Positions 1 to 40,548 of a stretch of 40,548 nucleotides of DNA are shown in pieces. Every line of letters begins with the position of its first letter. Within the stretch, counting starts at the first letter, position 1. The notes under the pieces were generated by a model. That model had not been told where the DNA came from and ran no database searches. It worked only from the letters and a program-made list of their open reading frames with translations. The translations under genes were made by a program, and so were the position numbers. Source of the stretch: a virus; the IMG/VR virus record IMGVR_UViG_3300028790_000001, positions 1 through 40,548 of that record, one strand, 5' to 3'.

Positions 1-127
1 CCTTCACGTGGCGCAACCGGCCGGCGAACTCGAGGAACCGGCCGACCTCGGCCGGGGAGAACGTGAGCCCGAGCCGGCGGCGGGTCTCCCGGTTCGGGGC
101 GGGGGTGGCGAACGTGGGCGGGACGCA
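1..127. repeat. Left copy of 127-bp exact terminal overlap
   Basis: These 127 bases are identical to 40422-40548. Both copies lie inside the coding sequence of the large terminase, whose reading frame continues through the junction. The length matches a common assembler k-mer, so the simplest reading is a circular contig with a duplicated end, not a phage direct terminal repeat. Confidence 0.95.
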
Positions 128-271
128 GGCGTCGAGCTCGGCGTCGAGGTCGTCGTAGAGGGCCATCTCGACGAGGAGGGCTTCGAGGCCGGGCAGGGCG
201 GCCAGGTCGGCGCGCACCCGGGCGCGCCGGGCCGCGGTGGGGTCAGGCTCCGAAGAACGCGGTGTCGCCAT
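1..271 (-). CDS. terL: Terminase large subunit, N-terminal part (cut by the window edge)
   Basis: First 90 or so codons of the DNA-packaging motor. The ATG at 271 lies inside the end of the small terminase gene in another frame (29-base overlap). The frame runs off base 1 and continues at the other end of the window (40548 down to 38866), giving a 608-residue protein once the 127-bp duplicate is removed. This segment is the helical N-terminal part, rich in Ala, Leu and Arg, and precedes the ATPase domain. The continuous frame across the junction is the main evidence that the molecule is circular or circularly permuted. Confidence 0.9.
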   Translation of the reverse strand, partial: MATPRSSEPDPTAARRARVRADLAALPGLEALLVEMALYDDLDAELDACVPPTFATPAPNRETRRRLGLTFSPAEVGRFLEFAGRLRHVK

Positions 272-800
272 GGTCGCCGCCGTCGCCCTCGTCGCCGGGC
301 ACGGGGCGGCCGCCCGCCGCGGGACGGATCCCGACGCGGGCCTGGGGGGTGAGCCCGAACTCATGCACCCACTTCTCATAGGCCCGCTGGTAGGTGTCGA
401 ACACGAGGAGCGCCGGGTGGCGTTTGCGGCCGCTATGGGCGGGGTCGTCGACGATGATCTCGTGGCGCCGCCGGCGGCCGTCGGGGGTGCCGTCGGCCTT
501 GCGGGGCCGCATCTCGTCGAGGGCTTCCCGCGCCAGGGAGTAGCACTCGCACATGAGCCGGAACGCGCCCCGGTCCAGGACCGACAGCAGGCCGAGGGCG
601 TCGAGTTCGGGGGCGTGGAGCTCCCAGCACTCCCGGGCGTAGGGCGACAGGTCGGCCGGCGGCGTGGCGGCCCGGACGAGCTGGGGCTGGGGGGTCGACT
701 CGCGGCGGGCGTCGATCTGGGCCCGGGACATCTTGGAGGGGTTGCCGCGCAGCTCGATGATCTCCGCCGACAGCGGCGGCCGGCCGTTGCGTCGGGCCAT
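243..800 (-). CDS. terS: Terminase small subunit (P27-like)
   Basis: DNA-recognition subunit of the packaging machine, 185 aa. The N-terminal part (RNGRPPLSAEI, then a basic stretch) followed by the helical segment around SPYARECWELHAPEL and SVLDRGAFRLMCE is typical of P27-family small terminases, and the position just before terL supports it. The ATG at 800 has a good ribosome site (GGAGGT, about six bases upstream). The Gly/Asp-rich C-terminus overlaps the terL start by 29 bases, so translation is probably coupled. Confidence 0.85.
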   Translation of the reverse strand: MARRNGRPPLSAEIIELRGNPSKMSRAQIDARRESTPQPQLVRAATPPADLSPYARECWELHAPELDALGLLSVLDRGAFRLMCECYSLAREALDEMRPRKADGTPDGRRRRHEIIVDDPAHSGRKRHPALLVFDTYQRAYEKWVHEFGLTPQARVGIRPAAGGRPVPGDEGDGGDHGDTAFFGA

Positions 801-801
801 G

Positions 802-1023
802 TCAGGACCTCCGGGTGCTCGTCGGCAGGGCGGCGTCGGCGTTCACGAACCGGCCGCGGCCGTCGTGGTGGTGGCGCACGTGGGCCCGGGCGATCGGGAC
901 CACGTCCTCGACGCTACGGCGCCGGGCGACGAGCGGGCCGCACAGTGAGCAGGACAACGCCCAGGATCGCCGGGCGTAGCCGTGGCGGTGGGTGTAGGCG
1001 ACGAGCTTGGGTTCGTCGCTCAT
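802..1023 (-). CDS. Small Cys/His protein upstream of terS
   Basis: 73-aa protein of unknown function. It carries a C-x2-C pair (CSLC, about residues 25-28) and later a run of histidines (HVRHHH), so it may bind a metal. The ATG at 1023 overlaps the stop of the upstream 32-aa gene (ATGA), and its own stop is two bases before the terS start. It therefore sits in one transcript with the packaging genes. I do not recognise the family. Confidence 0.65.
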   Translation of the reverse strand: MSDEPKLVAYTHRHGYARRSWALSCSLCGPLVARRRSVEDVVPIARAHVRHHHDGRGRFVNADAALPTSTRRS

Positions 1024-1118
1024 GGCCGGTTGGAGGTGAGGAGCCAGACGAGGACGACGGCGATGAGGACCATGGCCGCGAGCGCGACCGGGTCGGGCCG
1101 ACGGGGCGGGGCGGGCAT
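1020..1118 (-). CDS. 32-residue single-pass membrane peptide
   Basis: Very short gene starting at the ATG at 1118. After a Pro/Arg-rich start the peptide is one hydrophobic helix (ALAAMVLIAVVLVWLL) ending with TSNRP. Its TGA overlaps the next ATG (ATGA), which argues for real translation. A TAGGCT hexamer lies eight bases upstream, directly downstream of the first 8-bp repeat array. Function unknown. Confidence 0.55.
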   Translation of the reverse strand: MPAPPRRPDPVALAAMVLIAVVLVWLLTSNRP

Positions 1119-1126
1119 GGCCCCGG

Positions 1127-1132
1127 AGCCTA
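1127..1132 (-). promoter_or_regulatory. Candidate -10 element for the terminase transcript
   Basis: Minus-strand TAGGCT fits the actinobacterial -10 pattern TANNNT and lies eight bases before the ATG at 1118, giving a nearly leaderless transcript. No -35 is evident; the place where it would lie is inside the 8-bp array at 1140-1211. This rests on one hexamer and position only. Confidence 0.3.
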
Positions 1133-1139
1133 CGGGCCG

Positions 1140-1211
1140 ACGTGGCCACGTCGGGACATGGGCACGTCGCCACGTGGCCACATGGGGACGTGACGACATG
1201 GTGACATTCCC
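1140..1211. repeat. 8-bp palindromic repeat array A (9 units)
   Basis: Nine consecutive 8-bp units whose ACGT or ACAT cores start at 1140, 1148, 1156 and so on to 1204 without a phase break. The four bases between cores are nearly all G or C. A unit such as ACGTGGCC is its own reverse complement when rotated. The array is intergenic, 22 bases upstream of the 32-aa gene that begins the terminase transcript. Confidence 0.9.
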
Positions 1212-1248
1212 CCGAATCGCTTTCGCCCGGATGTCACACCGCGACAGG

Positions 1249-1653
1249 TCAGGGGGTGGTGGGCTCCGGCTCGTTGGCGCCGAGGTCGTCGGCGACGCAG
1301 GACAGGACCTCGCGCAGGGTGGCGAGGTCGGTCTCGTCGAGGTTGAGGGGCACGAGGCCGGCGCCGCCGGGGAGGTCCCGGTGCATCGGACGGTCCGGGT
1401 CGAAGTCGCCGGCGTCGGGGTCGTAGACCTCGAGCTCGTCGGCCAGGGCGACGACGAGGCGGACGAGGGCGCTGGCATCTTCGATGTCGAGGACGCTCAG
1501 GACCCGGTCGTAGTGGCCGGCCGGGACGAGGGCGCCGTTGTGGCTCTCGTCGACGGTGGCGGGGCAGACCTCGCCGGCGGCCAGCCAGTGCGATCCCTTC
1601 CCGTGCTGGTCGGCGTGGGCGCAGAAGCGCGGGTAGTCCGGGGGCGAGGTCAT
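1249..1653 (-). CDS. Hypothetical acidic protein, 134 aa
   Basis: Begins at the ATG at 1653, which overlaps the previous stop (ATGA). The N-terminal third has Cys and His residues (RFCAHADQHGKGSHW, then C in GEVCPATVDESH), possibly a small metal site. The rest is acidic and helical (LVRLVVALADELEVYD, TDLATLREVLSCVADDL). Last gene before array A. Family not recognised. Confidence 0.7.
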   Translation of the reverse strand: MTSPPDYPRFCAHADQHGKGSHWLAAGEVCPATVDESHNGALVPAGHYDRVLSVLDIEDASALVRLVVALADELEVYDPDAGDFDPDRPMHRDLPGGAGLVPLNLDETDLATLREVLSCVADDLGANEPEPTTP

Positions 1654-2138
1654 CGGGTTCCTTGGATGGGGACGAGTCGGGTGGCGCCGATGAGGCGGGC
1701 CTCGGCGTCGCGGGCGTGGCCGGCGCACATGCGCATCACGCCGGCCTCGCCGTCGTGGTGGACCTCGAAGGCGACGGGCTCGGAACAGGGCAGGCCGGCT
1801 CGGTCGTAGTCCCATGCGCGGGCGCATCCCCGCACGGTGCAGGCCGAACGGCCGCCGAGGCTGGCCAGGGTGGCGCCGTGGTCGGGGCAGACTCCCCAGT
1901 CGGCGGGACACTCGGAGCGGCCCCGGATCCGGGCGAGGTCCTTGGCGGTGTCCTCGAGGCCGTAGCCGGCCCGACGGAGCTCGCCGATGAGGTCGTCGAG
2001 GCGGAACGTGGCCAGTCGCGTCGGGGCGTCGGCGGCGGCCCGCATCGTGGCCGCCGCGGTGGCCACGGCCTCGGCGAGCTCGGCGGCCTGGCCGGCCAGG
2101 GCCCGCATGGTCGCCGGCGTCACCTCGGCGCCGGTCAC
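1650..2138 (-). CDS. Hypothetical helical/Cys-rich protein, 162 aa
   Basis: GTG start at 2138 overlaps the antitoxin stop (GTGA). Residues 1-70 are Ala-rich helices with periodic Arg and Glu. Residues 75-145 contain six cysteines and several histidines (CPADWGVCPDH, CTVRGCA, CSEP, HHDGE, CAGH), which looks like a zinc-stabilised domain. Array B lies 19 bases upstream, inside the C-terminal codons of the antitoxin gene. Function unknown. Confidence 0.7.
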   Translation of the reverse strand: MTGAEVTPATMRALAGQAAELAEAVATAAATMRAAADAPTRLATFRLDDLIGELRRAGYGLEDTAKDLARIRGRSECPADWGVCPDHGATLASLGGRSACTVRGCARAWDYDRAGLPCSEPVAFEVHHDGEAGVMRMCAGHARDAEARLIGATRLVPIQGTR

Positions 2139-2458
2139 CGGTGGGCCTCCTCGACGACGTCGGGACGTGGCGACGTGGGGACATCGGCACGTGGGGACGT
2201 GGGGACGTGGTGGCCGTAGCGTTGCCGGGCGGCCTCGCCGGAGGTGCCGAGCATGGCGCCGATGGCACCCCAGGGCAGGCCGGCGGCCCGCACGGTGCGG
2301 ATGGCGTCGAGCACGGCCCGCTCGGCAGTAGCCCGGTCGATGAGGGCGGAGCGCAGGGCGGAGGCGTCGACGAAGTTGAGCGTCGCCGGGTCGAGGGCCT
2401 CGAAGCGGTCGGCGAGCTCGTCGGCGTGGCGGAGGACTTCCTCCAGGGTTCGGGGCAT
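2135..2458 (-). CDS. Antitoxin-like helix-turn-helix protein
   Basis: 107-aa partner of the gene at 2464-2697. Residues 1-85 form an all-helical protein ending in a sigma-factor-like HTH (AGLPWGAIGAMLGTSGEAAR, then QRYG), a motif I know from actinobacterial antitoxin-type proteins. The ATG at 2458 has a GAGGTG ribosome site six bases upstream and lies five bases after the toxin stop. The last 20 or so residues (HHVPTSPRADVPTSPRPDV) are encoded by array B, so the repeat has become a translated tail. Expected to bind the toxin and autoregulate. Assignment rests on sequence pattern and gene pairing. Confidence 0.6.
   Translation of the reverse strand: MPRTLEEVLRHADELADRFEALDPATLNFVDASALRSALIDRATAERAVLDAIRTVRAAGLPWGAIGAMLGTSGEAARQRYGHHVPTSPRADVPTSPRPDVVEEAHR
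2157..2212. repeat. 8-bp palindromic repeat array B (7 units)
   Basis: Cores at 2157, 2165, 2173, 2181 (ACAT), 2189, 2197 and 2205 with an unbroken 8-base step. The array is translated as the C-terminus of the antitoxin-like gene and ends 19 bases upstream of the GTG at 2138. Confidence 0.9.
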
Positions 2459-2463
2459 GGTGG

Positions 2464-2697
2464 TCACCTCAGATGGTTCGGGCGGGCGGGCAGGGCGTGG
2501 ACGATGACCGGCCCGTCGGCGGTGTCGATGATCCCGAGCTCGAGGAGCGCGCCCGTGCGGGTCGGGGCGACGACCATCACGAGCCCCTCGTCGTCGGGCT
2601 CGGCGGCCCAGAAGTCGGCGAGGCGCCAGGCGTGGAGGATGTCCTCGACGCTGATGCCGTGACGAATTGCGCTCGGTGCGATCCATGGCTCATCCAC
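2464..2697 (-). CDS. Toxin-like small protein (putative type II TA)
   Basis: 77-aa protein. Residues RHGISVEDILHAWRL, then LVMVVAPTRTGALLELGIID and GPVIVHALPARP, match a small globular family that I recall as the partner of HTH antitoxins in actinobacteria; the toxic activity is inferred. The GTG at 2697 has no Shine-Dalgarno sequence, but TACCTT lies five bases upstream inside a perfect palindrome, suggesting a leaderless, autoregulated transcript. Gene order is toxin then antitoxin. Such modules can stabilise plasmids or exclude other phages. Confidence 0.55.
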   Translation of the reverse strand: MDEPWIAPSAIRHGISVEDILHAWRLADFWAAEPDDEGLVMVVAPTRTGALLELGIIDTADGPVIVHALPARPNHLR

Positions 2698-2701
2698 GCA
2701 C

Positions 2702-2713
2702 CAAGGTACCTTG
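2702..2713. promoter_or_regulatory. Palindrome CAAGGTACCTTG, candidate TA operator/promoter
   Basis: Perfect 12-bp palindrome four bases upstream of the toxin GTG. Its minus-strand TACCTT fits a -10 hexamer, placing transcription start at or next to the GTG. A palindrome over the promoter of a TA pair is the usual location of the autoregulatory operator. Seen: palindrome and spacing. Inferred: function. Confidence 0.5.
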
Positions 2714-2749
2714 CCTGAAGCGGGGTGGGAATGGGTCGGTCGGCTCAGG

Positions 2750-3073
2750 TCACCACTGGACGACGACGCTGAATCCCGGGGTGAGCGGCACCTGCACGCT
2801 GCGCTGGCCGGCGAGGACGGCCTCGCGCACGGCCTCGCCGATCAGGCGCCGGGAGTTGCGCCGCTCCCAACTGTCGAGGGCCCGGGTGACGACGGCCAGC
2901 GCCTCGCCCACCGCCAGGTCCCGCTCCGTGTAGATCCGGTGGTTGCCGGAGCCGACCTTCGCCGCCTGGTCCGGGAGGAGACCGTCCTGGCACCACTTGT
3001 AGACGGTCGGCCCGGTTACGCCGGCCAGTTCGGCGAGGCGCCCGTGGGGCTGGCGGCGGTCGCCTTTGCTCAC
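2750..3073 (-). CDS. MerR-like DNA-binding regulator
   Basis: 107 aa. Residues 12-50 form a winged helix of the MerR/excisionase type (GRLAELAGVTGPTVYKWCQD, GLLP, then NHRIYTERDLAV). The rest is a short helix and a C-terminal strand-rich end, too short for an effector domain. Candidate regulator of the accessory region. The GTG start at 3073 lies at the downstream edge of array C, so the array covers the expected promoter/ribosome-binding region. It is a plausible binder of the arrays, without direct evidence. Confidence 0.65.
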   Translation of the reverse strand: MSKGDRRQPHGRLAELAGVTGPTVYKWCQDGLLPDQAAKVGSGNHRIYTERDLAVGEALAVVTRALDSWERRNSRRLIGEAVREAVLAGQRSVQVPLTPGFSVVVQW

Positions 3074-3135
3074 GTCGCCATGTCCCGACGTGGCCACGTG
3101 AGGACGTGAGGACGTGGCGACGTGCTCATGTCGGG
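3072..3135. repeat. 8-bp palindromic repeat array C (8 units)
   Basis: Cores at 3072, 3080 (ATGT), 3088, 3096, 3104, 3112, 3120 and 3128 (ATGT), step exactly eight. The stop of the upstream gene (3126-3128) and the GTG start of the MerR-like gene (3073) are both built from array bases. Confidence 0.9.
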
Positions 3136-3602
3136 ATCGTGGCACCGGGCCGCAGGAGCCCGGCCTCGTCCGCCGCTCGGGCCAGATGCCCGGCGACGAC
3201 TCGCAGTGTCGTGCCCGCCCAGTGGCCCTCCCGGTAGAACTGGTCGCCGGTGAGTTCGCCGACCTCGCCGAGCAGGCCGGCCACCATCGCCTCACCGAAC
3301 CGGGCCCGCTCCGAGTACGTCGTCGGCGCCGCCTTACCGCCCGGATCGCCGGCCCGTTTGCGCGTCGGTGTCGCCGGCGGAGACGCCTGGCCGGCGCCCC
3401 GCTCGAGGTGGGCGAGGACCTCGGACATGCGCTCATGGATCACCAGGGCGATGCGGTGCAGGGCAAGCTCGTCGGTCAGGGCATCCCGGCTGGCCACGAC
3501 GTCGGCTTCGCCCAGCCGGCCCAGGTGGACCTCGGCCACGAGGACCCCGTTCACCTCAACCGCGCCGGAGGGATGCACGGTGACCGACACCGGGGTCCTC
3601 AC
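3126..3602 (-). CDS. Hypothetical protein, 158 aa
   Basis: GTG at 3602 overlaps the preceding stop (GTGA). The N-terminus is strand-like (VSVTVHPSGAVEVNGVLVAEV), followed by helices (ADVVASRDALTDELALHRIA), a Pro/Lys/Gly linker near residues 88-105, and a final helical part (FGEAMVAGLLGEVGELTGDQF). Third-position GC is high. The reading ends inside array C. I do not recognise a family. Confidence 0.7.
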   Translation of the reverse strand: MRTPVSVTVHPSGAVEVNGVLVAEVHLGRLGEADVVASRDALTDELALHRIALVIHERMSEVLAHLERGAGQASPPATPTRKRAGDPGGKAAPTTYSERARFGEAMVAGLLGEVGELTGDQFYREGHWAGTTLRVVAGHLARAADEAGLLRPGATIPT

Positions 3603-3841
3603 CTCCCCACGTCCCCACGTGCCGACGTGGCCTCGCCGGCGGCCGGCGGATCCTCGAGCGGAGTCAGATCCCATCGGGTCACGCCGGCGGCCTCCCGGCT
3701 CTCGTAGACCATGGCGAACCGCTCGCCGTAGATGGCCCGGGCCCGGGCCGTGGCTTCGACCTCGGAGTCGGCCTCGACGACGGCGTAGCGATAGCGGCGG
3801 TCCTCGTCGCCGAAGCCGAAGGTGACGATGAACTCGGTCAC
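3599..3841 (-). CDS. Small protein with repeat-encoded tail, 80 aa
   Basis: Starts at a GTG overlapping the previous stop. Compact strand-helix pattern (EFIVTFGFGDEDRRYRYAVV, then EATARARAIYGERF), reminiscent of small ferredoxin-like phage proteins, but this is only a fold impression. The last residues (EATSARGDVGR) are translated from array D. Function unknown. Confidence 0.65.
   Translation of the reverse strand: MTEFIVTFGFGDEDRRYRYAVVEADSEVEATARARAIYGERFAMVYESREAAGVTRWDLTPLEDPPAAGEATSARGDVGR
3601..3632. repeat. 8-bp palindromic repeat array D (3-4 units)
   Basis: Cores at 3609, 3617 and 3625, with a degenerate unit (ACCT) at 3601 in the same phase. It is the shortest array. It encodes the C-terminus of the 80-aa gene and overlaps the GTG start at 3602. 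Confidence 0.8.
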
Positions 3842-4425
3842 GACGTCCCCACGTCGGCACGTGCCGACGTCGCCACATCGGCACGTCCCGATGGCCCGCC
3901 GAGCCAGCCGATACCGATGCCGTCGCTCGCCTCCGCCGGCCGCTCCACCGGCGCCGGCGGGGCCTCGACCAGATGCGCCCGGGCCAGATGCCAGGCCTTG
4001 GCCCGCACCCAGCCGGCCGCCGTCAGGGCGTCGCGCAGGTCATGGCCCTCCTCGGTCCGGTACCAGACGTCGACCACGGTGCGCCGCTCCGCCCACCCGT
4101 TCAGCGGATCCACCACGAACGGGCGCAGCAGCACGGTGACCGAACCGTCGAGCTCGAGGCGCACCTCGTCCGCCCGGCCGTAGCGCTCGGCGGTCACCGC
4201 CACCCGCTCGCCGGGCACCGGGTTCGGGGTGCCCGGCCGCCACCGCCGACACCACGGCTCACCCGGCCCGGTGTCGATTTCGTCCCGCACCCGCACGTAG
4301 ACCCAGACCTCGCCGCCCGGGCGCGGCGGCAACGGTGGAGGAGGCGGCGGAGGCGGAGGATGCGGGGTCGGGGGAACCGGAGGCAGGGGGTGTGACGGGA
4401 GGTCGATGCCCATGGCCGCCATCAT
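3838..4425 (-). CDS. Proline-rich protein with repeat-encoded tail, 195 aa
   Basis: After a short start, residues 7-33 are almost pure proline (including nine prolines in a row). A globular part follows with beta-like segments (EVWVYVRVRDEID, VRLELDGSVTVLLRPFVV) and a tryptophan-containing helix (AAGWVRAKAWHLARAHLV). The C-terminal ADVATSARADVGTS comes from array E. Start uncertain: ATG at 4425, 4422 or 4413, or GTG at 4437 inside array F; none has a clear ribosome site. No recognised family. Confidence 0.65.
   Translation of the reverse strand: MMAAMGIDLPSHPLPPVPPTPHPPPPPPPPPLPPRPGGEVWVYVRVRDEIDTGPGEPWCRRWRPGTPNPVPGERVAVTAERYGRADEVRLELDGSVTVLLRPFVVDPLNGWAERRTVVDVWYRTEEGHDLRDALTAAGWVRAKAWHLARAHLVEAPPAPVERPAEASDGIGIGWLGGPSGRADVATSARADVGTS
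3843..3890. repeat. 8-bp palindromic repeat array E (6 units)
   Basis: Cores at 3843, 3851, 3859, 3867, 3875 (ACAT) and 3883, with a decayed unit at 3891. Translated as the tail of the proline-rich protein and ending two bases upstream of the GTG at 3841. Confidence 0.9.
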
Positions 4426-4435
4426 CGCGGCGCCC

Positions 4436-4491
4436 ACGTCGCCACGTGGTGATGTCCCGACGTGCTCACGTCCCGACGTGGCGACGTCATG
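4436..4491. repeat. 8-bp palindromic repeat array F (7 units)
   Basis: Cores at 4436, 4444, 4452 (ATGT), 4460, 4468, 4476 and 4484. It is intergenic except for the stop of the zinc-ribbon gene at its upstream edge, and ends 11-23 bases upstream of the candidate starts of the proline-rich gene. Confidence 0.9.
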
Positions 4492-4798
4492 GGCTGGATC
4501 CTCGGCGAGTCCGGTTCACGGCATCGGCTGGGTCGACGGCGGCCGCCATCGTCCGCAGGGCGCGTTGCACGTTCGGGTCAGCGTCGATCTCTCGCTGTTC
4601 ATCCTCGGTGGGCCTACGGAGTCCCCCAAGGTGGCCATACACAGAGGGCCGGTGACAGCCCCAACAGAGGCTGACGTCGTCGGGTTTCGGCACGCCGGGC
4701 GCGTCCATGTTGTGGTGCATGTCGTTGCGCTTGCCGCACCACGGGCAGAACGTCTCGATGCGGACATCGTCGAGAGAGGGGAGGCGGGGGTCGTCCAT
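4487..4798 (-). CDS. Zinc-ribbon protein, 103 aa
   Basis: Four cysteines in two C-x2-C knuckles (FCPWCGKRNDMHH at about 18-30 and LCWGCHRPSVYGH at about 46-58) form a clear zinc ribbon. An acidic helix follows (TEDEQREIDADPNVQRAL). ATG at 4798 follows the previous stop closely (TGAGATG); a GTG at 4807 is an alternative. Zinc ribbons of this size are common in phage accessory regions and usually bind nucleic acid, but no specific role can be read. Confidence 0.7.
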   Translation of the reverse strand: MDDPRLPSLDDVRIETFCPWCGKRNDMHHNMDAPGVPKPDDVSLCWGCHRPSVYGHLGGLRRPTEDEQREIDADPNVQRALRTMAAAVDPADAVNRTRRGSSP

Positions 4799-4799
4799 C

Positions 4800-5168
4800 T
4801 CAGCCACCCGGCCCGGGCCGGCGGCCGGCGACCTCGATGAAGCACCGGCCCGGCACCTCATCCGCCATGAGCGTGAACCCGCCGGCCAGATCCAACGGCA
4901 CCAACGCCGTCGCCACCCAGCGGTCGATGCCGTCACGCTGGCCCCGGTAGGCGAGCTCGACCGGATGCACCACGCCCAGGCCGTCCACGAGACGCACATT
5001 GCGCGGCGCCGGCGGGAGGTCCGCCAATGTCGCCATGTCCCCACGTCCCGACATGCCCACGTGCCGACGTCGCCACCCCACGATGCCCACTCCGATCGCC
5101 AGGACCAGCACCAGCTCCGCGACGAACGGCGCCACCTGCCACGCCAGCACCTCGCTACCGTCCACCAT
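4800..5168 (-). CDS. Membrane-anchored small protein interrupted by repeat array G
   Basis: From the ATG at 5168 the frame codes a transmembrane helix (WQVAPFVAELVLVLAIGVGI), basic residues, then a stretch translated from array G (RRRHVGMSGRGDM), then a globular domain (RLVDGLGVVHPVELAYRG, DRWVATALVPLDLAGGFTLM). It may instead be two genes: a short membrane peptide and a protein starting at the ATG at 5036 just downstream of the array, as at the other arrays. Both parts share one frame, so the sequence does not decide. Function unknown. Confidence 0.6.
   Translation of the reverse strand: MVDGSEVLAWQVAPFVAELVLVLAIGVGIVGWRRRHVGMSGRGDMATLADLPPAPRNVRLVDGLGVVHPVELAYRGQRDGIDRWVATALVPLDLAGGFTLMADEVPGRCFIEVAGRRPGPGG
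5027..5074. repeat. 8-bp palindromic repeat array G (6 units)
   Basis: Cores at 5027 (ATGT), 5035 (ATGT), 5043, 5051 (ACAT), 5059 and 5067, then decayed units. It lies inside the open frame 4800-5168 and overlaps the internal ATG at 5036. Confidence 0.85.
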
Positions 5169-5192
5169 CTCGCCGCGCCCCTTCCGCCGCCG

Positions 5193-5744
5193 TCACGGCC
5201 GGTGGTCTCCCAGATCGGTCACCGCGCCGATCGCCTCCTCATCCGTCACGCCGACCACCCGCACGAGGACCTTGCGGTAGGCGGCGTCGAGCTCGGCGAC
5301 CACCTCGGCCTCGTAGGCGACCATGGCGTGGCGGCGCAGCTCCGCCGGGTCGACCTGGCCCACCTGCTGATCGTCCACCATGATCTTGACGAACGCCTTG
5401 CCCGCCGGGTTGACGCCCGGCTCGTAGTGCAGCGGGCAGTCCCGGGCGGCATCATTCGCCGGGCGGAAATGGCGGAGGGCGGCCACGGTTTCGAGCACCA
5501 CTCGAAGATCCACGTCGCCCGCTCGGAGCTGGTCGATGACGGCCTGCTCGTAGTCGGCCTCAGCCGCGGTCCGCAGAGCGCCCGCCGCGTACCGGCGCAG
5601 CTTGAACGGGGTGAACGCCCACGTGCGATCGCCCTGCAGCGAGACGGTCACGGTGTAGCTGCCGTCGTCGCGTGGATCCGACGTGATCCACAGCCCTTCG
5701 GTCTGGTCAGCGGGCGTGTCGCCGGCGGGCATGGCGCCCAGCAT
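5193..5744 (-). CDS. Hypothetical protein, 183 aa
   Basis: First gene of the small-gene series that leads to the terminase. N-terminal half has a strand-rich segment (LWITSDPRDDGSYTVTVSLQ), followed by helices with conserved-looking acidic and aromatic residues, and a C-terminal helix pair (AMVAYEAEVVAELDAAYRKV, RVVGVTDEEAIGAVTDL). ATG at 5744 or 5732; neither has a good ribosome site. Not recognised. Confidence 0.65.
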   Translation of the reverse strand: MLGAMPAGDTPADQTEGLWITSDPRDDGSYTVTVSLQGDRTWAFTPFKLRRYAAGALRTAAEADYEQAVIDQLRAGDVDLRVVLETVAALRHFRPANDAARDCPLHYEPGVNPAGKAFVKIMVDDQQVGQVDPAELRRHAMVAYEAEVVAELDAAYRKVLVRVVGVTDEEAIGAVTDLGDHRP

Positions 5745-5964
5745 GGCCGACCAGGGTGGCTCTCGTCGTGATGAGCACTCCCCCTAGGAGTTCCTCGGGC
5801 GTGTGCGCTCGACTCCCCGGCGGTCATTTGCACTTCAGGGTGAGCGATCACGACACCCCTTCCCCCCCCGCACGCTTTTCCGCGCGGCCCGCAACGTCTG
5901 AGCACGCTAGCGAGCCCTCGCCGGTGGTCCGCGGATCCCCTCGTCGAGGTCCTGGTCGTCGCCC
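5745..5964. other. Intergenic gap upstream of the 5.2-kb gene
   Basis: 220 bp without a convincing gene. It holds homopolymer tracts (eight C on the plus strand near 5865) and a CCTAGG palindrome near 5785. It should contain the promoter for the leftward small-gene series, but no clear -35/-10 pair is seen. Confidence 0.4.
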
Positions 5965-6342
5965 TCAGTCGGTGCGGCCCGTGCCACCGAAGCCGTGACG
6001 TTCGGCTGTCTTCGCCGAGTGGTGTGCGTGGCAGTAGCCCTTGAGGCGGTGCGGGTCGAGCGGGTCGGGGTCGTGGTCGACGAGCTCGGGTTCGTGGTCG
6101 ACGTCGACGGCGGGTTCGAGGCAGGGCCGGCCGTCGGGTGATCGCCAGGTGCACCAGGGGTTGGCGAGGAGGTGGGCGCGCCGTGTGCGGGCCCAGGCGC
6201 GGGAGGCGTAGAAGCGGTGGCGCCAGTCGCGTTCGGTGTTGCGGGTGGCTTCGGCTTCGGAGGCGTGGTAGGCGCAGCGTCCGCGGTTGGTGGCGGGGTT
6301 GGGGCAGGTGGGTGTGGAGCAGGTGCGGGGGAGCGGGTCCAC
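5965..6342 (-). CDS. HNH endonuclease
   Basis: 125 aa. An N-terminal Cys cluster (CSTPTCPNP..RGRCAYH) acts as a zinc knuckle. The HNH core has the first catalytic His in VDVDHEPEL and the final His/Asn-type element in LKGYCHAHHSAKT. HNH proteins near terminase genes assist cos cleavage and packaging in HK97-like phages; here it is a few kb upstream of terS in the same direction. GTG at 6342 has no Shine-Dalgarno, but TACCCT ends six bases upstream (6349-6354), so it may be leaderless. Confidence 0.8.
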   Translation of the reverse strand: MDPLPRTCSTPTCPNPATNRGRCAYHASEAEATRNTERDWRHRFYASRAWARTRRAHLLANPWCTWRSPDGRPCLEPAVDVDHEPELVDHDPDPLDPHRLKGYCHAHHSAKTAERHGFGGTGRTD

Positions 6343-6348
6343 GGGGGG

Positions 6349-6354
6349 AGGGTA
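6349..6354 (-). promoter_or_regulatory. Candidate -10 for leaderless HNH transcript
   Basis: Minus-strand TACCCT, then six C residues, then the GTG start. This spacing would put the first transcribed base at the start codon, a common arrangement in actinobacteria. Confidence 0.35.
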
Positions 6355-6391
6355 GGGGGCGGGGGGTCCCTTGGGGGTGGGGGAGTGGTGG

Positions 6392-6407
6392 GGGGGGTAT
6401 TCCCCCC
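6392..6407. terminator. Short G6/C6 hairpin
   Basis: Six G, TATT, six C just downstream of the stop of the 83-aa gene. It can form a tight hairpin on either strand but has no U-rich tail; possibly a weak terminator between the two leaderless genes. Confidence 0.35.
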
Positions 6408-6413
6408 AACGGG

Positions 6414-6665
6414 TCAGTGGGGGGGGTCGGTGGGGTCCTCAGGTTGGGGGGCGGTGATGATGGTGAGGAGGACGTCGAGTTTGGCTTCGGTGGTGCGGCC
6501 CTGGTCGATGAGGACGGTGAGGTCGGCTTCGATCTGGTCGAGGCGGGTGGCTTGGCGCAACACGGTGCCTCGGAGGGTGCGGACGTCTTTGTGGAGGTCG
6601 TCGAGCAGGGCGTAGATGGCGTGCACGTCGGCGTCGAGCTGGCTGAGTTTGTGGGGTGGGTCCAT
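6414..6665 (-). CDS. Coiled-coil protein, 83 aa
   Basis: Almost entirely helical with heptad spacing of Leu/Ile/Val (LDADVHAIYALLDDLHKDVR, LRQATRLDQIEADLTVLID), ending in a Pro/Asp tail. Resembles small phage coiled-coil proteins that appear near structural or HNH genes. ATG at 6665 lacks a Shine-Dalgarno; minus-strand TACGCT (6673-6678) seven bases upstream suggests a leaderless start. Role unknown. Confidence 0.65.
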   Translation of the reverse strand: MDPPHKLSQLDADVHAIYALLDDLHKDVRTLRGTVLRQATRLDQIEADLTVLIDQGRTTEAKLDVLLTIITAPQPEDPTDPPH

Positions 6666-7010
6666 GGCGGGCAGCGTAGGCCCGGGCTCTGTCGGTTCTT
6701 CAGGAAGGCGGGAGCGGTCCGGTGGGGCGCCACTGGCGGTAGGCCTTGACGTGGGGGTACGCTCCCCGGAGGGACGGAGGGGAGCGGCCCCCGGAGCCGC
6801 CAGCGGCGCTCCGCCACTCCCGGTGGTTTGTAGGCTCAGGTTTCAAGGGCTTGGGGCGTGACGGCGGGGTCACCTCATCCCGGTCTCTGTCGGAGGTGCG
6901 ACGGGGGTTTCGCCGGGGTTCGCCGTGGTAGGAAGCTTGCCGGGAGGGTCCTCACGCCCTGCCCTTCCGGCCACCACGGTCCCTGAATCCGGCGATGGTG
7001 GGCCGCTACG
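6666..7010. other. Divergent intergenic region (345 bp)
   Basis: Separates the leftward small genes from the plus-strand operon and must hold promoters for both. Visible elements are a candidate leftward -10 at 6673-6678, an inverted repeat CGCTCCCC/GGGGAGCG (6760-6767 and 6779-6786), and the small palindrome CGCCACTGGCG near 6730. No tRNA or convincing rightward promoter was found. Confidence 0.5.
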
Positions 7011-7391
7011 GTGGCCGGCGTGGGCACCAGGGATCAGGAGGGTTGGCCGGCGGGGGTCGTGCTTACCGCTGGCGAGGCGGGCCGGCACGATGCGTTGGTG
7101 CCGTTGCTGGAGCTCGCGGTGCCGTTATGGATTTCCCATTGGCGGGGTTCGACGCCGTTCACCCGGACGTCTCGGGCGGCGTACTGCGGTGAGGTGGTGG
7201 GCGAGCACGGCGACGTGCTCATGTTCCGCTCGCGCCCGGTGCCGGCCCGCACCCTGGAGGGCGGGATAGAGATGGAAGCGATTCCGGGGACGGGTGAGGT
7301 GTTCGACCGGCTGGCCGAGGGGATCGCGTTGGCGGCCTACCAGCCGGGCGGGATCGACCTGTTCGGCCACCACTGGGAGGTGCCGGGGTGA
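7011..7391 (+). CDS. Unknown protein A of the plus-strand operon (paralogue of B)
   Basis: 126 aa, first gene of the rightward operon. From about residue 38 it parallels the next gene: AVPLWISHWRGSTP, YCGEVV, then FDRLAEGIALAAYQPGG and LFGHHWEV. The GTG at 7011 is the longest start; an internal GTG at the start of VLTAGEAG would leave a protein closer in size to B. The stop overlaps the next GTG (GTGA). Function unknown; small and globular, with no signal peptide or membrane helix. Confidence 0.7.
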   Translation: MAGVGTRDQEGWPAGVVLTAGEAGRHDALVPLLELAVPLWISHWRGSTPFTRTSRAAYCGEVVGEHGDVLMFRSRPVPARTLEGGIEMEAIPGTGEVFDRLAEGIALAAYQPGGIDLFGHHWEVPG

Positions 7392-7693
7392 CCTCGACCG
7401 AGGAGATGCGGTTCGATCTGGCCGCCTGGCCGCGGCCGGCAGAGCGGGACGTGCAGTCCCGGGACGCGTTCGTGGAGGCGTTGCGGGCGGCGGTGCCGTT
7501 GTGGATGGCGCACTGGTGGGGGTCGCCGCCGGCGGTGCGGGAGGCGCGGGGCCGGTATTGCGGGCAGGTGGTGGAGCTCGGCGTCCAGGTGCGGGGTCCG
7601 TTCAACCGGTTGGCGGAGGCGGTGGCCATCGCGGCCTATGAGCCGGGTGGGGTCCGGGTGTTCGGCCAGCGTTGGGAGGTCCGGGACCGGTGA
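7388..7693 (+). CDS. Unknown protein B of the plus-strand operon (paralogue of A)
   Basis: 101 aa. Shares with A the order AVPLWMAHWWGSPP, RYCGQVV, FNRLAEAVAIAAYEPGG and VFGQRWEV, so the pair arose by tandem duplication. Codons end mainly in G, unlike the C-ending codons of the minus-strand genes, following the G-rich plus strand. Coupled by GTGA overlaps on both sides. No family recognised. Confidence 0.75.
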   Translation: MTSTEEMRFDLAAWPRPAERDVQSRDAFVEALRAAVPLWMAHWWGSPPAVREARGRYCGQVVELGVQVRGPFNRLAEAVAIAAYEPGGVRVFGQRWEVRDR

Positions 7694-7968
7694 GGGCCGA
7701 TCTGGTGGCCGAGGCCCGGGCGGTGGTGGTGCCGGTGATGCTCGACCTCGAGTCGACGGTGAGGGACGCGGCGGTGTCGCCGATGGTGCCGGCCGAGGTG
7801 CGGGCGGTGGCCGTGGCGTTGGCCCGGGCGGTGCTCGACGAGCTCGACCCGGGCGCCGACGTGGAGACGGTGCGGGAGATGGCGGGGGGTCGGGTGGTGG
7901 CGTTGGTGCGCTCCTCGCCGGGCCTGGAGGCGTCGACGGCGGCGCATCCGGCGGGACACCGGCCGTGA
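7690..7968 (+). CDS. Unknown helical protein C of the plus-strand operon
   Basis: 92 aa, nearly all helix with Ala/Val/Arg/Glu (VAEARAVVVPVMLDLESTVR, EVRAVAVALARAVLDELD). The GTG at 7690 overlaps the stop of B; the stop overlaps the next GTG. Function unknown. Confidence 0.65.
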   Translation: MRADLVAEARAVVVPVMLDLESTVRDAAVSPMVPAEVRAVAVALARAVLDELDPGADVETVREMAGGRVVALVRSSPGLEASTAAHPAGHRP

Positions 7969-8702
7969 TCTCTCCGTGGGTGAGCGCTTCGAGGGCGCTC
8001 CGGGGGCAGTGGGTGCGGGCGGAGGCGTTCTCGCCGGTCTGGGTGGAGGTGGTCCACGACGACGGCGGGCCGGTCGAGCCGCGCTATTTCCACGCGGACA
8101 TGATCGCGGGGCGGTCGTGGGATCTGGGCGACGTCGCGACGCATGAGTTGCGGGTGTGCGCCTATGACGAGCCGGGGGAGCGGGCGGTGTCGTGGTGGGC
8201 GGACCTCATGGACATGGCCGAGATGCCTCTGCCGGGTCTCCTCCACCGGCGCGGGTGGGCGGTCGGCGTCGTCGAGGGCCAGGCCGCGGCGTTCGCTGCG
8301 CTGGGGTCGATCGGGGAGCGCGCCGGGGTGCCGGTGCGATGGCGCGAGCCGGCCCTACGTGGCCTGGGCGGCGGCGATGACGCAGGGCGGGACACGCTGG
8401 CGCCACCGCCGGCGGACGGTGATGACCTCGGGGGTGGCGGTGCAGTCGGCGCAGGGGCAGGCCCGGTAGCCCTCGACGAGGCCGGGGGTCACGTAGAGGG
8501 GCCCGTCGGGTTGCACGGGCCCGGGGAGGAACCACACGGTGATGCCGGCGCCCTCGTCGTGGATTTCGAGGAGGACGATGACGCGGTTCGGCCAGTTGAG
8601 GGAGATGTTGGCGAAGTAGGCGAGGGCCTCGGGGTCGGTGTCGAGGTGTTCGGTGACCCACCGGTCGGGTGTGAGGACGAGACGCATGGGAGGGTCCTGT
8701 GA
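7965..8702 (+). CDS. Unknown protein D of the plus-strand operon, 3' end doubtful
   Basis: GTG at 7965 overlaps the stop of C. The first 125 or so residues look real, with many Trp and a mixed fold (GQWVRAEAFSPVWVEVVHDD, YFHADMIAGRSWDLGD, VSWWADLMDMAEMPLPG). After about 8350 the frame turns Gly/Asp-rich with poor third-position GC while the opposite strand codes a convincing gene (8355-8687). The real protein may end near 8350-8470 after a frameshift, or the stop at 8700-8702, which overlaps the next GTG, may be used. Boundaries uncertain. Confidence 0.5.
   Translation: MISPWVSASRALRGQWVRAEAFSPVWVEVVHDDGGPVEPRYFHADMIAGRSWDLGDVATHELRVCAYDEPGERAVSWWADLMDMAEMPLPGLLHRRGWAVGVVEGQAAAFAALGSIGERAGVPVRWREPALRGLGGGDDAGRDTLAPPPADGDDLGGGGAVGAGAGPVALDEAGGHVEGPVGLHGPGEEPHGDAGALVVDFEEDDDAVRPVEGDVGEVGEGLGVGVEVFGDPPVGCEDETHGRVL
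8355..8687 (-). CDS. Hypothetical protein, 110 aa, antisense to gene D tail
   Basis: Starts at ATG 8687 with AGGA seven bases upstream. Third codon positions are almost all G or C, and the protein is well balanced (LTPDRWVTEHLDTDPEALAY, NRVIVLLEIHDEGAGITVWF) with three cysteines in ACPCADC. It is the last gene of the leftward tail-fibre transcript. Function unknown. It lies wholly opposite the end of plus-strand gene D, so at least one of the two is mis-extended. Confidence 0.7.
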   Translation of the reverse strand: MRLVLTPDRWVTEHLDTDPEALAYFANISLNWPNRVIVLLEIHDEGAGITVWFLPGPVQPDGPLYVTPGLVEGYRACPCADCTATPEVITVRRRWRQRVPPCVIAAAQAT

Positions 8703-8836
8703 GTGGATGGCAGATCGCCGCGGTGGTGGCCGTGGTGTGGTGTGTGCTGTCGGCCGTGTTGGCGGTGGCGTGGGCGAAGCGGTGGATCCGGGTGGAGCCG
8801 CCGGGGGGTTGGGCCGACGAGGAGCGCGAGTTCTAG
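8699..8836 (+). CDS. 45-aa single-pass membrane protein
   Basis: GTG at 8699 has GGGAGG about five bases upstream and overlaps the stop of gene D. One strongly hydrophobic helix (IAAVVAVVWCVLSAVLAVAW) is followed by a basic then acidic cytoplasmic-type tail (KRWIRVEPP..DEEREF). Its TAG overlaps the stop of the opposite-strand gene at 8833. It could be an accessory holin or membrane anchor; no family evidence. Confidence 0.5.
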   Translation: MSGWQIAAVVAVVWCVLSAVLAVAWAKRWIRVEPPGGWADEEREF

Positions 8837-9060
8837 TCGGCGGGCGCGGGGTCGTCGAGGCCTGGGGCTTCGGCGGGGACGCTGGCGGCGTCGACCTGGC
8901 GCTGTAGGAGCTGGCGGACGTGGTCGAGGTCGAACAGCGCGGCGTCCGCGGCGGCGTAGCGGACGGGTTGCACGGGGAGGGCGGTGAGGTGGTCGCCGTC
9001 GTCGACGACGGCCTCGATGTTGACGGTGAACCCGATGATGCGGACCCGGTGTTCGCTCAC
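8833..9060 (-). CDS. Small protein after the tail fibre, 75 aa
   Basis: GTG at 9060 overlaps the fibre stop (GTGA). Strand-rich N-terminus (HRVRIIGFTVNIEAVVDDGD) and a helix (ALFDLDHVRQLLQRQVDAA), ending in an acidic Pro/Ala tail. Probably a fibre-associated protein or chaperone by position; sequence not recognised. Confidence 0.65.
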   Translation of the reverse strand: MSEHRVRIIGFTVNIEAVVDDGDHLTALPVQPVRYAAADAALFDLDHVRQLLQRQVDAASVPAEAPGLDDPAPAD

Positions 9061-10400
9061 GTTGCGGCCAGGCCGAGGTTGAGGAGGGCGGTGCGCAGGT
9101 AGTTGGCGAGCGCCATGGTGGTCGCGGGGTCGGTGGCCGCCGCGGGCAGGCCGGCGGGTTGCACGACGGGTGTGACGCCGTAGAAGCCGAGTTTCTGGCC
9201 GGCGGCGGTGCCGATCCGGGTGCCAATGCCGGTTCCGACGGAGAGGTTCTTGGCGTCCATGAGGGTCATGCCGGCGCCGTTGAGGAACATGGTGAGTTGG
9301 GAGCCGGATACGGCGTTGGCGACGAAGAACCCCATGTAGGCGTCGAAGGTGGCCGTCTGCCAGGCGACCTGGATGGAACCCTGTTCGGTGTCGCTTGTGG
9401 TCGACGACCAACGAATCGACGAACCCTGTCCGGCTATGGGTGAGCCGGACACGCCTGTCGCTTGGAGCAAGATGGAGTTATTGATGGTGGCGTTCGGGTG
9501 TTGAACACTGAATTGGGCCGCTCGCAGGATGCCTGATGCGGTGATGGCGCCGCCGATATAGGTGAGGGTCACGTCGCCGGTGTCGCCGCCGTTGCGCCAG
9601 GCGATCGGAGTTGCGGTCGGCAGACGGATAATGCCTGCCGCAGCGACAGGGTCGGGGCCCAGAGCGAGCGCGACATTGGACCTTATGAGGCCGTTACCGC
9701 CGCGGAAGAAGCTGGCATCGGTGCCGAAATAGAGGGCGCCGTCGGCGTCGGTGGTGCCGGTCTGTTTGCCGATGGTGACGACGCCGTTGACGGCCGGAAT
9801 CGCTCCGGTGCCGAACGCTTTGCGGCCCGTGATGATCTCGTCGCCGGTGATATGGACGACGGCGGTGTTGACGGCTTTGGCGGCCAGGTCGGTCGTGAGG
9901 TTGGTGACCTGAGATTCGGCGATGGTGACGGGGTCGGTGCCGCCCGCGGCGTGGGTGGCGGCGTGCGCGGTGGGCGTGACGGCGTTGGTCCACGCGGTGT
10001 CGTAGTCGGCGCCCGACGCCTTCACGAGGGCCTGGCCGGTGGTGCCGCCGGCTTTGACGCCGGGTCCCGCAGGGCCGGCGCCGCCCGGCAGGCCGGTGTC
10101 GCCCTTGGCGCCGGTGTCGCCCTTGGCGCCGGTGTCGCCCTTCGAACCGGGCGGGCCGGGGACGGTCGAAGCCGCGCCGGTGTCTCCCTTGGGTCCCGGG
10201 TCGCCCTTCGAGCCGGGCGGGCCGGGCACGGTGGACGCGGGCCCGGAGGGGCCGGGGCGGCCGCCGACGTAGACCTCGACAGACTGGGCTCGGCGTGACG
10301 CGACGATCGTGGCCCGGCGGCGGTCGACTTCGATGGGGGTGCCCGCGGCGCGGGCGGCGACGATGGTGGCCCGGCGGCGGTCGACGTTGATGTCAGGCAT
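9057..10400 (-). CDS. Tail fibre with collagen-like segment
   Basis: 447 aa receptor-binding candidate. The N-terminus carries a duplicated VDRRRATIVAA-type segment, then about 65 residues of Gly-X-Y collagen-like repeats (GPPGSKGDPGPKGDTG pattern, about 48-110) that form a trimeric shaft. A beta-rich distal part follows with phage-fibre features (THAAGGTDPVT, ITGRKAFGTGAIP, GALYFGTDASFF) and a C-terminal helix (PATTMALANYLRTALLNLGL). It sits downstream of the replication block, away from the other tail genes, together with a BppU-like gene. Confidence 0.85.
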   Translation of the reverse strand: MPDINVDRRRATIVAARAAGTPIEVDRRRATIVASRRAQSVEVYVGGRPGPSGPASTVPGPPGSKGDPGPKGDTGAASTVPGPPGSKGDTGAKGDTGAKGDTGLPGGAGPAGPGVKAGGTTGQALVKASGADYDTAWTNAVTPTAHAATHAAGGTDPVTIAESQVTNLTTDLAAKAVNTAVVHITGDEIITGRKAFGTGAIPAVNGVVTIGKQTGTTDADGALYFGTDASFFRGGNGLIRSNVALALGPDPVAAAGIIRLPTATPIAWRNGGDTGDVTLTYIGGAITASGILRAAQFSVQHPNATINNSILLQATGVSGSPIAGQGSSIRWSSTTSDTEQGSIQVAWQTATFDAYMGFFVANAVSGSQLTMFLNGAGMTLMDAKNLSVGTGIGTRIGTAAGQKLGFYGVTPVVQPAGLPAAATDPATTMALANYLRTALLNLGLAAT

Positions 10401-10731
10401 GAGCGGCGTCCCGGGAGACGTCGAGCACGAACTCGAGCCAGGTGTAGGCCTCGCCGGTCTCTTCGACGTCGAGCCATTCGCCGCCGCGGACCTTGGCGGA
10501 CTGGACTTCGGTGCATCCGAGGGTGGCCTGGCCGGTGTTGGCCACCTGGTTGGGGTCCGGCGTCACGGTGAAGAGGGCGACGACGGCGCCGGTGGTGGGG
10601 TGGCGGGCTTCGGCGAGCCAGGTGGTGCCGGTGAGGTCGTAGGGGTCGCCCTCGTCGTAGAAGGTGACGGGGTAGGCGATGCGGTCGCCTTGCTTGATTT
10701 CGAGGCGCACGCGTTGGTCCACGGCGGTCAC
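10393..10731 (-). CDS. BppU-like baseplate/fibre-linking protein
   Basis: 112 aa. The pattern RLEIKQGDRIAYPVTFYDEG, DLTGTTWLAEARHP, VVALFTVT and GEAYTWLEFVLDV is the single beta-sandwich of BppU N-terminal domains that plug fibres into the tail tip. GTG at 10731 (or 10722) is chosen to keep the first strand. Its stop overlaps the fibre ATG by a few bases, which supports a joint role in host attachment. Confidence 0.7.
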   Translation of the reverse strand: MTAVDQRVRLEIKQGDRIAYPVTFYDEGDPYDLTGTTWLAEARHPTTGAVVALFTVTPDPNQVANTGQATLGCTEVQSAKVRGGEWLDVEETGEAYTWLEFVLDVSRDAAHA

Positions 10732-10748
10732 GCTACCGGCGCCCTTGG

Positions 10749-11030
10749 CTACGGGGCGGGAGGCTCGGCGGCGGTGCGGAGGCGGCGTTCGAAGTCGAGG
10801 CCGGTGACGGGTTCGGGGGGTGGTGCCCACTCCTCGACGGCGAGGACGTCGGCCTTGGCGGCGTAGACCCGGACGACCTGGCCGAGGCCGGGGTGGTCGA
10901 GGGCGTCTTCGAGGGCCGGGGTCCACGAGACGCCGCGGTCGGTGACGCGCAGGCCGGAGTCGTGGACGCCGTGCCAGCCGTCAGCGAGGAGGATGCGGCG
11001 CACGGCGTGAGGGTCGTTCAGGTAGAGCAC
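10749..11030 (-). CDS. Hypothetical protein, 93 aa
   Basis: GTG at 11030 with GGAG five bases upstream. Mixed helix/strand (AVRRILLADGWHGVHDSGLR, VVRVYAAKADVLAVEEW). It lies between ParA-associated genes and the fibre genes; function unknown. Confidence 0.65.
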   Translation of the reverse strand: MLYLNDPHAVRRILLADGWHGVHDSGLRVTDRGVSWTPALEDALDHPGLGQVVRVYAAKADVLAVEEWAPPPEPVTGLDFERRLRTAAEPPAP

Positions 11031-11031
11031 G

Positions 11032-11259
11032 TCATCTCCTCGGCGGGGGGTCGATGCGGAGGCGGACGTCGTCGATGATGCCGTCGGGATCGGTGGCTTC
11101 GAGGGTCACGGCGTAGCCGGCGTCGAGGTAGGCCTTGGACAGGTCGCCGTGACGTTCGGGGGCTTCGGGGAGGTCGGTGAGGTGGACGAGCTCGTCGACC
11201 AGGACGACGCCGTCGTCGAGGAGCACCCGGAACCGCAGGCGGGCGTAGGGGTTGGTCAC
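11032..11259 (-). CDS. Hypothetical protein, 75 aa
   Basis: GTG at 11259 overlaps the previous stop. Beta-rich start (ARLRFRVLLDDGVVLVDELV), central helix (DLSKAYLDAGYAVTLEA) and a basic end. Not recognised. Confidence 0.65.
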   Translation of the reverse strand: MTNPYARLRFRVLLDDGVVLVDELVHLTDLPEAPERHGDLSKAYLDAGYAVTLEATDPDGIIDDVRLRIDPPPRR

Positions 11260-11528
11260 CGCGCCCGGAGCTCGCGGGTGTAGGCGATGGCGGCCTCCTC
11301 GACGGCGACGCGGGCCTCGGGGTGGTCGTGCACGAGGCGCAGGGCGGCGACGACGAGGGCGATGCGGCTGGCGCCGGAGGTGTGCGCCCAGTCGCCGAGG
11401 CGGTCGTAGTCCTCGGCGGGCATCTCGCCGGTGAGTTTCTTGCGGGCCGCCTTGAGGGCGGCGAGGCTGGCGGGGGTGAAGATGGGCCCGTCGTCGAGGA
11501 CGGCGCCGAGGTCGGGCCGGGTGCTCAT
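11256..11528 (-). CDS. Small helical protein downstream of parA (possible ParB partner)
   Basis: 90 aa, ATG overlapping the ParA stop. All-helical (SLAALKAARKKLTGEMPAED, ASRIALVVAALRLVHDHPEA). Small phage and plasmid partition systems place a short DNA-binding protein directly after ParA, and this gene has that position. The sequence does not show a clear ribbon-helix-helix or HTH, so the role is inferred from context only. Confidence 0.5.
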   Translation of the reverse strand: MSTRPDLGAVLDDGPIFTPASLAALKAARKKLTGEMPAEDYDRLGDWAHTSGASRIALVVAALRLVHDHPEARVAVEEAAIAYTRELRAR

Positions 11529-12166
11529 GCGGCCGGGGTGGGGACGAGGAGCCGCTCGAGGATCTCCCGGGCCGCGGGGAGGAACTCGTGGCGGGGCGTG
11601 ACCTCGCCGACGGCGTCCTCGATGCGGGCCCGGGCGGGCACGACGTTGGTGAGCACGGGGAGGCCCCGGTCGACGAACGCCTTGCGGGCGGTGGCGGCGG
11701 TGTGGCGGCGGGCGTCGACGAAGTTGAGGAGCACGCCGTGGTCGAGGTCGCGGCGCATCTTCTCGGCTTCGATGAGCCGGAGGATGGCGGGGAGGCGGTC
11801 GACGTCGAGGGCGGCGGCCCTCGTGGGGATGATGGCGAGGTCGGCGACGGCGAGGGCGGCGACGACGGAGGGGACGACGGTGCCCTCATGGGTGCGGGTC
11901 GAGGGGGTGTCGATGATGACGACGTCGTAGCCCATGGCGAGCGACGGCAGGCGGCGGGGGAGGTCGGGGGTGTAGTGGGTGACGAACGCGACGTTGGGCG
12001 GCCAGGCGTCGCCGGCGACGTGCACCCAGCGGGCCGCGGACCCGCCTTCGGTGTCGATGAGGAGCACGGCGAGTTCGAGCGCGGCGGCGGTGAGGGCGGT
12101 CTGCACGGACGCGGTGGACTTGCCGACCCCTCCCTTCGGGTTCACGAACGTGACGATGGAGGCCAT
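11525..12166 (-). CDS. parA: ParA-family partition ATPase
   Basis: 213 aa. Deviant Walker A KGGVGKST at residues 11-18, motif near DTEGG (38-42), Walker B VVIIDTP at 82-88. The length fits the small ParA class lacking an N-terminal HTH. ParA moves DNA cargo over the nucleoid for segregation, so the phage may persist as a plasmid; some phages instead use ParA-like proteins for other positioning. ATG at 12166 has AGGAAGG upstream. Array H lies 58 bases upstream, where a centromere or operator could be. Confidence 0.85.
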   Translation of the reverse strand: MASIVTFVNPKGGVGKSTASVQTALTAAALELAVLLIDTEGGSAARWVHVAGDAWPPNVAFVTHYTPDLPRRLPSLAMGYDVVIIDTPSTRTHEGTVVPSVVAALAVADLAIIPTRAAALDVDRLPAILRLIEAEKMRRDLDHGVLLNFVDARRHTAATARKAFVDRGLPVLTNVVPARARIEDAVGEVTPRHEFLPAAREILERLLVPTPAA

Positions 12167-12603
12167 GGTGCCGGGTCCCTTCCTGAAGCGGATGCAGGGA
12201 CGCTACAGGCTGGGGGCGTGGGGACGTGGGGATGTCCCGACGTGTCGATGTCCCCAGGTGCCGACGTGGCGACGTCGTCAGGTGCCGACGTGGCGACGTC
12301 GCCGGCGCCGGGCAGAGCCAGCAGGTCCCGGTCGAGCCAGGCCCGACCGAGGGGGGTGGCGCGCAGGGCCCGGGTGTCGGGCCGGCGGCGGGTGCCGGGC
12401 CGGCCGATGCGGTGCAGGGCCCCGTAGGCGACGAGGTCGTAGAGGGTGGCTTCGACGGTGCGCCACGGGGTGCCCCCGGAGCTGAACAGGTCGACGACCT
12501 CGTCCCAGGCGACGCCGGTCGCGCTGGCGTAGACGTAGTCGAGGACGCCGAGGACCAGGGCGGGCGCCCGATAGCCGAGGGGGTCAGAACTCGCCGAGCT
12601 CAT
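12142..12603 (-). CDS. Winged-helix-like protein with repeat-encoded tail
   Basis: 153 aa, ATG at 12603 overlapping the helicase stop region by about 20 bases. Residues 8-85 look like a PadR/wHTH-type fold (VLGVLDYVYASATGVAWDEV, RTVEATLYDLVAYGALHRIG). The C-terminal part (GDVATSAPDDVATSAPGDID and following) is translation of array H. The stop lies 25 bases inside parA. Could be a helicase partner or a regulator of parA. Confidence 0.6.
   Translation of the reverse strand: MSSASSDPLGYRAPALVLGVLDYVYASATGVAWDEVVDLFSSGGTPWRTVEATLYDLVAYGALHRIGRPGTRRRPDTRALRATPLGRAWLDRDLLALPGAGDVATSAPDDVATSAPGDIDTSGHPHVPTPPACSVPASASGRDPAPWPPSSRS
12224..12303. repeat. 8-bp palindromic repeat array H upstream of parA (10 units)
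   Basis: Ten units in phase from 12224 to 12303; eight have ACGT or ATGT cores and two (12256, 12280) have AGGT. A decayed unit lies at 12216. It is the only array outside the 38.6-5.1 kb segment. It is translated in the preceding gene and ends 58 bases upstream of the parA ATG, the usual place of a parS/operator. Confidence 0.9.
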
Positions 12604-14134
12604 CGGACAGCGGCGGCGCGAGGTCCGGGGTGGGGCCCAGATCGGGGACGGCGGGGCCGGTGTAGGGGCGCACGAGGCGCAGGAACGTCGAGCGGCCCTC
12701 GCGGCGGTCGATGACGTGGCCTTCGGCGCGCAGGGCGGCGAGGGCGGCGTCGACGGTGCGGGCCTTGGCGTTGACGAGGTGGCGCAGCGTGGTGGCGGAG
12801 ACGGGGACCTTGGCGTCGGTGAGGACGTCGGAGATGCGGCCCATGACGTAGGTCGGCTTGCGCGGCGCGCTGGCCGGCCCGCCGAGGGCGGGCGGGTCGA
12901 GGCGCATGATGACCCGGGCGCCGTCGCCGTGGGGTTCGAGGAAGCAGGTGGCGGCGTTGGCGCCGACCTCGCCGACACCGCCGGGACGATCCTTCTCGAT
13001 GCGCAGCGAGAACGCACCCGGCCGGGCCCTCGAGAACGGTTCGAGGACGTTGAGGTAGTAGGCGGCGCCGTCGAGCGCGGCGAGCTTGTGGCCCGCACCG
13101 CGCCCGCCGCGCCCGCGTTTCTCGCGGTCCTTGGTGACGTGGTCGAGGAGCAACACGGCGGCGCCGGTGGCGGCGATCGGTTTCGGCACCCGTTCGATCC
13201 AGGCGGCGACCTCGGCGTTGGAGTTCTCATCCGCGCCGTCGCGGGCCAGGGCGACGGCGACGCCGTCGATGACGACGAGGTCGGGGTTGAGGTCCTCGAG
13301 GAGCCGGTCGAGCTCGAGGCGTTCGGGGGCCCCGAAGCGGCCGTCCTGGGAGAGGTAGGCGAAGCGGGCGCCGACGTCGGCCGGATCCGCGCCGAGGGCG
13401 ATGAGCCGGCCGACGATGCCGGGGGCGGAGTCCTCGAGGTCGAGGTAGATGACGGCGCCGCCGAGGCGGAGGATCTCCAGGGCGGCGAGCAGCGCGAGCC
13501 AGGACTTGCCGGAGGAGGGCTCGGCGAACAGGGCGTGCATCTTGCCGGCGTAGAGCAGGGCCCGGCCGTCGGTGCGGGTGAGGAGGGTGGCCTGTTCGGT
13601 GTCGAGGTTCCCGGCGAGGAGCGCAGCGATGTCGGTGACCCGCAGGGACGAGTAGGTGCGTGAGCCGTTGTTGGCGGCGACGTCGGCGACGCGTTGCTGG
13701 GCCCAGATGACGGCCTCGTGCACGTCGGCGGGCATGTCGGCGGCCCGTTCGCGGATGTCCTCGGCCGAATGCAGGAGCCGGCGCAGGGTGGCGTGGTCGT
13801 GCACGATGGTGGCGTAGGAGCCGACGTTCGACGTTCGGGGCGTGTCGGCCTGCAGGTCGATGAGGACTCCGGGCCCGCCGGCGGTGTCGAGGGCGCCGGC
13901 GCGGCGCAGCTCGTCGGCGACGGTGACGGGGTCGACGGCCCGGGCGGATTCGTAGAGGCGGATCATGGCGGCGGCGATGGCGCCGTGGCCGGGCCGGTAG
14001 AAGTCGCCGGGGCGCAGCTGGGTGGCGAGCGTGGCCAGCGCGTCGGGGGAGAGGAGCGCGGCGCCGAGGATGGCGGCCTCGGCGCGGTCGTCATGCGGGG
14101 GCGGCCCGCCCTTGGGTGCCGGGGCGCGGGCCAT
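12584..14134 (-). CDS. Replicative helicase: DnaB N-domain fused to RepA-like ATPase
   Basis: 516 aa. Residues 14-120 match the DnaB N-terminal helical domain (DDRAEAAILGAALLSPDALA, PGDFYRPGHGAIAAAM, VDPVTVADEL). The RecA-fold ATPase has Walker A AEPSSGKS (204-211), Walker B LVVIDGV (286-292) and a LLLDHVTKD motif, like RepA/AAA_25 hexameric helicases more than DnaB. The C-terminal 100 residues contain a winged helix (GRISDVLTDAKVPVSATTLR). It should unwind DNA at the phage fork. No primase gene was recognised in the window, so priming may be by the host. Confidence 0.85.
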   Translation of the reverse strand: MARAPAPKGGPPPHDDRAEAAILGAALLSPDALATLATQLRPGDFYRPGHGAIAAAMIRLYESARAVDPVTVADELRRAGALDTAGGPGVLIDLQADTPRTSNVGSYATIVHDHATLRRLLHSAEDIRERAADMPADVHEAVIWAQQRVADVAANNGSRTYSSLRVTDIAALLAGNLDTEQATLLTRTDGRALLYAGKMHALFAEPSSGKSWLALLAALEILRLGGAVIYLDLEDSAPGIVGRLIALGADPADVGARFAYLSQDGRFGAPERLELDRLLEDLNPDLVVIDGVAVALARDGADENSNAEVAAWIERVPKPIAATGAAVLLLDHVTKDREKRGRGGRGAGHKLAALDGAAYYLNVLEPFSRARPGAFSLRIEKDRPGGVGEVGANAATCFLEPHGDGARVIMRLDPPALGGPASAPRKPTYVMGRISDVLTDAKVPVSATTLRHLVNAKARTVDAALAALRAEGHVIDRREGRSTFLRLVRPYTGPAVPDLGPTPDLAPPLSDELGEF

Positions 14135-14141
14135 CGCCGGT

Positions 14142-14360
14142 CTAGGCCTCGGGTGCCGGTGGTGGCCGCAGGCGCGCCCGGACGGCTTCCTCGGCGGGGA
14201 GGAGCCGGACGTGGCGGGAGCGTTCCCCGGGCGACGGCCACGCCGAGGGCCAGGCCGCCCAGGTGACCCGGGAGCCGGGGTCGGTGGCGTCGAGCTCGTC
14301 GCGGTCGACGGCCCAGTCGAACAGGGCGGGGCGGGCCGGGGCGGGGCGGGTCAGGCGCAC
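14142..14360 (-). CDS. Small protein between resolvase and helicase, 72 aa
   Basis: GTG at 14360 lies ten bases inside the end of the RuvC-like gene. Trp-containing middle (FDWAVDRDELDATDPGSRVT, WAAWPSAW) and a basic helical end. Third-position GC and tight overlap support it. Unknown function. Confidence 0.6.
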   Translation of the reverse strand: MRLTRPAPARPALFDWAVDRDELDATDPGSRVTWAAWPSAWPSPGERSRHVRLLPAEEAVRARLRPPPAPEA

Positions 14361-14902
14361 GCCGTGACCTCCCGGTAGGGCATGACGATGTTGGCGCGGA
14401 TGGCGGCGAACTCGGGCGGGTCCTCGCCGGCCTGGCCCAACACGGCGAGGCCGATGCGGCGCAGCCACCAGGCGTCGGCCTCGTCCGGATTGGTGGGCTG
14501 TCCGCCGTGCGCCCGGGCGGAGGCGACCATGAGGTCCTTGGAGGCGTGGCCGTCGCCGGTGGCGTAAAGGTGCAGGGTCGAGGGGGGGACCTCGAGGAGG
14601 GTGGCGCCGAGGTTGTGGCCGACGAGGCGGGCGATGCAACCGGCTTCGGCGAGGTGCGCGGCGGCGTACCCGCGGGCACCGCCGAGGCTGTAGCCCTCGA
14701 TCACGACGAGGCTGGGCCGGGGGTGGGGGATGCCGAGGGCGGCGGCGAGCGCCAGGCGCAGCCCTTCGAGGCGCTCCGCGCGGACGTTGACGTCGACCCG
14801 GCGGCGGACCTTGGGCGCGGTGATGGTGGTGAGGGTGCCGTCGACGTGGGCGACGCCGGTGGTGGACGTGGCCGGGTCGACGCCGGCGACGGTGAGGGTC
14901 AT
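14351..14902 (-). CDS. RuvC-like Holliday junction resolvase
   Basis: 183 aa RNase H-fold nuclease. Catalytic acidic residues are visible: Asp9 in AGVDPATSTTGVA, Glu69 in LVVIEGYS, and Asp/Glu in NPDEADAWW (140-143). RuvC-type enzymes resolve branched replication and recombination intermediates before packaging. ATG at 14902 overlaps the upstream stop (ATGA). Neighbours (Cas4/RecB-like nuclease, helicase) fit a recombination-dependent replication module. Confidence 0.8.
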   Translation of the reverse strand: MTLTVAGVDPATSTTGVAHVDGTLTTITAPKVRRRVDVNVRAERLEGLRLALAAALGIPHPRPSLVVIEGYSLGGARGYAAAHLAEAGCIARLVGHNLGATLLEVPPSTLHLYATGDGHASKDLMVASARAHGGQPTNPDEADAWWLRRIGLAVLGQAGEDPPEFAAIRANIVMPYREVTACA

Positions 14903-16455
14903 GGGGTCGTCCTCCGGGTGGCGGCGCGGTCCTCGACCCAGGAGCAGGCGAGGCCGACGAGCGAAGCGGACGCGTCGGCGAGGTCCTCGAGGCGGTTGGG
15001 GGCGGCCTCGTCGAGCTCGGCGGCGAGGCGGCGGACCTCGGCGAAGAACTCGAGGACCTTGACGCCGGCCGCCGCCAGGTAGGTGCGCCACTCGCCGGGC
15101 GTCCACTCCCCGGCCCGGGTGACGTCGAGGTCGCCGGCCGGCGGCGGGTCAGGGGCCGCCGGCGGTGGGGGTGTCGTGCGGTGGCCGGGGGTTCTTGACG
15201 GCGCCAATGCCGGGAGGGCATCAACTACCCCGGCCACCGCGGGCAGAACGTAGCCCGGGTCGCCGAGGTCCGCGAGTACGGCGCGGATCTCCGAGGGGCG
15301 CAGGTCCTTGCCGGTGTCGACGGGCCGGCCGACCATGGCGGAGAGCACGGCGAGGCGCTGGTCGCGGTCACCGATGCCCCGGTTCTGAAAGGCGAGAGCG
15401 ACGATCTGGGGGCCGGTGAGCCGGGCGCCGCCGCGGCCCTCCTCGTCGTCTCCGCCGGCCGGCGCGGCGGGGGGGTCGAACGGTTCGGGGGTGGGGGTGT
15501 CGACCTCGTCGGGCACGTCGAGCGCGGCCTCGGGGGCCGGCCCGGGCGGGGGGGCTTCGCCGCCGGCGGACGGATCGGGGGGTGGGCCCTGGGCGGGAGG
15601 CGCGGGGATCGGCCCGGGGAGGGAGGCGCCCTCGACGGCCTCGAGCGGGTCGAGGCGGTTCTCGCCGGGCCCGGGCAGGGTGGTGGGGCCGCCGGCGGTG
15701 AGCGCGGGGCGGGCCTCGACGCCGGCGAGCCGGACGGGGGTGTCGGTGACGGGCGCGCCGAGGGCCTCGAGGACGGCGCCGAGCCGGCCGCGCAGACCGA
15801 GGGCGGGGACGTAGAAGGTGTGGCGGGGCTGGCCGGGCCGGCGGGATCCTTCGCGGTGCACGAGGGACAGGTCGGCGGGGACGATCACGCCCTGGCGGGT
15901 GGCCCACTCGACGATCTCCGCGGACGAGGCGAGTTCGGTGGCGGCGTGGTAGCCGTGGGATTCGAGGCGCCAGGTGCCGACGTCGGCCAGCGCGGGGAGC
16001 ATGACCCGCAGGCGGGTCGTGGCCTTGCACGCCTGGCCCTTGGCGGCGGCCTCCTGGCGGGCGATCGGGTCGGCGGGGCAGGAGCAGGGCCGGTCGACGA
16101 GGGTCTGGCGGTAGCCGTCGCACCGTTTGATGAGGCCGCCGCCCTCCCACAGCTCGTACCACTGGGCGAGGACTTCGGTGCCGGGCGGGACGAGGACCTC
16201 GATGACGTCGGCCTCGATGTAGACCTCCCATTCGCGCGATCCCTCGTTGACCCAGGGCCTCGGTTCGCCGCCCCATTCGTCGGCGGCCTGTTCGATGAGG
16301 TGCTGCCAGACGGAGGTGAGCCGGAACCGGGGGAGCTTGACCGGGCGCATGATGGGCTTGCCGGTCTTCTTCGACACGCGGCCGGTGTCCTCTTTGAACC
16401 CGGTGCGGATCCGGCCGAGCTCACGGAAGCGGTGCTGTATGTCGAGGATGGGCAC
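14899..16455 (-). CDS. phiC31 Gp3-like recombination directionality factor homologue
   Basis: 518 aa. Residues 1-230 have the family pattern: MPILDIQHRFRELGRIRTG, then KLPRFRLTS, a long region around EVLVPPGTEVLAQWYELWEG, RCDGYRQTLVDRPCSCP, TTRLRVMLPALADVGTWRLE and SHGYHAATELA. Residues 240-390 are a proline-rich linker, and the end is helical. In phiC31 Gp3 switches the serine integrase to excision; relatives also occur beside replication genes in phages without integrase, as here. That suggests a second role in DNA replication or recombination, or an integrase partner supplied elsewhere. Confidence 0.75.
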   Translation of the reverse strand: MPILDIQHRFRELGRIRTGFKEDTGRVSKKTGKPIMRPVKLPRFRLTSVWQHLIEQAADEWGGEPRPWVNEGSREWEVYIEADVIEVLVPPGTEVLAQWYELWEGGGLIKRCDGYRQTLVDRPCSCPADPIARQEAAAKGQACKATTRLRVMLPALADVGTWRLESHGYHAATELASSAEIVEWATRQGVIVPADLSLVHREGSRRPGQPRHTFYVPALGLRGRLGAVLEALGAPVTDTPVRLAGVEARPALTAGGPTTLPGPGENRLDPLEAVEGASLPGPIPAPPAQGPPPDPSAGGEAPPPGPAPEAALDVPDEVDTPTPEPFDPPAAPAGGDDEEGRGGARLTGPQIVALAFQNRGIGDRDQRLAVLSAMVGRPVDTGKDLRPSEIRAVLADLGDPGYVLPAVAGVVDALPALAPSRTPGHRTTPPPPAAPDPPPAGDLDVTRAGEWTPGEWRTYLAAAGVKVLEFFAEVRRLAAELDEAAPNRLEDLADASASLVGLACSWVEDRAATRRTTP

Positions 16456-16459
16456 GGTG

Positions 16460-17335
16460 TCAGGCGTTGGCCACGACGGACAGGGTCGGGCCGTCGGCGT
16501 CGTCGGGGGGGAGGAGCTCGGTGCCGAGGACCTCCTTGGAGATGACCTCGCGCCAGCGGTGCACCTCGCGGACGTAGAGGAACGCCTTGAACACGTCGTC
16601 GCGCAGGGCGTCGACGGGGACCAGGCGCCAGCCGCCGGCCTGCAGGTGCAGCACGGCGGCGCCGTCGATCTCCGGGAGCGGGACCTCGAGGCCGTTGGGG
16701 GCGCCCACGAACTCGGCGTGCGCGTAGGCGGCCAACTGCAGGGCGACCTCGGGGTACACGCCTTTGCCCTCTTCGATGTCCCCGCCGGTTTTGTAGTCGA
16801 CCAGCAGGCGCACGAACGAGCGGTCCTTGGGGGCTTCCCAGGGGATGAGCCCGGGACCCCAGATCGACAGGAGCCGGTCGAGCTCTATCTCGACGATGGA
16901 GTCGAGGGTGCCCGCGTACTTCTGGGTGCGGGAGTAGACGCTGGCTTCGCTAGCGACGAAGCGCGGCTCGAGCAACTTGACGTACCGGAGGAACTGGCCG
17001 GCCGCGGCCCGCTCGTCGTCGGTGAAGTCGCCGCGCAACGGCCGGCCGACGGCGTAGGCCTCCGCCGCGGCGTGCACGGCGGAGCCGTAGTCGGCGCGCT
17101 CCCCGGTGAAGCGAAGGGGCTCGCGCTTGAGCCAGTCGATGGCCTCCTCGCGGCCCATGGTGAACCACGTCTTGGACCGGTCGAAGGCGAACTCGGCGAC
17201 GACCTTCGCGGCCCAGAACTTGAGGGCGTCCTTGGGGAGGGCCTGGAGGATGGTCGTCACGCTCCAGTAGCGCTCGCCCTTGCCCCAGACGTAGAAGCGG
17301 CCGCCGTGGCTAGCGTTGCGGGCGTTGCGCGGCAT
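16460..17335 (-). CDS. Cas4/RecB-like PD-(D/E)XK exonuclease
   Basis: 291 aa. The nuclease signature is visible: Ser-Val-Thr-Thr-Ile-Leu near the N-terminus, YGSAVHAAAEAYAVGRPL (His of motif I, about 83-100), GTLDSIVEI (Asp of motif II), LLVDYKTGGDI (Asp-x-Lys of motif III) and YPEVALQLAAYAHAEF (QxxxY). Likely resects DNA ends for recombination-based replication. ATG at 17335 overlaps the end of the 76-aa gene by 26 bases. Confidence 0.8.
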   Translation of the reverse strand: MPRNARNASHGGRFYVWGKGERYWSVTTILQALPKDALKFWAAKVVAEFAFDRSKTWFTMGREEAIDWLKREPLRFTGERADYGSAVHAAAEAYAVGRPLRGDFTDDERAAAGQFLRYVKLLEPRFVASEASVYSRTQKYAGTLDSIVEIELDRLLSIWGPGLIPWEAPKDRSFVRLLVDYKTGGDIEEGKGVYPEVALQLAAYAHAEFVGAPNGLEVPLPEIDGAAVLHLQAGGWRLVPVDALRDDVFKAFLYVREVHRWREVISKEVLGTELLPPDDADGPTLSVVANA

Positions 17336-17540
17336 CGGGTTCCTCCGGTGGCGGGTCGTAGATGAGGTCGACGAGCACGTCGACGGCCACGTCGAGGTGG
17401 GCGGCCTCGGGGTAGACCTCGACGAGCGGCGGTTCGAGGCCCTCGCGGATCACGGCGAGGGCGGCGTCGACGTGGCCGAGAGCGATGCGGGCCAGGTCGT
17501 CGGAGAGGTGGAGGTGGTGGTGGGCGGTGCGGGCGGTCAT
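17310..17540 (-). CDS. Small His-rich protein, 76 aa
   Basis: ATG at 17540. Begins with RTAHHHLHLSDDLARIALGH and continues as a helix with acidic residues, ending PPPEEPDAAQ. It may bind metal through the histidines. Overlaps the nuclease gene, suggesting coupled translation. Unknown. Confidence 0.6.
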   Translation of the reverse strand: MTARTAHHHLHLSDDLARIALGHVDAALAVIREGLEPPLVEVYPEAAHLDVAVDVLVDLIYDPPPEEPDAAQRPQR

Positions 17541-17546
17541 GGCCCG

Positions 17547-19028
17547 CTAGTCCTCGATGGCGACCGCGTCGACGGGCACGTCGAACCCGTCGCCGATGGC
17601 CACCGCCGGCGTGCCCTCCTCGATGAACATTTCCCGGGCGCGGCGCTGGAGGAGCTCGATGACACCCTTGCGGGGCTTGAGCCCGCGGCCCCGGCCCTCC
17701 TCCTCGGCGCGGATGAGTCGCAGCACCCGGGCCCGGGGGATGACCCGGGGCAGGTCGGCGCGGATCGCCTCCGCGGTGCGGTCGACGAACGCGTAGTCGA
17801 CGGGGTTGGGGTCCGCGGCGAAGATCCCGCCGAGCTCGGCGGCGGCCTCGACCGCCGCGGGGTCCTCGACCGGGCCCTCGGCGGGCGGGTCGGGGAAGGT
17901 GGTGCGCGTCCAGCCGTGGGGCGTGCCCGGCGTGCCGAGCGGCTCGGGGTACTCGTCGTCGCCGATGACGATGAGCTCGTCGTCGGGGCCCGTCGCCGGC
18001 GGCGTCGGGTCGAACGGGCCGGGCCCGGTGGTGGCCTCGACGAGCCCGGCCAGCTCGGACAGGTACGGGGCGAGGCGGGACACGAGGCGGTCGCCGAGCG
18101 CTACGGGGTCGGCGTCGAGCAGGACCCGGGCCTGGTCGGGGGGGTCGGCGAGGGTGTCGGGGTAGCCGGCGTCGAGCTCGAGGACCTCGACGAGGATCGT
18201 CTCGATGCGCCGCCAGTCCTCGGCGGTGGCCCAGTCGTCGTGCCCGGCCTCGTCGGGGTGCGGGGGCAGGTCACCCGCGGCGATGGCGGCCTCGGCGTCG
18301 GGGAGGATGTCCCCGATGCGGGTCGGTCCGGTCCGGTCGGGGGCCCGGTCGGCCTTCTCGGCTTCGAACGCGGCGGCTTCTTCGGCGAGCAGGCGGGCGT
18401 CCTCGTCGGCTTCGGTCCACCGCTCGAGCGTTTCGCCGGTGTCGTCGTCGAGGACCTCGATGACCTGGCCGGTGTCGCCGGCGTCGACGGCGTTGGGGTG
18501 GCGCATGAACCCGCCGATCGGGGCGCGTTCGGTGGTGCCGGTGCCGGCCCAGTCGTCGGGCCAGCGGCCCGTGGCCATGTCGTCGAAGCGGAGCACGACG
18601 GGGGCGAGGCGGGGGTCGAGGGGGATGCCGTGCAGGTCGGCGGCCTCGGCGGGGGTGGCCACCACACCGGAGGCGTCGGTGATGACCCGGTCGCCGGCGG
18701 CGACTTCGGTGTCGACGACGCCGGGCAGGGTGCCGGTGCCGTCGGCGAGGGCCTGGCGCAGGCCGTTGACGAGGAGCTTGCCGCGCTCGGCGGGCAGCTC
18801 GAACAGGTCCTTGGTGGCCAGGCGCTCCCGGTAGACGAGGCCGTCCTTGGTTTCGACGTGGCCCGCTTCGGTGACGCGGGCCTCGACGACGATGACGACG
18901 GTGTCGCCGATCTCATGGGTGCCGGTGGTCCGGTTCCCGGTGCCGGTGATGGCGGTGCGCATCCCGATCGGTGTGACGCCGTGGTAGTCGGGGAGCGCGG
19001 GGAACGGGAGTTGCAGCGTGTCGGCCAT
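17547..19028 (-). CDS. 493-aa early protein of unknown function
   Basis: ATG at 19028 with GAGGAGG nine bases upstream. The first 90 residues form a strand-rich domain (GMRTAITGTGNRTTGTHEIG, DTVVIVVEARVTEAGHVETK, LVYRERLATKDLFEL) that resembles a protein found beside recombination genes in mycobacterial phages; the name of that family escapes me. Residues 190-400 are acidic and Pro-rich, and the end has a basic helix (ARVLRLIRAEEEGRGRGLKP). Second gene of the replication transcript; may bind ssDNA, as inference. Confidence 0.65.
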   Translation of the reverse strand: MADTLQLPFPALPDYHGVTPIGMRTAITGTGNRTTGTHEIGDTVVIVVEARVTEAGHVETKDGLVYRERLATKDLFELPAERGKLLVNGLRQALADGTGTLPGVVDTEVAAGDRVITDASGVVATPAEAADLHGIPLDPRLAPVVLRFDDMATGRWPDDWAGTGTTERAPIGGFMRHPNAVDAGDTGQVIEVLDDDTGETLERWTEADEDARLLAEEAAAFEAEKADRAPDRTGPTRIGDILPDAEAAIAAGDLPPHPDEAGHDDWATAEDWRRIETILVEVLELDAGYPDTLADPPDQARVLLDADPVALGDRLVSRLAPYLSELAGLVEATTGPGPFDPTPPATGPDDELIVIGDDEYPEPLGTPGTPHGWTRTTFPDPPAEGPVEDPAAVEAAAELGGIFAADPNPVDYAFVDRTAEAIRADLPRVIPRARVLRLIRAEEEGRGRGLKPRKGVIELLQRRAREMFIEEGTPAVAIGDGFDVPVDAVAIED

Positions 19029-19046
19029 GGGCGGCGGCCTCCTCGG

Positions 19047-19295
19047 TTAGCGACGGGTGTCGAGTTGCTCGGCGCGGGCGGGCGACACGCCGAGGCGGTC
19101 GCCGACTTCGGCCCACGTGAGGCCACCGGCGCGCAGTCCCCGCACGACGTCCCCCCGGGCGCGGGCGATCCGGACGGTGAGCGCACTGCTTTCGGCGCCC
19201 AGGGCCTTCAGCTCGACGAACCGTCGTCGGGGGTCCTCGATGCGGAGAGCGGCTTCGAGGCGGTCCTCGAGTGTGACCAGAAGAGCGGTGGCCAC
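19047..19295 (-). CDS. Small helix-turn-helix protein, first gene of early operon
   Basis: 82 aa. The GTG at 19295 is chosen because AAGGAG lies exactly six bases upstream; longer starts at 19316 and 19337 lack such a site. A coiled N-terminal part (LVTLEDRLEAALRIEDPRRR) precedes a C-terminal HTH (LTWAEVGDRLGVSPARAEQL). It is the first gene after a good promoter, so it is a candidate regulator of the replication block. It resembles the HTH of the antitoxin-like protein at 2135. Confidence 0.7.
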   Translation of the reverse strand: MATALLVTLEDRLEAALRIEDPRRRFVELKALGAESSALTVRIARARGDVVRGLRAGGLTWAEVGDRLGVSPARAEQLDTRR

Positions 19296-19335
19296 GGTCC
19301 TCTCCTTTTCCGCCATGCTCGGCGGTGTGACGGGC

Positions 19336-19364
19336 ACGATAGGACCCTAAGGTGCCGCGTTCAA
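19336..19364 (-). promoter_or_regulatory. Sigma-70-like promoter for the early/replication operon
   Basis: Minus strand: TTGAAC (19364-19359), 17-base spacer, TATCGT (19341-19336). This is the best -35/-10 pair I see in the window, in an unusually AT-rich gap, 40 bases upstream of the GTG at 19295 with its own Shine-Dalgarno. Confidence 0.65.
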
Positions 19365-19417
19365 CGGGGGACTAGAAGAAAATTCGCGGCTCAATTTCGG
19401 CGCGGATTCACCTTCGG

Positions 19418-19431
19418 TTACCGCACGGTAA
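19418..19431. promoter_or_regulatory. Palindromic operator candidate TTACCGCACGGTAA
   Basis: Arms of six bases (TTACCG/CGGTAA) around CA, lying about 55 bases upstream of the -35 of the early promoter in the same AT-rich gap. It is a plausible site for a dimeric regulator; alternatively the loop of a weak terminator for the lysis transcript. Confidence 0.45.
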
Positions 19432-19445
19432 TGACGGCGTTTCGT

Positions 19446-19637
19446 CTAAGGCCGGGCGGCGCAGAGGCGGATGGCTTCAGCCATGGCGCGCATCTCGGCG
19501 ACCTGCCAGGCGACGAACACGACGAACGCGACGAGCACGGCGAGGGTGACGACGAATCCCCAGAGGAGCCAGGTGTCGCGGCGCGGTTCCCGGCCGAGGT
19601 CGAGGGCGCGGGCCAGGGCGTCGGGGTCATCGGCCAC
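19446..19637 (-). CDS. Small membrane protein after endolysin, 63 aa
   Basis: GTG at 19637. A charged N-terminus precedes one long hydrophobic helix (WLLWGFVVTLAVLVAFVVFV), then a short amphipathic end. Last gene of the lysis group. Its position fits a second holin-like or anti-holin protein; unproven. Confidence 0.65.
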   Translation of the reverse strand: MADDPDALARALDLGREPRRDTWLLWGFVVTLAVLVAFVVFVAWQVAEMRAMAEAIRLCAARP

Positions 19638-19920
19638 GGCGGACGGCCCTCTCGCACTCGGCGAGCTCGGCCTTGACCCGCTCGGCGTTGAGGAGCGCGG
19701 CCCGTTCGCGCTCCAGGGCGACGTCGCGCTCGACGAGGGCCCGGGTCTCGCGTTCGACGGCCAGGTCGACCGAGGCCCGGGAGAGCTCGTCGCGGCGTTG
19801 GTCGTTCTCGCGCTGGCGCTTGAACAGCCCGACGGAGAACGCGGTGAGCAGACCGAAGATGCCGGCGCCGCCCGCGCCTATAGCACTCTCACCGCCGCCG
19901 AGCTCGGCCACTAAGAGCAT
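19627..19920 (-). CDS. Membrane-anchored coiled-coil lysis protein, 97 aa
   Basis: ATG at 19920. An N-terminal hydrophobic segment (GAGGAGIFGLLTAFSVGLF) is followed by a long charged coiled coil (RQRENDQRRDELSRASVDLA, ERETRALVERDVALERERAA). A membrane anchor plus coiled coil next to endolysin suggests an accessory lysis protein. Overlaps the next gene start by 11 bases. Confidence 0.65.
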   Translation of the reverse strand: MLLVAELGGGESAIGAGGAGIFGLLTAFSVGLFKRQRENDQRRDELSRASVDLAVERETRALVERDVALERERAALLNAERVKAELAECERAVRRGR

Positions 19921-19931
19921 GGGAACCGACG

Positions 19932-20798
19932 TCAGGACCCGGCGACCGTATGGCGGGGCACTTCGGTGAGCAGCGCCAGGAACCCGTCGTTGGTGCCGAG
20001 GTCCTTGGCGCCCATATACAGGTATCCGCCGAGTTCGTCGGGGCTCAAATGCCTCTTGAACAGGCCCCAGCAGGCGAACTTCCGGCCGTCGCTATGGCCG
20101 CACACAACAGTCATATCGTCCTCCTCGCTGTCGGGAGATTCGTCGCCGAGGTAGGCACGCGCGATGCGTTCCACGCGGTCGGCGTCGAGTCGGCCGGGGT
20201 CCCAGTGGGCGTTCTCGGGGGCGTGTTGGTGGCCGAGGAAGCCGTTGAACGCCTCGTAGGCGGCGCCGGACAGGCGTTGCGGGGCGTTGTAGCTGGCGAG
20301 GACGATGCCCTCGTTGGCCCCAAAAAAGTACGGGTGCTGTGACAGGTCGAGCGGGATGCCCGCCCTGACGAGGTCAGCGAGCCATTTCGCGAGGGCGTCG
20401 ATTTCGACGTCGTTGAAATCGTCGTTGGCGTAGCCGCATATCTCGACCTGGATGACCGGCCCGGATCGGTTCGTGTCGGCGCCACCGGATCGGTTCTCCA
20501 GGGTGTATGCGCCGACGTTGAGCGGGAGCAGTTGCACGTACCGGGCGCCGTCGGCGAGGAAATGCGGCAGGCCCTTGCCCCAGTTCCCCGAACCGCGCCA
20601 CAGGTTGCGGATGCTGTTGAACGACCCGCGGGGGCTCTCGGTCGTGTGGATCACGACGTGCGGGTTGCCGGGAGTGACGGACAGGCCGGCGCCGGCCTCG
20701 AGGTCGTGCTCGTAGCCGGGCAGCAGGAGAGGCGCGGCCTGTTGGGTGGCCCGCGGTTCGTCGTCCCGGGGCTCGGGCGGCGACTCGCCGACGGTCAC
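19932..20798 (-). CDS. Endolysin, N-acetylmuramoyl-L-alanine amidase
   Basis: 288 aa. Amidase_2/PGRP-like fold: zinc His51 in HVVIHTTESP, the central core QVEICGYANDD, and the second zinc site in GHQHAPENAHWDPG (His198 with Asp200). About 60 C-terminal residues after an acidic linker (DESPDSEEDDM) may form a small cell-wall-binding part. No signal peptide, so release should depend on the holin gene just upstream; GTG at 20798 overlaps the holin stop. Confidence 0.9.
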   Translation of the reverse strand: MTVGESPPEPRDDEPRATQQAAPLLLPGYEHDLEAGAGLSVTPGNPHVVIHTTESPRGSFNSIRNLWRGSGNWGKGLPHFLADGARYVQLLPLNVGAYTLENRSGGADTNRSGPVIQVEICGYANDDFNDVEIDALAKWLADLVRAGIPLDLSQHPYFFGANEGIVLASYNAPQRLSGAAYEAFNGFLGHQHAPENAHWDPGRLDADRVERIARAYLGDESPDSEEDDMTVVCGHSDGRKFACWGLFKRHLSPDELGGYLYMGAKDLGTNDGFLALLTEVPRHTVAGS

Positions 20799-21148
20799 GG
20801 CAGTGGGGCCGGCCCGACCGGGCGGGCGAGGGCGACGGGGCCGACGGGGCCGGCGTCATCGGCGAGCAGCGACGCCGAGGTGGGCTGGCCGACAAGGCCG
20901 GCGACGAGGACCTTGATCGCCTGGAAGGCGGCGATCCCGCCGGCCCGGGCGGCGTCGCGGGCGGTATCGGTCCAGTCGGCGGCGTCGGCGGTGAGGTTCC
21001 CGGCGATGACGCCGGCGGCCACGATGATGGCGGTGGCGATGACACGCTCGGCCGCGTCCCGGGCCCACGCGGCGGTGAAGTGGCGCGTGGACCCGGGATC
21101 GGACCCGGCGGGGTCCAGTGGTGCGGCCGGGTCGAGGGGGTCGGTCAC
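20795..21148 (-). CDS. Holin, r1t-like
   Basis: 117 aa. The pattern WARDAAERVIATAIIVAAGV..GNLTADAADW..AARAGGIAAFQAIKVLVAGL matches the two-helix r1t-type holins of actinophages, which form membrane pores that release endolysin. Pro/Asp-rich N-terminus and Pro/Val tail are extra. GTG at 21148 overlaps the preceding stop. Confidence 0.8.
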   Translation of the reverse strand: MTDPLDPAAPLDPAGSDPGSTRHFTAAWARDAAERVIATAIIVAAGVIAGNLTADAADWTDTARDAARAGGIAAFQAIKVLVAGLVGQPTSASLLADDAGPVGPVALARPVGPAPLP

Positions 21149-21276
21149 TGCCCGGGCTCGTCCTCGGCGGGCTGGCCGGGGCTCGGGTAGTCGGGCTCGA
21201 CCGGTTCGACGGGTTCGGGGGCGGTGGTGCCGGTGTCGTCGTCGGGATCCTCGGGTGGGGTGTACGGGTCGCTCAT
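21145..21276 (-). CDS. Acidic Pro-rich peptide, 43 aa
   Basis: ATG at 21276 has AGGAG seven bases upstream. Composition is Pro/Glu/Asp/Thr with no hydrophobic core (PEDPDDDTGTTAPEPVEPVE), hence disordered. Overlaps the holin start (GTGA). Function unknown; similar linkers often flank phage lysis genes. Confidence 0.6.
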   Translation of the reverse strand: MSDPYTPPEDPDDDTGTTAPEPVEPVEPDYPSPGQPAEDEPGQ

Positions 21277-21296
21277 GGCGGTTCTCCTGTCCGGGG

Positions 21297-21533
21297 CTAG
21301 GAGTCGGCGGCCTTGTGGCCGGCGGACGATGAACGGGCCTTGTGGCCGGCTTCGCCCTTGTCGTGCTCGGCGGCCTTGGGGTCCTTATCGGCCTCGGCCC
21401 ACGGGACCGACCCGCGGGTGGTGCCCCCTTGGAGCTCGGTCTCCGCCGCCATGCGTTCGTTCTCGGCGGCCTGGCCCTCTTCCCGGAGCTTCTCGGGATC
21501 CATGTCCGCCGGCTTCTCGGTGTCCTTGGCCAT
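21297..21533 (-). CDS. Charged disordered protein, 78 aa
   Basis: ATG at 21533 with GGGAG eight bases upstream. Lys/Glu/Asp-rich, no hydrophobic core (KPADMDPEKLREEGQAAENE), ending with a duplicated GHKA motif (GHKARSSSAGHKAADS). Between tail and lysis genes. Unknown. Confidence 0.6.
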   Translation of the reverse strand: MAKDTEKPADMDPEKLREEGQAAENERMAAETELQGGTTRGSVPWAEADKDPKAAEHDKGEAGHKARSSSAGHKAADS

Positions 21534-21613
21534 GCGCTCGTCTCCCGTTTTGTGACGGAGGGTGCCGGGCGCCCACGGTAGCGACCGGGCGGCGCGACGT
21601 GGCGGTTCGGTGG

Positions 21614-22309
21614 TCAACCGCCGCCGAAGCCGACGTCGCCGGGTCCGGTGTAGGCGACGTCGAACCATTCGAGGGTGACCGCGGCCGGCGGCCCGGGCGC
21701 CGTGGCGGCCATGAACGCGAGGCGGGTGCGGGCGCCCAGCAGGAGCGCGACACGGTGCAGCTCCAGGTCGACCCGGGTCACGTCCGGGGGGTGCGGGTCG
21801 AACACGTCGGTCTCCCAGTCCCGGCCGTAGGGGATCTCCCGGCCCGACTCGATGACCTTGAGGAACAGGCGCACGTAGGGGATGGTGGTCTCCCCGGCGG
21901 CCGGGCGGACGCTGACGCCGGCGGACACGGCGTAGTAGCCCTCGCGGGGCAGGACCAGGGCGACGGGCGGGTTGGCGCGGTCCCAGTCGCCGGGCCATTC
22001 GTCGTCGGAGATGACGACGAGCGGCACGCCCGGGCGCGGGCCCATGTCGTCGTAGCCCATCGCGGTGCCGAACCCGGGCCCGATGGTGTACCGCTGGCCG
22101 CCCTGGTGGGACGTGGCCCAGAGGGTGCCGTCCTCGTCGCGGGGGATGGGCGCTTCGGGGAACCCGTCGGCGAGGCGGTTGCGTTCCTTGGCGGACAGGC
22201 CCTTGGTGGCCGGCGCCCAGGTGCCGGTGGGGCGTTCGGTTTCCCAGACCCGGGCCTTGAGGTCGGAGACCATGGGCCCGAGGGCGGGCGGGGTGCGGGG
22301 GCGCGACAC
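21614..22309 (-). CDS. Tail-tip associated protein, 231 aa
   Basis: GTG at 22309, four bases after the upstream stop. N-terminal half is irregular with Gly/Pro (GPGFGTAMGYDDMGPRPGVP); the C-terminal 130 residues look like a beta sandwich (GYYAVSAGVSVRPAAGETTI, RVDLELHRVALLLGARTRLA, AAVTLEWFDVAYTG), as in carbohydrate-contacting tail proteins. Placement after the tail-tip genes suggests host contact; no family recognised. Confidence 0.6.
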   Translation of the reverse strand: MSRPRTPPALGPMVSDLKARVWETERPTGTWAPATKGLSAKERNRLADGFPEAPIPRDEDGTLWATSHQGGQRYTIGPGFGTAMGYDDMGPRPGVPLVVISDDEWPGDWDRANPPVALVLPREGYYAVSAGVSVRPAAGETTIPYVRLFLKVIESGREIPYGRDWETDVFDPHPPDVTRVDLELHRVALLLGARTRLAFMAATAPGPPAAVTLEWFDVAYTGPGDVGFGGG

Positions 22310-22311
22310 GG

Positions 22312-24063
22312 TCAGACCTCCCGGTTGAGGACGAGCTCGATGACGTCGTCGGGGGTGATCGTGAGGCGCACGATGCGGTAGCGCCCGGCGATGGTGAGCG
22401 CGGCCCGGCGGATGCGGACCTCGGCGAGGTCGCCGGGGAAGAGACGCCCGAACAGCCCGGCCGAGGCGGCGGCGGTGAGGGTGACGGTGAGGGTGTGCGG
22501 GTCGACGGTGGTGGCCAGCAGCGCGGCGGCGGTGTCGTCGAGGCGGATGGCCGGCGTGGCGGCCGGGGCGGAGAGCACGGCCTGCAGGGTGAGGCCGCCG
22601 GCGAAGCGGGTGACGTCGAGGGCGTGGCCTTCGGGCTGGCCGGGTCCGGCCTCGGATCCGGCGGCGACGACGGAGATGGCCGACGCGGCGTTCTCGCCGT
22701 CGTAGCCCCAGGCGAGGGTGGCGATGTTGCGGCCGAGCTCCAACACGACCGGGGTGGCCCGGGCGCGCCGTGGTGATGCGACGGTGAGGGTGCGGGCGGT
22801 GGGGGTGACGTCGAGCCAGTAGTCGAGGAGGCCCTCTTTGGCGAGCGCGTCGAGGGCTTCGAGGACACGGACCCGGGCGGAGTACGGGTAGCGCCGGTCG
22901 ACCCTCACCCCGGTGGGCGTGGTGGTGGCAGCGATGTTGAGGGGCGACTGGCCGAAGGCGGGGTCCTGGGCGTGGGCGACGAGCCCGGCGGCGACCGCCG
23001 CGGTGTCGGCCCGGTAGAACTCGAGGGCCTCGTCGACCCAGAGCCCGGCGTGCGCCCACAGCACCGCACCACGCCGGCCCGACAGGCGGGCGTGCACCGT
23101 CTCGGTGGCGTTCGGCGCGACCTGGACGGTGCAGCGGTGCCGGACCCACATGTCGACGGGGTGGTCGGCGCCGAAGCTGGAGCGGCCGACGGCCTTGAGG
23201 TTGTCGCCAACGAGGGACCACGCCCAGTAGAGGTTGCCGTAGCCCGCCGGTGGGAACGGCCCGGGGTAGCCGGGCAGGGGGATCCCCCGGTAGCCGTTGG
23301 GGACACGGACGAGCTCGACGCCGATGTCCGGATCGTCGGGCCACGATTCGCCGGCGGGCACCCAGGCGTAGGCGTCGAGGGCGACCTCGGCGCCGAACGG
23401 GCCGGCGGTGACGGTGATCTCCTGAAAGGCGAACAGGTGGATCTCCGGTTGGGTCTGGAACATCTCCAGGGACCGGGGCTCTTCCTCGTGGCCGACCGCG
23501 GCGTTGATGATGACGTAGGCCCTCGAGTCGGGGCCGATGAGCACGAAGTTGGGGTGCGACGCGAGGACCGACCATCCCTCGATGCCCCGGGAGAACGTGG
23601 GGTTGGCCAGGCGGTTGGGGAGTTCGCGGCCGATGAGGCGGTGGTCCAAATACCAGAGGGCGTCGGCGCCGGTGAGGGTGAGGCGTTCGCCGTCGGTGGA
23701 CGGGCTGACGATGGGGCCCTGGGTGATGAGCCAGTCACCGGCCCAGAGCTGAACCTCCCGGAAGCGTTGCGCCAGGACGGTCGGCGCCTTGGGGTCGTCG
23801 AGGGCCATGTCGAGCATGAACGTGGTGGGCCGGTTGAGTTCGAACACGATGGGCCCGTGGGTGGCGCCCTGGAGCTCGGCGATACCGGCCCCGTTGACGT
23901 CGCACAGCCGGGTGCGCCGCTCCCGGCCCCGTGGTGCGGCGGGGGTGGCGGACGCGGTGACGGTGACCCGGGCCCGGGCGGCGAGGCCGCCCACGGTGTC
24001 GGGGCCGAGCGTGGCCGTGGCGTCGATGGTGACGGTGGCGGCGACGGTGGGCAGGGCGGTCAT
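22312..24063 (-). CDS. Minor tail protein (tail hub/Tal-like) with embedded beta-sandwich
   Basis: 583 aa, ATG overlapping the previous stop (ATGA). The N-terminal part (RTRLCDVNGAGIAELQGATH, PIVFELNRPTTFMLDMALDD) and C-terminal part (PGDLAEVRIRRAALTIAGRY) resemble tail-hub proteins that close the tube and hold fibres. A middle insertion beginning LANPTFSRGIEGWSV and running about 160 residues has the look of a carbohydrate-binding jelly roll (NPxFExGxxGW motif). Confidence 0.7.
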   Translation of the reverse strand: MTALPTVAATVTIDATATLGPDTVGGLAARARVTVTASATPAAPRGRERRTRLCDVNGAGIAELQGATHGPIVFELNRPTTFMLDMALDDPKAPTVLAQRFREVQLWAGDWLITQGPIVSPSTDGERLTLTGADALWYLDHRLIGRELPNRLANPTFSRGIEGWSVLASHPNFVLIGPDSRAYVIINAAVGHEEEPRSLEMFQTQPEIHLFAFQEITVTAGPFGAEVALDAYAWVPAGESWPDDPDIGVELVRVPNGYRGIPLPGYPGPFPPAGYGNLYWAWSLVGDNLKAVGRSSFGADHPVDMWVRHRCTVQVAPNATETVHARLSGRRGAVLWAHAGLWVDEALEFYRADTAAVAAGLVAHAQDPAFGQSPLNIAATTTPTGVRVDRRYPYSARVRVLEALDALAKEGLLDYWLDVTPTARTLTVASPRRARATPVVLELGRNIATLAWGYDGENAASAISVVAAGSEAGPGQPEGHALDVTRFAGGLTLQAVLSAPAATPAIRLDDTAAALLATTVDPHTLTVTLTAAASAGLFGRLFPGDLAEVRIRRAALTIAGRYRIVRLTITPDDVIELVLNREV

Positions 24064-24467
24064 GTGATGGAGAACCCGAAGTCGCCGGCGGCGAGGGTGA
24101 GCGAGGATCCCGCGGCGGTGGTGCGGGCGGAGGTGAGGGCCCCGGTGGCGATGAGGGTCCCGGGGAACGAATCGCCGGGCGTGGTGGCCAGACCCCAGTG
24201 GGTCCACGTGCCGGCGGGCATGTTGGCGAACACGACGGGATCGGTGTTGACGCCCGTCCCCGGGGTCGTCTCGGTCATGGGGAGGGGCTGGCCGGTGTAG
24301 GACCCGCCGGCGGCCTCGTCGTCGAAGGAGGGTTCGAGCTCGGGGCCATCCGCGAACGGGTCGGCGGCGAAGAGGCGCAGGTAGACGCCGTCGGGGGCCA
24401 CGATCCACCATCCGTTGCCGGCGAGCACGTCGTAGATGTAGGTGCGCCAGATGTACGAGAGGTTCAC
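24060..24467 (-). CDS. Minor tail protein, 135 aa
   Basis: GTG at 24467. Aromatic N-terminus (LSYIWRTYIYDVLAGNGWWI), a loop-rich middle and a beta-rich end (TWTHWGLATTPGDSFPGTLI), typical of small tail-tip proteins between the distal tail protein and the hub. Stop overlaps the next ATG. Confidence 0.6.
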   Translation of the reverse strand: MNLSYIWRTYIYDVLAGNGWWIVAPDGVYLRLFAADPFADGPELEPSFDDEAAGGSYTGQPLPMTETTPGTGVNTDPVVFANMPAGTWTHWGLATTPGDSFPGTLIATGALTSARTTAAGSSLTLAAGDFGFSIT

Positions 24468-24481
24468 GGCGGGTGGGCTCC

Positions 24482-25282
24482 TCAGGTGTAGGCGGGCCGG
24501 GCGGACCAGGAGAGCTCGGCGGCGCCGGCGACGGCCAGGGTGTTGGCCCCGGGCAACAGACGGAACCAGGTGGAGGCGGCGTCGAGTTCGCCGTAGCGGT
24601 CGACGCCGGTCATGGTGGTGACGGTGCGGGCGTACAGGTCGACGACCCGGGTGGCGCCATCGGGGAGGGGGGTGGCCCAGGCGACGAGCCGGCCGTCGTC
24701 GGTGGTCGAGGTGATGACCGGGCGGGCGCCGTTGCCGGCCACGGCGAATACCGCGGCCCGGGTGGGCCAGTCGCCAGCCAGGCGGAGGCGGGCGGTGCCG
24801 GTGGTGGTGGCGCCGGTGACGGGGGTGCCGTAGCCGAGGGGGTCGAGGGCGTCGAAGCGGGCGAGCGCGGCGATCTCCCCGGCCCGGAGGAGTTCGAGGT
24901 CGTCGACGATCCCGCGGGGCCGGCCCCGCCAGGTGAGGGTCTCATCGTCGCCGGCCCCGGTGAGGCCGGGGAGGCGCACGTCGAGGTCCTCGACGCCGGT
25001 CGGGTTGGGGGCGAACGTGGCCTTGAGGGCGCGCAGCAGTTCCATGGCGCCGGCCGGGGAGCGGCCGTGCATGGCGAGGGGGATGTAGAGCGAGCGAGGG
25101 GGGAGGGTGTCGAGGCCACCGGTGGCCCCGTTGTCGCCGGTGAGGGCCCGGTCGGTGGTGCGGGGTTCGAGGGCGCCGAGGCCGCCGATGGGTCCGGTGA
25201 GGTCGTAGTCGGTGCCGGCGCCGAGGGTGAGACCCCTGAGGCGCACCTGCCAGCGTTCGAGGGAGGGGGCGATGAGGGTCAT
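24482..25282 (-). CDS. Distal tail protein (Dit-like)
   Basis: 266 aa. N-terminal beta domain (WQVRLRGLTLGAGTDYDLTG, RTTDRALTGDNGA, RSLYIPLAMHGRSPAGAMEL) and C-terminal galectin-like strands (TRVVDLYARTVTTMTGVDRY) fit Dit proteins that form the hub ring between tail tube and tip. Directly follows the tape measure with an ATGA overlap, the normal position. Confidence 0.75.
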   Translation of the reverse strand: MTLIAPSLERWQVRLRGLTLGAGTDYDLTGPIGGLGALEPRTTDRALTGDNGATGGLDTLPPRSLYIPLAMHGRSPAGAMELLRALKATFAPNPTGVEDLDVRLPGLTGAGDDETLTWRGRPRGIVDDLELLRAGEIAALARFDALDPLGYGTPVTGATTTGTARLRLAGDWPTRAAVFAVAGNGARPVITSTTDDGRLVAWATPLPDGATRVVDLYARTVTTMTGVDRYGELDAASTWFRLLPGANTLAVAGAAELSWSARPAYT

Positions 25283-28200
25283 GTGTTGTGTCCTGTCCCT
25301 ACGCGCCAGGAGAGCTCGGCGTCGAGGCGGGCGAGGATGGCTTCGACGTCGGGGGCTTCGGTGATGTTGACGTCGCCGAACATGCGGCCCCCGGCGCCGG
25401 CCGCGAGCGCGTCGGGGGGGAGGACGGTGTCGCCGCGGGCGAGGGAGAGGATCTCGGCGCCGCGTTCGCCGACGACGGCGAGGCCGGGGGCGATGGCCCG
25501 GCCGCCGGTGGCGAGGTAGGGGATGTCGCCGATGTCGGGCGTGTCGATCGTGGCGCCGCCCCAGACCGTTTTTCCGCCGATCTCCAGGGGCGGGATGGTA
25601 AGGCGCAGGTCGTTCCACAGGTGGTGGATGGCGTTGACGGCCCAGACGAACGCGTTGGCCAGGCCCTTGAACAGGCCGGCCGCCGCCGTGTTGATCCGGT
25701 CGGGCATGCCGGCGAGCCAGCCGAGGAGCATGCCGGCGAACTGGGCGAGCAGGCCGGGCATGGCGTTGATGGCGTCGTTGATGAAGGAGAGCAGGGCGGG
25801 GACCCAGGTGGCGATCTGTTCGACGAGCCAGGGGATGGCGCCGATGATGAAGCTGGCGATGGCCACCTGGAGTTTCCCGAACATGAAGGGGAGCCCGATG
25901 ATGGCGGTGAGGATCCACCCGACGAGGGCGAACGCCCAGGACAGCAGGGTCGAGATGAGCCCGGGCAGGGCGACGGTGACGGCCCACGTGATGATCGTGC
26001 CGAGGAGCTCGCCGAGCTTGCCGAGGAGCGAGAGCGCGGCGCCGGGGACCCAGTCGACGAACGCGGCGGCCCACTGGGCGAGGGTGACAGCGAGGGCGGG
26101 GAGGGCGGTGTCGATGAGCCAGACGCCGAGGGCCAGGAGGAGCCCGCCGAGGCCGGCGAGGAGGGCGACGATGGCGCCGGGGATCCAGGAGATGAACGCG
26201 CCGATCCACCCGGGCAGGGCGGAGACGAGCTTCGGGAGGGCGTCGAGGTAGATCCAGGCGTAGAGCTTGAGGAGCAGGCCGCCGAGGGCGACAGCGAGGG
26301 GACCCCAGAGCTCGACGAAGAACCGGACCATGGTGTAGCCGACGAACACGAGGGCGCCGTAGAGCTTGGGGGCCCACTCGACGATGGTGGTGACGAGCTT
26401 GGGGACGAGCCCGTAGAACGCGGCGACGATCTTGGGGTGGTTGTCGACGATCCACGTGCCGAGCGACCCGATGAGCTGGCCGGCTGATTCGAGCAGGGGC
26501 GGTATGGCGTCGGCGAGCCAGTGCCCGGCGGCGGAGACCCAGCCGTGGAACTGTTCGAGCAGGCGCGGGGCGTTGTCGACGATCCAGGCGCCCAGCGCCG
26601 CGAGGTAGGGGCCGAGCTGTTCGCCGACCCGCGCGGCGGCGTCGCCGATCCAGGTGCCGGCGGTGGTGGCCCATCCGGCGAAGGTGCCGCCGAGGTCGCC
26701 GGTGTGGTCGGACACCCAGGAGCGGAGGGTGTCGAGGTAGCGGGCGAGTTCGGTGGAGGTCTGGGCCCACGCCGCGGTGACCCACGCGGCGGCGACCGGC
26801 GCCCACGTGTTGAACGTGGCCCGCAGCTCGGCGACCTGGTCCTGCACCCAGGCGGCGAGCCGGGCGTAGATCAGGTCGAGGCCGGCCCGCAGGTTGGTCC
26901 ACGCTTCGCCGAGCCAGGCGGTGACGGCGGGTATCCAGGCGCGCACCTGTTCGGCGAGGGCGCCGGCGGTTTCGAAGATCCACCGGTAGAGGGCGATTTC
27001 GAAGTCGCGGTAGGCGCGCAGGGTGGCGGGGATGGCGTCGATGAGCCAGGAGATGTAGGCGACGACCCAGCCGGACACGGCCCGGGCGATGTTGACGGCC
27101 CAGCCGGTGAGGTTCTCGACGATGCGGTCGAGGAGCTCGCGTAGGCCGGCGCTGATGGCGGGCCAGGCGTCGGCGATGTTGCGGCCCAGGTTGGAGAACG
27201 CCTGGCCGAGGCCGCCCTCGCGGATGTCCCGGATGAAGTCGCGGACGACGTCGAAGGTGCGGATGAGGCCGTCGACGGCGGCGGAGTCCTCGTCGAACCC
27301 GAGCCACTTGCCGATGTCGACGCCGGCGCCGGCGGTGTCACCGGACATGAGTTTCGACAGCGCCTCGAATCCTTTCTCCAGTCGGCCGACGATGTTGGTG
27401 CGGAAGTCGAGGAGGGACTTGCCGAGCGGTTCGAACCAGAGCGACGCGCGTTGCCACATGACGCCCATGCGCTCAGCCCACGAACGGGTCTCCTTCTCGG
27501 TTTCGGCCAGGGTCTTGGGGGTTTCGCCGATCTGGGCGAGGAGCTCGCCGATGTTGAGCCGTCCCTCGCGGATCGCGGCGGCCATGTCCGGGCCGGCCCT
27601 CGATCCGAAGAGTTGGAGGGCGATGGAGTTCGCTTCGCCGGCGGTCCCGGCGGATTCGATTTCGCCGACGAGGCGACGGAACGTGGAGACGGGTTCCTCG
27701 CCGGCCTTGGCCATCTTCCCGAGCGCGATGCGCATGGAGCCGAGCACGAGGTTGGTGTTGACGCCTTGCTTCTCGAAGGACCCGACGAGGGCGGTGGACT
27801 CTTCGAGGGAGAAGCCGAGCTGGCGTAGCGGCGCCCCGAACTTGGTGACGGTGGCGGCGAGCTGGTTGACGCCGACGCCGGTGTTCTGCCCGGCCTTGTA
27901 GAGGAAGTCGAGGGCGGTGGACTGGTTCTCGGTGGCGACACCCCAGTCGCCGAACATGCGGGTGGTGGATTCGATGGTGCCGGCGAGGTCCTCGCCGGTG
28001 AGCTTGGCGAGGCGCAGCTCCTGTTGCGCCAGGCCTTCGAGGGCGGGGCCGGTGAGGTTGGTGCGGGCGTTGAGGCGGCCGATGGCTTCGGCGAACCGGT
28101 CGATGCCTTGGCCGGCGACGGTGCCGACGATGTCGCGGAAGGAGGCGCCGAGCTCGGTGAGGTCCGCGCCGACGGCGCCGGTCAGCTTGCGGATCTCCTT

Positions 28201-28440
28201 CTGGCCCTTGCCGAGCTCGCCGGCGACGTCGATGGCGGTGCCGATCCCCGCGGTGATCGCCGCGCCCAGCGCCGCGCCGATGGCCACGGCCGGGTTCGAC
28301 AGCATCCCGGCGGCGGCCTTGAGCGGCCCGGCGAGGCCACCGGCGAGCATCCCCGCCGCGCCCGCGGCGACGGTGGGGATGATCTCCAGGAACGCGCTAC
28401 CGGCGTTGCCGGCGCCGGTGGGGGCGGAGGCGTCGCTCAC
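25279..28440 (-). CDS. Tape measure protein
   Basis: 1053 aa, longest gene in the window. Sets tail length. Residues 1-330 show the TP901-type core (hydrophobic Gly/Ala helix near 30-70, VAGQGIDRFAEAIGRLNART, ALDFLYKAGQNTGVGVNQLA). Residues about 470-720 contain repeated Trp-rich modules of roughly 35-45 residues (AAWVxxxW, GTWIxDNxP), then long hydrophobic helices. The C-terminal VVGERGAEILSLARGDTVLP is typical. GTG at 28440 overlaps the chaperone stop. Confidence 0.9.
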   Translation of the reverse strand: MSDASAPTGAGNAGSAFLEIIPTVAAGAAGMLAGGLAGPLKAAAGMLSNPAVAIGAALGAAITAGIGTAIDVAGELGKGQKEIRKLTGAVGADLTELGASFRDIVGTVAGQGIDRFAEAIGRLNARTNLTGPALEGLAQQELRLAKLTGEDLAGTIESTTRMFGDWGVATENQSTALDFLYKAGQNTGVGVNQLAATVTKFGAPLRQLGFSLEESTALVGSFEKQGVNTNLVLGSMRIALGKMAKAGEEPVSTFRRLVGEIESAGTAGEANSIALQLFGSRAGPDMAAAIREGRLNIGELLAQIGETPKTLAETEKETRSWAERMGVMWQRASLWFEPLGKSLLDFRTNIVGRLEKGFEALSKLMSGDTAGAGVDIGKWLGFDEDSAAVDGLIRTFDVVRDFIRDIREGGLGQAFSNLGRNIADAWPAISAGLRELLDRIVENLTGWAVNIARAVSGWVVAYISWLIDAIPATLRAYRDFEIALYRWIFETAGALAEQVRAWIPAVTAWLGEAWTNLRAGLDLIYARLAAWVQDQVAELRATFNTWAPVAAAWVTAAWAQTSTELARYLDTLRSWVSDHTGDLGGTFAGWATTAGTWIGDAAARVGEQLGPYLAALGAWIVDNAPRLLEQFHGWVSAAGHWLADAIPPLLESAGQLIGSLGTWIVDNHPKIVAAFYGLVPKLVTTIVEWAPKLYGALVFVGYTMVRFFVELWGPLAVALGGLLLKLYAWIYLDALPKLVSALPGWIGAFISWIPGAIVALLAGLGGLLLALGVWLIDTALPALAVTLAQWAAAFVDWVPGAALSLLGKLGELLGTIITWAVTVALPGLISTLLSWAFALVGWILTAIIGLPFMFGKLQVAIASFIIGAIPWLVEQIATWVPALLSFINDAINAMPGLLAQFAGMLLGWLAGMPDRINTAAAGLFKGLANAFVWAVNAIHHLWNDLRLTIPPLEIGGKTVWGGATIDTPDIGDIPYLATGGRAIAPGLAVVGERGAEILSLARGDTVLPPDALAAGAGGRMFGDVNITEAPDVEAILARLDAELSWRVGTGHNT

Positions 28441-28868
28441 CCGTGGCCCTTCGGGGTGTACCGCACGGATGCTCCGAAGAAGGCCCGCATGTCCTCGGTA
28501 CTAGCGGCGGGCCGGGCGGTTTCCTCCCCGTCACGGTGCGGGCGGGGGACGCGCAGGGGTTCGAGGCGCGCCGCGCCCTTGCGTTTCTTCGACTCGTAGA
28601 ACATGGCGAGGTGCGCCGAGGTGGTCTCCGCCAGCGCCGCGAGGAGCTCGGTGACGTTGTCCCAGTCGCCGGGGCCGGGCACGCCGTAGGAACGGGCGAG
28701 GGCGCTCTCGACGGGGAGGCCCTTGGTGAGGGCGAGGAGACGGCGCCCGGAGATGGGCTCAGGACCCCAGATGGCGGCGCCGAGGTGGATGCCGTAGAAC
28801 CGGGTGAAGTCGGCCTCGATGAGCTCCCACCGGTCTACGAGGAGCTCGCCGAGGCCTACGATTCCGGG
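28437..28868 (-). CDS. Tail assembly chaperone, frameshift extension (gpGT-type)
   Basis: About 143 codons in the -1 frame relative to the upstream chaperone (28856-29251). No ATG or GTG start is evident near its beginning, yet the protein is clearly real (LVDRWELIEADFTRFYGIHL, ISGRRLLALTKGLPVESALA). It must be made as a fusion by ribosomal slippage. The likely zone is the run GCCCCGG near 28870-28864 just before the zero-frame TAG (28856-28858): CCG in frame 0 re-pairs as CCC. The exact slip site is inferred. Confidence 0.8.
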   Translation of the reverse strand, partial: PGIVGLGELLVDRWELIEADFTRFYGIHLGAAIWGPEPISGRRLLALTKGLPVESALARSYGVPGPGDWDNVTELLAALAETTSAHLAMFYESKKRKGAARLEPLRVPRPHRDGEETARPAASTEDMRAFFGASVRYTPKGHG

Positions 28869-29251
28869 GCGGCCATCCCGTAGGATTCCATCGCCGCGGT
28901 GATGACGAACTCGAGGTCGGCGAACGTGGTGGTCTCGTCGATGACGGCGTCGTAGGCGTCGCCGAGCAGGGCCCGCAGGCCGCCGTCGAGGCCGGCGAGG
29001 TCGCCGTTGGTGAGCGCCCCGAACGCGGTGATGACCTGGGCGGGCATCTCGGGGGGCAGCTCGTAGTCGCGGCCGTCGATGCGCAACACCGGCGGCGGGC
29101 CGAGCTGTTCGAACCGGGCGGCGCGGTGGGCGTCGACGTCGATGATGCGCGACACGGACGCGGGCGGCGCCTTGGGCTTGACGCCGTTGGTGCGCCGCGA
29201 GCCGTTGGCCGTGGCCCTGGTCGTCGTGGTGGTCCGGGCGGCGGCCATCAC
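28856..29251 (-). CDS. Tail assembly chaperone (gpG-type)
   Basis: 131 aa. Basic, Thr/Arg-rich N-terminus, then a helical chaperone domain (ELPPEMPAQVITAFGALTNG, DLAGLDGGLRALLGDAYDAV, ETTTFADLEFVITAAMESYG). It coats the tape measure during tail assembly. Start is GTG 29251 or ATG 29248, overlapping the tail tube stop. The ratio of this short form to the frameshifted form is important in other siphoviruses. Confidence 0.8.
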   Translation of the reverse strand: MMAAARTTTTTRATANGSRRTNGVKPKAPPASVSRIIDVDAHRAARFEQLGPPPVLRIDGRDYELPPEMPAQVITAFGALTNGDLAGLDGGLRALLGDAYDAVIDETTTFADLEFVITAAMESYGMAAPES

Positions 29252-29811
29252 GGGACCGGCGCGAAGGCGGGGTCGTCGGTGAGGAGGAACCAGGGGATCT
29301 CGGCGCCGAGCGCGTCGAACGCGATGGGCAGCGCCAGGTTGGCGGTGCGCTGAAGGTTCGTCTCGACGGCTTCGGCGGGTTGGCCGCGGTCGACGACGAT
29401 CCGGTAGTGCTTGTCGCCGTCGGTCCAGTCGACGCCGAGGGTGCGTTCGTCGATGAACTCCGGGGCCGGCGGGGTGTAGCGGAACGCGGTGCCGGGGGTG
29501 TCCTCGGTGATCTCACCGCCGCCGAGGGCGAACATGACGGTGTCGGCGTTCCATTGCTGAAGGGTGAAGGAGAGCCGGAAGGAGCGGGAGGTGACGACGG
29601 TGCGCAGGTCGTAGAAGCTCTGCCATCCGCGGATGGAGTTGGTTTCCTTGCCGGCGTTGAGGGTGACGCCGTCCTCGGTGGCGTAGCCCAGGTCGACCCA
29701 CCCGACTCCCCAGGGGTCGGTGATGTCATCGGGGGCGGCGGTGCCTCCGGGGGCGACCATGATGTGGCCGTTCGCCCCGACGACGATTTCGCCGGCGTCC
29801 AGTCCTGGCAT
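29248..29811 (-). CDS. Major tail (tube) protein
   Basis: 187 aa. Beta-rich tube subunit: PWGVGWVDLGYATEDGVTLN, then RTVVTSRSFRLSFTLQQWN and HYRIVVDRGQPAEAVETNLQ fit actinophage tube proteins that bind DNA-ejection channels in hexamer rings. Located before the chaperones, the normal order. Confidence 0.85.
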   Translation of the reverse strand: MPGLDAGEIVVGANGHIMVAPGGTAAPDDITDPWGVGWVDLGYATEDGVTLNAGKETNSIRGWQSFYDLRTVVTSRSFRLSFTLQQWNADTVMFALGGGEITEDTPGTAFRYTPPAPEFIDERTLGVDWTDGDKHYRIVVDRGQPAEAVETNLQRTANLALPIAFDALGAEIPWFLLTDDPAFAPVP

Positions 29812-29850
29812 CGTGGCCTCCTCAGGGTGGTCGACGCGCTACGCGGCAGG

Positions 29851-30288
29851 CTACCGGGCTGGCCGGGTGTGGCCGTGCACCATGATCCCGAAGCGGTAGC
29901 CCGCCGCGCCGGTGGGTTCGTCAGGGTCGGCGACGATGGGCACGGTGGTGGTGACGGCGGTGATGACGACGTCGGTGTGGACCCAGGCGGGCATGGCCTG
30001 GAGTGCGGCGTAGGCGGTGCGGGCGAGGGTGGAGGCGGCGACGCCGTCGTTCTCGTCGGTGCCGTAGGCGGAGACCTGCAGGTGCGCGGTCTGGAGGTGG
30101 CCGTGGCGGTCGCTGGAGCGTTGGCCGACGAGGAGGATGCGCAGGGAGCGCCCGGAGCGGGGGAAGTTGGCGGGGAACCGGGTGGAGATGCGGGTGCCGG
30201 CGAGGTCGGTGACGCGGGGCATGGTGCGCAGGTAGCCGATGGTGAGGGCTTCGGCGTCGAAGGGGACCTCGACGGCCGGGGCGCTCAT
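29851..30288 (-). CDS. Tail terminator/completion protein
   Basis: 145 aa. Strand-helix pattern (RILLVGQRSSDRHGHLQTAH, LQVSAYGTDENDG, STLARTAYAALQAMP, YRFGIMVHGH) fits lambda gpU/HK97 gp-type tail terminators that cap the tube. Position directly before the tube gene supports it. ATG at 30288. Confidence 0.65.
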   Translation of the reverse strand: MSAPAVEVPFDAEALTIGYLRTMPRVTDLAGTRISTRFPANFPRSGRSLRILLVGQRSSDRHGHLQTAHLQVSAYGTDENDGVAASTLARTAYAALQAMPAWVHTDVVITAVTTTVPIVADPDEPTGAAGYRFGIMVHGHTRPAR

Positions 30289-30659
30289 GGGGCCTCGAGG
30301 CGCAGGCCCGCCGCCATGGCCGCGGGGCGCAGGAACGGGCGGGCGGCGCGGTTGCTGGTGCCGAATTCGTACCAGTGGCCCTTGAAGTTGAGGACCGACA
30401 CGCGCCCGTGCCAGCCGTCTTCGGTGAGGACGGGGGTGCCGCGGATGGAGGAGTGCAGGTCCTTGGGTGGGCCGGTCGGGTCGTCGGGGGCGAGGCGCGC
30501 CGCGTCGGCGGCGACCCGGCGGGCGGCTCTGGCCATGAGGTCGCGGCACTCCTCGCCGCGTTTCCATTCGTCGAAGAACCCGGGGGTGATGGCGACGCGC
30601 ATGGTGCCGATCTCACCGGTGGACACGAACCGGCCGGAGGAGTCCCGGTTCCCGGTCAC
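30285..30659 (-). CDS. HK97 gp10-like neck protein
   Basis: 124 aa. ARRVAADAARLAPDDPTGPP followed by DLHSSIRG and a C-terminal YEFGTSNRAARPFLRPA is the typical signature (a body with a 'GT..R.A.PFLRPA' end) of gp10-family head-tail joining proteins. GTG at 30659 overlaps the previous stop. Confidence 0.75.
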   Translation of the reverse strand: MTGNRDSSGRFVSTGEIGTMRVAITPGFFDEWKRGEECRDLMARAARRVAADAARLAPDDPTGPPKDLHSSIRGTPVLTEDGWHGRVSVLNFKGHWYEFGTSNRAARPFLRPAAMAAGLRLEAP

Positions 30660-30979
30660 GGGTTGACGACCTCGGCGGTGGCTTCGATGTGGTGGGGCCG
30701 GCGGCGGGTCTCCTCGATCGAGGGCCGGCCGCGCACCTCGAGCGTTTCGCCCCCATCGACGATGCGGTCGACGGCGGTGACCGGCGACCCGGGCGGGAAG
30801 TAGTAGACGTACGCGGCGGAGGAGAACCCGAGTGTGACCCGCTCGGCCGCGGACAGCAGCTCCCGCCGGGCCCGGATCCCCTCATGGGTGGCGGTGTCGG
30901 CGGTCGTCTCGTTGCCGTGGTCGTCGACGGCGCCGGGCGTGCGGGTGATGACGGTGACGGTCCGGTTGAACGGGATCAC
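30656..30979 (-). CDS. Head-tail stopper/joining protein
   Basis: 107 aa. A beta barrel-like chain (NRTVTVITRTPGAVDDHGNE, RRELLSAAERVTLGFSSAAY, GETLEVRGRPSIEE) in the position of SPP1 gp16/HK97-type stoppers, which close the portal after packaging. Overlaps at both ends by GTGA. Confidence 0.65.
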   Translation of the reverse strand: MIPFNRTVTVITRTPGAVDDHGNETTADTATHEGIRARRELLSAAERVTLGFSSAAYVYYFPPGSPVTAVDRIVDGGETLEVRGRPSIEETRRRPHHIEATAEVVNP

Positions 30980-31554
30980 CCGACGGCCCGCCGCCGGGTC
31001 GGGAGATCGGCGGTGAACCCTTCGAGGGCGAGCCAGTCCGCGGGCAGTAGCCCGATCCCGGCCGACTCGCCGGCCCTGGTCATGGACCATCGCCCGGTGC
31101 CCTCCTGTTTGATGCCCTCAGGGTTGTCGATGACGCGGGCCGCCATGCGCAGCACGACACCGGTGACGGCATCGGGCACCGCGGCGTAGCCGTGGTCGTA
31201 GGTGACCCGGTAGGCCCGGTAGCGGCGGGCCCAGCGGCCGGTGTCCATGCGGCGGATGATGCCGTGCTCGGACCACTCCCACAGCGTCGGGTCGACGGGC
31301 GCTTCGGCGGCGCCAGTGAGGTCGACGAGGGCGGTGACGGCGGTGACGGGGACCTCGGGGACCAACAGGGTGCGGGTGCCGTCACCGGAGATGACGACCT
31401 CGTCGTCGAGGACCTGGTCATACGTCTGGCCGGTGGCGGCGCGCACCTCGGCCGAAGCGAGGCGCAGGTAGAGCTCGGCGACCTCGGTGTCCCAGGCGTC
31501 GGGGGCGCCCATGAACGTGGCGAGCTCGTCGACGGTGGCGAGCGGTTCAGCCAT
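30976..31554 (-). CDS. Head-tail connector (adaptor)
   Basis: 192 aa. An N-terminal helical bundle (LATVDELATFMGAPD, AELYLRLASAEVRAATGQTY) and later VTYDHGYAAVPDAVTGVVLR are the usual landmarks of gp6/gp15-type connector proteins that dock on the portal. ATG at 31554 overlaps the upstream gene by eight bases. Confidence 0.75.
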   Translation of the reverse strand: MAEPLATVDELATFMGAPDAWDTEVAELYLRLASAEVRAATGQTYDQVLDDEVVISGDGTRTLLVPEVPVTAVTALVDLTGAAEAPVDPTLWEWSEHGIIRRMDTGRWARRYRAYRVTYDHGYAAVPDAVTGVVLRMAARVIDNPEGIKQEGTGRWSMTRAGESAGIGLLPADWLALEGFTADLPTRRRAVG

Positions 31555-32095
31555 GGCCGGGGTCCCTCGGTCGGCGCCGGCCGGTGTTCGGCGGCGGCGG
31601 GCGGCGCTTGTCGGCGGGGGCGTCGTCGGGCGGTGGGCCGGTGTGTTCCGGTTTCTCGACCGGATTCGAGGCGGGGCGGGGCGCGGGTTCGGGGACGGTG
31701 GCGGCGGCCAGCGCGGCGCCGGTGAGGGCTTCGAGGCGGACGAGCTCGTCGACGTCGAGGCGGGCTTCGACGCCGAGGCGCCAGGCGGCCACCGCGACCG
31801 GGTGGCCGCCGGCGGCTTCGGCCAGGGCGGCCAGGGTGGCGGTGCGGTCGAGGAAGGTGACGGCGCCGGCCGGTTCGTAGATGGGGGCGGGGGTGCCGCC
31901 GGTGAGGCCGAGGGCGGCGGCCTGGGCGTCGTCGGCGAGGATGTACCCGCCGGGCAGGCCGGTGGGGGACGGGTAGCGGCGGCGGGGACCACGGGCCACG
32001 GCGGGGACCTCCTCGAGGGCGGTTACGGCGCGCACCGGGGTCGTAGGCCCGCAGGCGTGGCCGGGTGTTCCGCAGATGGGGCAGTTGGCCGCCAT
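31547..32095 (-). CDS. Hypothetical protein with CCHC-like knuckle, 182 aa
   Basis: Starts CPICGTPGHAC (C-x2-C-x4-H-x-C), similar to a small zinc knuckle. The middle has a helix-rich domain (FLDRTATLAALAEAAGGHPV, VDELVRLEALTGAALAAATV), and the end is Pro/Arg-rich and disordered. It lies between capsid and connector, a common slot for small virion-associated proteins. Could contact DNA or RNA in the head; unproven. Confidence 0.65.
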   Translation of the reverse strand: MAANCPICGTPGHACGPTTPVRAVTALEEVPAVARGPRRRYPSPTGLPGGYILADDAQAAALGLTGGTPAPIYEPAGAVTFLDRTATLAALAEAAGGHPVAVAAWRLGVEARLDVDELVRLEALTGAALAAATVPEPAPRPASNPVEKPEHTGPPPDDAPADKRRPPPPNTGRRRPRDPGHG

Positions 32096-32109
32096 GGGTG
32101 GTTACGGTA

Positions 32110-32144
32110 CCGGGCCCCCGGTGGAGGAATGACCGGGGGCCCGG
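32110..32144 (-). terminator. Strong hairpin after the major capsid gene
   Basis: Perfect 13-bp inverted repeat (CCGGGCCCCCGGT and ACCGGGGGCCCGG) with a 9-base loop, between the capsid stop at 32161 and the next start at 32095. It lacks a U-tract, as is common in high-GC actinophages. It would reduce transcription beyond the capsid gene. Confidence 0.8.
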
Positions 32145-32160
32145 CCGGCCCGCCAGCCCC

Positions 32161-33489
32161 CTAGGCGGTGAGGTCGATGGTGGCGAACGCGAGGGGGCGG
32201 ATCACGCCGAACGCGGCGCGCATCTCGGCGAGGATGGCGACGAGGTTGCGGACGAAGAAGTCGGCGTGGCTGTCGGACACCTGGATGGCGGCCTGTTCAC
32301 GGTCCCAGAGCACGGCCTGGCGGAAGTTGCCGACGAGGCCGACACCGGGGGGCATGGCTTCGGCCTCGACCCGGGGCAGGCCCCAGACGGCGGGCTGGGC
32401 GTTGGGCGCCGCGGTGGGGCCACCGAAGTAGAAGTCGCCGTGCGTGTTGCGCAGCAGGTCGAGCTTCTCCATGTCGACCGGGTTGAGGAGGAACGCGGTG
32501 GGCACGGTGCGCCCGCCGATGCGCACGAGGGTGCGGGACCGGCGCAGCGTGGTGAGCAGGTCGGTGTCCCAGGCCTGGGCCTGCACGCCGGGGGTGTTGA
32601 GGATCCCCTCGAAGTTCTCGCCGGTGTTGTTGCCGGTGAGGATCTGGTCCTCGAGCTCCTCGGCGAGGCCGTAGCGCAGGAATTCGTCGATGAGGGTGCG
32701 GACCTGGCCGGCGTCGGACAGGGCCCGCTTGGTGGCGGGGATCCAGTGGGCGATCGTCTTCACGGTCGCCGACACCTTCTGCAGCGCGAGCCCGGACTCG
32801 GGCTTGCGGCCGCCGACGGCGGGCAGCACGGTGCCGCCGGTGCCGTCGCCGATCACGGCGGCCGAGGTCGCTTCGGGCACCGGGGAGGCGTTGTTCGTGA
32901 AGCCGGTGACCCGGGCGTACTCGATGGTGTCGGACTGGGTCTGGCCGGCGGTGACGAGGTCGGCGACGACGAGCGGGCGCGTGAACTGGCCGAGGCCGTC
33001 GACGAGGCCCCGCCAGTCGCGTTGCACGAGCGCGCCGCCGGAGGTGGGGGAGCCGCCGGTGATGAGGGCCTTGGCGCCATCGGCGTGCACGTCGGCCAGG
33101 CCGAAGCCGATGGCCGGGGACTGGATGCCCTTGGCGCCTTCGGGGACGCGGCCGTTGGGGAACCGGCCGATCCAGTCGACGAACGCGTCGGACTTGGTGA
33201 ACCGCTCGCCGAGCGTGTCGCCGGGGTGGCCACCGGTCGGGAGGCCGCCGTCCTTGGCGAGGTCGCCGACGGGCAGGCCGAGGGCGTTGACCTGGGCCAT
33301 GAGCTGGTCGTCGCCGTCGAGGACGGCGATCTGGTCATGCGCGGCCTTGGCGGCGTCGAGGTGGGTCTTCACGGTGGTGCGTTCGGCGTCGGTGAAGTCG
33401 CGGCCGGCGGCTTCGGTGGCGGCGGCCAGGTCGCGGGCGGCCTTGAGGTGGCGGCCCTTCTCGTTGTTCAGGTCATCACGACGGGACAT
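32161..33489 (-). CDS. Major capsid protein, HK97 fold
   Basis: 442 aa. Coiled N-terminal scaffold-like delta domain (residues 1-75, DLNNEKGRHLKAARDLAAAT), then the HK97 core: FTRPLVVADLVTAGQTQSDT, a P-loop/axial part (KTIAHWIPATKRALSDAGQV), LRYGLAEELEDQILTGNNTG and the C-terminal QVSDSHADFFVRNLVAILAE. ATG at 33489 has GGAGGT seven bases upstream. The delta domain is expected to be removed by the protease encoded upstream. Confidence 0.92.
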   Translation of the reverse strand: MSRRDDLNNEKGRHLKAARDLAAATEAAGRDFTDAERTTVKTHLDAAKAAHDQIAVLDGDDQLMAQVNALGLPVGDLAKDGGLPTGGHPGDTLGERFTKSDAFVDWIGRFPNGRVPEGAKGIQSPAIGFGLADVHADGAKALITGGSPTSGGALVQRDWRGLVDGLGQFTRPLVVADLVTAGQTQSDTIEYARVTGFTNNASPVPEATSAAVIGDGTGGTVLPAVGGRKPESGLALQKVSATVKTIAHWIPATKRALSDAGQVRTLIDEFLRYGLAEELEDQILTGNNTGENFEGILNTPGVQAQAWDTDLLTTLRRSRTLVRIGGRTVPTAFLLNPVDMEKLDLLRNTHGDFYFGGPTAAPNAQPAVWGLPRVEAEAMPPGVGLVGNFRQAVLWDREQAAIQVSDSHADFFVRNLVAILAEMRAAFGVIRPLAFATIDLTA

Positions 33490-33514
33490 CTGGGGGACCT
33501 CCAGGAGGAGCGGT

Positions 33515-34375
33515 TCAGGAGAGCTCGAGGACGTCGAGCTCGAGGAGGGCGCGGGTGGCCTCTCCTGTGGAACCGGGTCCGGGGTCCTCCGCGTTGCCGT
33601 CCTCCGGCCCGTTGCCTTGACCCTCGTCGGGTTCCTCGGCCGGGCTGTCGGGGCGGTCCTCCGCGTTGCCGTCGTCACCGGGAGTGGGTTCGTCGGGAAC
33701 GCTACCGGCCGGGGCGGTGAGCTCGGCGCGATGGCCCTCGATGCGCTCGGCGAGCTCGTCGGCGCCGAGGAGGCGCAGGTCCTCGAGCACGTTGTCGATG
33801 AGCACGTCGGCGTCGACGGTGGCGCCGGCCTTGGCGCCGCGGGACAGGAGCGTGGTGAGCGGGTTGGCGCCCTTGAGGGTGGGGCCGACTTCGAGCAGGT
33901 CGAGGGCCTTGAGCTCATAGACGGTGTCCTCGTCGTTCCATGCGCCGTCGACGACGTCGTAGGCGAAGGAGAACTCGCGCAGCGATCGGCGGGAGAGGAG
34001 CTCGGCGACCCGGCCGGCGTAGGAACGGGGGTCGAGGACGTCGAGGGCCATCTTCACCCAGAGGCCGCCGTTCTTGCGGACATCGGTAGGCAGGCGCCGG
34101 TCGCCGGCGGGGCGTTCCTCCGCCGCGGTGACGGTGCCGAGGTGCGCTTCGAGGGTGTCCCACTGGTGGGAGAAAATGACCGGGATGGGATCCCCGGACT
34201 TCTCCCAGGCGGCGAGGGAGTCGGCGAACGCGCCGGGGAGGATCTTGTCGCCGTGCAGGTCGGTGTTGGAGAACACGGCGACGATGGCCTCGTAGACGCC
34301 GGGGCCTTCGGCGGGCAGCGCCTTGAACCCGTGGAGCGGGAGCGACTTGCGGCGGTGGGCGAGCGCGGGGGGCAT
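33515..34375 (-). CDS. Prohead protease (S78 family)
   Basis: 286 aa. Catalytic residues are visible: His70 in PVIFSHQWDT and the Ser in SLREFSFAYDV (Ser136). The fold beginning AIVAVFSNTDLHGDKILPGA is typical. Residues 215-275 are acidic and Pro/Gly-rich, possibly scaffold-like and released by self-cleavage. ATG at 34375 with GGAG upstream. Confidence 0.9.
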   Translation of the reverse strand: MPPALAHRRKSLPLHGFKALPAEGPGVYEAIVAVFSNTDLHGDKILPGAFADSLAAWEKSGDPIPVIFSHQWDTLEAHLGTVTAAEERPAGDRRLPTDVRKNGGLWVKMALDVLDPRSYAGRVAELLSRRSLREFSFAYDVVDGAWNDEDTVYELKALDLLEVGPTLKGANPLTTLLSRGAKAGATVDADVLIDNVLEDLRLLGADELAERIEGHRAELTAPAGSVPDEPTPGDDGNAEDRPDSPAEEPDEGQGNGPEDGNAEDPGPGSTGEATRALLELDVLELS

Positions 34376-34385
34376 GGCGTGCTCC

Positions 34386-36449
34386 TCAGTCGGTGGTGAA
34401 GTCGAGGACGCAGGTGCATCCGGCGGTGTCGTCAGGACCGAGGACGGGGTCGCCGGGCCACGCCGCGCCGTTGGAGAACTCGGTGCCGAGCCGCACGGTT
34501 TCGCCGTCCATCTCGGGGTGCCGGGAGTTGGCGGAGGTGACGACCCAGACCTTCGAGCGGACCCCGGCCTGGGCGGCGCCATCCGCGAGGGAGAAGTTCC
34601 CGACGGCGGTCGAGCGGGTGGCGGCGATCTGGACGGCGCGCACGGCGACGGCCAGGGCGAACACGGCCCGGGCCCGGTCGAGCGGGCCCGGTGGTTCGGT
34701 GCCGGGCCCGGCGTCGAGGTCCTCGTCGTCGAGTTCGGCGAGCTCGTCGTCGCTCAGCTCGTCGAGGTCGCCGGCGGCTTTGGTGCGGGCCTTGATCCCG
34801 GTGACCGCGGCGTTGACCTGGGCGAGGGTGGTGGCCTCGATCTTCTCCGCGGCGATGCGGGCGTTGGTGGTGAGCCACCCGATGGCCAGGTCAGGGTCGT
34901 AGTCGGCGCCGAACCGGCCCGCGGCGTGCTGGCCGAGTTCGGCGTTGGCGGTGAGCGCGACGCGCAGCAGGTCGGTGGCGAGCTCGCGGGTCCACCGGTC
35001 TGGGTCGGCGCCGGCGAACGCGTCGGTGACGGAGCGTTCGGTGCCGAGCGCGGCGAGCACGGCGGAACCCTGTCGCCGGAAATGCGATGCCAGAACCCGG
35101 GCGTGCGCGGGGTCCCATTTGCGGACCTCGACCCGCGCGGCTTCGGCGGCCGGGCGGGCGGCGGCCTTGTACCGCCGGGCCGATGCCCCGTTGTCGGGCC
35201 CGGCGGCGGGTTCGATGGGGGCGGTGTCGCGGGGGGAGGCGAGGCCGCCGACGAGGACGTTGAGGGGCGTGACAAGCTCGTCGCCGCCGTCGAGGGCGGG
35301 CAGGTTGTCGCGGGCGCGCATCTCGTTGCGGGTCATCCACGGCGCCCCCACCGCGGTGCTCGCCGCCGCGGCGCGTTTCTCGAACGACCCGCGCAGCTTC
35401 TCCTCGAGGTTGAACTCCAGGTACACGTCGGCGGTGTCGGCCAGGGCGGGAAGGAGTTGGAGCTCGAGGTCCTCGGTCAGCAAGTCGAGCCACGGCCCGA
35501 ACGTGTCCGAGTAGAGGCTGACGTGCTGTTCGTCCATGTTGGCGAAGTTGGTTTGCTCCAGGATCCCCACGAACGCCGGGGGGATCCCGTACTGGGAGGC
35601 CACCTCTTCACGGCTCAGCTTGCGGGCCCCGAGGTACTGGGCTTCTTCGGGGGAGAACGCCGCGGGCTTGTAGGTCATGCCGTCTTCGAGGATCGGCGTT
35701 TCGCCTTCGCGGCCACCGCCGGCGGCGAACGCCGAGGTCCACCCGTCGGTGAACCGGGCCCTCGCCGTATCGGACCAGCGGGCCCCGGAGGGCCGTTCGA
35801 TGACGCCGGACATGCGCGCCGCGCCCGACCAGAACTGTTGGCGCCATTCTCCGCTCGCCATTTCCTCGGCGAGGATGAGGCGGAGCGCCTCAAGTGGTGA
35901 GCACCCTTGGCGGGGATCGTCCAAGTTGTGGCCGTGGATGTGCACCACGTCGGCGGCGGGGAAGTCGATGGGGCCCCGGGCGCTGGTCGTGACCCGGTAG
36001 TAGTCCGCGGCGAGCCACGACTGGCCGACGGGTTGCACCCATTGCGGGGGCAGGCGGAACAGCACGATCTTCGCCGGGTCGATCGGGTTCTTCGCTATGA
36101 GGACGTAGGCGTCGTCGAACACGGCGAGGTCCTCGACCATGGCCCGCACGAACCGGTGCCGGGTGGTGCGGGGGTTCGGCTGGCGGATGAGCTCGGCGAC
36201 GGGATGGCCGCCGGGCAGGCGGGTTCGTTCGGTGTCGGACAGCCGGCGGTAGGCGTGCAGACCCAGTTGGGCGATGTTGCGCCCGAGGAACCGGGTGACG
36301 AGCCGCACGTTGGGTTGGCGCCGGTAGAGCTCGGCGTAGGTGAGGGTGCGCCCGGCGTAGGTGGTGATCCCGGTGGGCGCGGCGGTCGACCATTCCCAGG
36401 GTGGGCGGTCGAGGCCGACGATGGCCCCCGCGGACTGCAGGACGGCCAC
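34386..36449 (-). CDS. Portal protein fused to MuF-like minor head protein
   Basis: 687 aa. Residues 1-400 are an HK97-type portal (RQPNVRLVTRFLGRNIAQLG, DVVHIHGHNLDDPRQGCSPL, EEVASQYGIPPAFVGILEQT). From about residue 430 a second region follows, ending with SANSRHPEMDGETVRLGTEF and DDTAGCTCVLDF, the landmarks of MuF/gp7-type head morphogenesis domains. The two are separate genes in many phages; here they form one frame with an acidic linker (DELSDDELAELDDEDLD). GTG at 36449. Confidence 0.85.
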   Translation of the reverse strand: MAVLQSAGAIVGLDRPPWEWSTAAPTGITTYAGRTLTYAELYRRQPNVRLVTRFLGRNIAQLGLHAYRRLSDTERTRLPGGHPVAELIRQPNPRTTRHRFVRAMVEDLAVFDDAYVLIAKNPIDPAKIVLFRLPPQWVQPVGQSWLAADYYRVTTSARGPIDFPAADVVHIHGHNLDDPRQGCSPLEALRLILAEEMASGEWRQQFWSGAARMSGVIERPSGARWSDTARARFTDGWTSAFAAGGGREGETPILEDGMTYKPAAFSPEEAQYLGARKLSREEVASQYGIPPAFVGILEQTNFANMDEQHVSLYSDTFGPWLDLLTEDLELQLLPALADTADVYLEFNLEEKLRGSFEKRAAAASTAVGAPWMTRNEMRARDNLPALDGGDELVTPLNVLVGGLASPRDTAPIEPAAGPDNGASARRYKAAARPAAEAARVEVRKWDPAHARVLASHFRRQGSAVLAALGTERSVTDAFAGADPDRWTRELATDLLRVALTANAELGQHAAGRFGADYDPDLAIGWLTTNARIAAEKIEATTLAQVNAAVTGIKARTKAAGDLDELSDDELAELDDEDLDAGPGTEPPGPLDRARAVFALAVAVRAVQIAATRSTAVGNFSLADGAAQAGVRSKVWVVTSANSRHPEMDGETVRLGTEFSNGAAWPGDPVLGPDDTAGCTCVLDFTTD

Positions 36450-36451
36450 GT

Positions 36452-36748
36452 CTACCAGGCTCGGATGCCGGCCGCGGGCGGCGGGGGCAGCGGCGGCAGC
36501 GAGGAGGAGAGGGGCCGGTTGTCGACCGGGAGCACCTGGACGAACTCGACGTTGGCGGTTTCGACGATGGCTTCGCCGTCGACGGGGACCGGGTCGTGGT
36601 TCTCCTCGAGGTACTCGGCGGCCTTGAGGACGAGGAGCCCGTCGCCGGACGCCCAGAGCACCCCACGGAGCGCGGCCCCGGACTTGAGGGGGATGAGGAC
36701 CCGCCGGCGTTCTACCTCCGAGAGGAGCGTCCTGTCCCGGCGTCCCAT
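36452..36748 (-). CDS. Sm-like small protein upstream of portal, 98 aa
   Basis: ATG at 36748. The strand pattern VLIPLKSGAALRGVLWASGD, LLVLKAAEYLEE, and DGEAIVETANVEFVQVLP resembles an Sm/LSm barrel (short strands, a Gly after the third strand, a terminal strand with VQVL). This is a fold impression. The tail is Pro-rich. It lies two bases upstream of the portal gene and is probably co-translated. Confidence 0.6.
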   Translation of the reverse strand: MGRRDRTLLSEVERRRVLIPLKSGAALRGVLWASGDGLLVLKAAEYLEENHDPVPVDGEAIVETANVEFVQVLPVDNRPLSSSLPPLPPPPAAGIRAW

Positions 36749-36786
36749 GGGCCTGACGCTACCGTCCCGGCGGGCGCGGTCCGTGG

Positions 36787-37248
36787 TTAGGTGCGTCGGG
36801 TGCGTGCTCGTAGTTCGAGCTCGGCCCGGTCCGGCACCGGGCCACCGGCTTCGGCGAGGACGTTGTAGGCGGCGATCAGGGCTTCGAGGGCGGGCAGCTC
36901 CAGGGAGGCGAGCAGGAACCGGCGGAGCTGGCGGCGGTCCCCGATGATCGACACGGACGCTTCGGGCGGATCGGCGTGCAGGGCGAGGACCTCGGCGTAG
37001 GCGCCGTCGTAGCGGCCGCCGCCGTGGATCCGGACCCGGTCGCCGATGCGTAGCCCGCGGTGGTTGCGGAAGCGGCGCAGCGCGGCGTTGGCCACGGCCT
37101 GCAGGGCGCCGTCGAGCAGGGCCCGCTCGGGTGGCCGCTCGACGCCGTGGGGTTCGTCGGGGCGGCGGATGTTGTGCTCGGCGAGGCGGTGCGCGGCGAC
37201 GAGGTCGCCGGCCAGGGCGACGAGCGGGTCCTCGGCGCGCGCGGTCAT
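36787..37248 (-). CDS. Hypothetical protein with SH3/KOW-like segment, 153 aa
   Basis: ATG at 37248 overlaps the previous stop (ATGA); ATG 37254 is an alternative. N-terminal helices (LVALAGDLVAAHRLAEHNIR), then GLRIGDRVRIHGGGRYDGAY like a KOW/SH3 strand pair, then helices (LRRFLLASLELPALEALIAA). Between the winged-helix gene and the portal; function unknown. Confidence 0.65.
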   Translation of the reverse strand: MTARAEDPLVALAGDLVAAHRLAEHNIRRPDEPHGVERPPERALLDGALQAVANAALRRFRNHRGLRIGDRVRIHGGGRYDGAYAEVLALHADPPEASVSIIGDRRQLRRFLLASLELPALEALIAAYNVLAEAGGPVPDRAELELRARTRRT

Positions 37249-38216
37249 GGCCATCGGTCGTCACCGGCGTCGCCGCCTTCGAGGTCGACCAGGTCGGGCG
37301 CGGCGGCCGCCGCCCGACGTTCGGCCCGGTTCGTCCGTTCCCGCCGGGCGAGCGCTTCGAGGGCGGAGGCGTCGCCGGCGAGCTTCGCCCGGGCGGCGGC
37401 GACGGCGGTCCACACGGCGGCGGTTCTGGCGGTGTGGCGGGCTTCGGGTTCGACGGCCGCGTAGGCGGCGGGTCGGGGCGGGGGTGGGCCGAGGCGGGCG
37501 AGGCGGGCCATGAGCGCCCCGATGGGCGACACCGCGGTGTCGAGCTCGCGGGCCAGGGCGGTGGCCCGGATCGCGGCCGGGTGCCAGCCGAGCGCTTCGA
37601 GCTCGTCGAGGAGAGCGGCGAGGCGTCGGCGCTGGTACTTCGACGGCGCGGGCAGCTTCCCCCCCGCTTCGGCCAGGAGCTCGTCCACAGGGTCGCGGGG
37701 TGGCGGGGAGGGGGGTACGTCTGAACCAAGGTCTAGAGCGGGTGAATGCCCTGGTCGCTCGCGCGAATCCTGAGCACTTTTTCGCGCGGAATTCGCGCGA
37801 GCGACCGGGACGGGCTCGGCGTTGTCCACAGGCTCGGGCGGGACGAAGCCGTGGACGACGTGGCCGTAGCAGACGACCTCGACCAGGCCCTCGCCGCGGC
37901 CCCGACCGAAGTGGCAGGCGATGAGCCCGGCGGCCTCGAGGCGGTGGCGCAGCTTGATGGCGGTGTTGGGCGACACACCCCAGAGGACGCCGAGGTCGCG
38001 GCCGGTGGTGATGAGGGTCCCGGTGCGCCAGTCGGCGTAGAGGATCAGCTCGAGGAGGGCGGCCCGCTCGACGAGGTCGAGGCCCGCCGCCCGGGCCACG
38101 GTGTTCAGGGCGTCGGGGATGACCTGTACGAACCGGGGGGTCCGCCGCCATGTGACATGGGCCGGGGCCGGTTCGTCGGTTTGTGCCGCGGTGGGAAGGG
38201 TGGCGGCTGTTACCAT
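37245..38216 (-). CDS. Winged-helix protein, candidate replication initiator or regulator
   Basis: 323 aa. Residues 45-105 contain a winged helix (ERAALLELILYADWRTGTLI, LGVLWGVSPNTAIKLRHRLE, AAGLIACHFGRG). The middle (130-170) is basic and disordered and encoded by DNA with a long inverted repeat. The C-terminal half has repeated helices (LAALLDELEALGWHPAAIRA). ATG at 38216 with AAGGA five bases upstream. An initiator with the origin inside its own gene, as in lambda O, is one reading; a transcription factor is another. Confidence 0.6.
   Translation of the reverse strand: MVTAATLPTAAQTDEPAPAHVTWRRTPRFVQVIPDALNTVARAAGLDLVERAALLELILYADWRTGTLITTGRDLGVLWGVSPNTAIKLRHRLEAAGLIACHFGRGRGEGLVEVVCYGHVVHGFVPPEPVDNAEPVPVARANSARKSAQDSRERPGHSPALDLGSDVPPSPPPRDPVDELLAEAGGKLPAPSKYQRRRLAALLDELEALGWHPAAIRATALARELDTAVSPIGALMARLARLGPPPPRPAAYAAVEPEARHTARTAAVWTAVAAARAKLAGDASALEALARRERTNRAERRAAAAAPDLVDLEGGDAGDDRWP
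37753..37806. repeat. 16-bp inverted repeat with iteron-like TTCGCGCG copies
   Basis: Perfect arms GGTCGCTCGCGCGAAT (37753-37768) and ATTCGCGCGAGCGACC (37791-37806), with a 22-base centre containing CTTTTTCGCGCG. Thus TTCGCGCG occurs three times here in alternating orientation, and once more at 38312-38319 upstream of the gene. It lies inside the winged-helix gene and has an AT-rich spot, features expected of a phage origin. Confidence 0.6.
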
Positions 38217-38234
38217 GAGGTCCTTCTTTCAGTT

Positions 38235-38284
38235 AAGGAACCGCCATCCCTTTCGCCGGCTAAGCATCGGGGGTGGCGGTTCTT
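38235..38284 (-). terminator. Hairpin between membrane gene and winged-helix gene
   Basis: Twelve-base stem AACCGCCA(T)CCC / GGG(G)TGGCGGTT with one G-T pair, extended by AAG/CTT, around an 18-base loop. It sits downstream of the stop at 38323 and 19 bases upstream of the ATG at 38216. It could terminate the terL-side transcript or act as an attenuator in the leader of the winged-helix gene. Confidence 0.6.
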
Positions 38285-38322
38285 CGCGTCTGAGGTCGAA
38301 GGACCATGAGATTCGCGCGGCT

Positions 38323-38616
38323 TCAGGGTTGACGCGCGGATGCTTCGGCGAGGCGGGCCTCGACGGTGGCGCGGCGGGCGCCCCGGTAGGCGAGGAACGC
38401 CCAGCCCATCCCGCAGCAGTTCACGACGATGAACAGCGCGGCGACCGCCAGCCAGACGAGGGGGAGCAGGGACAGGGCGAGCGGGATCGTGATGAGCTTG
38501 AGGTGCCGGGTGATGCGCCAGGTGTGGCGGGTGGCGCCGATGAATCCGAGGGCGGACTCGCGGTAGCGGGGGGTGTTGGCCATACCCCAGGTGTCGGTGT
38601 TGGCGGGGGCCGCCAT
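38323..38616 (-). CDS. Membrane protein, 97 aa
   Basis: Two adjoining hydrophobic stretches (IPLALSLLPLVWLAVAALFI and VVNCCGMGWAFLAY) flanked by basic segments. Start either ATG 38616 or ATG 38583 (both in frame; neither has a strong ribosome site). Array I ends 11 bases upstream of 38616. Located between terL and the head genes; unknown function. Confidence 0.6.
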   Translation of the reverse strand: MAAPANTDTWGMANTPRYRESALGFIGATRHTWRITRHLKLITIPLALSLLPLVWLAVAALFIVVNCCGMGWAFLAYRGARRATVEARLAEASARQP

Positions 38617-38626
38617 GATGGGTCGT

Positions 38627-38739
38627 ACGTCCCGACGTGGCCACATGCCCACGTGCTCATGTCGGGACGTGACCATGTCGGGACGTCCCCACGTGGCCAC
38701 AAGGACATGTCGCCTTGACCGGCACGTGGCCACGTGGGG
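38627..38739. repeat. 8-bp palindromic repeat array I (about 13 units)
   Basis: Largest array. Ten in-phase units start at 38627 and run to 38706 (the last has a decayed core, ACAA), followed by ATGT at 38707, a decayed unit, and two more units at 38724 and 38732 with a one-base phase shift. It lies 11 bases upstream of the membrane-protein ATG, in the gap after terL. Confidence 0.9.
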
Positions 38740-38755
38740 CCTACAGTTCGCCGGC

Positions 38756-38824
38756 GTGTCGAGATCCGGGGGTGTCCTCGGGCCGGCATGTGTGTCGAGA
38801 TCCGGGGGTGTCCTCGGGCCGGCA
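38756..38824. repeat. Tandem 33-bp direct repeat (36-bp period)
   Basis: The 33 bases starting GTGTCGAGATCC and ending GGGCCGGCA occur at 38756-38788 and again at 38792-38824, separated by three bases. Non-coding, between array I and the terL terminator. Could be a duplicated promoter/operator or a packaging-related element. Confidence 0.85.
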
Positions 38825-38828
38825 CGGC

Positions 38829-38865
38829 GGGGTCCCCACGTCGCACGTCCTGACGTGGGGACCCC
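38829..38865. terminator. Terminator hairpin directly after terL
   Basis: Perfect 14-bp inverted repeat GGGGTCCCCACGTC / GACGTGGGGACCCC with a 9-base loop, immediately downstream of the terL stop (38866-38868). Each arm contains an ACGT core like those in the arrays. Confidence 0.8.
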
Positions 38866-40548
38866 CTACGCCGTGGTCAGACCCCTCGTCTCGTACGCCG
38901 AGGAGGTGTCCTCGGCGGTGTCGCGGGCCCAGGCGTCGACGGCCATGGTGAGCGCGACGAACGGGTCGATGCGCCCGGTCGAGTGGTCCCGGTCGGGCTT
39001 CACGTTCCCCGCGGCGTCGCCGACGACGGCCAGGGACTTCACGGCATAGCGGAGAAGCCGGTTGCCGCCGTGGCGGATCCGGCGGGCGAGGACCAGGGCC
39101 TCGACCTCGCGCAGGGCGGGGGACATGGACGCGTAGCCCTGGCCCATCTCGAAGGGGTTGAGGCCACCGTCGCGCAGGTGGCCGAGGATCTGTTTCGATC
39201 CCCACCGGTCGAAGTGGAGGCGGCGGATCTCCAGGCGGTCGGCGAGGCGGTAGGCCTCGGCTTCGATGGCGTCGTAGTCGAGGGCCTTGCCCGGCGTGGT
39301 CAGCAGCTCACCCGAGGCGATGAGCTCGGCGAACAGGGCGCGCTCTCGGGGTGGCCGGTCTTCGAGGGTGTCGGCGGGGATCCAGGCGCGCACGATCGTT
39401 TCGAGGACCTCGACCTCGTACTCGGTGTCGTCAGGGTCGACGTCCCAGCGGGGGATCACGAGGACCAGGGCGGCGAGGTCCCGGGAGGAGGCGAGGTCGA
39501 GGCCGGCGTAGGCGACGGCGCCGGCGAGCTCGGCCTCAGAAGGCGACACGAACGCGCCGGACGCGGCCCAGTCGTCGACGGACAGCCACCTCGACAGGGC
39601 GGATGTGCGGACGTTGAGGTGCAGGCGGCAGAACGAGAAGCGCTTGCGTTCCGAGCGCGCCGCGGCCTTGGCTTCGGCGGTGAGGAAGTCGAGGGCGACG
39701 GTGCGGCCCAGGCCGGGGTTGGCGGCGGCCCAGACCTCTGGGTCGTCCCAGCGGTCGAGGTCGGCTTCGACCGCGGCGTAGATGACGACGTGCCACGACG
39801 AGTCGGCGATCTCCCCGAGGGCGACGGCCTCGGCGAAGTTGTGCAGCTCCGTGTAGGGGGTGCCATCGGCGTCGAGGCCGGCGGTGGTGAGGTACACGGT
39901 GAGGGGCTGGTCCCTCGCCGGCGTCGAGGACGTGAGGGTGTCGATGAGGCGGGGGTCGCGGTGCACGTGAATCTCGTCGATGACCAGGCCCGAGGCGTTG
40001 AGGCCCATCTTCTCCTCGGCCTTCTCGGGGGCACCGGAAACCACCTCGAACCGGGAGAAGGTGCGTTCGTAGACGATGGCCTTGTCGGCCATGAACGCCA
40101 GCCGGTTGCGCAGCGACGGGGAGCGGCGGGCCATGGCCTCGGCGGGACGGAACACTTCCTTGGCCTGGCGCACGGTGGTCGCCGCCGCGTAGACCTCGGC
40201 GCCCGGCTCGAACAGGCGGCCCGTCTGCAGGTTCGAGTCGGCGGCCAGCAGGTACAGGGCGATCGCGGACGCGAGCGTGGACTTCCCGTTCTTGCGGGGG
40301 ACCTCAACCCAGAGGGTCCGGGAGTGGCGGAACCCGTCGGGCCGGCGCCACCCGAACGTGGGGGCCAACGCGTAGAGGACCTGCCACAAATCGGGGACGA
40401 GACGGACGCCGGACCACCGGCCCTTCACGTGGCGCAACCGGCCGGCGAACTCGAGGAACCGGCCGACCTCGGCCGGGGAGAACGTGAGCCCGAGCCGGCG
40501 GCGGGTCTCCCGGTTCGGGGCGGGGGTGGCGAACGTGGGCGGGACGCA
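38866..40548 (-). CDS. terL: Terminase large subunit, main part (cut by the window edge)
   Basis: Continues the N-terminal part at 1-271; the last 127 bases repeat the first 127. Full protein 608 aa. ATPase: Walker A PRKNGKST at about 132-139 and Walker B LVIDE at 236-240, followed by IHVH. Nuclease: first Asp in AGLDLASSRD (about 399) and the late Asp in DPFVALTMAVDAW (about 576-588). This is the Terminase_1/HK97-like type that cuts and pumps phage DNA into proheads. Confidence 0.95.
   Translation of the reverse strand, partial: CVPPTFATPAPNRETRRRLGLTFSPAEVGRFLEFAGRLRHVKGRWSGVRLVPDLWQVLYALAPTFGWRRPDGFRHSRTLWVEVPRKNGKSTLASAIALYLLAADSNLQTGRLFEPGAEVYAAATTVRQAKEVFRPAEAMARRSPSLRNRLAFMADKAIVYERTFSRFEVVSGAPEKAEEKMGLNASGLVIDEIHVHRDPRLIDTLTSSTPARDQPLTVYLTTAGLDADGTPYTELHNFAEAVALGEIADSSWHVVIYAAVEADLDRWDDPEVWAAANPGLGRTVALDFLTAEAKAAARSERKRFSFCRLHLNVRTSALSRWLSVDDWAASGAFVSPSEAELAGAVAYAGLDLASSRDLAALVLVIPRWDVDPDDTEYEVEVLETIVRAWIPADTLEDRPPRERALFAELIASGELLTTPGKALDYDAIEAEAYRLADRLEIRRLHFDRWGSKQILGHLRDGGLNPFEMGQGYASMSPALREVEALVLARRIRHGGNRLLRYAVKSLAVVGDAAGNVKPDRDHSTGRIDPFVALTMAVDAWARDTAEDTSSAYETRGLTTA
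40422..40548. repeat. Right copy of 127-bp exact terminal overlap
   Basis: Identical to bases 1-127; see the left copy. Removing one copy gives a unit genome of 40,421 bp and an intact terL reading frame. Confidence 0.95.

Follow-up and report, generated by a model that had tools for sequence, protein, structure and literature searches.

A tandem array of degenerate 8-bp palindromes upstream of parA in an uncultured siphophage: a candidate parS-like centromere

To our knowledge, few phage centromeres are known outside the mycobacteriophages and the P1 and N15 groups. The met boxes of MetJ, a chromosomal metabolic repressor, are tandem palindromes of 8 bp centred on ACGT, two to five in number and each bound by one dimer; the arrays described here are likened to them by description only. 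In the RedRock-type parABS cassette, each parS site contains an 8-bp motif repeated eight times in direct orientation and is bound by ParB (PMC7157519). The array after parB is variable and is missing in CRB1, Jeeves and Lokk, and phage Miko provides a precedent for dispersed arrays (PMC7157519). RedRock itself encodes a 185-aa ParA and an overlapping 89-aa ribbon-helix-helix (RHH) ParB. Degenerate octamer arrays with a TCGA core occur both directly upstream of its parA and after its parB. At these two places Alma, Benvolio, Gladiator and Luchador have their two strongest period-8 signals, and a weaker one was found upstream of parA in CRB1. Plasmid pSM19035 carries a Firmicutes system, delta-omega, in which an RHH binder has been proven; its six parS sites overlap and regulate promoters, and four or more contiguous repeats are required by the RHH ParB for activation of ParA (PMC9499535).

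The window (the whole stretch of DNA that was analysed, a virus record of 40548 bases) ends in an exact 127-base direct terminal repeat and is therefore probably complete. Its genes lie mostly on the minus strand and include a siphophage set (terminase, portal, capsid, tape measure, tail and endolysin); DnaB, an exonuclease and ParA are encoded in the replication part. Among the window ORFs tested, none was recognised as an integrase or an immunity repressor, a negative result that is limited by many ORFs at 0.8–9 kb without any match. The replication module includes a gene (14899–16455) for a protein bearing a Gp3-like recombination-directionality-factor domain (PF18897, 1.1e-34), and an HNH endonuclease ORF (PHROG 144, E 9.8e-17) was found at 5965–6342 on the minus strand.

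A close relative, IMGVR_UViG_3300042847_000018 (40147 bases; G001 below), is colinear with the window, circularly permuted and roughly 80–90% identical in nucleotide sequence. The 5.8-kb sequence L023 represents a third lineage, ~94% identical to G001; near-identical partners were found both for the window (L094 and L097) and for G001 (L095). When the terminase was searched in 395 genomes each from the class of an Acidimicrobiales and that of a Frankia genome, only terminases near 40% identity were found, and the surroundings of the hits taken for inspection were devoid of such 8-bp arrays. No ParA was found in the 395 genomes of the Frankia class. Isolated phages yielded no relatives of ParA, the wHTH-like domain or the 90-aa protein, and when viral contigs were scanned for remote relatives of the latter two, G001 alone was returned.

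The preliminary description had placed a tandem array at 12142–12303, 58 bases upstream of the parA ATG. Such an array is present and is named array H here, with 11 in-phase 8-bp units (Table 1; limits include flanking bases, cores at 12216–12299). Its start was corrected to 12214: position 12142 falls inside parA, and 12142–12166 is where the upstream ORF and parA overlap. The actual gap between array H and the parA ATG (12166, minus strand) is 47 bp. Each unit has a core AYRT, or one mismatch to it, with G or C on either side; the cores are mostly ACGT or ATGT, with AGGT in two units and GCGT in the first. A higher-order 24-bp (three-unit) period was seen besides the 8-bp period in 12216–12299, as well as in the RedRock parS-L (L118:7838–7897).

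Table 1. Positions of the tandem arrays and of the genes next to array H in the window.
Feature	Position	Strand	Description
Array A	1138–1209		9 units; kept in G001 and L023
Array B	2155–2210		7 units; kept in G001 and L023
Array C	3070–3133		8 units; kept in G001 and L023
Array D	3607–3630		3 perfect units, one ACCT unit ahead; kept in G001
Array E	3841–3888		6 units; 3′ end of minus-strand ORF 3838–4437; kept in G001
Array F	4434–4489		7 units; kept in G001
Array G	5025–5072		6 units; not found in G001
90-aa gene	11256–11528	−	ATG overlaps parA stop; positional equivalent of parB
parA	11525–12166	−	213 aa, deviant Walker ATPase
Array H	12214–12301		11 tandem 8-bp units; candidate parS and parA-operon operator
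153-aa ORF	12142–12603	−	Winged-helix-like domain (12304–12603), then array-encoded tail
DnaB-like helicase	12584–14134	−	Upstream neighbour
Array I	38625–38696		9 units; between terminase large subunit and next minus-strand gene

The gene order at this locus is dnaB, the wHTH-like gene, array H, parA and the 90-aa gene. The 3′ end of the wHTH-like gene runs into the array, which sits within the 3′ end of the 153-aa open frame, downstream of its wHTH-like domain. Fold matches of this ORF were weak and none was significant, with several winged-helix structures among the highest-ranking. The ORF is 82% identical in G001, where the frame stops in the array after a deletion. Array H has seven units in G001; the difference of four units (32 bp) shifts the frame and ends it at the array edge, so that conservation of the protein does not extend to the array-encoded tail.

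The parA product matched PHROG 164 (ParA-like partition protein, 5.9e-26), Pfam CbiA/AAA_31 and, under the family cut-off, NF041546 ParA_partition (2.8e-29). It is 96% identical in G001 and 26% identical to RedRock ParA (E 2e-11), and is a ParA/MinD-type ATPase within the size of about 185–215 aa found in RedRock-type cassettes. The overlapping small gene of these cassettes is also present: the ATG of the 90-aa ORF lies at 11528 and the parA stop at 11525. No Pfam or NCBIfam match and no RHH or other DNA-binding signature was detected in the 90-aa protein. Comparison with RHH ParBs by using hhalign gave 0.1%, not above shuffled columns, for a query profile of two sequences only, and an AlphaFold2 model (pLDDT 59.5, low confidence) gave no fold match. 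A by-eye RHH pattern match (MPAEDYDRLGDWAHTSGASRIALVVAALR) found no support in Pfam, NCBIfam, a PDB sequence search, a fold search or hhalign with shuffled controls, and is therefore no more than a lead.

A phase-locked scan identified nine arrays in the window and none in each of 20 shuffles, and the same scan of 111.5 kb of unrelated actinobacterial phage and prophage-flank DNA gave none. It agrees with the earlier statement that array H is the sole array outside 38.6–5.1 kb. A strict five-unit pattern matched the window ten times, against no match in 100 dinucleotide shuffles; array H is absent from these matches because AGGT units and non-G/C spacers break its ATGT/ACGT runs. All arrays except D, with three or four units, contain at least six. 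The eight arrays other than H lie at or near gene junctions of a mostly leftward-transcribed block, within 38.6–5.1 kb, which is a sixth of the genome. No array was found at 5.1–12.2 kb of the window, hence none after the 90-aa gene. All arrays but G, eight of nine, are found at corresponding places in G001, and the four that fall within the span of L023 are all conserved there; array I has 14 units in each of these two relatives.

Two further repeats were observed near array I. A long inverted repeat, GGGGTCCCCACGTC ... GACGTGGGGACCCC, lies just past the terminase stop at about 38828–38868 and contains ACGT units; it may be a terminator or two array units standing apart from any array. A perfect 36-bp tandem duplication (GTGTCGAGATCCGGGGGTGTCCTCGGGCCGGCATGT) was found between array I and the terminase at 38756–38824, and had no counterpart in the portion of G001 that was aligned.

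The consensus of 153 units from the three phages is NSACGTSN. Column 3 is A in 151 of these units and column 6 is T in all of them; the two columns between are, rare exceptions aside, C/T and G/A. Flanking columns 2 and 7 hold G or C in all but two units and one unit, respectively, and the outer columns 1 and 8 are variable. Spacer tetramers and their reverse complements occur in similar counts, and the arrays thus have no direction. Pyrimidine-purine steps were not observed at any of the 132 unit junctions (expected 12.5). Between the window and G001, differences were found at 12% of sites in the hexamer SACGTS, at 19% in the flanks and at 38% in the spacer centre (hexamer against spacer centre, Fisher p 5e-7, a value that is indicative only because it comes from gapped alignments of six arrays and from related sequences). 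This conservation pattern is suggestive of selection to keep a palindrome, bound by a protein, at each 8-bp step.

Arrays of this composition were sought more widely by exact scans for three or four ACGT cores. In the viral collection, mixed-spacer arrays were found in this phage group only, all other hits being homogeneous or near-homogeneous repeats; in the genome collection, homogeneous or two-spacer repeats only were found. These scans require three or four perfect ACGT cores, and decayed arrays would escape them.

The nearest plasmid relatives of the window ParA are encoded by Corynebacterium plasmids, in which the gene after parA is small and has weak RHH matches. Most of these plasmids carry arrays both upstream and downstream of this gene pair, with the consensus unit TAACGTTA and no pyrimidine-purine step at 70 unit junctions (expected 5.4). 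A matrix trained on four of the plasmids was applied to pCmus45274, which had been held out, and detected four arrays (scores 28–48, shuffled maximum 10.8); no arrays were found by this matrix in pCmaris1. The four degenerate TAACGTTA-type arrays of pCmus45274 (L128, Corynebacterium mustelae; circular, 39.9 kb) lie at 606, 3789, 33974 and 38740, all in gaps between annotated genes. Dispersed arrays are thus not unique to this phage, and pCmus45274 offers a cultured model for dispersed partition arrays.

The window locus shares with the RedRock type a ParA-type ATPase, a small gene over the parA stop and a degenerate palindrome-core 8-bp array directly upstream of parA; by this analogy array H resembles a RedRock-type parS in layout. 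Unlike the arrays of RedRock, Alma, Benvolio and Gladiator, which have a TCGA core, those of the window have an ACGT core; its small protein is not detectably RHH, no array follows the small gene, and nine arrays are present instead of the one to three described for RedRock-type parABS. The TCGA-type phage arrays, in the phasing used, do not follow the junction rule against pyrimidine-purine steps. This rule is shared with the cassettes of pB85766, pA501, pCmarinum2, pCmus45274 and pCE2, which likewise have ACGT-core 8-bp arrays beside parA and elsewhere; the unit flanks are A/T there and G/C here, and two to four arrays were found against nine, the plasmid arrays having been compared by sequence alone. 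Dispersed arrays of short contiguous repeats (7–10 in pSM19035), a small ParB and sites that double as operators are also features of delta-omega (PMC9499535), whose 7-bp non-palindromic WATCACW repeats differ from the 8-bp palindromic ACGT units of the phage.

On these grounds, a parS function of array H is well supported by analogy: its position, 8-bp unit, degeneracy and palindromic core match the experimentally known parS-L sites of parABS mycobacteriophages and the Corynebacterium plasmid arrays. The proposal in the preliminary description, a centromere of a phage-plasmid, is thus supported in part; the 90-aa protein as array binder (no RHH signal) and a plasmid prophage (no host, no lysogen) were not supported here. 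Its suggestion that the eight other arrays are extra parS sites is reasonable, with precedents in the six sites of pSM19035, in Miko and in the four arrays of pCmus45274. Against a parS stand the lack of an array after the 90-aa gene, a place where most cassettes carry one, the lack of a detectable RHH signature in its product and a number of arrays that exceeds the phage precedents in the literature consulted.

The same arrays could instead be operators, through which the wHTH-like protein (12304–12603) or a 90-aa regulator times or silences many gene junctions, in the manner of temperate actinophage repressor sites and with partition not as the main role. Their places at or near junctions of a mostly leftward-transcribed block fit this explanation, as does the wHTH-like gene directly preceding array H, and parS sites that overlap and regulate promoters are known from pSM19035 (PMC9499535). 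The sole array outside 38.6–5.1 kb, however, lies directly upstream of parA, the position of parS-L; the closest-looking known arrays belong to partition cassettes, and the units are palindromic with strand-symmetric spacers and so directionless. We regard a purely regulatory role as less likely than partition. A replication origin beside dnaB, at which the arrays would be iterons for an initiator protein, possibly the wHTH-like protein, would account for array H adjoining both dnaB and the wHTH-like gene. It is very unlikely: iterons usually form one cluster, eight of the nine arrays lie at least 7 kb away around packaging genes and genes without assigned function, and the composition profile has no clear skew switch at array H.

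Neutral expansion of short tandem repeats by slippage in a GC-rich genome would be in keeping with arrays that differ between relatives by whole units (11 against seven in array H) and with the homogeneous ACGT-core octamer microsatellites that occur across bacteria. All 44 bacterial matches, however, are one- or two-spacer repeats, whereas in the arrays here a near-fixed core goes with numerous different spacers; conservation is highest in the core, lower in the flanks and lowest in the spacer centre, and the array positions are kept between phages. An octamer microsatellite was accordingly rejected: near-identical units are absent, and 24 different spacers were counted among 132, against one or two per array in the genome hits. 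Neutrality is thus scarcely probable. If the arrays were transcribed, they might form RNA hairpins that serve as terminators or processing signals, and their folding does surpass that of dinucleotide-shuffled sequences (z from about −1 to about −7). This advantage was lost when cores were kept and spacers permuted (combined z 0.05, 21 arrays), and no Rfam match was obtained; RNA structure is disfavoured by this control and is very improbable.

We consider it reasonably probable, by analogy with the partition cassettes, that array H serves as a parS-like centromere and probably also as operator of the parA operon, with the other arrays as extra parS or repressor sites. A dimeric DNA-binding protein would occupy each 8-bp palindrome and line up cooperatively along array H. 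From its position, the 90-aa product coupled to parA is the likely centromere binder; the wHTH-like protein is a serious competing candidate. The filled array would recruit nucleoid-bound ParA-ATP and stimulate the ParA ATPase, and the action of ParA would move replicated phage genomes apart. Occupancy so close to the parA start would also tune parA expression, and binding of the same protein to the eight other arrays would make them extra parS sites or local repressor sites. Such a system would suit an extrachromosomal, plasmid-like prophage life, for which the lack of a recognised integrase is negative evidence only.

The question raised by these arrays is why a 40-kb genome should contain nine of them. 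A bolder and less probable reading is a distributed centromere: one small partition protein would bind all of the ~66 palindromic 8-bp sites, which make up nine arrays spread across a sixth of the genome and the parA promoter region, and would both segregate a circular prophage and silence the packaging-side genes; partition and lysogenic repression would then be one system. The unit grammar, with its fixed ACGT core, G/C flanks and exclusion of pyrimidine-purine steps between units, is partly common to the Corynebacterium plasmids and may offer a route to spotting such partition sites by sequence alone. If array H is a parS, the 8-bp-array type of centromere would extend to an uncultured phage group.
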